A DNA stretch of 64,000 nt, taken from positions 262,884 to 326,883 of the forward strand of contig NW_022985566.1 of assembly GCF_010093815.1 (NCBI RefSeq), in the 5' to 3' direction. The DNA is from Pseudovirgaria hyperparasitica (Eukaryota; Ascomycota; Dothideomycetes; Acrospermales; Acrospermaceae). Numbering within the stretch: the stretch's first letter is position 1; the number at the start of each line of letters is the position of its first letter. The position numbers and the translations under genes are program-made. This document shows, one piece after another, positions 1 through 64,000 of this stretch. Under the pieces are notes generated by a model. That model was not told the DNA's origin and ran no database searches. It saw nothing but the letters and a program-made list of their open reading frames with translations.

Positions 1-3000
1 CTGTTATGCGGCATTTCCTATCCCGGCCATCGCCTTCTATCTTGCATGCACCACTCATCTCATCCTTCTTCGTATAATTATCTTCACCACCACCAGAACC
101 CTCCCACGTCAGGCTACTTCTGCATATTAACCTGCTACTTCTTCCTACTCGTCTGCTTTCGTCGACCTGCAGCTACCACCAGCCTCTTCTTGTCAACCAT
201 CGCACTTGGCTTACCTCTTTGCGTCATGCACGCTGCACGAGACGCTATGGATCGAGAGTCCGTCTGCTGATATATTCACAATCACTATTTCTTGTACATT
301 CACGTCAGACGCTAATGATAACCTCTACAGGCCTGCTCCATACTCACCCAGCACAACCTCCTTGAACATGGTCTATTGCCGGAGACGGTACCTGTTTTCG
401 TACAACAGCGTCAGACAAGTTTGACCAGAATCATGAATCACTACGTGCCATCTCCAACGTCTCATGCCATCGTTCTCTACGATAGAATACGGTGCCTCGT
501 ATGTCCGCTCATCTCCGCGCCACTCGCGAGCCTACGTCTCAAAACTTCAATTGCGTCATTGATGCCCCGAGACCGCTGACAACTGGCCCAGTACCAACAA
601 TGCTTTGCAATTAGGGTTGATCCATAATGATGATCCTACGTTACGCATAGCACTACCATTTTGCTTCTTGCTTTAGTAATACTTCCTTCATCCTGCCGTC
701 TAACAACCATCACGCCTACCCGTCTTCGTATCGACGTAGATGCCCTCGGTAACGGTTCTCTCTTGCTAGTAACTTATTCGGCTACTTCCGGTCAATTTCC
801 CCGCCCATCTTGTGTGGAGCTCAGAAGCCTCAGACACTATAATATGGCGCTACGGGATGTGCATGATTTAAGCACTTGAACCAGGCAGTTTGCAGCTGAG
901 TATATCTGGGATCGTGCGTTCTGAGTTGGCCACCTAGCATTGAGATGTACATGGCATCTCTCGTATGGCGAAGTCGTTCATGCAGTTCAGGTCAGATTTA
1001 TTCCTTTCTAACTATCCCCTCTCTTGGCGTGGGGAAGCTGGCATGTCTTGTAACTCTACGACGGGCCATGCCGCTTGACTAGATTACTTCTGTGTCGGCC
1101 AGCGATTTATACGCCCGTCAGTTACGGCTACAAGCGGACATGCTCATCCTAGGACTGGCTATCGATTGACAAGAGGACCTTGTCCGGATGTTTTGGATAC
1201 ATCTCCGCTACATGCTTGACAGCCGCGTGTGTGTGTACAATTGCACTGCATGCTACATCCAATCAGGAGCGTTCAATCATGGCCTAGATCATGTAGGTGA
1301 TGATCATACGCATAGAACTGGTCGATTTGAACCTATCAGAAGCTAAGATGACCTGATAGACCTACTTACATGTGCTGCATATTCAACCCCCGCTTGTATC
1401 ACCACACACAGCGTTAGGATCGTGGCGAGCTCACTTTCACAACCCGACGTGGCATCTATGCTCAAACCAGTAGTGGATACCTTTAGCCGGATCGGCATCT
1501 TTGTCCTATACTTCCCTTGGGTCAATGATCAGTGCTCCCAGTCTACACGTTTTTCGTACTCCTACTTAACTATCACACAAGTTACGAAAAAAACAACAAT
1601 ATCGAAGACATCAACAGAGCCTATTAACGACCTTCCGTGTCGTGCAGTCCCCGCGTTCTTCAACCGAAGGCATAGCGAATGCAATAAAGTCCCACCGGAC
1701 TATAACAGCACGCGATGAGCAGTTATGTTAGCACTGGATGAACGCACTCTTATTCATTAATGTATATCAGTATTATTGACCTTGTCACCTATAGCGATGT
1801 CCTCATTGTCACTGTCTCCAAACTGGCGCGCCAACATGATACATTAGACTTCATCATGTCAACAGCAGCCCAATGAGGCTCGACTAGAATCGTCAGGCAT
1901 GTCCAGCCAGGTTATCCATTTGAGCGCCCTCAATCCTCATGGAGTGTGTCACGAATACGCACGCAAAAGCAAATGACCCAATCCCGATAACGTAACAACA
2001 GCTGGGTGGCTGGGAACAGTAAGATTCAATGTAACATTTTCTGATATTCGCCAAAAACGCAATTTAAGCAGTGGTAAAATGACAATGCATTGTAACCCAC
2101 AATCATCCCTGATATATTCACAATGACGTATCTGCACGCTTTTCATACCACACGAGACCCGGCCATAGAACGATACCTCTGCGAATAGGAGGACTGACTT
2201 CGTGTCTGATCGTGGTCGACATACACACCAGAAGATATACCTACGGATGTTTAAGGCCCTTCGTCACGGATGAAGCCACCAACATCTCTGACTACCCTTC
2301 CAAACCACTTATTGCTATCCGCTCGCCATGATCCCTGAATTCTCTGGCCCTGATGACGTCTTCAAACAGACAGAAGATGTGGAAGAAGAAAGAAAAAGAA
2401 CGTATTACATTATCTATTTGATCTTTGCATGCATTGTCATAGAAATCCTGACAGCTTGGCTATTGGCATATTCATTATATGCATACTTAGCATGACGAGA
2501 CGGCTATCTGTGCTATGCTCTCAGGATGTTTCGCTTTTCGAGTGTGTTTGGCATGCAGTAGATTCTCTTGCTGCTACCGGCATGTCCAGCAGCACATATA
2601 TGTCTTTTGCAAATTTTAACAATGCTATACAGAACAAGTTTTGCCGTTTCCAAAGTATCGAAATGGCTAAGCAGGTAGCTAGACGTCGTTTAAAACACTT
2701 CTCACGTAGATTGAAAGCATAATAAATTCCCACTGCCTTCTTACGACTGACGACTTTTGAGGACATTATCGGCATATACTCACTCAAGTGGAAACCTCTG
2801 GTATGTGATCGATCTCTTAGTCGCGGTATTCAATGCCAATTCCTCTGGACACTCGTGTCTAAATTTTCCAAGATATATTAGGTCGAAAGACCGTCTCTCA
2901 TATCGACTATCTATACATCGCGCATGTCAGTCAGTCCTCTGGTCAAAGTAATGCTGCGCGCTTAGTATATCTATATCTATACAGTTCAAGGATATCACCA

Positions 3001-3082
3001 GTCCGAAAATGCCCATCCAACGCCAAAGCCCATGCACGAAATTGACATAACACCCGCTAAAGCCAACATGCCACCGTGCGAC
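1..3082. other. Intergenic, no gene recognised
   Basis: All open frames here are under 100 codons, several begin at non-ATG codons, and none resembles a known family or joins across plausible introns into a longer protein. Composition is mixed, without long microsatellites. It may hold the promoter of a gene beyond the left edge and the 3' region of the BRAP2-like gene. I see nothing else. Confidence 0.5.
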
Positions 3083-5275
3083 TCACTTCTTTCCCTTCCC
3101 TTTCCTCCTGCCCTTGTCCTCTTTAGGCACCTCCACAAACCCTTGCTGCACCTCCTCTCCCACCTCCCCCTGCAACGCCTTCAACTTCTCACCCCCACTG
3201 ATAAAGAAGCTCAAGTCACGATTCTGCTCTGCCAGCTCCGCCTTTTCCATTTCCAACACGCACAGCCGCTCGTCCTTCTCCTTCTGCTTGACTTCCAAAA
3301 ACTTGATGCGCGTCATCAGACTCTCGTTCATGCTCTTTTCTTCCTGGTACTGCTTTGTGAATTTCCGCGCTAGGTCGGAGGATGCGCCTGCGCGTGCAGT
3401 TTGACGCGCGACGTCCTTCTCGAGACTCGCGATGGACGTCTGCGCGGCGACGTGTTGGTCATGGAGCTGTTTGACCTGGGCGGCGAGCGCGGATGCGGTG
3501 CGCACAGCTTCATCGGCAGAGGCCGCGGCCTGTGAGGCCTTGTCGACGGCGCGCTCGAGCTGCTCTTCGTAGTAGCTGCGCTGGCTCTCAAGCTGGGAGG
3601 TGAGGAGATAGGTATACTCCATACCCATGTTATCGAATTTCTCGCGGGGGATGGTATCTTCGCCGTATGCCGTCATGCCGGGGTGAGACGAAGGATTACG
3701 GGAATAAGCGGCGGGGAGGTCGACGAGTTTGCCGTCTGCTTTGTTCTGAATGAGGCGATGTACGTAGCCGTCACCTGGATAGTCCCAGACGTGTTGGCTG
3801 TTGACGTCCATGGCATAGGCATGGGATGTAGCTTCGTAATGGGCAAACGCGTGGGCCTCGTCGTAGCGGCCGCAGCCAATGTTGCCGCAGATTAGACAGA
3901 TCCAGAGGTTAGACGTGGATCCGCAGACAGTACATTCGTTTTCTGCAGCGTCACCGCCGGATGCGAGCCCTTTGCTCCCCGTAACATCGTTCTGTGTGTA
4001 TCTACAAACGGGACAGCCAGTCCCTCGCCATTTTTCTAGACATGCGCAGTGAAAGACGTGTTGACAAAGGATCGTCAGGAGGCCGGTCGTCTCGTCCATT
4101 CGTTCCAGACATACGGGGCAAGTTGGTAGTTCTACAAGGTTTGCTGTCGGAGGCGCAAGGGGCTTTGTCGAGAGCGATGAAGCGAGGGAACTTGTGTCTG
4201 TAGGTAAGGGAGCTGTAGGCTTCAGTCCGGGCGCTGGTGTGAAAGGATCGTTAGTATTGGCTGGAAAGTTCGAAGGGTCGCCGTGCGAGTCTGGCGTCCT
4301 AAATTCAATCGATTTAACGAAGACGACCTGACAGTTCTCCGGCTAGATGGTTGTTAGATATATTACATAAAGGAGACGTCAATTGCTCACCTCCATACTA
4401 TTGAACAATTTTCCGTTCCATTCTTTTCTCCAAGCCCTTGCCTTCGCTGCTTCTCGAAACTTCATTAGCACCATGTATTTGTTCATCGTCCCTGTTCTAA
4501 TCAGTCTGAAATGACTGACATCCTCCCTGGTCCTCTCGCCGGCGAAACCAAGAAAGTCCGAGGGCGTCATGTAGGATGGCACGGCCAGTATACACAACGT
4601 TGTACAGTCCTCCTCTTTAAACACACCTCCACTGACTTCTGTTGCCCTTTCATTATCCGAGCCCGCACTACTAGACGTGTCATCGTCAAGCCATGGTGTC
4701 TCTTTCTCATCCCTATAGAGGTGCACGACACCCCAGCCGACCTCGGTATTTCGAGGCCCTGCCAGCGTGAAGCGACCCTTCGTGGAGAGTCCTATTGAGC
4801 TAGGTATTTCGTCAAGATTCTTGACTTGAGCCCGTGCTCCCTCAGTCCCATCGATAGGTACCATATCGATGCTTTGTATGCACACAGTATTGAAACGCCA
4901 GTCGATATGAGTCGGCGAATACGATCGTGCAGCAAGTACCGTTGTCTGGTGGAGTGGAACCGGGCTGTTACCAAGCTCACCTTGCGAGGACCCGTTGCGA
5001 TGGCTGAATCTACGTTGGTAGGCTGGCCTCGGGGCAATTCCAGGTGCCTGGACGGTGTCAGGATGTGTAGAGGTAGCCTTGGAGCGCTTCTGGAGTGGCC
5101 TTGATGGTATGCCCCAAGTAGAACTACTGTGAGTTGGGAGAGGAGTCTGAAATATGTCTGTTTCGGGTGGTGGGAGGTATTGCTCATGAGGTTTCACGAT
5201 GAGTGTTTTCGGCTTGAAGGAAGCTGGAGGCTGAGTATATAGCTCCAAGGCTAGGTGGTATAGGTATGATGGCAT
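3083..5275 (-). CDS. BRAP2/Etp1-like RING and UBP zinc-finger protein
   Basis: Two exons (5275-4391 and 4342-3083) with a 48-nt intron at 4343-4390 (GAG|GTGAGC ... CTAG|CCG) encode about 714 residues. Order of parts: a low-complexity N-terminus; a BRAP2 RRM-like domain from about residue 220, continuing across the splice; a RING-H2 finger at about 370-412 (CPVC ... CQHVFHC ... CPVC); a UBP-type zinc finger at about 430-500 (ECTVCGSTSNLWICLICG followed by conserved His residues); a charged coiled coil at about 560-690; and a Lys-rich C-terminus. This is the full architecture of BRAP2/IMP and yeast Etp1. In this family the RING acts as an E3 ubiquitin ligase and the UBP finger binds free ubiquitin; animal BRAP2 restrains nuclear import and MAPK signalling. 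The family assignment is firm, the substrates are unknown. The start is the first ATG of an open frame and could be moved slightly. Confidence 0.9.
4343..4390 (-). other. Intron of the BRAP2-like gene
   Basis: A 48-nt intron, GTGAGC donor and CTAG acceptor, phase 0. Joining the flanks restores the BRAP2 domain reading (SME|PENCQVVFVKSIEF). Confidence 0.88.
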
Positions 5276-5999
5276 GAGTGAGAGACCAACTGGTGAAAGT
5301 CTCGGTCAAGCATACTTGGGTTGACGTTGTATAAGTGCGGGAGAGATCACTTGAAGCTCAGGCTTATAAGCAACATGTGTAAATTGTCGCCCAGGAAGCA
5401 TTTCACAGTTATCGATAAGAGCCAAGAATTCCGCGGGACTGTTAAAGTTGTGCATGGGGTCTTGGCATTGCGTTAGATCGGTTGAGTAGTGGCACATCAA
5501 TTGATTACATCTACGTGAGCAGGTTCGGCATTCACTGATACGCTTATATCGAATGTTTGCATATGAGGAGTTATGTAGATATGTCTACATTTTAATGAAT
5601 ATTCACGTTTCAATGAGGTTAGAAGTAAACATATGATGCATAAAACATGTACCTTGTATGCCATGAACAAAGACGTGCCTTGCACGTTCGAAAAGACATA
5701 TAACCATGTGGCATGTCCAGCGCCAGTGATGTACGCCATCGCTTCGTTATGATCGTGACCATTTCCATAAGTACTCCGGCCCATGAATACAAGTGCGCCG
5801 ACAAATACTGCAACCAGGTGATGGTGTTGATATCAGGTAGTAAAATTTGCGTCATCAAATCTCTTTGAAAACAACACAAAAAAAAAGAAGCAACGCAACG
5901 CCGCGCGGTCAGACAGGGGGTCAGCCGTGGATGCAAAATGGGTATACAGTGGTGAAAAGTGGCAAGGGGTGTCGCAATGTGTAGATGTTAATGTGTTAC
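5276..5999. other. Intergenic between BRAP2-like gene and cdc4
   Basis: Only short frames (up to 105 codons) without similarity to known families. Both neighbours are on the minus strand, so this should hold the 3' end of cdc4 and the promoter of the BRAP2-like gene. An A-rich run lies at about 5876-5888. Confidence 0.45.
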
Positions 6000-8900
6000 T
6001 CATGGTTGCGCAGGATCTAATGGGTCCGTGAATTCCTCAAGATCTTCGATCTCTCGGCCTTTGCTATCGACGACGATGCGTCGACCCCGTTGATCGGGTG
6101 GTATGCCATCGCGAGAGGCGCCAAAATCCAGGACCTAAGCGGAACGATTAGTATCTCATCTAGCAGATTGATTCTATCAGACTTACCTCAATGTAGGTCT
6201 GTGTGTTGCGTTGCACTGCTGCAACGCAACGACGATCATTGAATTTGACCTGCCAGACTCCACTAAGGTCTGTCAAGAGATCCTTGACGCATTCGCCAGT
6301 CTTGACGTTCCACATCTTCAAAGTTCTGTCGGACCCGGAGATTACCTTTTGGTCATCGTGCTGGAAACATGTGATAGCACCAGTGTGAGCACTCAAGGTT
6401 GACTTGCATTGGCCGTTTTCGGGGTCCCAGATACGAAGCGTAGAATCTGCAGCAGCAGATACAAGACGATCGTGACTGAGGTCTAGGAGGCCCACAAGCG
6501 AGGAGTGGCCTTCAAGATTGAACAAGCATTGGCCAGAGTCCAGGGACCAGACCTTGACAAGATTGTCCATAGAGCCACTTATGCACCGGTTCCTTTTGTG
6601 ATCGAGCACAACACTATACACTTTCTGCGCATGTCCAGACAGGCGGTAGACAACCTCGCCAGTGGATATTTTCCATACGCGGACTGTTGCATCGTAGCTG
6701 CCACTTACGAGTGTATCAGCGTGGGCAGCGATCGCACGTACAGAGTGATGATGTCCGGTAAGTTGCCGGATGAAGTACGGATTCTCATAATCATTTGCTT
6801 GCTGCGCAACTTGATGGACTTGATGATCACCAACTTGAGGAAGCCTCCAGATACGTAGTGTAGAATCTCTCGATCCAGTAATGATCAGAGGCTCCTTCGG
6901 CATCATTATAGGTTCCTTATTGGCAGTCTCTCCAATCTTAGTAGGTTTGAGAATTTGGAGGCATCGGACGGTAGAAGTATGACCTTGGAAGATCTGTAGA
7001 CACTTTGCTTTCTCGATATCCCATACACGGACTGACCTATCCGTAGAACCTGACACAAGAATATTGCCTTCATATTGAAGCGCCCAGACACCTCCTTCAT
7101 GTCCGTGCAAACGAGCCTTTAGCTCTCCTGTTTTTGTGTTGTATACGTTAATGTGTGTGTCGTCACTGCCCGTAAGAATCTTGTCGGTGTCAAACTGGAG
7201 GCAAGTAACGACATGGCGCCCATGAGCACGGAATGTGAGGTGATGCGGCTGAGTGTCTTCCTTCATCCAGCTCTTGCGCATGAGGTAGTGACGCTGATAA
7301 AGCGATTTATAGAGATGAAGGTTGCGGAGGCTTGGAAGACCAACATTTGGGTTCGGTACGGCCAGCAGTGCAGCATCTGCAAATGCCATAGGTCCTTGGG
7401 CCTTGTCCAGTGATTTCATCCAAGACGGGTGCTTGGACAGCTCGTTACCCTTTGAGTTCGCTACAAGCACTTTTCTTCGCTTTTTGGTACCATATTTTGC
7501 TGTGGCCTTTCTCTTTGGTCTGGAAAGAGCTATGACTTCAACCTCTCCGAGAACTGCCGAGCCCGGTGATGAAGTAACCGGAGAGCCGTCTCCCAACGGC
7601 ACAGTCGATTCCCGTAAATCGCGTTCATAGCTTTCAGCAGAATGTGGGTATTGCCACCCCCAACCTTCTCTGACTGCGCGACCAATCTCGTCTACAGGAA
7701 GGTCAAAACCATCGGCCTCGAGTAGATCCTTCCAAGCTTTCTCATCTTGATTGATAATGCTTCTCCACTTCTTCGATACCTGCGAAGCTCGACACATACT
7801 TTTCACGTTCAGGTATCTTACAATATGCTGGCTCAATTCTGTAGGAAGAAGGCCAAGAAAGTCGCACTTCAAAGCTGGGTTGACTGTGTCGGCGATAAAG
7901 TGTAAAGTAGGCTTCGAGCAGCGTCTTAGAAGTTGAAACATGACGTACGTTTTCATCGCATCTGGCATCGCGTCGAATGAGTCGATCATCGCGGGAATAT
8001 CCATGAGAGTCGGGGCTTGAAGATTCGTGTCCGATGACGGCCCATTCGGGTCAACAAGGTGATCTGGAAGAATTCCATCGGTGACTTGTCTACGATGAAT
8101 CTTGTCGCCTATAGTCTCCTCAAATATGTCAGATATATCTAAGCTAGAAACATCATTCTCGTCGTCGTTATCTAGAGTGGTTGATGAAGTTCCTGTTTGG
8201 TTTCCATGCAATGCCGCGTTCGCTGCAGCAGTGATAGGTGATAAACTAGGGCTCGGAAGACTAGCATCTTGTGTTGCTAACGTATCTAGAGGCGGCGGAC
8301 GTGTCGGACGACGGAAGCTGTGATCGGTTGCTTCAGGTTGACTGGCAAGCTCAAGGTCTGCATCCGCGATTGGGGGCGTCGCTGCCGCACCAGAACCTTC
8401 AAGGGCAAAGGCAACTAGTCCAAGCCCCGTTCCCGTCTGCGTCAATGGATCGTTTGACGTAACCCGTGAGCTTGTAACGATCTGATCCGCCCACACATTC
8501 CCATCAGAGCTCGTAGACCGCCGATCCAGATCAAAATACTCTCTCTGTTGACCGTGGGCCAGCCTTGATCGAGCTGGTTCCGACCGCAGATTCGCGTGGG
8601 GTGCACCAAAACGAGCAGGAGCGCCAGCGTCCGTATCCGGTGTCGTAGGATTTACATTCTCTTCCAGGGGGTTTTGGTGATTCCTGAGTGAGCTATAGCC
8701 GGCTGTGCCAGCCTCACGCACGGGTGCTTTCTGTTTCCTATGCTGCCGGTGCAGGCTCGCAATCTCAGCAGCCTCAGCGATCGAGGGTATATGTGACGGA
8801 GATGCCCTTTTTCTTCTGAGTGAGCCAGGCAGTCTCTGCTCTGCCAAAACTTTGAACATGTGTGAGTTCGAGCGTCGAAGGGGTCGATTTGGAGTTTCAT

Positions 8901-9514
8901 AGCGGTTCTCAGGATGTTTGGCAGACTCGACGGCGCCTTTTACTGTTTCCAGAAAAGCGATCTGGTTTTCTGTCTGTTGTTCATGGTCAGCAGCGAATAC
9001 AAGGAGTCAAACCCGGATAACCTGTTAAGGAGGACTGGCTGATATTGGGGGTCGAATTTCATACCTCCTTCAAAGTCTGCTCAGGTACATCCGATTCCCT
9101 GAAGTGTGCTGGCATTCCTCCAATGTCAAATGTGAGATCCTTAAGATATGCTGGTGTGGATGACGCTGCCAGGGGATAGAGTTTCGGGTCTCGATTTTGA
9201 AGCTGACGAGGGGCTTTGACTATTAACGGCGGGAGTGTCACACTTGTTGTGGTTGTAGTCGTTACAACAGTCGTTTTGGTGGCCGGAGCATAGGCATAGC
9301 GTCCTACAGTATCTGTGAAAGGATCCATACGTTGCAGTGACGCTGCGGTCGATATGTCTTTACATCGGGAAGCGGTACGTGGACGGGACGCAGATTTCAG
9401 GAAGGTTGGCGAAGTTGGAGAAGCGTGAGTTGACTGCGAGGCACCCGCCGAGGTAAACGTAGTCGTCGCGAAGGAGTCGCCGCTCAAGTCGCTCTCAGTT
9501 GGGGTCATGTTCAT
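6000..9514 (-). CDS. cdc4: F-box/WD40 SCF substrate receptor Cdc4
   Basis: Three exons (9514-9065, 8973-6187, 6134-6000) join in frame to about 1123 residues. The N-terminal exon carries a Tyr-Ala-Tyr-Ala and Thr/Val-rich segment that I recognise from filamentous-fungal Cdc4 proteins. Then follow a disordered Ser/Pro-rich region, an F-box near residues 515-560 (LLPTELSQHIVRYL), and a WD40 propeller at about 735-1080 with repeated GH...WD/IW units. The last small exon adds an acidic tail ending DPAQP. Cdc4/Fbw7 binds phosphodegrons through the propeller and Skp1 through the F-box, directing SCF ubiquitination of cell-cycle and transcription regulators in the nucleus. It is longer than yeast Cdc4 (779 residues) because of the N-terminus. 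The start is the first ATG in the open frame. Identification is secure; the exact start is slightly less so. Confidence 0.93.
6135..6186 (-). other. cdc4 intron 2
   Basis: A 52-nt intron, GAG|GTAAGT to CTTAG|GTC, phase 0. Without it the WD40 frame ends right after the donor; with it a 44-residue C-terminal tail is added. Confidence 0.88.
8974..9064 (-). other. cdc4 intron 1
   Basis: A 91-nt intron, GAG|GTATGA to AACAG|ACA, phase 0. It links the fungal Cdc4 N-terminal exon to the main exon and keeps the segment reading TENQIAFLETVKGAVES in frame. Confidence 0.87.
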
Positions 9515-10954
9515 ATCGGAAGGGGCGGTTTAAGCCGACGCGAAGTCGAAACAAGAGAGGCGCGTGAAAGCGGTTCTTGTGACTCAACTGATCATTCGTA
9601 CACACTAACGTGGTATTCCGAGCCGCATAGAAGTAGTCGAATGCTGTAGTCCCTGATTATAGACCCCAGTGGGGAGATCCTGCGTCTGGGTACGCCGCTC
9701 GGGGCTTACAAGGTGCAGGAAGGTGACTAAATATCACCACGACATGGTCAGTGAACTTTTGTGGTGTGGATGCAAAGGGGCAAGAGGTGCCTGGAGAAAT
9801 GATGAGCGCAGTGGAGGTATGCAGCCAGAATAGTGAGAGAAAAGAAGAGCTTGGGACGAGATGGTGCTTGCGTGGGAGAGGGGCTGGAAGATGCAGTCGG
9901 GTGAGTGAGAACTGGGAAGGCGTTTAGGACTAGACGACTCGGCTGCAACTCGGCACACGTGACTTTCGAGGCCGCCTGCATTATTGCCTGCATTGTCCCG
10001 ACGTCCAAAATGCCCGGCCGAGCTAAATGCTGATTTTGCGCAATTACATACTCGACAGATGTTTTTGCGCGCAGTATAATACATCCCCAATGTATGTACA
10101 AAATTTCAGTCTGCAAGATATGGTGAATAAACTCCATCGCCAGCGTGGTTAGGCGACGACAAGTCTTAAGACTGCGCCCTAAAAAAGGGGTACCTTTAAT
10201 AAGGAGATAAATGCAAAGGCATGCAGAGCACAGTTGATCCGAGTTCACTTGCCTGATATCGCCTTCACGCGTTACCTTGCGTCCGCGCCAGCTCTGGTCT
10301 CTATCGATATAAGGCCGGTCTGGGAGCCTGGGATGTATATTGTCTTTAGTGCTGTTGGCTGCCTCTCGGTGGCATAATTCGCCTGGGTATGAAGCTACGA
10401 AGGATTTACAAACGGTCATATTGAGTGCGACCCTTTTATTGACCACGTTAAGGCAGATCTCCTAGTACACACAGACTGAAAAGACTCCCTTCCAAGTATG
10501 TTACTAATCTTGGAATAATACCCTAGACCACGAGAGTGGGGACATGGGTATTCTTGATTTATCACATATTAGGTATCAACTTCTATGTAACAGACACTTT
10601 GGCAGTCATAAACACCATATATAGGTTTCACGTGTAACGTATGCCATGTAAAGGTAATATCAGAAGTATAACTTGCTAGAAGCCATCACTAGCTAAGTTA
10701 TACAACCATTTGTCAATGATATATATACATATACATAGAACTCCCCCGTGAACTCCACAAGGATGACTACTCCGGCCCAATGAGATGACATCAGTCGTAA
10801 AGAAGACAATTTCGTTTTCGTTCAACAAGGTGTAAGTAATGCTGCAGTAAATTCGTGTCGTTCATGTTCCGTTCGCAGCGCCAGCTCTTATTCTCGTAGC
10901 CGTGCTTGTGTGCATTTCATTTCTCGATCCTCCTCTTGTGGTTGGGATTTCTCT
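9515..10954. other. Intergenic between cdc4 and the rid1-like gene
   Basis: Promoter side of cdc4 and 3' side of the rid1-like gene, both on the minus strand. The largest frame (10446-9748, minus) starts at GTG and lacks family similarity. A degenerate TATATACATATACAT run lies near 10720-10737. No RNA gene was recognised. Confidence 0.45.
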
Positions 10955-13731
10955 TCAGACTCCCAGCCACTCATCGACCACACTCGTGCTTCTTCTCTTC
11001 CTATCTTCATCGACCCCGAAGCCCAGCTGTGGTAAAGTCTCTATCTTGGGTGGCGGCTCTTTCTTCTTCATCGGACTGCCTCCCTTGACGCTTTTGGTGG
11101 GGCTGATCTGCCCAGTTTCCCCCATTCTCACTGCTTTGGCGTCCCAGCCGTCATCTATAGCCGCCAAAATCCATTCCCGCAAAACATCATGTATGTGCCC
11201 ATAAAACTTTTCTTTGCAAGTACGAAGCGCTCCGCCCATAACCTTCTCAAACCCTGACGCTCTCAGCTCGGCCCTGAGCTTGTTTCGTTCGGTCACGGTC
11301 GGTATGGAAGCTATAATTCCGTTCAAGAGATCCATATGGGTAGCAAGGTACTGGGTGGCATCCCATTCAACACCTCCTATATATGGGGCAGCCGGGACTG
11401 GAGGCCGTGGCTGTGGAAAGTGGACCATAGTATAGTCTTGCTTAGGACCACTTGTCATAAGTGGGTACGAATAAGGACGTGATAATGGCGCCGATGAGGA
11501 GCCTTCCGAACGTATCGAAGGTTCTTCCATGGCGGCGTTAGAGGGCAGTGGAATCACGTTGAGATGATGGAGAAAAATCCAGAAGACTTCCTTGGTCACG
11601 TTCACGATCTCGCGGCACCAGATCCGATATGGGCGAGGTTGATGCATCTCTAGGATGAAAGCAAGAGGCTTTGCCTCTTCTGGGGGAGCAGGATCTTGAA
11701 GATACCCTAATATGGTTCGTGCACGTCCTGGGAGGTCCGACCCTCGAGCAGCACACAAATGAGTGACTGCTTCATATTAGCATCTATGCAACGCAAGAAA
11801 GCGTAGCTTCCGAAACTCACATAACACTCTGATCACAATCTCCCGGGTTGTGAACTCGCTTGGGCCCTTTCTTTCCTCGTCGAAAAGCATCTTCAGAAGT
11901 GTGGGAAAGAGCTTCGACTCGTATTCACATAGTTTATGGAGGGCAAGACTCGTTGTGCACAGTCCCTTCAAGCACAAAAGGGTCTCGTGGAGCAATGCAT
12001 CTTCATGCTCTTCCCTCCATTCCAGCTCCAAGATACGATCGATCAGGCCTACCACGTCTCCCATACCACCCTGGCTGATGAACGAATCGACCCACGCAAC
12101 GGTTTCATTGCGCAGTAAGAGACGTAACTTGTGCAGTTTCCCGACTTCAACTTCTTGAGGTTTTGTAGTCTTGCGTAGATAGTTTACGAAATCTTCTGGG
12201 ACAGCTGTTTTTGTAGATTTCGAAGAGGATGAACTCTTTACTGAAGTGACGGATGATAAAGACCGCGATGAAGGCGATTTAGCTATTGTATGTGGCTTAT
12301 CGGACTTGGTTGCATTTGTCTCTTCAGACTTTGGTTTCTTGGTTGGTGAGTCTCCTTTATTAAAGGTGAAAGTCCGGCTTCGGGGGCGCCCCTTTTTGGA
12401 GGGTGAAACATCAGACCCGTTTCTATGTTTTTCATCATCTAATTTCTGACTATTAGTTGATCTTCCTGTGCTGGAAACATCTGAACAATTCGGCAAGGAT
12501 CCCATCATTTCAGCGGATCCAGAAGGTGAGGCCCGCGTAGGTCCTGAGCTTTCTGTCTTGTGCTTCATGATGAAGTCAATCTTTACACGGTCGGCCAATG
12601 TTCTCATTCTGGAGCGGACGACATCTGGTACATTCCTCGATTCCTAACGGAGTAATTAGTATTAAGTCATATCTCTTGGTCGACGTTTGGCCATACCAGA
12701 ACTGCCTCAAACTCAATAGCAATGGTGTCAGGGTCCATAGAAGGCTCCCCTTGCACGTCTCGCGATTTTACGTTGTATGCAGCAACTGCAGCCTTTACTC
12801 GACCGCCCTTTTTCTGAGATGGTCCAACGAATCCAGAAGATGAGAACTTGCCCATAGGCTCTTGCTTGTAGCGTTCGACTGGTACCCTTGCGTGTGGAAT
12901 ACGTTCTCTCTCGCCGCTTATCTTGCGTTGCATGCTGTCTAGTAGTGAAGACATTGATGAATCATGTGGTAGGTGCTCAGATTTCGGTCGCGGAGCAGAT
13001 GTACTTCTGCTTTGTAAAGTCGGTCGAGCAGAGGCTTGGAAATTTATCTGCTTCGATGGAGAGTAATCCGTAGGCGTATATTTGACGATTTCTTCCTCGG
13101 CGACGTGGCGATCGCTGAGTGCAACGGCAGAGGCATTGGGCGCAGTCTGGTACGACTGCGAGCGAAATTGAGACCATATTGGGGTTTCAGCGATTCCGTT
13201 TGCCGAATTTGGAGGTGTAGTGTTTTCTTTGTCCTTGGGTTCGATAGGAATCGGGTGCACGTCGCCACGGGATTTTCCGATTCCAAACATGTTTGATATG
13301 CCTGTTGATGACTTTGTCTTCTTGGGCTGCTTGGACACATCCTTGATGAAATGGGGAGGTGTATCTTTTGGCTCTTTATCTCTTACAAATGATCGTAATC
13401 GCATGGAACCTTGAGCCTTTTTGCTCGGGCTCCCTTGCGTCGTACTAGCCCTAGCTTGTTGCTTGCTTGTGGAACGCGAGCCAGCTGGGTTCGAGATTTC
13501 GCCCAAAACTCTGGCACTCGCTGCTTGTTGAATGTTTAATGGAGGAGCCAATATTGGTTGTGATGTTGAGCTTCCATGGGTATGTTCGCTTTTCGCCGAT
13601 TTGAAAAGGGCAGTACCGTCTGACGGAGCTCTCTTGTGAGGTGATCGAGAGGACATGATCGATTTCAAGACAGTGGTCGACCTGTTGCGGCGGTGACCAC
13701 TTTTCTCTGGTGAGCTAGCAGGCGTAGCCAT
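10955..13731 (-). CDS. GTPase-binding protein, Rid1 type (Drf_GBD/FH3)
   Basis: Three exons (13731-12697, 12643-11821, 11766-10955) give about 889 residues. The N-terminal third is disordered and basic (repeated Ser-Pro, Arg-Ser). Starting at the exon 1/2 junction is a diaphanous-type GTPase-binding segment (IEFEAVL|ESRNVPDVVRSRM), and after a Ser-rich insert comes an armadillo-like FH3 region (DFVNYLRKTTKPQEVE ... LLRNETVAWVDSFI). No FH1 or FH2 follows, so this is not a formin but matches the fungal proteins annotated as GTPase-binding protein Rid1. By family inference it would bind Rho/Cdc42-type GTPases in polarity or septation. I start at ATG 13731 (MATPASSPEKS), which looks conserved; an in-frame ATG at 13890 would add a 53-residue segment that looks like leader. 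The name comes from memory of the family and was not searched. Confidence 0.8.
11767..11820 (-). other. rid1-like intron 2
   Basis: A 54-nt intron, T|GTGAGT to AAGCAG|TC, phase 1. Joining restores the FH3 reading VIRVLFTHLCAARGSD. Confidence 0.85.
12644..12696 (-). other. rid1-like intron 1
   Basis: A 53-nt intron, CTG|GTATGG to GTTAG|GAA, phase 0, placed inside the GTPase-binding segment. Confidence 0.85.
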
Positions 13732-14633
13732 CTTCGCTTGACGGTCAATTGATGGTCGACTAAGCAGCTGCGATGACTTACAGCGACAATCAAATATACA
13801 AATGCGCGAGCAGCATATATATATTTCGCTCGGAGTGATGTAGGGGATTCGTAGAGAGGGTTGCGGTAGAGTTCTACGGTCAGCATACACTCGAGAATGC
13901 GAAGTTGGTAGGCATTACTATGTAGCTATTGATGCGTTGCGAGGGGCAACAACAACCAAGGAACCAGATGCATTCGTGGCCGTGCTTACCGCTAGGCCAT
14001 GTATGGCGTGTGGCGCATGAATTGTATTCTTCGCCTTGGACATGTTGACCTGCAAGCATGTATCCATTGTCGAAGTCTAAGTTTCGCTGTCACTCTTCAC
14101 TTTTTGAAGGTACACGCGACTATGAATCTCACCACGATGACAAAAGTAGTATGCCTGCTAGTTTGCAATCATCCCACAGAAGAATGTATGACTGTCAGGA
14201 AGAGTTTAAAATTCTTAAACTGTTGACTACCAAGCCAGAAATCATTTTCAACCATAAATATGAAATAGTGAAGCAAACACTCCCGAGGTGACCAACTTCG
14301 ACGCCCGCAGAGCGTTCCAGAATGCCTATTTAACATAATGATAAACACGTCGCAGACTATCTATGATCCTACGACGTGATGACATTATTGTAAATGTTAT
14401 GTGTAGTTCTTTCATCAGCACTAAAGTAACTCTGTGGATGAGACACTGCTGCGGAACGGGTTTTAGTGGCTGGTGTTCGATAAGCGAGGGTTCTCTGGTT
14501 CCGATCGGGTCCATATAAAGGGTAATTACCGATCGATGATGTAGTGATGCGAACATCGACCGTGGGCTTCATTGAATATGTGTGTCCGAGGCTCCATACT
14601 TGTGCTTTTATTCTATGTACTGTCGAGCTTCTG
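13732..14633. other. Divergent promoter region, rid1-like gene and photolyase
   Basis: About 0.9 kb between the rid1-like start (minus) and the first likely photolyase ATG (plus). No convincing gene. A GGGTAATTACC element sits at about 14519-14529, close upstream of the photolyase, and belongs to a motif that recurs in other intergenic regions here. Confidence 0.45.
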
Positions 14634-16412
14634 ATGTTCTACACTCATCTATATCATATCCGTCTAACACATTCCCTACTCCGTAGAAAGCTCATTCAGC
14701 CCTTTAGGAGCAGACAATGCTCGTGTAGGTGCTATCGTGCATCATTACGCACATCCTCGACAACAAACCTGACGGGTTGGAAATCTAAATCAAAGATGTC
14801 AAAACATGAACGATCATCATCGCAGACCGACGAACTTCGACACCCACATACAAAGCGTGCGAAGGAGATTGACGCACATACGCCCTTAGACGAATTGAAA
14901 GAAATTCTTGAAGACGCGCACAAAGTCTCGGAGGTGAAGACAGTTCTTCATTGGTTTCGCTCCAAAGACTTGCGTATCAACGACAACAGAGCCTTGGACG
15001 CCGCTTCCAAGATTGCGAAGGAGAACAAAGCTCCACTGATTACCGCATATCTTTATTCACCAAAGGATTTGGAATGGCATGGAACCAGCCCTGCACGATC
15101 AGATTTCATTATTGAGTGCCTCCGGCTCATGAGGGAACAACTGAGCGAGAAGCATATTCCTTTAGCCATCATTGAGGCACCAGAGCGCGGAGACAAAACA
15201 GAGCAAATTGTGTCTTTCGTCAAGAACAATGACGTGTCCCACGTATACGCAAATCTGGAATATGAAGTTGACGAGTTGCGACGCGACAAGAAAATCACAG
15301 TTCAGCTGAAGGATGCAGGCATTGCCGTCGAACTCGTGCACGATCAGACTGTACTAGAACCTGGCGTTATACTTAACGGAAGTGGCGGTCCACACAAAGT
15401 GTTCACCCCATATCACAAAGCGTGGCTCTCAAAAATTAGCAGCAGTCCGGATCTTCTGGACCTCTATAGCGATCCAGAACCTAACGAGAAATCTGTACTG
15501 AGCAAGTACAGACCGCTATTTGACACAGCGCTTCCATCGTTACCAGAGAACAAACAATTTGGTTCCAAAGACGAACGCGATCGAATTCGTAGACTGTGGC
15601 CTGCTGGCCATGATGCGGGTATGGCGCGACTCGAACATTTCGTGACCAACAAATTACAGACATACGCAGAGACCCGCTCCAATCCGGCCAAAGACTCCAC
15701 GAGTCGCTTATCGCCATACTTCTCATCTGGGGCAATCAGTGTTCGCGAGGCTTTAAATATGGCAAGGAAGCAGAACGGGGGAAGCACGGATTTCAGTGAG
15801 TCGAGTGGCAACCGTGGTCTTGCTGCGTGGGTCCGGGAGATTGTGTTCCGCGAGTTCTACAGACAGGTTGTGGTTATTACACCTCACACTGTGATGAACC
15901 TGCCGCAAAACCTCAAGTTCAATTTTGTGCAGTGGGAGGACGACAAAGAAGGATGGGAGAAATGGTGCGGAGGAAATACAGGCGTTCCCCTGATTGACGC
16001 TGGTATGAGGCATCTGAAGGAAGAAGCCTGGATGCACAACAGGTTGCGGATGAACACCGCTAGCTATCTCAGGAATAACCTGCTCATCGATTATCGACGT
16101 GGAGAACGTTACTTTGCAGAGCATTTAGTGGATTGGGACGTCTGTAACAACACGCAGGGATGGGAGCCAAGTTATACTGTTTTCAATCCTGTTAGCCAAG
16201 CAGAGCGCAACGACAAAGATGGAGAGTACATCCGAAGATGGGTCAAGGAGCTGCGAGATGTCGAAGGAAAAGCGGTGTTCGCTCCACATGAGAGACTAAG
16301 CAAGAGTGAGTTTGAAAAGCTAGGATATCCGCGGCCGCACGTCGATTTCAATGAGACAAAAGAAAGGGCGGTAGCAAGGTATAAGCGTGATCTCCACCGC
16401 GCTGATCCATAA
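14634..16412 (+). CDS. Divergent class I photolyase/cryptochrome
   Basis: A single-exon frame of about 592 residues. The antenna domain is evident (VLHWFRSKDLRINDNRAL; EYEVDELRRD), as is the FAD domain (TGVPLIDAGMRHLKEEAWMHNRLRM, RRGERYF). These enzymes use light and FADH- to split cyclobutane pyrimidine dimers or act in light sensing. Compared from memory with E. coli PhrB, W306, N341, M345, N378 and W382 are kept. W277 is Phe (codon 15846-15848), W359 is Tyr (16092-16094), and W384 is lost with about ten residues of the following loop (16158-16190). W277 and W384 sandwich the dimer in classical enzymes, so CPD repair is doubtful. Possible starts are ATG 14547, 14634 and 14796. The stretch 14634-14795 has no Asp or Glu and is rich in Arg/Ser/Leu, like a mitochondrial presequence, while ATG 14796 has the better context. 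The family is certain, the activity is open. Confidence 0.88.
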   Translation: MFYTHLYHIRLTHSLLRRKLIQPFRSRQCSCRCYRASLRTSSTTNLTGWKSKSKMSKHERSSSQTDELRHPHTKRAKEIDAHTPLDELKEILEDAHKVSEVKTVLHWFRSKDLRINDNRALDAASKIAKENKAPLITAYLYSPKDLEWHGTSPARSDFIIECLRLMREQLSEKHIPLAIIEAPERGDKTEQIVSFVKNNDVSHVYANLEYEVDELRRDKKITVQLKDAGIAVELVHDQTVLEPGVILNGSGGPHKVFTPYHKAWLSKISSSPDLLDLYSDPEPNEKSVLSKYRPLFDTALPSLPENKQFGSKDERDRIRRLWPAGHDAGMARLEHFVTNKLQTYAETRSNPAKDSTSRLSPYFSSGAISVREALNMARKQNGGSTDFSESSGNRGLAAWVREIVFREFYRQVVVITPHTVMNLPQNLKFNFVQWEDDKEGWEKWCGGNTGVPLIDAGMRHLKEEAWMHNRLRMNTASYLRNNLLIDYRRGERYFAEHLVDWDVCNNTQGWEPSYTVFNPVSQAERNDKDGEYIRRWVKELRDVEGKAVFAPHERLSKSEFEKLGYPRPHVDFNETKERAVARYKRDLHRADP

Positions 16413-16857
16413 GTTGAAATCCATAATTAATAGAGCAATCAAAGGTCTTGCCTGATGTAACAGTCTGTTGAGTTGTAAAGACTTTAGTCACGTGATAGCG
16501 CGTCAAGTGATGCACGAGCCTCCTCTGACTTCTCAGTAAAAAAGTGAAGCCGCCAGCCTGTCCTGACTTAATCGAGCGCCACTCAATCCACGCTTCCATG
16601 ATACGTAGCACCTGATGGTGTATTATCTGCTATGAGGAGGCTTCTGGTGAGCACTAATGTCTGCCTTCTCTTACCACTGTATTGATTAAAGTCCATCTTA
16701 GAGCACCTGTCCACATAAGAGGCCGACATCCCACCCGGTATCCTTCCTTAGCCATGTCCATTGGACCGGTACTGCACCTATAAGTACGAAATTACATACG
16801 AAACCACAACCGATCTCACACGATGTTACCTTCCGGTCGAACCTGCTTTCGAAGCAG
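16413..16857. other. Intergenic and probable 5' end of the helicase gene
   Basis: Holds the photolyase 3' region and probably the first small exon of the helicase. One candidate is ATG AGG AGG CTT CTG|GTGAGC at 16632-16652, splicing to the acceptor before 16858. Another is ATG 16754 with a weak GTACTG donor at 16769. Neither can be settled by reading alone. Confidence 0.4.
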
Positions 16858-19800
16858 GAATCTCAAAAGGTCCATGCGAATCCTTTCAAGGGATTGCAAG
16901 GGCCTTCCAAAGGCTCGAGGAGGCACGCCAAACATCCAAGAGAGCAAAATAAGCCCAGACGATCGAATTTAAGACATGGTCGTCCGAATGATACGACGAC
17001 CTACACGCGAGATGCTGTAAAAGCAAGATTCACTGTCCCAACTACTGAAAGATATCCCAATTTGGGTCCCAAGACATTGAAAGAGATATTGTTACCAAAG
17101 CCGCTTGACCAGCTCGTAGCAGAATACTACCATGACAAACTTATAATCGAACTACAAAACAAAGAGACCAATAAACGAAATGCAAAGCGCAAAATCAAAC
17201 TCACGGCTACGATCAAGACTTGGGACGACCAACAACTACATCTCATTGGCGAAGGACCCAACACGCAAGATGCACGCAGCGCTATGAATCTGCATTTGCT
17301 CTGCCTCTTGCACGAAAGAGGGCTCCTAACGCACTTCACTGAGATACCTTTCGTAAGGATGCAAGATACGAACGGTATGCAACCGGCGCTTGTAAACGTA
17401 TATCAATACGCTGCCCAGCTGGATACATTGCCAAACATTGTAACGAAGAAGCCGAGTGAGGACACGATGAGACGCGCTACAGCAGCTCACATACAAGAGC
17501 TGTGGGAAACGAGAATTGAATTTGCGAAACAAGGTATAACCGCCATTGGCTTGGGTGAAACTACGTGGGCCGCTGAACAAGGCGCTGCTCTGCATCTTGG
17601 AAAGCAAATCCAGGAATACTTCCAGCAGACCGGTCAAAAACCCCCGTCAATGGAAGATCCTTACACCCTGAATCTTTCTACCATTGACCAGTTCGTGACT
17701 TTCGCTAATAATGAATTTCGCTCCCTGCTGACTGCTGATGTTCGGAGAGTGAGTTATCAAGAATTTCCTGATTCATCAAGGAAGCCTCACGACGCATGGG
17801 TAGCAGAAGCTTTTCTTAATAAGTCAAGCAAACTTGGTAACAAAGTATCTTTGCGCACAGAGCATGATGCCCGAAACGCCGCTCTCCTAACTGGAGCGAT
17901 CGCTTGGTGTCAGGAAAAGGACGGGCTTCGGAAACTATTTGAGTCTACCTTACGCAACAACAAGGGAGTAATTTTGCGCCAACCCCGTGACATCGTACTT
18001 ACGCCACGCCATGACCTACTATCTACAATGGAGGAGCTATCAGAGAGACTAAGGAGTGCAGGGCTTCTCAAGGAGACACATGTACAATCCTCAAGCACAC
18101 CAGGACTGGAAAGCGCTGAGTACAAATGGCATACTTCAGCGCGTCCGATGCTAAGCGACGACGTTCGCAACAATGACCTGAAAGTACGTCTTGAGAACTA
18201 TCGTAACATCGAAGCGACGTCCGAGATGCGTACAAAAAGAGACGCGCTACCGATCAATCAACACCGTTCCAAGATAATGGACATCGTATCCGAATTTTCT
18301 CATAGTATTGTCGTTGGAGCGACGGGATCTGGGAAAACAACTCAAGTGCCTCAAATGATCTTGGACGCTGCAATAGAATCCGGGCAAGGAACTCGGTGTA
18401 ACATAATATGTACGCAGCCCCGAAGAATTGCGGCGATATCCGTTGCTAAACGCATTGCTGAGGAGCGCCATGAGAAGTATCAAGATACGATAGGACATCA
18501 AGTACGCTTCAATGTGAAGCCCCCAAGGGAAAACGGAAGTATACTGTTTAGCACAACTGGCCTGCTGCTCAAACAGCTCCAGGTTGACCCCGATTCGGTT
18601 TTCGATAAGATATCCCATCTTGTCCTTGACGAAGTCCACGAAAGAGATATGATCCTGGATTTCCTCCTTGTTGTACTAAAACAGAGCTTCCAGAAACGAC
18701 AGGGAGAGGGAAAGCCTGTCCCCAAACTTATACTCATGAGTGCGACCATGGACACAGAACTATTTGCAGATTATTTCAAGGTGCAAAATTTGGCTGGCGA
18801 AATGGTCCCATGTCCGTCCATCGTTGTCCCTGGTCGCTTGTTTCCCGTGAGAAACCAATATCTGCATGAAATTCACAATCTACTCAAAACCGAATATGGC
18901 AGCACTTATAGCTCGGACCTTTACCGACTCTTGGATGAACGAACTACCAAAGCGTATCTGGAGAGCGAATACGCATTTGCAAAGAACCAGGCTATGCCTA
19001 AGTTGTCGCAAAGGCTCGATACGGAAGATAAGTCGGTCGATCGTGCAGAGGCATTGATACCTACAGGCCTCGCTGCTGCTACCGTTGCGCATATAGCCAA
19101 GAGCACTCATACTGGCGCCGTACTGGTTTTCCTGCCTGGGCATGCCGAGCAACTTGAAACGGAACGCCTGCTTACCGCAAAGCCAATCTTTGGACTCGAT
19201 TTCAAGAATACTGCGAAGTTCAAAGTCTCTATTCTTAATTCCCAAACTCCTTTGGCGGATCAAGCCACGGTTTTCGACCCTGTGCCAGATGGATGTAGGA
19301 AAATTATACTGGCAACCAATATCGCCGAAACCTCTGTCACTATCCCGGATGTCCAGCACGTTATAGACTCAGGAAAGATGCGCGAGATGCATTATGATGT
19401 CGAGTCACGAATCAGAGCCCTCCAGTGTGTGTGGGTTAGTAAGGCAAACGCAAAGCAACGAGCTGGAAGAGCTGGGCGTGTGCAAAACGGAAACTACTAT
19501 GGCTTATACAGTACTGAGCGTCTCGACAGTCTGCAGGTGACGAGCACGCCTCAAATTCTTCGCGCGGATCTTCAAGATGTTTGCTTAAGAGTAAAGACCC
19601 ATGATATCACTGGGACTATAGCTGGGTTTCTGCAAGGAATGATACAACCCCCAAAGTCTGCGGATGTTGAGATAGCCGTCGATCGACTAATACAACTCGG
19701 AGCGTTGAACCACGATGAGAGTATTACGTCGTTGGGAAAGCTTCTGGCTGATCTTCCCGTAGAGCCAGCTTACGGCAAGATGATCATATGGGCCGTCTTA

Positions 19801-20637
19801 TTCCGATGCCTTGATCCGATTTTGATCCTGGCTGCGTTGTCTAATTCAAGGCCCCTCTTAATGACGCCTACCGGGGCTCGGCGCGAATGGGGAGTCGCTC
19901 ACCGAAAGTGGTTTGATGGTAGAGGTAGTGAGCATATCGCTGAAGTTAGTGCGTTCAAGCATCTGCGGCGTACTATTGCCATTACTGGAGAGCACAGAGG
20001 AGGTCGATTCGCGCATGAGCATTTCCTGAGTAAACTCGCCTACACGCACATTCACAGCGTTGCCGAGCAGATTGAGGACGTTCTTGTAATGCACGGTTTG
20101 ATTCCGAAGACGCCTCCATATGCTCGGTATAGATACTGGTTTGGGGCAAGGCAGTTGAACGAGAACAGCCTCATCGTTCCTATGCTCAAGACAGTGGCGT
20201 TAGCCGGATTCACCCCAAATCTGGCCATGCATACACGCGGCAACTGGTTTCAGAATCGGTTGTCGGACAAGGTGATGGTGCATCCGAAGTCACTATTGAA
20301 CCCATATTTGCTCAGAGGCCAGGAGACGGTAAAATTGGGATCGACCATGTTCACCTACTCGTCGATATCCAAAGCGGACCAATCTTCGAACGACCAACTG
20401 CATATCAACAAATTGACGGAGGTTACGCCACTCAACGTTCTACTCTCCGGGGGCGAGATGCAGCGCAACAAGAGAGCCTTCAACAAGCTGACAATCGGTG
20501 AGTGGCTAGGCATATACGTGAAGCCCACAACAGAGGAAGGGGACAGAGTTAGTAAAGCATTCTCAACTATCTGCAGGTTTCGAGAGGATGTTGATCGTGT
20601 AAGGACAGCAGCTCCGATGATAGCAACACTGTACTGA
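16858..20637 (+). CDS. DEAH-family (DEVH) ATP-dependent RNA helicase; 5' end unresolved
   Basis: A long open frame codes more than 1240 residues. Counting residue 1 at 16894, the helicase motifs are: I GATGSGKTTQVPQ at about 475; II DEVH at about 579; III SAT at about 616; VI QRAGRAGR at about 855. HA2/winged-helix and OB-fold regions follow to about 1200. The N-terminal 450 residues include a dsRNA-binding-like alpha/beta stretch near 120-150. This resembles the DHX29/DHX36/DHX57-like group of large DExH helicases, which remodel RNA or ribonucleoproteins; the subgroup is my inference. No in-frame ATG occurs before the conserved N-terminal region: the first lies near 17284, and the frame is open upstream to 16702. 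A spliced first exon is therefore expected (candidate at 16632-16646). The N-terminus is basic and could suit a mitochondrial or nucleolar location, but this is not shown. Confidence 0.87.
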   Translation, partial: ESQKVHANPFKGLQGPSKGSRRHAKHPREQNKPRRSNLRHGRPNDTTTYTRDAVKARFTVPTTERYPNLGPKTLKEILLPKPLDQLVAEYYHDKLIIELQNKETNKRNAKRKIKLTATIKTWDDQQLHLIGEGPNTQDARSAMNLHLLCLLHERGLLTHFTEIPFVRMQDTNGMQPALVNVYQYAAQLDTLPNIVTKKPSEDTMRRATAAHIQELWETRIEFAKQGITAIGLGETTWAAEQGAALHLGKQIQEYFQQTGQKPPSMEDPYTLNLSTIDQFVTFANNEFRSLLTADVRRVSYQEFPDSSRKPHDAWVAEAFLNKSSKLGNKVSLRTEHDARNAALLTGAIAWCQEKDGLRKLFESTLRNNKGVILRQPRDIVLTPRHDLLSTMEELSERLRSAGLLKETHVQSSSTPGLESAEYKWHTSARPMLSDDVRNNDLKVRLENYRNIEATSEMRTKRDALPINQHRSKIMDIVSEFSHSIVVGATGSGKTTQVPQMILDAAIESGQGTRCNIICTQPRRIAAISVAKRIAEERHEKYQDTIGHQVRFNVKPPRENGSILFSTTGLLLKQLQVDPDSVFDKISHLVLDEVHERDMILDFLLVVLKQSFQKRQGEGKPVPKLILMSATMDTELFADYFKVQNLAGEMVPCPSIVVPGRLFPVRNQYLHEIHNLLKTEYGSTYSSDLYRLLDERTTKAYLESEYAFAKNQAMPKLSQRLDTEDKSVDRAEALIPTGLAAATVAHIAKSTHTGAVLVFLPGHAEQLETERLLTAKPIFGLDFKNTAKFKVSILNSQTPLADQATVFDPVPDGCRKIILATNIAETSVTIPDVQHVIDSGKMREMHYDVESRIRALQCVWVSKANAKQRAGRAGRVQNGNYYGLYSTERLDSLQVTSTPQILRADLQDVCLRVKTHDITGTIAGFLQGMIQPPKSADVEIAVDRLIQLGALNHDESITSLGKLLADLPVEPAYGKMIIWAVLFRCLDPILILAALSNSRPLLMTPTGARREWGVAHRKWFDGRGSEHIAEVSAFKHLRRTIAITGEHRGGRFAHEHFLSKLAYTHIHSVAEQIEDVLVMHGLIPKTPPYARYRYWFGARQLNENSLIVPMLKTVALAGFTPNLAMHTRGNWFQNRLSDKVMVHPKSLLNPYLLRGQETVKLGSTMFTYSSISKADQSSNDQLHINKLTEVTPLNVLLSGGEMQRNKRAFNKLTIGEWLGIYVKPTTEEGDRVSKAFSTICRFREDVDRVRTAAPMIATLY

Positions 20638-20655
20638 CAGGTTTAGGCTTTGACG

Positions 20656-20961
20656 ATGTGCTTCAGAGAGATGAGTCGTATATCCGCGTACAATCTGAGC
20701 CCCGATACCCCGGAAAACAAAAGAATCTACCTATCTGATTATCCAATCGCCGACATACTCGCGAAAGATATATCCAGAATCTTGGCGAACGAGAATGTTG
20801 AGGTCAAAACTAGTTTTGTGACTGACGATAGGAAAAGAGCAAACACTGGTCCCCAGACCGGATTGATGTTAAATACCTCACAACCTAGGAATGGCACTCA
20901 GTTGAACAACACTCGCCGGGACGAATCTTCGAAGGGCTCGGTGGTGAGAAAAGTGGCATAA
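20656..20961 (+). CDS. Small hypothetical ORF downstream of the helicase
   Basis: An ATG-started frame of about 101 codons begins 18 nt after the helicase stop codon. It is Asn/Ser/Thr-rich, with no motif, membrane segment or signal peptide that I can identify. It lies where the helicase 3' UTR should be and probably is not translated. I list it only because it is ATG-started and directly abuts the helicase. Confidence 0.12.
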   Translation: MCFREMSRISAYNLSPDTPENKRIYLSDYPIADILAKDISRILANENVEVKTSFVTDDRKRANTGPQTGLMLNTSQPRNGTQLNNTRRDESSKGSVVRKVA

Positions 20962-21337
20962 TGGCCATGGTAAGTGGCACCTGGATCCTATGTATAATAA
21001 GAGGCGATCCTTTCAATGTCACCGCGATAGATGTAATTGTTGGGTTATAGATGTTGGGTACCCCATAGACATATGCATGTAACACTACCTTAGAGAATAC
21101 TGTAAATACAACTCATCTATTCACGATCGTACATAATCCTAAGAGTGTATTGACTTGAAATGCCAAGCCGATTTCGTATGCCAAGCCGGGCCTAACCGAC
21201 TGCGAGTGGAGTCCGAAGCTCTCTGCTTCTCGATAGATGATGTTGACTTATTTCATACGGGCACAGCGAGGCCGCCCAAATTTACCGTATAATGCAGCGT
21301 TTCGCAGCCTACGATTTACGGATTATCACTCATCGTC
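20962..21337. other. Intergenic between helicase and arrestin-like gene
   Basis: Helicase 3' flank and arrestin-like promoter. No gene, repeat or RNA signature was recognised. Confidence 0.4.
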
Positions 21338-22700
21338 ATGAACTCGATACATTTCGAGTTTATCAGGCCAGCCGGGCGAACCTTCTTCTCGCCTGGTGAC
21401 ATTGTAGCGGGGAATTGTCGAGTGGAACTTAACCATAGTAAGCTCGCACAGCTGTGCAATAATTGGCACAGGAAGAAAGCTCAATGTGTATGCAGATATT
21501 GCACAACAAACCGCAAGAATCGACGTAGTTCTCAGTGGCCGTTCAGAGATACGACTCTTCCAGAGACAGCTGAACTCTGCAAGCGTACGGCTCTCATACC
21601 CCGGTAACAGCGTTACTCGGCTCCTCGAGGAGCATAAAACGATCTGCACATGGAGTCCAGGCCAGTATGCCACGACTGGACACTACGTGCTTCCGTTCCA
21701 ATTCATGTTCCCGAGCCGTCATAAATTTGCGCCAACGAGCAACTGCCTTCCTCCGTCAACAACACATTGCGGTCAAACAAGCCAGTGGTCGGGTGTTACA
21801 AGAGTAGTATATGAGGTCGAGGCACAGGTATTTTCATGGCAAGGCTACTGCTTGCGTAGGGAGGCTTCTGAGATTACGGTTTCGCCGTTCAGCTGGTATC
21901 CCTTACCTGAGGCAGGGTTGTATAATGTGACTAGACACGCAGAGATTGAGAGCCACCACCTGGACAAGCCCTATATGGAAAGCGATTCGTTGAAGAAGGC
22001 TATGAAACGGTTGACTTTCACCAAGACGCCCATCGTTCATATGGATATAACGATCCAAATGCCCTCCCACGCGACTCTGGGCAGTTCGCTTCCGCTTCTG
22101 ATAGGAGTTGAGTATGACTTCCAAAGATCGACGACTTCAGAGCTGCCGCCAGTGTGGCTCACTGACCTTGCTATTCGGATACGCGAGAACATGGAAATCA
22201 GCCAAGACTTGACCAATCGGCAAGACCCGAACTCTGTTGTCACACGGGAAACAGACCCGTATGTTAAATTCCACACGAACCTTAAAGATTTTCCGGTCCG
22301 CATTACCGAGCAAGTTGACTTGAGAAGGGTCTTACCGCCAGATACCTTGATTCTCAAGTCGAGCTCGTTCACCAGTACCATGCTCCGCAGATTTTATGAT
22401 GATATATCAGTGACTGCCACCATAATGTGTGCGCAGAAGTCCCTTCAGCTCGAATTTACCGGTAAAGGGGAACTTTACATTCATCCCTCTAGTCAGCCAT
22501 CGATGGTTCAAGAGCTTGCTGTACCTGCTACTGACATTCTGCTTGTGTCGGAGCTTATGGGGTCTGGTATTCTGACCCCTAGGATTGAACTTCCTGGTGG
22601 CGGCAGGGTCAACGCCAAGGAAGCTCCACCAGCTGAATTGCCTTTTAACTTACCTCCTGGTGGTCTCGTGCCATCGAGGTCGCTCGCAGAATTGCCCTAA
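21338..22700 (+). CDS. Arrestin-domain protein
   Basis: Two exons (21338-21437, 21496-22700) join in phase 1 to about 434 residues. The N-terminus (FIRPAGRTFFSPGDIVAG) is the first beta strands of an arrestin N domain. After the splice come LSGRSEIRL, a central YVLPFQFMFPS strand pair typical of alpha-arrestins, and a C-terminal arrestin domain from about residue 225. Fungal alpha-arrestins recruit Rsp5-type ubiquitin ligases to plasma-membrane transporters through PY motifs. I see no clear PPxY here, although there is a Pro-rich C-terminal tail, so it may act through another partner or be a distant family member. ATG 21338 is the first ATG and matches the family start well. Confidence 0.8.
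21438..21495 (+). other. Intron of the arrestin-like gene
   Basis: A 58-nt intron, CATA|GTAAGC to TGCAG|AT, phase 1. It connects VELN to HNIAQQTARIDVVLSG, the expected next arrestin strand. Confidence 0.82.
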
Positions 22701-23728
22701 GCGCTAAGTTTGAGAAGCCTTAGCAGGGCTCATACCATTCTTTGAAGCTTATTGGGTTGTGGATCATCAGATGGAGACAGTGTATCCAGCTTACCAGAAG
22801 CTAACATGCTTAGAGTCAACGATATAGGAATGCCGTGTTCGGCTAATTACCCGAATCCTGTACAACAGCTCACACTATCCTCGAAACTTGCTCTGCAGAC
22901 CGCATTCTTCGATGATTAGAATAATGCGTCTTGGGCGGCATCAGCTTGCGAACATAAAGAGGAAGCCTGCAATCTTGTGTCTGTGCGACCATGGCACAAA
23001 AGCGACGTCTGCATACCGCAGACAAATGCGGCGCAGGTCAATGAGCTTCTCCAAAGGACCGAGAAATGTACAAAGCATGGAAGGACGACTTGTATCGAAT
23101 ATATAACTCCTCGCTCAACCCTAAAACAACCTATGGGGTAATTATGTTAGGGGCATCGAGCCACGAACAGTAAGGATGGATGCCTACGAACCGCCTGGAT
23201 TAAAAGGCCATCTAATGCAATATTTCCATGGAATCGAATGCTGTTGTTGCTGTGAAGACTCTGCGTGCAAGCATCCGAGTGTGTTTCATGGTTTTGCTGG
23301 TGCCCTCGATCTCAAGAGTTCGAGACGAGCTCCGCGACAGTGGGACCAACCTCCCGCGAATCGGGTGGGTCACCGAGAAACGCTGCCGCTCCTCGGACGA
23401 GGGAATTGAACGCAACAGGAATTTCTCTCTTCTATCACCTCTGCATACTTTTTTTGACTTCAGACCATCCATTCGAGCATCTTCTCGTGTGTTCAACTGC
23501 CTCTCACGTGTCGGGCTGGTGTCCTCCCTGTCACTTGGCTTTACTACTTGCAACGCGACAGATACGCATAAATTCTCGTCATTCTACATACCTAGCACAC
23601 GCACTGACGCATTTGCGGTCATATTCGTGTCAGAAAGCCTCAATCGTACCTCGAGTGCCACGAAAGAGTGTCATACGTTCTGACCATAACAGCAAAGCTT
23701 CTTACAAAAGCGCAGGCCTGTAGCCATC
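22701..23728. other. Intergenic between arrestin-like and asparaginase genes
   Basis: No convincing gene. Short overlapping frames in several registers (23176-23723) lack family similarity. Elements of the recurring TAATTA type occur near 22846 (CTAATTACCC) and 23137 (GGGGTAATTATG). Confidence 0.4.
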
Positions 23729-25861
23729 ATGGACGACCTCACACCAGATATATTCTGTCCCGAATCAAGGGTGCTTATCATAGCTACAGGGGGGACAATC
23801 ATGATGCGCAAGTCCAAGGACGGTCTGGTTCCCGTATGAGATAGAAGTCAAATTGTTTTCGACTACGAAATCAGGCTTACATAGTTTACACAGGCTCGAG
23901 GCTTCCTTCAATCTGGACTGGCCCCGCGACCATCGTTCAACGACGGATCATATCCAGAGCCCCTGGAAATTGTCACTGACGATAAGGGTACGCGTAAGGC
24001 CGTACAAAGTCTACGAACACCCATCAGCTCATACGAGCGTCGTATTCGCTATTCGATTCTGGAGTTTGAGCAATTGCTCGACAGCAGCTCCATTGACTCG
24101 GCAGGATGGGATCAGATCGCGGTAGCGATATACCGGAATTATCAACTCTTCGACGGCTTCGTCGTCCTACATGGCACAGATTCACTGGCCTACACGTGCT
24201 CTGCACTAAGTTTCATGCTTGAGAATCTGGGCAAGCCGGTTATTTTGACGGGCTCACAGGCACCGATCATGCAGCTTCAAAATGATGCCACGGATAACCT
24301 GCTGACTTCACTGATCATTGCTGGCCACTTCATGATACCGGAAGTTTGCCTCTTTTTCAACTATAAGCTGTTCCGTGGAAATCGCTCGACAAAAGTGTCA
24401 GCCGATGATTACGCAGCTTTCGCAAGCCCGAATATGCCTCCTCTCGCTACCATCACGTCCCTGCGGACGAACGTGTTGTGGAACCATGTATATCGGCCGA
24501 CCGGGATGCAGTCCTTTACCATCCAATGCAATCTCATGACAGCACATGTAGCCTGCTTGAGAATATTCCCCGGCATCAAACCAGAAATGGTCGATGCAGT
24601 GTTGAGAATAGAGGGCCTCAAGGGCCTCGTCCTCGAGACGTTCGGAGCAGGAAACACACCCGGCGGACCCGACTCCGCGTTTACGAAAGTGTTGGCCGAG
24701 GCGGTGAAACGAGGCATCGTCATCGTCAATGTCACACAGTGTCTCAGCGGCAGTGTGAGCCCCTTGTACGCGCCTGCAACGATCTTGGGCCGAGCCGGTG
24801 TCGTCTTCGGGCAAGATATGACCACCGAGGCAGCGCTGACAAAGCTGATCTACTTGCTGTCAAAGGAGAATACGACGCCCGAAGAGGTAGCAAAGGACAT
24901 GTTGGTCTCCCTACGGGGAGAGCTGACAGAGGTATCCCGCACTCATTTCCAGCATCCCAAGGGCGGCAGTCTCACGCCCGAGCTCACCAATCTATCAGCG
25001 CTCGGATATGCCATACAAAGAGGTGACATGGAGGCTACTAGGGAGGTGATCAGGAGCGAGCCAAGGTTTCTATTGAATGATGCGGACTATTCGGGGAATA
25101 CGCCCATGGTGAGTTCCTCCACTTCAATCAGTACCCCTCTTATTTGAGCATGCTGCAATTGCTGGGGAGCCGTTATGGTAAGTTGCACACTGAACCGATT
25201 GCCCGGGTCTGGATCACAGCGAACGGTCATCTGCGGGCTTGTTGACGCAAGAGTGGTTCGATAAACCCATGATACTTGCGGACTTGTAACAAGCCGGCAA
25301 TTGACCCCGCGATCAGCCCGTCGACCGGAGCTACAACGAGCATCATACACCGAAGTCGGCAACCCACGGAAGCACGTCCGCACGTACGGCCCGAGTATTC
25401 ATGCCTTGACAATATACCTGAGTCGCAAACACGGCACGCCGAGAGCGAAATGGCGCGAGTCAGCAATCCCACACGGCTAGGCGTGCCAGCAGCATGGAAG
25501 GATGGAAATAGATTCTTTTTTTTTCTAAACACACAAAGCACGCAAAAGCACCACGCACAGCGTAACATTAGCTAACGCGCACTCTTTTTTTTTGCCAATA
25601 CAGCATCTAGCCGCAACCAGCGCGAACGTCGAGATCCTGCGCGAGTTCCTGAAGGCCGGGGCATCGGTGCACCTGCGCAATCGCGAGGGCCATACGCCGC
25701 TGTATCTGGCCGCGCATGCAGGCCAGGCAGAGCACGTCCGCGTGCTAAAGGAAGCCGGGGCCCATCTGCACTTTGACGAGATGCCGGCGGCGCGGCTGCA
25801 TGCAGAGAACGGGATTGGCAGCTCGTGGGCCGATGCAGGCGTCGTTGTCGGCGAGGAGTGA
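23729..25861 (+). CDS. L-asparaginase (type I) with ankyrin repeats
   Basis: Three exons (23729-23833, 23894-25108, 25604-25861) give about 525 residues. The catalytic set is visible: ATGGTI at residues 19-24, HGTDS at 128-132 (second Thr-Asp pair), GSQAP, and a Lys at about 202 before the SADDYAAFASPN stretch, equivalent to the catalytic Lys of E. coli AnsA. The C-terminal 150 residues form ankyrin repeats (ALGYAIQRGDMEATREVI; NTPMHLAATSANVEIL; GHTPLYLAAHAGQAEHV). This is the architecture of the 60-kDa lysophospholipase/asparaginase (ASPG) group: cytosolic hydrolysis of asparagine to aspartate and ammonia. No signal peptide is seen, so it is not the secreted type II enzyme. The start ATG opens directly before the catalytic strand. 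The last intron is unusually long at 495 nt. Confidence 0.9.
23834..23893 (+). other. Asparaginase intron 1
   Basis: A 60-nt intron, CCC|GTATGA to ACACAG|GCT, phase 0, directly after the conserved GTIMMRKSKDGLVP segment. Confidence 0.85.
25109..25603 (+). other. Asparaginase intron 2 (unusually long)
   Basis: A 495-nt intron, ATG|GTGAGT to AATACAG|CAT, phase 0. A GCTAAC branch site and an 11-pyrimidine tract precede the acceptor. Skipping it yields a perfect ankyrin repeat (NTPM|HLAAT), so no exon appears to be missing. Confidence 0.8.
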
Positions 25862-26322
25862 GATCTTTTGTTGTGCAGGGTTGTGGCTGTGAGAGAGCAG
25901 GGCTTTTTTCGCTGTTCTATGGTTTTGTTTCAACGGGAAAATAAATTACTGTAGGGTAATTACAGAAGGATCGAGTCCCCGTTGATGGATGGGTCCCGTC
26001 CGAGACCGGGACAGTGCACGACAGGTAATTATGGGAATTTGCAGAGAAATTTCCTCACGCCCCCTCTTGCGGTACCGAGCGGACGCGAGGGCGACGTTGA
26101 AAGAGTTGGGCGGAGCTAGACAGACAGCTGCAGGTGAGGTAATTCGGGCACCACATAAATAGAGCGGTTAATTTCCTGCAAAGAATCGGCAATGTTGTAT
26201 ATACTGAAGATGCCGCAGATATAGGACGTTGTGTATATTGTGTCGTATGAGTTAGATTCGCATGGCTTTTATTGGCGTAGGGATATAGTATCGATTGTCG
26301 ATGTTACGATGGAAGATGGAAT

Positions 26323-26921
26323 TCAAGGGTTGATCATCTGGAGCACCGTTAGCCTATAGTTCGACAAGTATGCTGCAATCGAGGACGCGTTGTCGCCTAG
26401 GTCTTCCAAATCGCCTTCAATTAGTCGAGTAGCAGTGACGGCAAAATGGTCGGAACAGTTACTGATGACGTTGCTGGTGAGGTTGTGTATTCGGACCAGC
26501 CAGCCGTAGTTCTCTCCCATGTGTCGGAGCACAATCAATCTCCTCGAGGAAGAGAAGAAGATCGACGTGAAGAGGGTGTGCTCGTGTCTGAATATGAGTG
26601 GAAGTACCTGGTGCGCAAGCACAGCACACTGAGAAGACTGAAGTTGTCCGGTTGGGATACCACAGGAGTCCATAATCATATCTGCGTCAGGCCCGAAATC
26701 TTCCTTATCACAAAGCCAGCTGAGGGAATCAGCTCTACTCTTGTTCTGATCCCGGTGTATTCTGCGTCCTGCTCCTCCAGGAATTCTAGTACAGTCCAGT
26801 CGAAGACGCTGTCAAAGTGGAAGTGTTTAGCAGTTAGAACAATGCTGCGAAAACAGGCGTTGTAGATGTCCATAGTCGAGTTTCTTGTCCGAATGAATAA
26901 GCTTGAAGGGGTACGTGACAA
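26323..26921 (-). pseudogene. Possible decayed ORF, unknown family
   Basis: Two overlapping minus-strand frames (26921-26676 and 26679-26323) together look like one protein broken by a frame change near 26675-26695. The first reads IVLTAKHFHFDSVFDWTVLE; the second continues with a Leu/Ile-rich region ending YRLTVLQMINP. A third frame just upstream (about 26960) reads TSLPAEFVTYPF, which resembles the start of fungal F-box-like hypothetical proteins. No intron of workable length reconciles the frames. I cannot name the family; a sequencing error or coincidental frames are also possible. Confidence 0.25.
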
Positions 26922-27034
26922 ATTCAGCAGGAAGACTTGTAAAGAGATTGTGCTTCTTTCGTCTCTAAGATCATCTGCTCTTGGTTCAGTCCGATTTATA
27001 TCTTAGGCCTTGCCATGGAAGCGGACCGTTGAGC

Positions 27035-27098
27035 GGGTAATTATATATGGAAAGATATATCTGAGAGGGTAATTATATATGGAAAGATATATCTGAGA
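27035..27098. repeat. 32-bp direct tandem duplication
   Basis: Two exact adjacent copies (27035-27066, 27067-27098), each beginning GGGTAATTATATATGG and ending ATATATCTGAGA. Each copy carries one GGTAATTA element. Confidence 0.9.
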
Positions 27099-28153
27099 GG
27101 GAGGTCTTCAATGCAGTTTTGCTGCAGCTATCTCTTCCTAGATGTGTGTTGATGCTGGTACGTATGGCAGCATGCCGACTACTGTGATACCTTGCCTGCG
27201 AGCAGTAGCAACATAGTCTCTAGATTATATACTCCGGGTTAAGAGTAATTTCTTGACCGGGTTTAGGGTGATTGCTAGTTGCATGACAAACTCAGGCCCT
27301 ATCCGTGGTAGCTTACGTGTAGCAGGGCAAGCATAGTACAGCACGGCTGCGGCACAGTACAGCACGGCACCGCACAGCAGGCATGACCAGCTGAGCAGAC
27401 CCTGCAGCAAAATCAGCAAAATTAATAATGCTTTAGGTCGCTGTGCATGATTCCATGCATCCAATTTGTCCCTTTGCGGGCGAACGGTGACGTCGACGTA
27501 CACTGTAGTAGTATATTGTTCTTCTGTGTCTGTTGTTCATTTAATTAATTATACAATACAGTATATAATATGATGTGATGATATTGGAACGAAGTTGTTT
27601 CTGCTCCGTACACGCCGCCGCCGCCTCCTACTTGCAGCATCAAATGGGCACAGTTCTTCGATCGAGTCTGGCGTCACGTCACATCAAGTCACGTCACGTC
27701 ACTGATCCTGCTCATCCATATAATTGATTGAATTAGCCCTGTTCCCTTGCAATGGATGACTTCTGCACCGCGGAGATGCTGGTTGCGAGCCAGGTTGCAG
27801 TTGCAGTTGCAGTGCCGCCACGCCATCTTGTGTGCCATCCATCCATCCATCCATTCAGTCAGTCCTGTTGTCCAATCTACACGCGACGCTGTGAATAATA
27901 GCGAATACTCTGCCTCTACACTCATACGTCTCATCCCCATAGTCGGGCCACTATTACCTAATAGGCGCGAGGACCGTGTTGGTTTAGTCCTGGGTCTTGG
28001 GCCCTTTTGCACCCAGTCAACCTCACCCGGTCCATTGTTGAGTCGCACGCAAACGCTTTAAGAACTTGTCGACACATCATCGTCGTGTTCGTGCCACGCC
28101 TACTCGCCCTCCAGGGTGATCTTCGATAATATGATGATAATGCCAATGCCACG

Positions 28154-28222
28154 CGCAAGATGCAGATACCAGATACCAGATACCAGATACCAGATTGCCA
28201 GATGCCAGATGGCCAGATGCCA
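28154..28222. repeat. AGATACC/AGATGCC minisatellite
   Basis: A run of 7-9 bp units, first AGATACC and then AGATGCC/AGATGGCC variants, about 1.3 kb upstream of the nmrA start. CGATAA and TGATAA words, which fit the HGATAR pattern of GATA factors, lie at about 28116-28140. Confidence 0.75.
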
Positions 28223-29496
28223 GAACACACACACCTAGCCGGCTTGCCCTCTTCCTCTCCTTGACTTCCAATTACCCGTCTCCCATTCTTCTCATCTGTC
28301 CGTTGTCGCTCTCTGGCTTGGACTAGTTGATTAGCCATTAAGCTTCTTCTCACTATCCACCGCCTGATACACTGGAGAGACCACAACCTCCTTCTGCTCC
28401 TCCTCCTCTTCTTCCTCATTTCCCCGGATAAGCTCCCGCCAGGCCCAGCTACCATCCATCCATCCATCCATCATCCCATTGCTTGCCCCTACACCTGCTG
28501 CAGAACCTTGATACACGAACCACCACGGACAAACTTCCAACCATATAATACCTACCACCACACTTTGTTCACGCCATCGCACAAGCGCCTGAGCTGTGTC
28601 GCAGCGCCGCATCCTCCAACCTTGACCGTTCCCTTCCTTTTCCTTACCTCTCACCGCACCAACAAGACTCACATTTGCCATCTATCGTTCCAGAGCTCCA
28701 CCCGACAGACGGCCTCTTATACCCGTTACACCTGCGCCTTCCAATCCCCATCGCGCCTCTTATCCGTGTACCAGTCAGTTGGGTCAAAGCTGCGTCTTGC
28801 CCCCCTACGAGCCACTCGCTCAACCACCACACTCCCGCCAGTCAGCTGCCATTGATAGGCTTGCATACCCATCTCTGCTCAAACTCGTCAACGTTTTCCT
28901 AGTGACCTTCCTGAACCTTTTACCAGGCCTTGTCTTCCATCCGTTCAAGGCAAAAGGATTCACCTGTTGTTCCAGGGTAAAGCCAATACACGAACGACTA
29001 AAGGGACTGGGTTTCGGCTATTTTGTTCCGTCTGCTCACGACTTGGTTCAGCATCACAAGTGAACAGCTCTATCCAGGACACACAGCCATCGACCGCCAA
29101 CATTCCTTAACGTTCTCTACTTCACTGCAGTCTTGCTGTTGTGTCCTCGAACTGTTCCAGCCTTTTCTTTGCGCTTCACTTCCAGCTTCCCCACATTCCG
29201 CAGAGCTCCCCCAGGACTGCGTTTCCTCTCGCTTGCTCACTTTGCCCAACCGCAGCTCTCATTCCACAATCTAAATCCGGATAGCGCCGTCACCTCCTGG
29301 CCACATAGTTCCTAAATCCTCAAAGAACCATTTTGGCTCCCGCCTCCCGTCAATACTATCCGACTGTTGTCTTCCCAAAAAGTGGAAAAAAAGAAGTGAA
29401 AATTTGCTCTCATCACCACCACTCTCGTGCAGTAGCTCTTTTCTTTGCTTTCCCATCTTTTATCAGAGTCTCGTTCGGTCCTGCATTCAAGCCCGA

Positions 29497-30625
29497 ATGG
29501 GTTCCCTTCCAGTCGATTCGGGGGCTTTCTCTCCCATGGCCGCGAAAAATGTCGTTACTATCAACAGCTTGGGTCGGCAGTCGGCTAGCTTCATCCGTGT
29601 CGCCTCTGCCGTAGGCTGGACTGTCCGCGGTCATATACATACCGACGACGGCATCGTGGCGAGGGAACTCAAGGCCCTGCCAGGCGTGACTCTTATCAAA
29701 GGCGCTCTCGAGGACAAGAACTATGTCGCCGACCTGTTCAAGGATGCCCATGTTGCCTTTATAAATACCACCCACTGGGGAGACGAGGTTGCTCTCGGTC
29801 GTGCGCTTGCAGATGCCGCAAAAAGGGCTGGTGTACAGCACTATATCTACAGTAGTATGCCTGATCATTCAATCTACAACCAGGGCTGGAAAGAACTTCC
29901 GTTGTGGGCGCACAAGTTCACCATCGAGAACTATATCCGGCAGATTGGTCTACCGGCAACCTTCGTATACTGCGGAATCTACCACAACAACTTCACCAGT
30001 CTCAATTTTCCTCTTTTCCGTATGGAACTGCAGCCGGACGAGGAGAGTTTCGTATGGCAAGCACCATTCCATCCAGATCACCTCCTCCCATGGCTTGACT
30101 CGGAACATGATATTGGGCCTGCAATTCTCCAGATTTTCAAACAGGGTCCAAGGAAGTTCAACGGTGCACGGTAAGTATTCATCGGAAACTTGTGGCATGC
30201 ATCGAATGCGCAAGGCCATTATGACTGGCTCAATACTAATTCTATTCAGTATACCTCTTGCTTACCAGCATCTCACTCCAAAACAGGTTTGTCGAGCGTT
30301 TGCTCGAGGCGTAGGCCGCCCTGTGAGATACGTGCGAGGGCCTATCAGCATAGAAGTCTCTATACCCATCGGTTATCGTGAGCATCTACAGGCCTTGGAA
30401 GAGACACTTGGTAAGAAGGGAGCACCATACTTCGGACCAGAGCTCGAGCCGGACTGTACGAAGCTTGCGTTGCAACTGTGGGAAGGCTATCGAGACCTGG
30501 AAGAGTACGCCAGGGAAGTTTTTCCGACAGAAGAAGCTGCAAATGGCTTGACATGGATGGACGAACCTAAAACACCCGCGAGTGAAGTTGTTCCAGACAT
30601 CTTCCAGTTTCAGAGCAGCTGTTAG
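29497..30625 (+). CDS. nmrA: Nitrogen metabolite repression regulator NmrA
   Basis: Two exons (29497-30170, 30250-30625) give about 349 residues. The sequence tracks Aspergillus NmrA closely from memory: Rossmann start VVTINSLGRQSASFIRVAS, then INTTHWGDE, HYIYSSMPDHSIY, IGLPATFVYCGIYHNNFTS, LPWLDSEHDIGPAILQIF and the C-terminal YAREVFPTEEAANGL. NmrA is an NAD(P)-binding, catalytically inactive SDR-fold protein that binds the GATA activator AreA/NIT2 and blocks it when good nitrogen sources are present. I start at ATG 29497 (MGSLPVDSG); upstream in-frame codons to 29404 lack an ATG, and an internal ATG at 29536 is an alternative. The long C/T-rich leader with several short ORFs suggests translational control. 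The asparaginase about 3.6 kb upstream also belongs to nitrogen metabolism, but no physical linkage of control is shown. Confidence 0.93.
30171..30249 (+). other. nmrA intron
   Basis: A 79-nt intron, GCACG|GTAAGT to ATTCAG|T, phase 2, with an ACTAAT branch-like site. It restores NGARIPLAYQ. Confidence 0.9.
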
Positions 30626-31287
30626 CTCAAACCTAGACTTTTGGGGAGGTCATCAGCAGGGGTGGCGTCGTCTGGGAGTCAATGAAGAAGTGTATTAAGC
30701 ATGGGACTTCAAACATGCCCAACTGGCGTTTCGAGCAAAAGAGGATGGGTTTGCGGGTACAGCGGATACCCGGGCACTCAACTCAGCGTCCTGGCATTTC
30801 GAAGGTGTGGTCAGGGTCCAGCGAGAACTTGAGTGAGCGTATACTTTGGATAAAATATATCGCAAATACTGTTCGATATTGTTGGCGTTCAAAAATGGTC
30901 TGTGGCACAAGAAGACACAACAGAGGAATAACTTTTGAATGTCTAGAGCGAAGTGGACAAGCGACCTTTTATCATGCGCCGCCCATACATAGCTCAGCTA
31001 AACAGGGCGATGCGGATCCTAGTCACACCACTTGCCTAAAGTGCAGAATTCTACTTGTCCGCGGAGATGAATATGTTTGACTATTACCTTCATATCGTGC
31101 ATCATAAGCTATGCCCAATGGGCGAAAGCCGGTGGCAGTCTAAACAGATTTGTGGCGTGAGAGCAGAGGAACTGTGGCTAGTGCACCCGATCCAGGAACC
31201 GGCTGATTCATCCACTTCCTTGGCGTCGAACTTTCGTTTCGAGGTCGCGCGTGGTGAACATCGTGGTTAAGCTTGAATTGAGCAGCC
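30626..31287. other. Intergenic between nmrA and the bL19m gene
   Basis: Only short frames without family resemblance; one plus-strand frame (30682-31080) has an ATG but no recognisable motif. No RNA gene seen. Confidence 0.4.
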
Positions 31288-32154
31288 ATGGACCTCTTTC
31301 GCACATCGACGCGGCCCTTGGCTGGTCTCAAGGCCTCACTACGGCACTGTACAGCTCAGAAGAGATACAGGCATGAACGGATACGAAAGAATCCCGCCCT
31401 GATCGATGGATGGGATCTCATGATCGGGAAGAACATGCCTCCGAAGCAGGGCTTCTGGCAGAAAGAGGGTACGTTTTCCATGGCCATAACTATGTACTAG
31501 GCTGCTCTTCGCATATATACCCATTACTGACACGTCCTCCTCTCATCACAGCACCAGCTGCCCCAGAACCAAAGCATAAAAAGATCAAAATCCACAATCC
31601 CCCCGTTTCCGAAGCTCTGCGCTGCCCAACGCCTACCATTACCTGGAACCAGCAGCAAGTCGCCGCTCTTGATCCCCTCGGTCAGCGTGAACGCCTCTTC
31701 AGTCGCTCCTACCCCGAGCACGCCAATGTCGGCGATGTCCTGCTCGTCAAGCTACGAAACGGCGATCCGTTCGTCGGCGTCTGCATAAGCATCAAGCGCG
31801 GTATAGACGCGGCGGAGGGTAGGATAGGTGCTGATACATCAATACTGCTGCGGAACCATCTGACGGCGATTGGTGTTGAGATGAGCTTCAAGATCTTCAG
31901 TCCAAACGTGTCGGGTATTGAGGTTGTGGAGAGGGCGAGGAAGCGGGCAAGGAGAGCGAGATTGTACTACATGAGGTATGTGGTCTGTTATCAGGCACGT
32001 GGAGTTTGGCTAATATTTTTTTTTTTTACTTTTTTGCAGGAATAAGAAGCATGATCGTGGTTCTTTGGCGGGTGTGTTGGAGAGATATCAGAATGAGAGG
32101 GCGGGAATTACGGGTACGGGGGCGCGGAAGGTGAAGAGTAAGAAGAGGAGGTAG
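31288..32154 (+). CDS. Mitochondrial large-subunit ribosomal protein bL19m
   Basis: Three exons (31288-31468, 31552-31975, 32040-32154) give about 239 residues. A basic N-terminal presequence (MDLFRTSTRPLAGLKASLRH) is followed by the bacterial-type L19 core at about 130-215: VGDVLLVKLRNGDPFVGVCI, SILLRNHLTAIGVEMSFKIFSP, IEVVERARKRARRARLYYMR. A Lys/Arg-rich tail ends KSKKRR. The protein sits on the mitoribosomal large subunit near the subunit interface; the yeast counterpart is Img1. All three exons are needed to complete the domain. Confidence is high for both family and exon structure. Confidence 0.9.
31469..31551 (+). other. bL19m intron 1
   Basis: An 83-nt intron, GAGG|GTACGT to TCACAG|CA, phase 1. 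Confidence 0.82.
31976..32039 (+). other. bL19m intron 2
   Basis: A 64-nt intron, ATGAG|GTATGT to TTGCAG|G, phase 2, with a long T tract before the acceptor. Confidence 0.88.
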
Positions 32155-32381
32155 AGTAGCTGGTAGGGAGACTGCCATACTAGACCATGGAGCGCCTGTG
32201 CGGACGGACCACGGACTGAGCATCTTGTACTAATACGACGCAAATTCTGTATATGGATGTATCTTTTGCCTGTACCATATGAGAATTCTCGGTCTTTCAA
32301 CATCTGTCCTTGGGTCGTGATGGTAAAAAGGACTGCGTTGATTACTCACGGTATTACTGATGAGAGTACAGTTCTCCTTTG

Positions 32382-33548
32382 TCAATCTTCGCTTTTCACT
32401 TCGCCAGAACGTGTGAGTCCTCGCACTTCCGCCCGTTCCATCTTGGCTCTCTTTACTCTACTCTTCTCCTTTGTTCTTACCTCTTCCCAGTTGTCTTCTA
32501 TCCAAGCGAGTAACTTCTCTTCACCGATGTCATCAATCGCATTCGCCCATTTCGATACCGGGTCATCACTCATGTCAGCTTCTGCATTGATGACGGCCTC
32601 GTCTTGCTCAAACGACACCCATCGCTTTAGCCCTCTCATAACGAGATTCAACTTCTCGCCCTCGTCAACAGGAACCATACGAGCCGCCTTTGCCCAGAAC
32701 GCCTTTTCCTTCTCGTGCTTGAAAAACCCAGCCATCTTCGTATCATACTCCTCTCGCCTGCCGAACCGCTCGAGACCTCTCGCCAGCACAGCATCCCGCG
32801 TCCACTCCGGCCCCGGAGAAACCCTCAACTGGCCCATCCTCGCCCCGACAAACTCATCCACAAACCGCACAAACATCTCTCTCTTCGCCCTCCTCTGCCG
32901 ATCCTTTGCATTGTCCCTCGTACTCAACTCCTCCACACCAAAGAACCCCGCATCGACAATCCACGCGAACAAATCCTCCTCCGTCGCAAACCCCGTCTCG
33001 TACGCCGCCGCATCAAGCCCAAGAAACTGCAACGCCTCCGACGGCTCCTCGGTCAGGAAGATCAGACTGCCCTTGCGATCCGTGTGCTCGAGCTCGGGAA
33101 TGCGCAGGAAGAAGCCCTTGTTCGTGGTCGTGAGGCCGAGCGGGCGGATGCAGACGCCGATGATCTGCCAGAGGTCGCCGTACGAGTGCTCGAATGCTTC
33201 CCAGGCGAGGTGCTCGGGCACGCACACGTGGACGTCGAGCTGGACGTGGCCTGTGGGGTCTTCCGGGTGGGGGACGGCGAAGGAGGTTGTTGGGCCGCTG
33301 GTGGAGTGGCGGGCGGCGTCTAGGATGGCGGCGAGGGTGGGAGGGGCAAGGTCGTGGAGTGGGGAGGCGACCATCATGTCGATGTCGCCATGGGAGGCTT
33401 TTCCGGGGGCTTCGACGGGAGTTGTGACTTTGGAGTAATACTGGCGGAGGAGGTCTGTGTATTGGGCTTTGAGCTTTTGATATAAGTCTGGCGCGAGCCG
33501 GGGAACGTTGAGGGCATTTGGGCCGGAGCAGAATAGTTGGCCGCCCAT
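32382..33548 (-). CDS. Nucleotidyltransferase-like protein, uncharacterised fungal family
   Basis: A single exon of 388 codons. The N-terminal MGGQLFCSGPNALN and PVEAPGKASHGDIDMMV segment carries a Gly-Asp-x-Asp motif, followed about 50 residues later by HVQLDVHVC. Together these look like the three carboxylates of a Pol-beta-type nucleotidyltransferase fold. A middle conserved stretch (GVCIRPLGLTTTNKGFFLRI) and a charged helical C-terminus complete it. I recall uncharacterised fungal proteins of this type that start with MGGQ; reaction and substrate are unknown. It converges with the bL19m gene (stop codons about 230 bp apart). GC content is high, especially at the 3' side of the plus strand, but codon use looks ordinary. 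Confidence 0.75.
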   Translation of the reverse strand: MGGQLFCSGPNALNVPRLAPDLYQKLKAQYTDLLRQYYSKVTTPVEAPGKASHGDIDMMVASPLHDLAPPTLAAILDAARHSTSGPTTSFAVPHPEDPTGHVQLDVHVCVPEHLAWEAFEHSYGDLWQIIGVCIRPLGLTTTNKGFFLRIPELEHTDRKGSLIFLTEEPSEALQFLGLDAAAYETGFATEEDLFAWIVDAGFFGVEELSTRDNAKDRQRRAKREMFVRFVDEFVGARMGQLRVSPGPEWTRDAVLARGLERFGRREEYDTKMAGFFKHEKEKAFWAKAARMVPVDEGEKLNLVMRGLKRWVSFEQDEAVINAEADMSDDPVSKWANAIDDIGEEKLLAWIEDNWEEVRTKEKSRVKRAKMERAEVRGLTRSGEVKSED

Positions 33549-34145
33549 GGCGGGCGGGGGACTCTTCTTGTATTGATAGCTTGGAGTTTTTTATATATGT
33601 CTGGAATTGAGTAGGGAGGGGAGTTTTGTGATATCAAGGCCGGAAAAGGCAGAGCAAAGGTTGAAGAGGAAATATATACACGTCTTCCCAAAGACGAGGG
33701 CTAAGGGTTTTTGTAACCATCTATGTATTCTTAGTGGAGCGATAGAGTCATTGTTTTTCACGGCTGATGACTGTGAAACAGTCGCACTTGTGTGTTGTAG
33801 TAAGTAAACTGCGAGGCTGAGCAGGCTTCACGTTGACTCTTTACTTCGTGCCTTAGAATCGAGGCTTCCACAATTGGCCACTTACTGTGGATCCGCGGCG
33901 AGCCTTACTTAGCATTGTTAGAGAGCCCTGGTATCCACTCTGGCGTCGGTCCCGCACATCCCTGCTAACATTTTATTCTTGCCCAACATTTTTTTGTTCG
34001 AACTGCTGTTTATATAAATCCCACTGCCCTTGTTGTTTTGTTTCTTTCTTCCTCACTCCACTCACACTTGAAGAGGCCTCTTCTTCCGCCACATCGCATT
34101 TCTATAACAAAGGGATCCGCAAACACACTACACCACCAAGCAAAA
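33549..34145. other. Divergent promoter, nucleotidyltransferase-like and NAP genes
   Basis: Both neighbours start outward from this 0.6-kb stretch. C/T-rich tracts from about 33960 to 34130 probably form the leader of the NAP gene. No gene seen. Confidence 0.45.
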
Positions 34146-35317
34146 ATGACCAAAGAAGACGTCGAGCAGACAGCTCCTGATGTTAGCTACGAGGAGCTTG
34201 CGGCGATCGAGCACGACTTTGAGGAAGCCGAGCTCGACATTAGTATGTTTTCCTCGAGCCCATTTTGTAGTCGTATACTACTCTTGCTCTGATATCCACA
34301 CATGGCTTTGCGCATCCGCTTTGGATTTATTCTAACCTTTATAACCTGTACCTAGTCCGCGCAACCACCAAGCGCTTTGCGCCTCTCTACATCAAGCGCA
34401 AGGCCATCATCGACAAGATCCCTGCCTTCTGGGCGTTGGTCCTCGAACAGGCGCCTCCCGAGCTCGACCAATTCATCCAGCCCTCCGACAGCCAGGTCTT
34501 TGCCGATGCTCTGACCGACATGTCCGTCTCGCGCTTTGAGATTGATGACCCGGCTGGCTCTCCCCGCAGTATCAGCATTACCTTTACCTTCTCCGAGAAT
34601 GAGTACTTCACGAACAAGACGTTGAACAAGAAGTTCTGGTATCGTCGCAGCAGCGAGGACCACGTTACCCTGGTCAGCGAGCCTGTGCAGATCGACTGGA
34701 AAGAGGGCAAGGACCTCACAAACGGACTGAACGCTGCTGTGATTTCTCTCTGGAAGGCTCGCGCTGGGGCCGCCAAGGGCACCAAGCAGAGCGAGATTCC
34801 AGAGTTCAAGAAGCTGTTGAAGGTGATTGAGCAGAGCGAGACGGATGAGGCGCTGAGCTTCTTCACTTGGTTCAGCTTCGTGAGCGACTCGCGCTGGATC
34901 AGCGCCGAGGAGAGCGCCGAGGCAACAAAGAAGGCTCGCGAGGAGCGCAACAAGCCCAAGGTCGACAAGAAAGAGGAGGAGCCAGAGATGGTCGATGCCG
35001 AGGATCTGGAGCTTGATATCTTGAGCGAAGTCCATGGTGCTGGGGCGGAGATTGCGAACATCATTGCCGAGGACGTCTGGCCTAACGCCATTGAGTACTA
35101 CAGTAAGTCGTCCTCCTCACAGGTCAGTGACCTGGAAGGCCCGTACTAACAACATATTGCAGCCCAATCCCAGTTCGACGACGAGGAACTCTCCGAGCTC
35201 GACGAAGACGAGGAAATGGACGACGATTCCGAGGGCGAGGAGGTCGATATCCGCGCGCTTGTTGGCAAGGGCAAGACCTCAAACTCCCCCCCTCCTCCCA
35301 AGAAGCGCAAGGCCTAG
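34146..35317 (+). CDS. NAP-family histone chaperone (SET/Vps75 type)
   Basis: Three exons (34146-34242, 34356-35102, 35163-35317) give about 332 residues. An N-terminal dimerisation helix (ELAAIEHDFEEAELDI|IRATTKR) is followed by the NAP earmuff domain (APLYIKRKAIIDKIPAFWA ... EYFTNKTLNKKFWYR ... FFTWFS). A strongly acidic C-terminus (DDEELSELDEDEEMDDDSEG) and a terminal KKRKA that could serve as a nuclear signal complete it. Such proteins bind H3-H4 or H2A-H2B dimers and assist nucleosome assembly; Vps75 also stimulates Rtt109. The length fits SET/Vps75 better than Nap1 (over 400 residues). The ATG at 34146 has a good AAAAATG context and is the first in frame. Confidence 0.9.
34243..34355 (+). 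other. NAP gene intron 1
   Basis: A 113-nt intron, ATTA|GTATGT to ACCTAG|TC, phase 1, with a TCTAACC branch-like site. Confidence 0.82.
35103..35162 (+). other. NAP gene intron 2
   Basis: A 60-nt intron, TACA|GTAAGT to TTGCAG|CC, phase 1. It links the earmuff domain to the acidic tail. Confidence 0.88.
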
Positions 35318-35576
35318 GCTAACCTCTCTTTTGGCGGCATTCAGGATGTTGCAAGGGTCGTGCTCACCAGCATTAAGTCTGCTGTTTCCTTTTTTTCCAA
35401 TCACCCGTCTCTCTGTCCGCGTATCTGTGGTACCAGAGCGTGGAGGCTATTAGCAGCGCTATATTCTTCGGTCGTCATACGGGGGTCCTTGTGCGGGATG
35501 GATGATTGGGGGGACGTGGTTTGGGGGGAGTGGGAGGGGTGGTTCTATATGTCTGTCTGTCTTATGTATGGTTTCT

Positions 35577-35643
35577 TATCTCTCTCTCTCTCTCTCTATT
35601 TCTTTCTTTCTTTCTTTCTTTCTCTCTTTCTCTCTCTCTCTTG
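35577..35643. repeat. CT / CTTT microsatellite
   Basis: Pyrimidine run of (CT)n, (CTTT)n, (CT)n in the 3' flank of the NAP gene. Confidence 0.9.
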
Positions 35644-35692
35644 CTTGTATACCCCGACCCCATGTGGTACTTCGGACTGTCTGGCCAGATGT

Positions 35693-35722
35693 GTGTGTCT
35701 GTGTGTGTGTGTGTGTGTGTGT
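35693..35722. repeat. GT microsatellite
   Basis: (GT) dinucleotide run, about 15 units with one interruption. Confidence 0.9.
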
Positions 35723-35998
35723 TTCAATCACGTCGGATTTCTATACGGTATGGTTACCAAACCAACAAAAAGTTTATTATTCACTTTACTCTCTGCTGGA
35801 TGTCTTCGCGTCTCTTGAAACCGAGTAGTGAGTCTTTGTACCCTTGTATACCACACCACATACGAAGACGGAGATTATAGGGTAGATAAGGTAGGCTATA
35901 CGATGTTGTGTGTGTATGGGTGATGTCCTGGTCGGTCTGAACGCTCCGTATCCCTCTCCATACTTTCTCAATACAGTATATATATATATATCTCATTG

Positions 35999-36058
35999 CC
36001 AGGGGTATCTCAAAAGGTATCGCTAAGGGTATCGCAAAGGGTATCTCAAAGGCTCTCG
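35999..36058. repeat. AAGGGTATC minisatellite
   Basis: Four to five imperfect 12-bp units of the form AAGGGTATCTCA / AAGGGTATCGCA. Confidence 0.75.
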
Positions 36059-37218
36059 GAGGAGTAGTGAAGGAGGTGTCAAAGGTGTTCCAGGGGGTGA
36101 TCAAAGGAGGTTCAAAGGAGGTTTAAAGGAGGTTTAGGGGGGTTATCGAAGGAGGGTCGGAGGATTCTATTGTATGGGCATTATCTTGCATTTCGTGGCT
36201 GTGGCTGTGGCGTGGGTGCCTGCGTCGGTGTAGGGAGTCTGGGATGTGCGTGTGTCGTGCTTTTGTGGCTGTCTGTCGCGTTTGATGAGGTGTGATGGGT
36301 GGTGTTGATGTTTGTTGTGTGATGTGTGATGTGTATCTCGCCAGCGACTTTGACAATTTTAACCAGTTCAGGAACCGGAACACGTCAGGTTGCCACGCGA
36401 GCTATATAAAGCTATATGAAGCTATATAAAGCTTTCACACAACAGATTTAGAAATAGAAATAGCAAAGGTAACATGAGGCAATAGTCGGCGATTCTTTGG
36501 TAGTTTTGACTACTTAGTTGTGTTGGGTGTTTTGAAATCGTACGTAGCTCATGCGGCATACGGAGGTGCGTATGTATGTATAGAGGTATGTAGAGGTATG
36601 TATATATAGATATAGATATAGATATATGGAACAACTAGAATGAAAACTGAGATTAAAACAGGAATAGGAAACTAAACGTTCTCTGATACTACGTTATGTT
36701 TTGTTGGTGCGATGCGAGTGTGTATCTTTGTGAGCATATGTGATGTGATGAGGGGCGGTAGTGGATGATGGGTGTTGTTTGTAGTTTAGATGCCTTTTTT
36801 TTGATTGTTTTCTTTGGTAGGAGGGGAGTGGAGGGGGGGATAGTAGATTAGTTGGTAGAAGAGGTGATAGGGGATTGTTTAGTGGGGGATGGTGCGATAG
36901 AACAGGGTGTATATATGGAGCTGTAGCTGTAGACATAGTAGTTGCAGTGGTAGGACTGGTAGGTTGTTCTTATATTATTTATATTATACACCATCTACCG
37001 CGCCTACGAATTGAGAAATTGAGAATCAGAGATTTGGGGCTTCTAATTAATACCCAGGTTTTTGGCATCTAATCAGACAAATCTCATTATCATTACATTT
37101 GGGGGTGTTGGAGGATACATGTAGCAGCTGGCGCGAAGACGAAGCACTTGGGGGGATCTTGATGATCCTTTATTACGATTAAAAGAGTACACACACATAC
37201 ATACATACACACAAGTAT

Positions 37219-39458
37219 CTACACCAACAGCACATCCCTCCTCCGAGCCCTACGCACACAACGCTCGTCAAACACACAGCCAATCCCAACTCTCCTATAA
37301 GCCGGCGCCACAGCAACAGCACTCGTAGAAAGTCTCCGCCCACTCGCAGGAACCAACACCAAGACCCAACACCTGTAAAAGTCCGGCCACGCGGGATTGC
37401 GCTGCTCAAACAGGCTCAGACAGACGAAATCGCCCGTCTCTCTGCTGTCAACATCCAGACGCGCCATGCCAAGCATATCGCCCTTCCCAACACCGTCAAA
37501 AAGCCCGTGACAGCGCACGTTGCAGTCGGCCTCGGGGCTCCAGCCGGGGTATATGCCCCAGAGATGAGACTGCTGGAGGAGTTCCCAGGCGTCCATGGGG
37601 CGGGCGTGGAGAGTAGCGGTGCGAGCGTGGAAGAGGAGGTGAGTGGTAGCGGCGAGGGTGATATCGCCCGATTTATAGATTCTGCGGAGATGGGACAGGG
37701 TGCGGCCGGGCGAGGAGGGGTGTTTGATGAAGAAGGAGATGTTGCCGTCCAGGGCGGCCCAGGACCAGGAGGAGCAGCGGGGGGTGCTGGGCTTGCGGAG
37801 TGGTGTGGCGGCAGCGCTGCCCCATGCTAGGCTTTTGAGAAGGGTTTCGGTGGGCTGCATGATGTGGCCTGCGATGAAATGCGTGTCGTGTTGCTCTGTG
37901 ATGCGGGTCATGATGCCGGATATAGCGGGTAGCTTGTCGCGCGTGAGCGTCATTTGGCATCTGCTGTACCGCTCGACGAGGGAGAGCCAGTCGTTGTGCG
38001 AGTCCCAGAAGGTGGCGGTGAATAGGCGTTGCTTCAGGGAGTGCAGCTTGTCGCCTGTGTTCGACTCGCTCTGGCGTCCGCTCTCGGACCAGATCCGGCA
38101 CTGGCACTCCCAGTGTGCTTGGGACTTGCAGAAATGGACGGTGCGTACGGAGAAGAAGCGTTCTTGGAAGACCCAGGCTCGTGAAGTGATTGGCAGGGTG
38201 TTCAAGTCTACTTCTTCGTGGTGCTTGATCTTGACAAACTCTTTGCCGGGATAGGACTGGTATGCTGATCCGAGGTGGACTTTTGAGAACGGGCTGGGGG
38301 TACTCCTGTGCTCTAGAAAGTGATGATGATCGCCGGTTGATTCTGAGGCCGAGATGGTCAGATATGCATTTTCGTAGATCGTCCCCATCATAGGGGCTTC
38401 TTCTTCCCAGTCCTTCAGGTCGTCCTGGATGATACACTATTACATGTAAGCTAGAGCGATGGATGAAGGATAAGAGTATACGACGAGCACAGAAAGGGAG
38501 CTATGATATAAGAAACATCCGTCATATCTCATCCTCGGACGCCGCTGAAAAACATACGAAAGGGGAGATGCTTACCAATGAATCTATCCATAGATAGCGG
38601 AAGCCAAGTAGACGTGTGACTCGAATGGCATCTGTGAAAGAATGCGGCAGCTGAGAAGCATCGACACGACTCTGTCTGTGCTTGTAGTTTGCTCGTACTG
38701 TACATCCTTGCTTATTCCTGCCCCATCGATGGCTCAGGGCAAGGTATTGAGCTTTCGTAGACGAATTGACGAGCAGACACAAGCGAGATCTGTTGTCGGC
38801 CTGAACATCCAGTATCCGCCGGGGCAGTCGTGTCATCGACGTGCGGCAAGCAGGATGTGCTTCGCATTTCGACATCCACATCTTTATCGTCGCTATAGTA
38901 CTGTCAAGATACGTGGTGGATCTCCAAGGAATGTATTCGGTGAGTAGATTTACTGATCAGCGCGGATTAGCATTGGATAGGCTTTGAGTTTGCAGCGGGA
39001 AACCACTTGAGTATCGGTCGACTCATGTCCTGTCACTGTAGGACCGGGAGAAGCTCACATTGATTAGTCGAGGCTTTTATCGAACCAAACTCACAGGCGC
39101 TCTTTAAGCTGGGAATCTTGATCACGACCGACTTTCGGGTAGGTGAAAGAAACACCAAGATCTCCATGGTCATATTAGCGGGTGTCAACATATGAGCAGT
39201 TTGCCATTCGCGTGCAATGGTTCTGCAGACAGCGCATCTCTCCCATGGTACCCGGTTAACGCCCTGTCCAAGGGTCACCATGCTCTTGGGAAAGCCATTG
39301 CGCTTGAGTACAATCCATATTAGTCTTTCGCACTGTATACACAGCTGCTGTGGCGATTTGAGTCGTTTCAAGGCTGTCATATTAGCATCGAGGTAGAGGG
39401 TCCAGAGATCGACATGGAATGTGGTGTTTTTGTCAGTCCTTGGCCGATACTTGATCAT
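37219..39458 (-). CDS. HET-domain (heterokaryon incompatibility) protein
   Basis: Three exons (39458-39059, 38952-38576, 38436-37219) join in frame to about 664 residues. The N-terminal exon has a Cys-rich start (LCIQCERL ... WERCAVC). Then come the HET signatures: a TYLDSTIATIKMWMSKCEAH lead-in, RILDV, QYLALSHRWG, LPHSFTDAIRVTRLLGFRYL, WIDSL|CIIQDD, YENAYLTISASES and RAWVFQERFFSVRTVHF. HET proteins trigger cell death after fusion of genetically different hyphae, or serve in wider fungal innate immunity; many copies have no known partner. The C-terminal 330 residues show no NACHT, WD or ankyrin module. ATG 39458 is the first in the frame; ATG 39380 is an alternative that starts just before the Cys motif. 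The domain is intact, with no internal stop. Confidence 0.9.
38437..38575 (-). other. HET gene intron 2
   Basis: A 139-nt intron, TTG|GTAAGC to TAATAG|TGT, phase 0. It joins WIDSL to CIIQDD, the invariant HET core. Confidence 0.88.
38953..39058 (-). other. HET gene intron 1
   Basis: A 106-nt intron, CAAT|GTGAGC to ATCAG|TA, phase 1. Confidence 0.72.
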
Positions 39459-40473
39459 AGATTGCCTACACGCCCCTTTAAGAGACGACTTACTCCTCTG
39501 TATATGTTCATCCTTACGACCCGGTGCACAGACACAGGTCTATGGATGCATGCGTAGCCCTTCCAGAAGCAACGCTAGAAGGATAAGCGAGCGTCGGTCT
39601 ACTTATGACTCTAGACGTAGTAGAGTCGCTGGCCTGGGGTAGTGTGAAGCTTCAAGCCTTCAAGGAACCACATGCCCTTTTGAGGCTGGTTGAGGCTGTG
39701 TTCAGGTACACTGGACGTGTGATTGGAGGATTTGCAGCGAGAGATTCGCCTTAGCTGAGGCTGACGACGCAGACAACATAGAGACCCGGCTGCGGAACAA
39801 ATCTGCCCGTGTCTCATGACCGACAGATAGTGTGAACACGGAGCTGTTGTTGGGGTGCGCGCGACCGTCGAGGAAGTCGTTGACATTGTTGCCTGCTTCG
39901 CACTAGAATGTTTGGAGCAAAGCCATGCACGCCCTAGAATGATTATCTAATCGCAGCATTTGTTGTTCTAATACCGACATTCAACGACAATGTCAGAATT
40001 ACCTTCCTCAATTAAGCTTATACAGCCAATCACCATTGGTCTCTGACGTCAAGCACGGACTTGGTCAATGAAGTGCTAGTTTCCGCCTGCAACACCACAA
40101 CAGCCCGGGCTTGTAAAGCTGCTGTCGCTGTTATTTGTGGAGCCGAGGAAGTCTGGAGACACGCGTGCTCGGGGGTAAAATTGCCATTTCACAGTTCTGT
40201 CTTACAAACACGCCAGTTCGATGCCCGTTCTTCCTTTCACACCATCGCCAAAACCACACCACCTAGATACAACTGTCGGCAGCGTTAGGCTCGTGGTTGC
40301 AGTACTTCGGACAAGCCCTGATGGTGATCGCTGGTCTATCAAGACGTCCTCGCAGCTCTGCACAAGGACTCGAGAAATCAGCGGACGAAATGCATATTTG
40401 AAGGCCGTGCTCAGTACTTAGAGCAGCATGTTCCTCGTGAGCTTCATGTCAGTCTCCTAGCTTCCTCGTTTGT
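39459..40473. other. Intergenic between HET and Yar1-like genes
   Basis: HET promoter side and Yar1-like 3' side, both on the minus strand. Only short frames without similarity. Confidence 0.4.
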
Positions 40474-41173
40474 TCAGCCTTGTTCACCCTCCTCTTTATC
40501 TGTCCCATTGACATTCAAGCCCTCCATCTTGACTTCCACTTCCGTGCTCGTGTTCCCGGCTTTGACAGTCATCTCGACCTCCTGTTCCTCACCTCCGTCC
40601 TCCTTATCGTCGCCTGCTTTGCCCACAAATCCTTGCTCTAGCCCAACTGCCTCTCTGAGTAGCCATTCTACCACCTCTTCTTTATTGTTCAGTTCGGCCT
40701 CAAATACACAGTCATGCCCAGCGGCATTTACCAGCGCCGCATCCGCGCCTGCCTGGACGAGTAATTGTACAGCGGCCAAGTGCCCATTCAGTGCGGCCCA
40801 GTGTAACGGCGTGTTGAGGGAGGAATTGCGGGGGTTCAGGGGGGACTTGTCGGGAGAAGATGCCAGTGGAGTGATGAGAGCAGTAACAGTTTCTGAAGAG
40901 AGTCAGCAATCGCCAGCCTGCTGTGAGGGTCTGAACAAGGCACATGCCGACATGACCATTAGCTGCAGCGTAGTGCAATGGTGTGTTTTTGCTGTCTGGG
41001 TCTACGGCTGCCGATACTACTGAAGCGATAGACGTAGCATGGGTTTTTGCGAGCGCGGCGAGAGTGGTGGAGAGCTCTGCGGCATCGTTCGTCCGGGCGA
41101 GGTAGAGGATATCGTCAATGTCGTCTTCGGTGAGGGCAGGTTGCGTGGCAGCGACTGCTACTGGCTCTGACAT
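40474..41173 (-). CDS. Ankyrin-repeat protein, Yar1-like
   Basis: Two exons (41173-40948, 40892-40474) give about 214 residues. After an acidic N-terminal helix (LTEDDIDDILYLARTNDAAE) come ankyrin repeats: NTPLHYAAANGHV|ETVTALI, then NTPLHWAALNGHLAAVQLLV and GHDCVFEAELNNKEEVVEWL. The tail is acidic. Length and layout match yeast Yar1 (200 residues), the dedicated chaperone that keeps ribosomal protein Rps3 soluble until it joins the 40S subunit; that role is inferred from the match. The intron only works with a GC donor (G|GCATGT), see its own entry. The gene is divergent from gtr1, 430 bp away. Confidence 0.85.
40893..40947 (-). other. GC-AG intron in the Yar1-like gene
   Basis: A 55-nt intron with donor GTCG|GCATGT, a GCTGAC branch site and a CTCTTCAG acceptor. 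Phase 1; it restores GHVETVTALI across two ankyrin helices. No GT donor nearby gives an open frame that fits. Confidence 0.85.
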
Positions 41174-41603
41174 GATGATCTTGGGTATCTAAGGCAAAGA
41201 ACGAGGAGGAAGAATCACACTTTGGATATCCAAAACACTGTCAGGAAATTTTAGCCAAGCTTTTGGTGGGGGACCTCCCCGCATGATGTCCAGTGCTCTG
41301 AAACGTCTTGGCTGGCAAATGATAGGGAGCTTGCAGATTAGGCGGTGACGGACCTCCGCTCCACCATTTGGCGCTCGACGTTGCACAGCTTCAACATAGC
41401 AACCTCACCAAACTCTACTTCATACCCTGCGATCATGATGCATTGTCGACGACAACAACAGTCAATCCCGATCGCATAAGTTCTTCTCGAGCTCACTTGA
41501 CTCGAATCACACCGCCTCCGCCTTCGCCCCCCGACTCTCTCTCCATCTCAATCCAACAATCGAACCACGAGACCAGCAGTAGTAGTACACCAGTAACACC
41601 ACG
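41174..41603. other. Divergent promoter, Yar1-like and gtr1
   Basis: 430 bp between two outward-facing start codons. C/A-rich tracts lie just before the gtr1 ATG. No further element that I can name. Confidence 0.5.
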
Positions 41604-42775
41604 ATGAGCTCCTCCACCCCGGCAAAGCGCCAGAAGCAGCGCAAGGTGCTCCTCATGGGAAAGAGCGGGGCTGGAAAGTCTTCTATGCGTAGCATTGTCT
41701 TCAGCAATTACGTTGCGAAAGATGTGCGTAGACTAGGCGCGACGATCGATGTAGAGCACAGTAACATAAAGTTCATGGGAAACCTGATGCTAAATCTATG
41801 GGATTGCGGAGGGTACGTTCCCCATTCAGACTCCAGTAGATCAAAATCATCACAGATCATCTGCCGTGCCATGTTTGCAGTAGTTATCAGCATTGCGCAT
41901 CACGGGCCGAATATCAATCAGCAGTTTGAGGGCTGACCCGCACGCATGACCACAGACAAGACGGCTTCGTCGAGAACTACCTCACCAACCAACGCACACA
42001 TGTCTTCGGTTCCGTCGCGGTGCTAATATTCGTCTTCGACATTGAGTCACGCGAATTCCAAGCCGACGTTATCTCCTACTCCAATATCATCCGCGCACTG
42101 ACCGAATGCTCGCCCACGGCCAAGGTGTTCATCCTCATCCACAAAATGGACCTCGTCCAGCTGCGGCTGCGCTCCCAACTCTTCGAGGAGCGCGCAGAGT
42201 ACATCCGCGCCTCGTCCGAGGGCTTCCGCGACAGCGTCGACTTCTTCCCGACCAGCATCTGGGACCAGAGCCTGTACAAGGCCTGGACGCAGATCATCTA
42301 CTTTCTCATCCCGAACGCGCAGAAAATCGAGTCAGCCCTCAAGGACCTGGCCGACGTCATCGACGCCCGCGAACTGGTGCTCTACGAACGCACCACCTGC
42401 CTCATGGTCACGCATGTCACGCGCGGCGCAGAGCTCTCGAACCCCTACACCGACCGCTTCGAGCGCATCTCGAGCATCCTCAAGACGCACAAGCAGAGCA
42501 TGGCCAAGCACACCAGCCTGCCGCCCAACGCGGCCAATTTCGCAGAGCTGCATATCAAGACGGGCCGCTTCATGTTCTTCATCACGCGGCTGACGGAGAA
42601 TACGAACCTGGCTGTTGACATCCCGCCCAGCGAGCAGGTGTTTAATGCTGCGCGCATGAACATCATGCTTGCGCGGCCAAAGTTTGCCGAGCTGGATATT
42701 GCGAGCAAGGCCAAGGCGGGGACGCAGGGTGTGGGCGGGGAGGACAGCGGAGACAGAGACGGCGTTGCGGCGTAG
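41604..42775 (+). CDS. gtr1: Rag-family GTPase Gtr1
   Basis: Two exons (41604-41812, 41956-42775) give about 342 residues. The N-terminal G domain shows a P-loop ([18 protein letters not shown]), switch I with ATIDVEHS, switch II NLWDCGGQD split by the intron, and HKMD in place of NKxD, all typical of RagA/Gtr1. A C-terminal roadblock-type dimerisation domain follows ([17 protein letters not shown] ... [14 protein letters not shown]). With Gtr2 it forms the vacuolar Rag heterodimer that passes amino-acid sufficiency to TORC1. The Gly/Asp-rich end is probably disordered. ATG 41604 is the first in frame. The assignment to Gtr1 rather than Gtr2 rests on the closeness to RagA in the P-loop and DCGGQ region. 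Confidence 0.94.
41813..41955 (+). other. gtr1 intron
   Basis: A 143-nt intron, GGAGG|GTACGT to CCACAG|A, phase 2. It restores [12 protein letters not shown]. Confidence 0.9.
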
Positions 42776-45394
42776 ATGATGGGAAGGCGCAGTACGGGCG
42801 GGAGAGTCCCAGGGCCAGGGAGGTCATAGATGATAGATGAAATGACAATGACGAGCGAGGAAGATAAATCCTCTCGGAAACAGGGAGGAGTCTGATCAAA
42901 GGCAGAGGACAAGTTCAGGCATACACTCAGGCACAAGGCACAAGGAGTTCTCTCGGCGATACCCAAGCTAGCATATCCACAGCTACACTTCAACACCATT
43001 TCTCACACCATCGCAATCACTGACCTGATCCCACTACCGCAACCAGGCACTATAACATACAGTCCCAGACCTATCTCTCATCGGAAAAACCCCCCACCAA
43101 CACCTCTCCCCTCCCCCCTTCTAGCTTTCAACAATCAGAGACCCATCGAGTATCGCAACTTATCCCACCCCCCTTATACACCTCCCACCCCCTCAAGCCC
43201 GGCCCCCTCCACACTCCCGACCTCCGCACCACAGTCGTAGATACCGGCGCACGAGACAAGCTCCCACATAATCCCCGCCTTATCCGCTGCTCATCCGCCG
43301 CTCATCCGACGCTCGTCTATCGCTCATCCATCCGCCACAACTCCAACTCCGGACTCCGGACCCCGGATACGTCTATACATCCGGTCGCCGGGCGTGATGG
43401 AATGTTGTACTTACTCCATACACTCCAACAGCGGGACAGGTGGGGCATAAATCGGAGATAAGTGGGGAATAGGTGGGAGCGGGGAGGGGAAGAAGGGTCT
43501 AGGCATCGGAGTGACGGCTGGGGCGCGAGCGCGAGCACGAACGCGACGTGACGCAGGAACACGGCTTGATTGACTGATCGCTTGATGAATTAGACTGGTA
43601 TGATGGTGAAGGCTACCTGCGTGCGGGTAAGTGGGGAAGTTGATGTAGAAGTAAATCCAGACATAGCTGCGCTTTGTGACGAATGGTGAATATATGTTGG
43701 ATGAGGAGAACAGCCTGTAAGGCTGAATGGAAGTGCACGGACACGCTGGTGTGTTGTGTTATCTGTCTGTCTGTCTGTCTATCAACCTAGGGCCCGTATG
43801 CGACCCACCTATCCCATCCGGTCCCAGGAAAACTAGGTGCAGATGACAGGGCTATGGAGTCATAATTCTGGAATGGCAATCTAGAATTCGCGCTTCTGTT
43901 AAGCTAATTCGGCAGAGATATGCTGGGTTCTTCGGCTATGCAGGTTGAGGGCTGATGGCATTCGGGAAGACGGGAGATGGGTTCTGGCTTGATGCTGTCC
44001 TGGGCGGTTGGAAGGGGGCTACGTACCGGGGAGTAGGGGGAGGGGAGCAGTGGTAGTAGAAGGTAGAGTGGGAGTAGGGGAGGGGGTACGTAAGGCATAG
44101 GGGGTCCGTAGGGCATAGGGCATAGAGTGGAGTACGTGGAATGGATGCGCAAGGCGAGTATTACCGAAACAGGCAGGACTTGCGAGACGGGTATACGAAT
44201 ATACGACTCCATCAATCCGTGATACCCATCTATGATTCCATGAGCTCATCTATGGATCTATGATTCCACGATACCATGATACTACGACATCTACCCCTCT
44301 CTCTCAGGTCTAATTAGCTAGTTAGACTGCTCTTCGTGATGGACTAGAAGGTGTAGACTAGACAATACGATACTATAGACTATACTTTCCCATCCTTCAA
44401 TCTCACAATACCATCATCCGACTACAGACACACCATACCCAGCCCTGCTCCCCACTCAACCAACCACCACACATCCAAGGACCGCAAGCAACGTCCCCGA
44501 GCAACCGAAGAACAAGGGAAACAGTGGATCCCGGGGACAAAGACTGTTCTCGATTTCGGTAGGGCTATTCGCAAAAGAGGGAGATTGGGGGCTAGCCAGG
44601 TTTCTTAGCATACGATGTAGAAATTGTGGAATTGTAGGACGGGTGCGATTCCTTTCTTCCTTTGTTGGAAGGCATAAGGTGCGTATGGTATGTATAATAC
44701 GTAAAGATAAAAAGGGATGATTCTAGACGACAGCTAAGCAAACCTACTACTATATACTACTATACACGATCTAGAGTATATGATATACATCACCACCACC
44801 ATCGACAGTACTCTCCGTGCCATGAGTCATCAAGTCTCTATAAAATTTCTAGTGTAGAGGGTATCCTGCACAAAAATAATCCTCTAAATCCCCCTTTTCA
44901 TCTTACTATATACTACCTAGCCGTGCTCCTAGCTTCCCAATGCATTTACCATCTCCCAACCTAGCATCAATACCATAGTCCGTCTTACCAATTCCATAAC
45001 CTATCTATTAATCAAGCAATCCATACATACTATACTGCGCCGCTGAGCACTACTATATACACTACTACAATACTTCACCACCAAATATCGCCAAAACTAG
45101 GTAATTAATAGATCTAGACATCGGTTGCAGATACCATCCCAATCAAATACCCTCCCAAACACCTACCATCCCAAATACAACCCTAAACAAAACCCCCCCA
45201 AAAACCTCACCCAGACATAATCCCTACTAAACGTCCAAAAGCGTACCCAGAAGCGTATTACTCCAAAGAACCTAACCCTCCTCTCGGCCAAGCCGAGCCG
45301 TTTTCCCTTACAGTGCAGTTTAGTATTAACAGGTCCTATGTTATTAGGTACTAACTCGGCGGGTTGGATGTTTGTATGCTTTGGGGAGGGTATA

Positions 45395-45570
45395 GGGGTT
45401 GTGGAGGTTGTGGAGGTTGTGGAGGTTGTGGAGGTTGTGGAGGTTGTGGAGGTTGTGAAGGTTGTGAAGGTTGTGGAGGGTATAGGGGTTATAGAGGTTA
45501 TAGAGGTTATAGAGGTTGTAGAGGTTGTGGAGGTTGTGGAGGTTGTGGAGGTTGTAGGGGTGGTGGAGGG
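45395..45570. repeat. 9-bp minisatellite GGAGGTTGT
   Basis: About 18-20 nine-bp units with AGGTTATAG and AAGGTTGTG variants. The multiple-of-three period keeps the frames open and creates spurious Cys-Gly-Gly and Val-Glu-Val ORFs. Confidence 0.9.
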
Positions 45571-46437
45571 TATATGACTTGTTACGTTATGCGTTATGCT
45601 AGGTGTGCTTTAGGGAGGGGAGGTTTGGGGATTGGAGATTGATGGGTTGAGGACTGTATGTGTGTGTGTATATGTGTGTATATGTGTGTGTATGTATATA
45701 GCGGAGGAGCATACTTGCGTATGTATTTGGTCATGTAGATATGTATGTATGTATGTGCATACAACAAACACTCCAACGACCCCCTCTTCCCTTTAGTCCT
45801 TCGTATGTTAATGTGTTCGCTCGAACCGAGAGACCCAAGGTACCCTCTTCTCTATTCTATCCTTATACCCACTTTCCAATCCTATTATCCTCTACATTTC
45901 TCCATACCCTCCACCCCATTCCCACCCGATCCCCACCCCACTACCACCCTACCATTTACACCTCCCCCCTTTATTCCCCTTTTTCCTTGCTATAAATCTC
46001 ACCTTTTTCCCGTTCTCGCGCTTTAGTAGTTGTTTTGTTTCCTCTCTTTTCTCTTTTTTTTCGTTTTTTTTTTTCGTTTTTTTTGATTGTTTTTAGTGGG
46101 AGACGGGTGGTGGGAAGGGGGAATACATGTACGTACTTTTCGGTGTCCGGGTTTAGCTGTGGGGATATTTGGGGTGTTGGGCTGTTGGGCTGTAGGTGGT
46201 GGAGCTTTGGGGCTTGCAGGAGGTATGTGGATGCGGAGGATGAGGAGATAGTGAGGGGGGAGGAGATGGGAGGTATATGCAGGTATGGGGAGGCGGGGAT
46301 GAGGAGGTAGTGAGGGGAGAGGAGATGGGAGGTAGGTGGAGAATGGGGAGAGGAAGTAGAGTGAAAGGTATAGATGGGTAGTAGTAAGGAGATGAGATGA
46401 GATGTTGGAACTGTGGGTATCTAGCGGATAGGTCGTC

Positions 46438-46482
46438 ATCCGACGACGACGAGGACGACGACGAGGACGGCGGCGGCGGCGG
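46438..46482. repeat. GAC/GAG/GGC triplet run
   Basis: Purely trinucleotide repeat tract without a coding context. Confidence 0.85.
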
Positions 46483-46763
46483 GCTGTGTGGCTGGGTGCT
46501 TGGTAAACCTTGGACAATCCGTTGTCCTTGTCGTCATTCGCTGCTTCGAATGCATCGGGAGATCATATATATGGATCAATGTATAGATGCATGAATATAA
46601 TATATACTAGATGTGACACTTACCATGGATGTATAGATCCACGAATATAATACATAGCAGACACGACACTGACGATAGAAATATGCATACAAATACATAA
46701 ACATACGTATACATAAACGAATGAACACACAAGACAGACGTACACATGCACGCGCACATCTAT

Positions 46764-46813
46764 ACCCAAACCCAACCCAACCTAACCCAACCTAACCCAC
46801 CCCAACCCAACCC
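46764..46813. repeat. Telomere-like CCCAACC/CCTAACC stretch
   Basis: About 50 bp of C-rich heptamer-like units (CCCAACC, CCTAACC). They resemble but do not equal the fungal CCCTAA telomere repeat. Confidence 0.6.
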
Positions 46814-47237
46814 ATCATCAAAAACACCCACAACAGCAACACTTCATCAAAAGAACGACACAGTATAATCACAACAATGTTTCATTTCGCGCAATCTGCG
46901 TCTCCCACCCAATACCCCAGCCAGACCAGACGGAGGCATCATTTATGTATCTATTCCCCCTGGGCCCCCCTCCCCAAAAGTCTTCCCATGTGGTATATAC
47001 CTTGTGCCGTATGCCGTATGCCGTATGCCATATATGCCATATATGCCCCATGTCCTATGCCGTATGACTTATGCTCCCCCCCCCCAGAAACCCCAGACAA
47101 CAAGCGCAGCAGGAAAAGAGGAAATAAGAAAGAATTGTATCAAAGTATATCGTACATGTGGGGCGTGCATTGCATCGTGTTCCGGCCTCCGTTTTTCTGC
47201 ATATCTCCTCCCGAACTTCTTCGACTGTTTCCAGAGC

Positions 47238-47301
47238 GAATAACAACGACAACAACGACAACAACGACAACAACGACAACAACGACAACAACAACAACAA
47301 C
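47238..47301. repeat. AACGAC microsatellite
   Basis: Tandem AACGACAAC units, ending as (AAC)n. Confidence 0.85.
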
Positions 47302-47743
47302 CAGAAGCGCCGTGATATGCTAAAAGTCAGAAACGCCCGGTCGATGATCGATGCATACGACCTGGGCGGGCGACGACGACTAATTAGGAATAAAATTCTG
47401 AGTATGCTTATTCAAACCCGAAAGCCTCCAAGTGTAAAGGACTTTTGTGCGCCTGTCTGAATGTGATGGAGGGATGACAAGGACGGATGATGAAGCAAGG
47501 GAATTCGTGCAGAGAGAAAAAAAAAAACATGGAGGCGTGGGAGCATGTGTGTATGTATATAATGAGTCCATGAAACGGAGAGGATAACATGATGTGTAAA
47601 GGTCGTCGAAATCGCCGGATGAAGGCCGTGTGGGACGTCTTGGACACGTGTCTCAGATCAGCAAAACAATAGAACGGTGGTGAGGTGTGATCCAGATTGC
47701 TGTAAGCTGGAAATAGATGCACGATGATAGCGTAAGCCTCCAT

Positions 47744-50476
47744 TCAGAATCGAATGTCAAAGTCCCGCATCGCGACCGCAATCTGCGATCCTATCGAATA
47801 TACAGCATCTTCGTCCCGTCGATAAGTTGCATCAAGTGCATGGTCGACAGCCCAATCTCCGTTCTCCAATGCTCGTGGCGAGCCAGCGTACGTAACGTCG
47901 TCTATCTTGCGCAGTCGTCGTAGGACAAGATCACGCTGAGAGTCGGCGCTGGTCCATACATGAGACAGCTCCGTGATGCAAGCAAGGTTGGCCTCGACAG
48001 CCCTCTTGAGGCCCGGGAGTGTGTCACGGGACCCGCCAGCGGTGAGCACGTCCACGGCCGCTAGCAAGCTGTAGCCGAGAAAAGGAACTGCAGAGAACGA
48101 ACTTGGACGAGGAGAGCCAATGCGGTGAGAGTCTGCGTGTTGAAGATGGTGAGCAATATTGAAGAGTTGCTTCGCGTGCACGAGGCTTGCTTGAATATTC
48201 CTTTCCAGTTGAGTCGTAAGCGCACCGACTCTGACGTGTCGATTCAACCTAATAAAAGCAGTGTTGTACAAGCTGTGTAACGACAGGAATGATCCCGCGC
48301 AGTCTCGGTGGATACTACTCGTCAAGGCGTCGGGACTGTAACGTAAATCGTGCGGTAATTGAGCGTGCCATGCCTGAAGTTTGTGGTACATGCTGTTGTA
48401 GTGGTGCTCGTAGTAGTCAAGGTACGCAGCATTGACAGTCTTATTCAAGGCTCGGTCTGTCATTGAGAAGACTTGACCCCAAATGGCCGATACCTGGACG
48501 AGATAGGCCATTGTGCTCAGTGGAAGCTCGGTAGGAGTGCCGATGAGATCGTAGTCGAAGATTGGAGGATCCTGTGTGCGCTTCATGTTGTATTCCTGCT
48601 CTGTACATGGTAGACGAACGAAGGTGTCCTCGAGGTTGATGTTGCATTTAGTGCCACCGCAGAAGCCGTTGTAGCGGTCCATCAAAAAGCCAGACCAGAA
48701 CGTTCGCCTGCGGCATTCAAGCAGCTTCTCCCGGTCCAGCCCGTAAACATGGTCGCTGGGGTCTGCAATGTAGCAGATCACCTTCTCCGAGTTGAACCCT
48801 AGTGCGCTAATGCATCCCAGCGCCAGTCTGCAGTGATTCCATGACGCAGTTGTTTCACCACGTGCAAAGCAATACATGCCCACCAGAAGCCTGGCATGGC
48901 ATATCTGCAACGTCAGCTCACTGAACAGCGTTTTTAGCGCATACTCGGCGATTTCGTGCAACTCCTTGCCGTAAGCATGTCGGTCTGGGATGTGAGAGAA
49001 CAAGGATCCGATGGCGAGCATGCTGTACAACACCATACGATCTTGTGGAGTCTTCGAGCGGTTATGTTGAACCCAATGTACGATTGTATCTCTCGGAAAG
49101 AGGCAGTATGTTGCGGAGTTGAAGTGCGTAAAGTAGTGGTCAAGTAGTTCGAGAGTTACGGCTGGACTGATTTCGTAGGGATCCGTCAGCCAGCGATCTG
49201 CTTTTTCGTTCTCCGACATGACATGTCTCGCTGAATGGAGTGAGTTGTTGGTCGGAACGTGCTTGAGCTCAGGATCAGTGCCTGTGTGGTAACCAACGTT
49301 ACCAGCACTTTGGTTCCATCGTATTTCGTGGCGTGGAGGCGAGGCACCTTGCGGCTGTCTCGGCGCCAAATCGTGATCGCTTGTGCGTCGCATCTTCGTC
49401 GGTCTCGACCACTCTGGGGGAGCAGCGTTTGTGCTTACAACGGATGGATACGTCCCAGGGCTGCTGTGTGCAGTTCCGGCGGCTCTGTGAAGGGGAGAAC
49501 TAGTTTCTGAACGATGAGACTGAGAACGAGACGACTGCTGCTCGGTTGCTCCTCTGATGCAAAGTTAGCATGCCATGTAGACGTACAGATGTCTGCTAGG
49601 CGAGGAACCGGCTTACCCTTTACACGTTCGTTGAGACTTGGTGCACTGGGCACATTTGGGGAAGCCAGGATCACACTTGATCTTCTTTTCTCGACAAGTA
49701 AGACAGGCTTGGGCGAGTCGTTTCCGTGGTTTACCGGCCTTTGTGATACCCCAGCAAGGATTGACTGCCTCTCCATCGATTTCAGCAGGAACGGTGTTAC
49801 CATTGTCGTACTTCCAATGCTCATTGCCATGCTCATCATACACTTTACAGACGACCCTCGGAGCAAAATCCGGTGCACGCGGTACACTTTCAGCCCGTCG
49901 CTTTACACCGGCATGCACGCTTTCGGATGTATCGTGAATGGGATGTGGAGCAACGGAAGTGGCGCGCGGCGACTGGTGATGCAGCTGAGGGGCATGAGAT
50001 AGATGAGCCTGGTGAGGAAAGTAAGTGTCATGTGGTATTGGTATGTCTGGATCTGATCGCCTCCCAAGATATGGAGTTCCACGGCCGTCCAACGATTGCT
50101 GCCTGCTGAGTGTTGAGGATGATAGATGTCGTGGTGGTGAGTTGTGAACGGAGGTGGCAGAGTCGTGGAACGAAGAAGCTGGCGCCGGAGCTGGAGCTGG
50201 AGCTGGTACGTGATGAGATAGCGGACGTTGCGCTTCAGATATGGGTGGTGTAAGTATTTGAGAAATGCCAGGTAATTGGAGCTTTGTGTCCTTTGCAGGT
50301 GCGGCTGGGTCGGTGGGAGTTGCACGCTGAGTGGGATTCCAGTGTGGCATTTCGTATTGGGATTCTGATGGCGACGGTAGGCCTGGAAGTCGAGGATGCG
50401 AAGAGACGGCGTGCTGACCAGGCCACGAAGAAATTCCAGGATGCATCGGTCGAGGCTGAGGGCCAGCAAGAGACAT
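47744..50476 (-). CDS. Zn2Cys6 transcription factor with fungal-specific domain
   Basis: Two exons (50476-49617, 49553-47744) give about 889 residues. The first 200 residues are Pro/Ser/His-rich. Next is a conserved segment VVCKVYDEHGNEHWKYDNGN, then a GITKAGKPRKRLAQ basic lead into the binuclear zinc cluster at about 255-285 (C-x2-C-x6-C-x6-C-x2-C-x6-C; CLTCREKKIKC). After a linker the fungal_trans regulatory domain runs from about residue 380 to 640 (YEISPAVTLELLDHYFTHFN, ARLLVGMYCFARG, RRRTFWSGFLMDRY). It is a nuclear DNA-binding regulator of the Gal4 type. The zinc-cluster neighbourhood reminds me of the Moc3/Fcr1 group, but I would not name it on that. The long upstream desert, with a TAG microsatellite about 235 bp before the ATG, may carry its leader and promoter. 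Confidence 0.9.
49554..49616 (-). other. Intron of the Zn2Cys6 gene
   Basis: A 63-nt intron, AAAGG|GTAAGC to CATCAG|A, phase 2, with a GCTAAC branch site. It lies right after the last Cys of the zinc cluster. Confidence 0.87.
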
Positions 50477-50651
50477 GGTGTATGTAAAAGTTGGCCGGTG
50501 GCAACGGCGACAGTAAAGGAAATCGGAAATGGACGACTAGTTATTAGCTGGACAGCATCGGAGGACAGAAAAGCAGTGCAGCAGGAGTGGGATGCCGGAT
50601 AGTTTTGATGCAGCACGGGCACCAGCAGCAATCCAGAGTAGTATGAGTGAG

Positions 50652-50675
50652 TTGGTGGTGGTGGTGGTGGTGGTG
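50652..50675. repeat. GGT microsatellite
   Basis: About eight GGT units close upstream of the Zn2Cys6 gene start. Confidence 0.85.
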
Positions 50676-50708
50676 AGTAGTAGTAGTGGATGAGTGGTAG
50701 TAGGAAGA

Positions 50709-50710
<2 letters not shown>

Positions 50711-50765
<55 letters not shown>
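50711..50765. repeat. TAG microsatellite upstream of the Zn2Cys6 gene
   Basis: About 18 perfect TAG units, 235 bp upstream of the start codon of the minus-strand regulator (CTA on its sense strand). Confidence 0.92.
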
Positions 50766-53151
50766 AATCGTGGTAAGTAGGCCGTGCACTCTCTCACTTG
50801 CAGTTGTCTCCAAGCCGGAGAGTAGAGGAGCAGGGAGCAAGGAGCAGGGAGTAGACCAAGCCGTCGTGTCGAGAGAATTGGAAAGAGAAGAGAGTCGCAG
50901 GATGGAGCGTTGGCGGGATGACGATCAGGCGCGACGAAAATAGATGTATGCAGGGCTGATGATGGATGGTGACAAAACGTGGTCCGCCGGGGGGCTGCAA
51001 CTCACAAGCGGTCCAGTCGAAATTGTCGATTACTTGCAGATGGTGTGTGTGTGGATCAGATGAAACGCTGAAACGCTGAAACCTGACAGGGTGGTGAAAG
51101 GAGCGACGACAACGACAAGAACGACAACGACAACGTTGCGAAGAATGACAGGAAGGATTGACGCCCTGGACGTTTCTTGTGTGTAGCGATCGATGGTAAC
51201 AGGACCGGGGGGGTTCGCGGACTGGACAGGGACAGATGAATAGAGTTGGTCGGGACGTCGGCCAAGAAGAGATCCTATCTATGTTTGGTTTCCGGCAAAG
51301 TGGGAGATGCAGTAGTGCGAGCCTGGAGGAAGAGACACGAGTCGATGCGGGTTGGCGGCGCCACAAGGATGGTGGTGGCCGTGTGGACGTTTGCAACCTT
51401 TGTGTATATATCGAGTGTGGTTGAGGCGAGCAGAGGAGGAAGAATAAGAAGAGGAAGAGGAGGAGGGAGGGGGGAAAGAGAAGAAGAAGAAGAGTGGATA
51501 GGGTTGCGTAGAGACAGAGATACTTTATCGGGGTCGGGGAACAGAAGAGACGAGTGCGTGTGTGTGTGCAGATGGAGAGGATAAACAGAATAGGATATGG
51601 ACTAATTAGATCCGAGTCCAAGCGTCTCTCTCACTCTCACACACTCTTCTTTGTCGTTGCAGCGGAGTGCAAGTAAGTGGAAGCGCGTGCTCAGGTACGT
51701 AGATGGTTTCTTTAATAAAGAACAAGAGAAGTAGAGGAAGAAGAAGAAGAAGCCAGCAACAAAACGTCAGATGGGACCCGTAGACAACTACCATGATACC
51801 TATCCATCAGCATGATGATGATGATAATGATGATGTACAACCCCCCTCCCCCCCCCCTCCTCTGTCTCTCTCTCTCTTATAAGGCTCGATTTAGACAAGA
51901 GATTCGACAAGTATTAGAGCGAATGTTCATAAGGGAAGACATAGTATGACAGGGGTCGTGACAGATTTTGGGGGGGGAGGGGGAGGGGGGGCCCTACTAC
52001 TACTACCTACGCAGACGGGACACGGACACATTTCAAGCTTCCGTGAGGCCAACTAAACTTCACAGTTCCCTTGCCGGTATCTGGAATCTGGAATCAGAGA
52101 CGCACGTTCTGAAACTATATTATACACAGTATACATGGTATATAGTATCCTATACATCATACTAGTATTCTTGGTCGTCTTGGCCCAGGAGCTGTCCTAA
52201 GGCTTCCTCCTCGTTTGAGGTATGCCTGAGGTTATTTATACACCGTCACCGATGATGCACGCACAGGGCTTCGTGGCCAGTGGAATGAATGCTTCTGCAT
52301 TTATTACGGCGACTCACAAATTGCTGCAGGTCTCCACGGACTGAGCAGGTTTGAGAGGCGCTCCATGCGCCCAAGCAGAGCGTGATGCAGCATCATTTTA
52401 CACGTACAGGTAGGTATATACTGTATGTTGGAGTAATTAGGACCTAGGTACTCGGGTAGGTTAACAATGGCCAGACGACTACGACGTACACGATTAGAAT
52501 AATGTTGGACTACTGTATCTGCCAGCCCAGTGATTAATCGCAGTTGCTATAGTGTCGGTGCAAGGACTGGACCTGAATCGGCCGTAAATGCCATGCGTTG
52601 ACACAGACAGTAGATCCCGCCGTCTTGTCTGCACGGCTTCGGTGTCATGTCAAGAGGAGAGTAGAGAGGCTTGCATGTACATACAGGATGTACTACGGCA
52701 TCTCGGAGCACACTTGCCGTCACAGGAGGCTGCCCCGGTCGATCAGATGCAGATGCAGATGGGCGTCGGTGCTTGTCGGTGGGTGATGCGGTGCTGGTCT
52801 TCTTCTTTTTTTTTTTGCAGAGTCATGTTATTCAAAGTTCGTTCGTCGCGGGATCTGAAGACGGAGCTATGCCAGATCCAATAGACAGATCGGTCAAGCA
52901 GGGAAGAGAATGGATGGATGGCTAGGGACAAGGTTGCCAGCCAGCTGTGCCAGGGTAGAGAGAGAGGCCTCGATGCTTGTCCTGGTCATTGGAATTCTAC
53001 CTGGGGATCTGCCGTTGTAGTCCGGCACCATCGAAACGGAGATGCAGTCCGTCTTGTGCCATAATTACTATCCATCTATAATGAATGGCTGTTAGTTGGG
53101 ATGGTGCGCCGGTGCAGAGGTCGGCAGCGAGTACCGATGGATGGATCACAC

Positions 53152-53175
53152 TCTACCTACCTACCTACCTACCTA
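53152..53175. repeat. CTAC microsatellite
   Basis: Five to six CTAC units. Confidence 0.88.
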
Positions 53176-56100
53176 TTTACCTAGTAATTGACTGCCACTC
53201 TACTTCTTCACCTTCTGATTAATTACCTACAGACCCTATCCCGCTCTACTCACAGCATCAGGCACAGACGTAGACGCAGACGCAGACGCAGACGCAAGAG
53301 CATAAGCGCAGACTGCCAGACACCGGCACAGAGACACACACACACACACACACACACATACATACGCACACAAAGATACACCAAGACACAGAGAGACACA
53401 GGTACAGGTCGCCAGTAAAATGGGCCCTGTCACTCTGCTGCAAGATCGCATCGCAATATGCTCCCTGTCATCCCTAAGATAGAGTGGCTCTGTGCCCTGT
53501 GTCCTGTGTGTGCTGCGTCCTGTGCTCTGCGCCCTGCCTGACTGCCCTGGTCCCCGCGGCGCCGCCCATATCGCCCTCCATCGGTGACCACGCACCCAGC
53601 AGCCAACACTAACAACTACCTGGTAGCAGCACTAAAGAGACCACCAGACCACCAGACCACCAGCACCCCCCAATCCTCCTCCTCCTCCTCCTCCTCCTCC
53701 TCGGACGTCCAGATCGAAAGTCGACGGCGTCCTAAGCGCGTCCTGAAACCTACTGTACACAAAAGAGATCTCGGGCCAGGCCGTCGTGCTGTGGGGAAGG
53801 CTGCTGCTTGTCCTTTCAGCCTAGTCTGTCCCGAGACTGAAGCCAACATGGCTAAATTTGTCTCCATGCCAGGCTTACCTGTCTGTCTGTCTCTCTGCCT
53901 GTCTGCCTGCCTGTCCGCCTGCCTGCCCTGGCTTTGCCCGAGAGTTTTCGATCAGCACTCATTTGCCCGGTCGACGACACAAGAGTTGTACTCAAATATG
54001 GCAGTCAAGAGCAAGAGTGCGGCTCTCTGTTCGTTCTCGTCCTATCGATCACCATCACCCAATCGGGCGGCAGTGAGAGTGAGAGAAAGAGAGAGAAAGA
54101 GGGAGCGTGCCGTGCATCAATGGCTCTGCGTCGGATCCCCGTCGCCGTCGTCATGGGTAGGGGCAGGGCAGGCAAGGCAGGGCAGACAGGACAGGGCAGA
54201 CAGCCTGGAGGGAGGGTCGGAGTTGCCATCGGATTGTGGTAGTGGTCCCGCCCCGCCTCTAAATGCGGCCAAGAAGCCCTGTACTGTAGTTTCGGCACCG
54301 CACCGTCAATCATCCGCCAGCCCAGCTCCACTGCCCAAGCTTTGCTGTACTTGGTAGCTACTAATATCTACTATGCAACAGATGGAATCCAAGTGCTGCT
54401 GTATGACAAGGGCGACGACAAGGGCGACTAGGGGCCACGGACTACTACTACTACGACTACTGCTGCTGCCACTTACTAGGGCAAAACACCTCGCTCGACA
54501 GACAGGGACAAGGTCATTCCTCGTCTAAGCCTGCCCGTTTCCCACCCTCAAAGAGGATATACATGGTATATTATTGTACTGTAATTACAGCATACAATCA
54601 GTCCACAGACCGGCCTCGATGACACATCTGCTCCATGCAGGCTCGGCGTCTATGTATCAATACTCCAGACTTTTACCGTCACCGTCGCCGTTGTCGCAGG
54701 CGCCGTGCAGAGGCCAGTGCCAGCGTGCTTGGACGGAAATTGATCCCCTCTGTCTGTTCTCAGCCGCTTGTCACACAGTCACACGTTCATCCAGCTGTGG
54801 CCCGGCTCAAGCGTCCATCTCTGACGTCTCGGCGCGATAGCGATCACTGCCGCTCAATTTCCGCTGTCAGACACACGAGCATTTCCCCATGCGGCGCGTG
54901 ACGGACATCTGGAAGACTTGCATCTCGGCAGAGAAAAAAGAAAGCAGGCCAACGCCAACGCCCACTCCACCTCCACCGCCTGCACACATCATTACCGGCA
55001 GCAGCGACACTTGACAACAGCGACAGGGACACCGCTGCTGTCAGTCTTGAAGACAGATGGAAGATTGGGTGGTGTGAAGTCGTCATGGTCTGGCCAAGGG
55101 GGGGTGTGGTGGCCTCAGGATACAAACAAAACAAATCGAGCAACCTGAAGCCCGGGCCCAATGCGGCAATTGTATGGGTGCAACGTTCTTGCCCATTACA
55201 ATTATTATTAAAATAGCTGACCGAGGTATGACCTCCAAACTCGTACGATACTGGTTTGCTCTCTAGGCTAGACCAAATCGGGATGGGCGGTCAGAGGCGG
55301 CATTATCCTCTCTGATCTGCCGAAATAGTCCTTCATCTAGCCCGACAGCCCGAGACTAGTCCGAACTCGTGTTTCTGCCACGCCATGTCTGCGACCTCAG
55401 CCAATCAGCGACTCTCCATTCTTCCACCCTCTCTTACCGCTCGCTTGCCAGATCGAGCCTAGTGCATCGTGTCGACTAAAAAGCAAATCGCACCATTTCC
55501 CTGCAACGGGTGTGCGATGCCAATATTCCAATAATCCTATCTCCACCTCCCACTGTAACCTCTCTCTCTACCTTAACCTTCTCCTCCTCATCCTCGTCCT
55601 CAACCTTGCTCCTGATCTCCTTCTACCTCTACGCACGTCTTATCTCTGCCATATCCAATTGCTTGGCTGATCGTGCGTCTTAATCTGTATCACAAAGTGG
55701 ACCGGTGGACGTACGATGTAGGACGCTGAACGTACGATGTTGGATGCTGGACACTGGACGCTGGAACACTGGACGCTGGACAGACCACACCGCGCTGTAA
55801 TTACGCATCGCAGCTCGTCAGCCGCCTGCTCGCTTGCATATCGCACATCCACGTCTGATTCTCACATCCATATACAGTATCCACATTTAGACGCTGCGTT
55901 GATGGCTGGCGGCAAACTTCCTAGCCTTTTTTCCCTCTCTCTCGTCTGGCGTCCTGGACGTCCTGGTCAAACGGTCGTCTCATGTCTCAAAAAGACAGCC
56001 AGATGTCGTGCAGCCGCAAGACACCACGAACTATCATGTCTCACTGCAGCTTCATCCATCGTCCCAACTGCCCGACTACCCTGGCAGTCTTCTAACTGGC

Positions 56101-58086
56101 TGATCCTGGCCGGCTTCTGCGACTCTGCGACATGGCCTTGAAGATCTCCTGCGCCTCCCACGTGGGACTGACTGCCCTCGCATCCTTCTTTCCCTAACTG
56201 GGCAAGTCCCGCCTTTGCCATCATTTTGCTCCTCATCTGCTCCACTGCAACACCGCCGATCCCAACCTCATGCCTACACGTGCGCCAAGCCTAGAAGCAA
56301 GAAATAGCCACGGATTGCGTGTTCCTCTCGACTGAGCACTGCTGCAGGTAATATGATGCACAATTATTGCTTCTGGGCACCGCTCAAATCCTTCACCCAA
56401 CCGTGTCCTCTCCGGTCTTGCTCGATACCTCTTCCCCCCCCCCAAAATCACCCGACCCATTACGGCTTTCCTTTCCATCCTACTGCTGACCTCCAAGTTT
56501 CAACGGCACTGCCATTCCATGTCCCTTGGACGCCTCACACAACCCGGCTGTCTCAACTTCGTGATCCCTCCAGACTCCTTTTTTCCGATTGCTTTTTTTA
56601 AGCACCCGCATCATTTCGCCCGGCTCTTTCCCTGCTGCAGTTTCATACGCACATCCGCCCTGTTCAACTCGGGCAATGATTAACCAGATTCCACGTGGAT
56701 TCGGGTCTCGGGAGACTAGGCTCTACGGACTTCTTACGCCATTAGCACCAAGGAAACGTTGAGCCTCAAGGACCGATGATCTTCCTTGCTGTGGATGCTT
56801 GATGCTGCAGTGTTGATCTAGACATCCCATTTGCCAAGCCCAAATCGCCATCGTTGCCACTCTGGTGCATCCACACTTGGTGGCACCGGTGTCACGACGA
56901 TGTGAGACTTTGGTGACATACATTCTGAAAATCACCAACGATGAAGCTCCTTCGCATTAGATACACAGACGAGGAGGCCCATTGCCATGTGGGCCTGTTC
57001 TGATCTCATGCCGCTCGACAGCCTCACATTTGATGGTATTGCCACTCCGGTCGAGATCGTCAGGAGGCTGTCCCAGGCGGAAATTACCGCTGCGTGAGGT
57101 GCAGAGCTGCCGGCATCCAGACGTTCCAAGCGGCATTCCATCCGAGACCGACCATCCTCGTTGATGTGGCCGCGTAGCATGAGGGAATGTCTGAATCTGG
57201 AGCAGTCTCTATATCCATCACATCGCCAAGGCAGATTACCCACCTGTACACGGCGGTAGATGCCGTTGTGCAATCTTGAAACACGGGGACATTGTGACTA
57301 AGATTATCTCGTACATTGTCCCATCTCTGCTGACATTCCTGTTCCATCGTAGAAGCTATTCGTCTTTGTCTGGGCATTCTTTACCGCGTCGAGCTCGAGT
57401 CGACTGTCAATTGCACCATCGTGTCTTGCATGCTACTATTGACAGACAGACATCTATACGATCAAAGTCACCGTAGACTATGTTATTGCCCCTATCCTCG
57501 GACATGATTCCCAGCCCTCCCTCCTATCACAATGTCCGCCAAAATCCCGCAATCCCGCAAATCTTCCCCCGCAAAAAAAAAGGGCAGCGGCAAAGCCCCT
57601 TGTCTTGTTCTTGCACAGCGCAAGAACATTCTATGCAGCAGGACGCGAGGCAGAGTAGAGCAGAGCAGAGCAGAGCATTGCATAAAATGGTCGCCGTATG
57701 CACTGTCGGCTTGCAGTATTCTCGGTTTGATCCTTGCAGCTGCAGCTGCAGCTGCTCCCGTCGCTCATAATTACCGGTTTCTCATAATTACATACTGTAG
57801 TTTGCTTCCAAATAGCCAGTTCGGTCGCCATGACTGGACTGGAGTGGACTGGACTGGACTGCGGAGACGGGACCCTGCAGCTGTTTCTGCGTAGCACAAG
57901 ACGTGTATGCGTGCGTTCGTGTGTGCATTTGTGTAAGGCTGTTGGTACCTTATGGGTCGTGGAGTCGTGATTACTAACTCGTTCCATCGTCTTGTGTTTA
58001 CGTTTGTGTAGGACCGGAAACGCATGCATGCCATGGCTGGAGTAGAGTAGAGTAGAGTAGAGTCGAGTCGACCAGCGTAGAGTAGA

Positions 58087-58302
58087 GTCGACCAGCGTAG
58101 AGTAGAGTAGAGTAGAAACAAGAAGGAAAAAGAATAAGAAGAAGAAGAAGAAGAAAATACACAAGACCCTGCCGTGGTACATACTAACCATACAGTCGAC
58201 CAGCGTAGAGTAGAGTAGAGTAGAAACAAGAAGGAAAAAGAATAAGAAGAAGAAGAAGAAGAAAATACACAAGACCCTGCCGTGGTACATACTAACCATA
58301 CA
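58087..58302. repeat. 108-bp direct tandem duplication
   Basis: Two adjacent copies (58087-58194, 58195-58302), each starting GTCGACCAGCGTAGAG, with an internal GAA run and ending in TACTAACCATACA. They look essentially identical to each other. Confidence 0.9.
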
Positions 58303-58541
58303 CCCTTCGCAACGCAAGTCCACCAACCATCTCAAAGCATCACGCTCCATCACCACAGTCCCATCCATATCAAATCCCAATGGATACCCGAATCTCACAC
58401 TCTTGAACAATACAAAAGCCTTCCATGTCTCTGCATTATCCGCATTATATGCATACCTTATCTGGCACAGCATCCTTCCTTCCTCCCCCGAAACCGAAAC
58501 CAAAGCCCCGAAGCTGACCTCACCACTCCGTCCGTTTCCGT

Positions 58542-58671
58542 TAGTCAATCAGTCAATCAGTCAGTCAGTCAGTCAGTCAGCCAGTCAGCCAGTCAGCCAG
58601 TCAGTCAGTCAGCCAGTCAGTCAGTCAGTCAGTCAGTCAGTCAGTCAATCAGTCAGCCAGCCAGTCAGTCA
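58542..58671. repeat. CAGT microsatellite
   Basis: About 32 tetranucleotide units, mostly CAGT with CAAT and CAGC variants. Confidence 0.93.
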
Positions 58672-58815
58672 ATTACGAGTAGAGAGGTTGCGACCGCCGT
58701 GCGTCGGTGAAATACCATTCTATCAACTTATCTATCGACCTGTTTCTCTCTGGTCAGACTCTTGGTTTTGGTGGGGAGTAGGAGGAGGAAAGAGCTTTGT
58801 TGGGATGTTGCTGGG

Positions 58816-58958
58816 GTGGGATGGGATGGGATGGAATGTTGCTGGGATGTTGCTGGGATGGAAGGGATGGGATGGGATGGGATGGAAGGGAGTGGAGGCT
58901 TGGAGGGGATGGAAGGGAGTGGAAGGGAGATGGGGGAGATGGGGGAGATGGGGGATGA
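58816..58958. repeat. GGGAT/GGAT minisatellite
   Basis: Imperfect GGGATGGGAT, GTTGCTGGGAT and GGGGGAGAT units over about 140 bp. Confidence 0.85.
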
Positions 58959-59129
58959 GGTGAGTTTTGAGTGTTGGGTTTGTTTGTACATGTCGTCGTG
59001 TGAGGCTATGTTGCGCTATGCTATGTGACTCCACGCTATACCGTACCACGTTATCACCAATTACCAATTCCCCTGCCGTCTCCACAGCCACGAATATCAT
59101 CCCCCCTTACCCCCTCACCCCGAATTACG

Positions 59130-59300
59130 CAGTCAGAGCCAGAGCCAGTGTTAGAGTTCGACTCAGACACGAACTCAGAGTCAGCGTTAGATTCAGACTT
59201 AGATTCAGACTTAGACCCAGACTCAGACACGGCCTCAGAGTCAGGATTAGATTCAGATCCAGATTCAGACTCAGACCCGGACTCAGAGCCAGCCAGCCCC
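59130..59300. repeat. Hexamer TCAGAC/TTAGAT/TCAGAG repeat
   Basis: About 28 six-bp units. On either strand the repeat reads as Ser-Glu or Ser-Asp dipeptides, so frames stay open over it; no gene context is visible. Confidence 0.85.
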
Positions 59301-59652
59301 AGCACGTCCCTAGAAGAAAAATGAGATAGAGATGGGGAAAAGGGGGCTGTTGCTCTCTCAACTCCCGTCCCAACCACTGAGTCACTGAAATCTACATACT
59401 TGCTAGCTAACTAGATAGCTAGGCTCCTCGATAGAAGGCTAGTCATGGATGGCGGACTGCTAGGCTTGGGCTGTGGTTGAGAAAGGGGGCATTAGCCGGG
59501 CTACGGGGTTTTAAGGAGATGATTGGGAAGAGAGGGATGGGTATTTTGGGGGAGGGGGAGGGGGAGTGTTGGGAAGGGGGGGTTTATGTTAGAAGGATAG
59601 AGCATGGATGGATGGACGGGTGGGTGGGTGGATGGATGGGTGGATAGAAAGA

Positions 59653-59655
<3 letters not shown>

Positions 59656-59694
<39 letters not shown>

Positions 59695-59698
59695 GAGA
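59656..59698. repeat. GA microsatellite
   Basis: About 21 GA units with one GGGA interruption. Confidence 0.92.
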
Positions 59699-60614
59699 CT
59701 AGATTCTTTAGAGGAAATTGAAGAGATAGTAGATGGTAGTAAGAGAAAGGAAAGGAGTAGTGGTAGTAGCTTAATATAAACTAAACATGAGCTTACTTAT
59801 CTAGTAGACATATCTCTAGGTACATGTCCTCTCTTCTCTCTGCTCTCTTCTCTCTTCTCTCTTCTCTGGAGAGAAATCCAGTAGCCCTATCATTGTCACT
59901 TTATCCATTCCACGGCTCGCAACAACCACAACAGTCGACGATGACAACCGAAGTCAAGTTTACCAATTTTTGTGGGTGGCCATGACGTCCATCGCAGCTC
60001 TTTCCACGAGTATATTGAGTGTGGGCTGCGTCCCTGTCCTGACTCTTCTGATATGGAGGTCGAGACTAAAGACCAGACAGGAGAGGTTTGACGAAATCAA
60101 TTCCTTTGTAGGTCTAGAGTCTTGTTTGACGTACGGAAAGCGCGTGTTTCGGGATTACTACAGCTTGGAATAGCTTTCCAGCAGGGCGACACGTGGTGGT
60201 AGTGTTTCTGCTGATCGATCCGACAGACACCAGTGGATCAGGTTGCCCACCTATGGACCACTTGGGAAGGAGAGATCCTGGCGAAGACGCAGAGATGTAT
60301 ATGTGCCTCGCCGTGGTTCAATTGTGTTGTGTGTATGGGCGTGAGAGAAGTAGAGCAGGTCTAGGGCAAAGATGGACGGAGCGTCCGTGATATAATTGTT
60401 TTCTTGCCACTTCTTTTAGGCATAGCCTGCATAGCCTCCAATGTCTGAGCACAGGACACGGGGCAATAAGGATTACTTACCGTGAAATCAATGTCCGGCG
60501 GGGGATTGCTGGCTATTAGACGGAGATCAAAGGCTTGACAAGGAGGCGCACTACGAGAAGATTCCGCGTCAGGGTCGAGAATTAAGATTAATACACACAG
60601 AACAAAATGTCGAC

Positions 60615-61809
60615 TTACAATGCGTATTTCTCACTGCATCGCCATGCCTGTTCAAGGTGTCGGACCTCTTCCATATCAACGGTCACCGAGGACATAGTCG
60701 CAATAAGTCGCTCGACAGCCTGATTGAATGCAAAATCCTGCGGGATGCCCTTGCGCTGTGAACAGAGGTCGAAAGATACGGGAAAAAACCCGGCCGTCTC
60801 CCAATCAAGAAGGCAGATCGACTCATCTTGCTGCCAGAGTATGTTGCGCGGTGCGATGTCACGGTGGCAAATCACAAACTGACCGGGGTCAAAATTGAAT
60901 CGATAGGTGGTATCCCACTCAAGGAGGCGAGATTGGAACCAGGCATTCATTTGGTTGACGTCTCCCATAAAATCAACGCCAGTCTCAGGCAGAGGGCAAT
61001 CGAAACATTTCCCCTCGCCCGCGAGGTTGCCCGGCGTTGTGCGTTTGAAAGAATACAGATGAGCGAGCGCTCTTGCGAGAATGGCGTACTGCTTCGGGGT
61101 CATGGCGTTTGCAGGAATGCAAACACCCTCAATGTACTCCATTACCAGGTAACCCTTTCCATCGTGCTTGAAATATCGATAGACACGCGGTACTCGACAA
61201 ACTTCAGGGTTGACCTTGTTGAATATGAAGCGTTGATTGTCTGCCTCAGCCTGGCTGACGATGAGTTTGACTATGGCGTTGGAAAGGATGCGTACTACGC
61301 GACTTGGAATTCCTAGGGAATGGTCGTGAGGAGGCCTTCGGCAGGCTTTAACGATCTCTGAATTGGAGAGATGACGGGTTGGGTCATATGCCTCAGAGGC
61401 TTGAGAAATCTCAGAAATCTCACGAGCGTGCAGCTGCTCGGCTAAGTTTTCACCAACTGCGTCATCAGACTGTCGAACGCAGCTTTTGCACCCTTCCGCT
61501 TGAGACCTCGTTTCTGTGGTTAAGACCATGGAGTGGTCGACTCTCTGTCTAAACTCAGCCCAAATTGGTTCAACCGAGGGCGAGGCTGGAAGACATGCCT
61601 GAGGCTTCTTAGGGTGAACAGGTCGATAGCGGGCTTCTGCGGGCCAGGCCGGTGATGCTGTGGCGTGCTGTTAGAACAGACTACAAAGAGACGTGCGAGT
61701 CCTTACTATGATCTTGTGGTGTATACTGGGGATCATCCAAAGATCGCTCGTCGGAGTAGTGTATATCTGGTTGATTGAATGGCGCTTCGCGCTTTACAGG
61801 GGGGCACAT
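60615..61809 (-). CDS. APH-fold phosphotransferase-like protein
   Basis: Two exons (61809-61707, 61657-60615) give about 381 residues. The C-lobe is clear: HRDIAPRN at about 299-306 (catalytic-loop HxDxxxxN) and LLDWETAGFFP with the metal-binding Asp near 319. YLVMEYIEGVCIP marks the hinge and VKLIVSQAEADNQ the Lys-bearing strand. The Gly-rich loop is not obvious. This is the large fungal family related to aminoglycoside phosphotransferases and choline kinases; members phosphorylate unknown small molecules, and drug resistance is not implied. The start ATG 61809 (MCPPVKREAP) lies in a short first exon with an acceptable splice. The stop codon TAA lies inside a perfect GTAAGT donor at 60613-60618. 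Two further exons (60550-60481, 60426-60361) would keep frame to a TAG, so the true end may be 60361. Confidence 0.78.
61658..61706 (-). other. Intron of the APH-like gene
   Basis: A 49-nt intron, CATA|GTAAGG to CCACAG|CA, phase 1, with a TCTAAC branch-like site. An earlier AG (AACAG|CAC) leads to a stop. Confidence 0.68.
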
Positions 61810-62528
61810 TTTTCTGTTGCTTGACGTGCAGGCTTTAATGTGCCAGTCGAATTTTCATGCATTTCAGGGATCAAGACATCGCTAAGGTGTTGTCGCTTCC
61901 AAGAATATGGTTGTGTAGTACAGGGCGTAGGGCGAGTAGATCTGACTTCGCCACTTTGCTTCGATATATAGCTCGTGCCTCCAAGCGAGGTACCAAGCAA
62001 TATAATAACATAATCAGATAAGCCATATAACATATCATACACACACATACGTATTATGCTCATTTCTTTCATCTAGATATGATGTACATTCTTGAAATTC
62101 TTACGGGCTTTTTTCATAGTAGAGCTGTTCAGAGTTTTCTATAGTCTTTCTAGTCATATATTACTATACTAATAAGTCTGCGATCAACATTCTAGATACA
62201 TTTTTACTTACTTGTTATCCCTTCATTAAAACGACGTTGTTACATACGTAGCTTACTTACCTATTCGTTGGACGCCTAGTTTTTCTATTTCCCAGAACGC
62301 CTCCGGGCTGAGCCTTGTAGACTACCTTGTAGCATTCCAGGTGATCGAAGCACCGGGGTATGTCACGGTGGCAACGTGGCGGGCAATTTACACCTCTGGG
62401 CTACTGGTAGTATGGACTGTAGTCATTGTAGATGCACCGGTATTATGAAATTGCCTTGTACTATCTGTACAACTGGGCACTGCCCGTTCCGCGGCTTCAT
62501 ATCCCCTGCAGCTCTTTGGGCCTGCCAT
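61810..62528. other. Intergenic between APH-like and CheD-like genes
   Basis: AT-richer than its surroundings. Only short frames; no repeat or RNA gene recognised. Confidence 0.45.
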
Positions 62529-63647
62529 TCATGGCCTAAGAACCCAATCCCTATTGATCCATACATAAGCATTATTGCGCCTCGATACATAGTATTGCCC
62601 ATCCCAGTCCGAATCCGCAGGACCAGTTCCTGAGACCCTTGCTGTGGCAGATGGCGACATGTTAGACGCTGAAAAAGCAGTTGAATACTGCGATGGCCTG
62701 GTAGACGTCTGATACGAAGTCTGATACGAAGTCTGATACGCTGGAGAATTGGTAGACGTCTGATACGGAGTCTGATACGAAGTCTGATACGAAGTCTGAT
62801 ACGCTGGAGAATTGGTAGACGTCTGATACGGAGTCTGATACGTTGGCGACGTGATAGACGTCTGGAACGCAGTTGGGTACACTGGCGACGTGATCGACGC
62901 CGAATACATACTCTGATGCACTGGTGATGTGATAGCCGTTGGAGAGACATGCGAATAGGATGGCGACGTGGTCGACCTCGAGGAAGCGTATAATGGTGAT
63001 GTGATAGCCGTTGGAGAGACATGCGAATAGGATGGCGACGTGGTCGACCTCGAGGAAGCGTATAATGGTGATGTGGTGGCCGTGGGAGGGTTCAGATTAG
63101 GCAGTGGCGGGTTGGCAGTTATAGTGCGAACAACTCTGCCCTCCACGTACACTTTAATCTCACCACTTGTTGCATCGACGAAGACAGATCCTCGATCATC
63201 GTGGTCATTGCCCGTTGGTACATTGTAAGTCTCTGTTAGGTCCACGGAAAGACCTTTATCACTTAGCTTTCTTTCCATGATCTGTTGCTGTTCGAGGAGT
63301 GCCACGCTAGACTTGTAGATAGCGCAAATAACCAGAGAGCTAGAGTCTCCCAGAGCCTTTCGATGTTTTTTGTATTTGGACAACATGCGATCCATAAATG
63401 ATTCCACATGGTTGTTTCCAGCGTATGGGTCGTCTTCACTGCTGTCATCTGGCCGAGGTGCTACGTGCCCTAGCATTGCGCCTTTCGAAGAGACAATGAC
63501 AATAACGGAGCATGAACCGAGATTATCTGTCCCAATTCCAGGTATCTTGGAGAAAATTACGAGGCCAAAGTCGTTCATGGTGACTGCTTTTGCCAGTTCT
63601 ATCGATACCACCGTACGAAATCTGCTCATTTCGGGAGGGGTGTCCAT
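62529..63647 (-). CDS. Uncharacterised protein, CheD-like N-terminal domain and repeat tail
   Basis: A single exon of 372 codons. Residues 8-170 look like a compact alpha/beta domain. Within it GTDNLGSC and, 15 residues after the Cys, AMLGH place Thr40, Cys46 and His61 in the spacing I recall for the CheD glutamine-deamidase triad (Thr-x5-Cys, then His 15-17 further on). The next part includes an acidic loop, DRMLSKYKKHRKA, a strand-like SLVICAIYKS and RGSVFVDATSGEIKVYVEGRVV. Residues 185-330 are tandem repeats rich in Thr/Ser/Pro/Tyr/Gln (SPAYQTSYQTS, TTSPSYSHVSPTAI). A conserved-looking end, DSDWDGQYYVSRRN to WVLRP, closes the protein. No signal peptide or membrane helix. I do not know a function; the deamidase idea is inference from motif spacing only. 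Confidence 0.7.
   Translation of the reverse strand: MDTPPEMSRFRTVVSIELAKAVTMNDFGLVIFSKIPGIGTDNLGSCSVIVIVSSKGAMLGHVAPRPDDSSEDDPYAGNNHVESFMDRMLSKYKKHRKALGDSSSLVICAIYKSSVALLEQQQIMERKLSDKGLSVDLTETYNVPTGNDHDDRGSVFVDATSGEIKVYVEGRVVRTITANPPLPNLNPPTATTSPLYASSRSTTSPSYSHVSPTAITSPLYASSRSTTSPSYSHVSPTAITSPVHQSMYSASITSPVYPTAFQTSITSPTYQTPYQTSTNSPAYQTSYQTSYQTPYQTSTNSPAYQTSYQTSYQTSTRPSQYSTAFSASNMSPSATARVSGTGPADSDWDGQYYVSRRNNAYVWINRDWVLRP
62692..62850. repeat. Coding repeat, GTCTGATAC units
   Basis: About ten 12-bp units (GTCTGATACGAA and variants) arranged in larger blocks of about 70 bp within the CheD-like gene, encoding YQTS/YQTP units. The blocks look recently duplicated. Confidence 0.85.
62926..63075. 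repeat. Coding repeat, two copies of about 72 bp
   Basis: A near-identical direct repeat encoding SPLYASSRSTTSPSYSHVSP twice, within the CheD-like gene. The DNA identity shows a recent duplication. Confidence 0.85.
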
Positions 63648-64000
63648 TTCGATAGAAGAAGTTGCTGCTTGTGGGTAAAGATCTTGAGAGAATTTCTTGA
63701 AACTATTTCAGGCTCAGGTTGACGCTGTGGGAAGTGCAAAGCTTTTATGTCGAGAGGCTTGTAGACTTGATTGAACCATCAGACCCTTGTCGTGGTCTGC
63801 GCCTTTTGGATATCACGCTGGTAATGCTGGAATGTACAACGCATAAGGCAACCATCGGACCTTCCTTGATGCTGATCTGATGGGAATGTTCCGCTGCTAT
63901 CCTGTCCTGTGTAACTTGCCGCACTTTGCACCGTATGGAATGCACAGTGCTGCCTAGGACAACCTACTAGACATTCAAACAATGAAAAAATTGTCATCAG
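63648..64000. other. Right edge, no gene recognised
   Basis: Short minus-strand frames (63745-63997) without similarity; probably the promoter of the CheD-like gene. Confidence 0.4.

Follow-up and report, generated by a model that had tools for sequence, protein, structure and literature searches.

A 64-kb stretch of fungal DNA (the window, G000:C18:262884-326883, from a fungal assembly of 35.0 Mb in 59 contigs) carries a gene for a class I CPD photolyase paralogue whose lesion-binding pocket has been rebuilt. Alignments show that the putative contacts with FAD, with MTHF and, at E274, N341 and M345 (E. coli PhrB numbering), with the CPD are kept, while the stacking Trp277, the residue-384 loop and its Arg are gone. 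We tentatively favour the explanation that the gene arose by an old duplication of the fungal class I CPD photolyase gene and encodes a FAD/MTHF flavoprotein that would have lost efficient CPD repair in duplex DNA and would act as a light or redox regulator.

An intact photolyase-type gene in the window

The gene (the window gene) and its two domains lie as follows:
14796..16412, + strand: class I CPD photolyase paralogue gene, 538 aa from the ATG at 14796, no intron required
14943..15440, + strand: N-terminal antenna domain PF00875, with MTHF contacts H179 (PhrB H44), D243 (N108) and E244 (E109)
15828..16385, + strand: FAD-binding domain PF03441, Pfam match over residues 429-614

The frame is open upstream as far as 14544, giving an ORF of 622 codons (14544-16412, + strand) on which residues of the window protein are numbered here; PhrB residues carry their literature numbers, in which the initial Met is uncounted. 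Both Pfam matches are far above their cut-offs (PF00875, E 6.9e-40; PF03441, E 9.6e-58), in agreement with the sequence-only reading of this DNA, which had called the ORF a class I photolyase/cryptochrome. Codon usage was scored as log-odds per codon against five other ORFs. In its own frame the window gene scores 0.107, whereas the two alternative forward frames give -0.18 and -0.25 and the reverse complement -0.11; the canonical class I paralogue of the same genome also scores 0.107. An intact ORF with codon usage matching that of the canonical paralogue argues for constraint on the window gene. The start at ATG 14796 is preferred because the upstream in-frame extension scores -0.09, compared with 0.107 for the body; a mitochondrial presequence reached through an upstream in-frame start was rejected on the same non-coding-like score. 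Upstream in-frame ATGs occur in both class I genes (locus L005 151-291, on contig C14; window 14547-14795), and the basic, acid-poor extensions that they open resemble mitochondrial presequences by eye, their translation being doubtful at codon scores of 0.03 (C14) and -0.09 (window gene).

In the AF2 model of the window protein the core reaches a pLDDT of 93.7 and the nearest fold is 1dnp; confidence falls at a shortened loop, with 10-residue means of 76 and 72. The C-terminus lies 8 residues past PhrB 465, and a C-terminal extension is absent. The first strand (window 14949-14987, HWFRSKDLRINDN) has 1 residue more than WFRQDLR of PhrB and HWYKRDLR of the canonical paralogue.

The lesion-binding pocket is rebuilt by a deletion and linked substitutions

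Alignment of the window protein to PhrB (1dnp, E 1.1e-75) and to the E. coli PhrB of a plasmid record locates the following kept and altered sites:
15846..15848, + strand: F435 in place of the dimer-stacking PhrB W277 (alignments; Trp in 80 of 80 bacterial relatives)
15933..15935, + strand: W464, equivalent to PhrB W306 at the outer end of the electron-transfer chain, kept (alignment)
16038..16052, + strand: N499, R500 and M503, equivalent to PhrB N341, R342 and M345, CPD contacts kept (alignment)
16092..16094, + strand: Y517 in place of W359, in the middle of the electron-transfer chain (Trp in 80 of 80 of the best bacterial relatives)
16131..16163, + strand: D530-W540 (DWDVCNNTQGW), with the FAD contacts D372, D374, N378 and W382 kept
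16161..16187, + strand: shortened loop (W)EPSYTV(FN), in which PhrB 384-393 is absent, and with it W384 and most of the bubble-intruding region
16176-16178, + strand: T545 in place of the conserved PhrB Arg397 (alignment)

W277 and W384 stack on the CPD dimer. At the junction, W540 (16161) aligns with W382 and E541 with Q383, a gap takes the place of PhrB 384-393, and P542 aligns with P394. The stretch from W382 to FNP therefore measures 7 residues in the window protein versus 17 in E. coli PhrB and in the canonical paralogue; counted on the sequence, it is 17 residues long in the same genome's (6-4)-like gene and 16 in its DASH gene. Among the best 80 of at least 586 bacterial and archaeal relatives, the stretch has 17 residues in 80 of 80, and every one of the 80 has W277, W359, W384 and R397. 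All 59 loci read of a further 60 from genome surveys likewise show the 17-residue loop and W277. Within DWDVCNNTQGW, W531 replaces Gly373, and T537 and Q538 replace N379 and G380; the Gly373 site holds Gly, Ala or Tyr in the 58 bacterial loci read. W531 (16134-16136) sits between two FAD-contacting Asp residues and could be an extra electron-transfer residue beside Tyr517.

These alignments bear out the individual residues named by the sequence-only reading: Phe at W277, loss of the W384 loop with about ten residues fewer, a retained FAD-facing Asn and first and last Trp (N536, W464 and W540 for N378, W306 and W382), and Tyr at the middle W359. The interval 15846..16190 assigned to them is likewise right, the F435 codon starting at 15846. 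By itself, a missing Trp at the W384 site is nothing special in fungi, because the canonical paralogue has Phe there and Tyr is given for a fungal CPD enzyme in a published alignment (PMC7560933, section 7, excerpt). Nor does W359Y alone mark a loss of repair, because one bacterial class I photolyase (L145, 1 of 58 read) has Tyr at this site (DYRRGE) together with a full loop and W384. On the alignments, the special feature of the window protein is the loop deletion combined with W277F and R397T. Accordingly, of the earlier proposal that this flavoprotein has lost or changed its DNA substrate, the part concerning a kept FAD site beside a changed substrate site stands, and the part built on W384 is weaker because fungal enzymes vary there; the observation itself is somewhat stronger than first noted, since the changes extend to the bubble loop and its Arg.

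Conservation holds outside the lesion-binding half

The PhrB residues kept in the window protein are H44, E109, Y222, R226, T234, E274, R278, W306, N341, R342, R344, M345, D372, D374, N378 and W382. Specifically, the FAD-site members N536, D530 and Y374 (N378, D372 and Y222) are present, and M503 corresponds to Met345. In the antenna site, D243, E244 and M451 are of the same Asp/Glu/Met kinds as D246, E247 and M452 of a functional fungal photolyase (PMC7272715, excerpt), as are the equivalent residues of the canonical paralogue.

Near-invariant positions, defined as those conserved to at least 98% in 82 other sequences, number 71. The window protein keeps 57 of them, and all 14 departures lie within PhrB 277-397. 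Ten of the 14 fall among the 13 invariant sites of PhrB 379-397 (hypergeometric P 5e-7, a value that is only descriptive because five of the ten stem from one deletion). Sites that are strictly invariant across E. coli and the 80 bacterial loci number 57; of these the canonical paralogue differs at 7, W384F included, and the window protein at 11, every one of the 11 in PhrB 277-397. Since its departures are confined to this segment, the window protein is conserved no worse than the canonical enzyme outside the lesion-binding half.

The window protein matches none of the described photolyase and cryptochrome types in full

Both CPF domains and the photolyase fold are present, and the protein groups with class I sequences. 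Missing from the class I set are Trp277 (F435) and position 384 with the full loop and Arg397 (384-393 absent, T545), and the Trp triad W382-W359-W306 is broken as W540-Y517-W464. Relative to PhrB and the Anacystis enzyme (1DNP; 1OWL, 1TEZ), the window protein differs by W277F, W359Y, R397T and the absence of 384-393. It scores 347.5 bits against NCBIfam NF007955, which needs 506 bits and for which the fungal control was the canonical gene as a 161-aa piece only. With the CRY-DASH model TIGR02765 it reaches 170.2 bits (cut-off 317.05) and has Met503 rather than Gln; with the plant cryptochrome model TIGR02766 it reaches 167.3 versus 603.85 bits, has Met503 rather than Val and is devoid of the C-terminal extension. 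The (6-4)/animal cryptochrome group is expected to have His at the first substrate position, where the window protein has Met503.

Table 1 of PMC7560933 (excerpt) lists residues at two substrate positions as Met/Trp for CPD enzymes, His/Trp for (6-4) enzymes and animal cryptochromes, Gln/Tyr for CRY-DASH and Val/Tyr for plant cryptochromes, with none stated for plant photolyase. Positions 1 and 2 of that excerpt presumably correspond to PhrB 345 and 384, the named pair being likewise 39 apart. In the window protein position 1 is Met and position 2 has no counterpart, a combination found in no row of the excerpted table. It resembles CRY-DASH in being a predicted FAD/MTHF flavoprotein, and its DWDVCNN is similar to DYDVGSN of the DASH gene on contig C1, but the loop of that gene has 16 residues compared with 7 in the window protein.

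A canonical class I sister gene is present in the same genome

A PF03441 search of the genome, which treats each exon separately and takes no account of introns, gave five matches that represent four genes: the window gene and one gene each on contigs C14, C8 and C1. The sequence-only reading had raised the prospect of a second, canonical phr gene, and the class I gene on C14 (G000:C14:607558-608198; 50-bp intron, 607 aa as joined) is such a gene, with W277, the 17-residue loop and Arg397 kept and Phe at 384; it is likely the CryA/PHR1 orthologue. The C1 gene is a CRY-DASH (scored as a partial protein, it reaches 385.5 bits with TIGR02765, above the cut-off). The C8 gene looks (6-4)/animal-type, a label based on motifs, no family model being above its cut-off.

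The window and C14 proteins share the Asp/Glu/Met MTHF set, but they are only 37% identical over 492 aligned residues, and the C14 protein alone of the two retains W277, the loop and Arg397. They are sisters in a tree of 31 rows (support 100/99; 28 of the 80 bacterial loci) and in a larger tree of 71 rows (100/98; 34 of the 80 and 34 of the 60 loci), both computed with the loop and W277 columns left out and both made up of class I-type rows exclusive of other fungi. In a tree that also holds the same genome's DASH and (6-4)-like fragments, the pair has a support of 98 (SH-aLRT), those rows being too long-branched for an outgroup. The branch leading to the window protein is long, at 1.79 and 1.56 changes per column in the two trees. 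On these trees, the window gene arose either by an old duplication within the fungal line or by joint entry of both class I genes.

The bacterial and archaeal relatives were collected by a scan with two conserved peptides, which found at least 586, the best 80 being kept; found in this way, the 80 are biased towards PhrB-like proteins. For alignment A2, 52 of the 80 bacterial loci were hand-picked, and L084 was dropped for an internal stop, leaving 51. The further 60 loci are the best 30 from each of two genome surveys, of which 59 were read (L115 left out), and at least two genes are common to both sets (L087 = L064, L122 = L007). These two surveys gave matches in 174 of 369 genomes of the class of G004 and 47 of 294 of the phylum of G001; a third gave matches in 2 of 5 genomes of the phylum of G666. 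Viral contigs held no match to the single protein and none to the motif, and three distant relatives with an alignment query; 10 phage records matched, as did 195 plasmid records, the latter all below 60% identity. The bacterial/archaeal, viral, phage and plasmid collections searched yielded no close relative of the window protein, nor any homologue sharing its changes, as the second refuting condition of the sequence-only reading requires. The idea that the gene was already short when acquired from bacteria was rejected, the short loop being found in 0 of the 80 best relatives and 0 of the 59 further loci read.

A duplicate possibly released from CPD repair

In the explanation that we favour, the duplicate would have been kept as a working gene while the surface holding the flipped-out pyrimidine dimer was remodelled. 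The window protein would bind FAD and MTHF and absorb UV-A/blue light. With nothing to sandwich the dimer or fill the bubble, it would have poor affinity for CPDs in double-stranded DNA; ordinary CPD repair would thus be gone here and would be performed by the canonical C14 paralogue. Least certain of these steps is the last: by analogy with CryA, the freed flavoprotein may be a light- or redox-responsive regulator, which would use its flavin redox state together with the changed face of the pocket as a partner-binding surface.

In class I and class II enzymes, side chains of the alpha17-alpha18 loop stabilise the unpaired bubble, and the conserved residues of this loop include Arg404 of the Anacystis enzyme (PMC6126647, excerpt), which corresponds to PhrB Arg397 in the alignment. 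According to the same excerpt, class I enzymes seem to stabilise the bubble passively and without specificity, and Arg404 does not touch the DNA in the solved complex, whose lesion had an altered linkage; loss of the loop may therefore cost less than assumed. CryA of A. nidulans, likewise of the fungal class I lineage, combines the role of a CPD photolyase with gene regulation and a response to oxidative stress (PMC12887071, excerpt). It is, however, described as a canonical CPD I photolyase, and its N-terminal Cys42 is without counterpart in the 538-aa window protein: no Cys resembling it occurs in the N-terminal extension that begins at ATG 14796, and the upstream in-frame extension does have a Cys, yet with a non-coding-like codon score. 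The missing Cys and the missing cryptochrome-type C-terminal extension argue against the regulator reading, as does Tyr at the middle photoreduction Trp, which may weaken light-driven flavin reduction. The kept E274, N341, R342, M345, R226 and R278 appear more than a pure sensor would need.

Because these residues are kept, some CPD repair may remain, for example in unpaired DNA. The main alternative, which we consider rather unlikely, takes this further and makes the protein a CPD photolyase specialised for single strands, loops and the bubbles of transcription or replication. In unpaired DNA the enzyme would have no bubble of its own to fill, which would make the loop and one stacking Trp dispensable, and E274, N341, M345 and the FAD site would do the splitting; besides these, R342 and the FAD/MTHF contacts are kept, Phe or Tyr already occurs at the W384 site of fungal class I enzymes (PMC7560933, excerpt), and CRY-DASH is an existing example of CPD repair that acts on single strands or loops (PMC4831468 and PMC9498864, excerpts). 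However, both stacking positions are altered together and nothing replaces 384, a position that is Trp or Tyr wherever Table 1 of PMC7560933 (excerpt) states it, the plant photolyase entry being blank. That the protein is simply an ordinary second CPD photolyase, in which Phe435 and a residue of the shortened loop stack the dimer well enough, is improbable given the loss of 10 loop residues and a conserved Arg, and given W277 and the 17-residue loop in 80 of the 80 best bacterial relatives and in 59 read of 60.

It is very unlikely that the protein acts on a different substrate, be it RNA, a small metabolite or another lesion, or that it serves independently of light in a structural or chaperone-like role. 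The pocket mouth is rebuilt with T537, Q538, E541, Y544, T545 and W531, and a photolyase-family chain labelled 'DNA photolyase, putative' is part of PDB 7pua/7pub, presumably kinetoplastid mitochondrial ribosome assemblies. Met503 and Asn499 are nevertheless of the CPD-enzyme type, and the flavin and folate contacts would be needless for a structural role. An artefact or decaying gene, with the loop hidden by an intron, lost in assembly or degenerating, we regard as scarcely credible: a single locus in one assembly would allow it, but the 622-codon frame is continuous, exactly 10 codons are lost in frame, the otherwise invariant flanking sites N379, G380, Q383, F396 and R397 carry linked substitutions with W277F about 100 residues away, and 57 of the 71 near-invariant sites and the codon usage of the canonical paralogue are maintained, so that the splice or assembly error named by the sequence-only reading as its refutation does not explain the deletion.

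Returning to the duplicate that would have left duplex repair, it is possible, although doubtful, that the window protein belongs to a further fungal photolyase/cryptochrome subfamily, of which it would be the first to be described, derived from class I by deletion of the bubble loop and representing an independent cryptochrome-like origin. In a survey covering 34 fungi, the types listed are class I CPD, (6-4) and DASH, with class II in microsporidia and an 'other' column that is empty for fungi (PMC9498864, excerpt; PMC4564169, excerpt, is a further source on fungal types). Putative CPD photolyases number two in Knufia petricola, which can be compared by description only, and one in Cryomyces antarcticus (PMC11567843, excerpt), and Exophiala viscosa has additional CryA-type genes (PMC10411609, excerpt). 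The literature searched, with partial coverage, yielded no loop-deleted fungal class I paralogue, its full text no match to NNTQGW, and the excerpts of PMC4059230, PMC4016680, PMC11362059, PMC5750222 and PMC10607740 no mention of a loop deletion.

If the subfamily reading is true, a route from repair enzyme to regulator would be visible as one small deletion plus linked substitutions, and the photolyase-to-cryptochrome change is a long-standing question. Because a canonical enzyme and a sister whose departures from near-invariant sites are confined to the lesion-binding half occur together, loss of the loop and of stacking becomes testable in one background. Two CPD photolyase genes have been taken to suggest better photoreactivation (PMC11567843, excerpt); if the window gene does not repair, counts of 'CPD photolyases' in fungal genomes would overstate repair capacity.

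The upstream region and neighbouring genes

Upstream of the window gene lies one candidate element:
14502..14535, + strand: two CGATCG sites (14502 and 14530), 28 bp apart with a TATA-like stretch between them, a possible, weakly indicated light-response element

As a light-response promoter, the CGATCG pair is a weak hint. About 2.8% of 60-bp stretches in the window hold at least two GATC, GATCGA is not enriched in the 64-kb window (45 versus 41 expected), and CGATCGATG occurs there 3 times versus 0.67 expected, with as many in 6 of 100 shuffles. At the canonical gene (L005 40-72, C14), three GATC start within 30 bp, 223-252 bp upstream of the ATG; these are possible white-collar sites and can be likened to the GATC pair upstream of the window gene.

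The divergent upstream neighbour (window 11777-12607, - strand) has a diaphanous GTPase-binding domain (formin N-terminus, Pfam Drf_GBD), and the downstream neighbour (16894-20637, + strand) encodes a 1247-aa DEAD/DEAH-type helicase with HA2 domains. Farther along the window lie HET and Zn2Cys6/Fungal_trans genes, of kinds that suggest a filamentous ascomycete: an ORF at 37219-38391 (- strand) gives a weak match to the heterokaryon-incompatibility (HET) domain, and a Fungal_trans ORF (47744-49393) and a Zn2Cys6 ORF (49613-50476) within 47744-50476 (- strand) look like one intron-split transcription factor gene.
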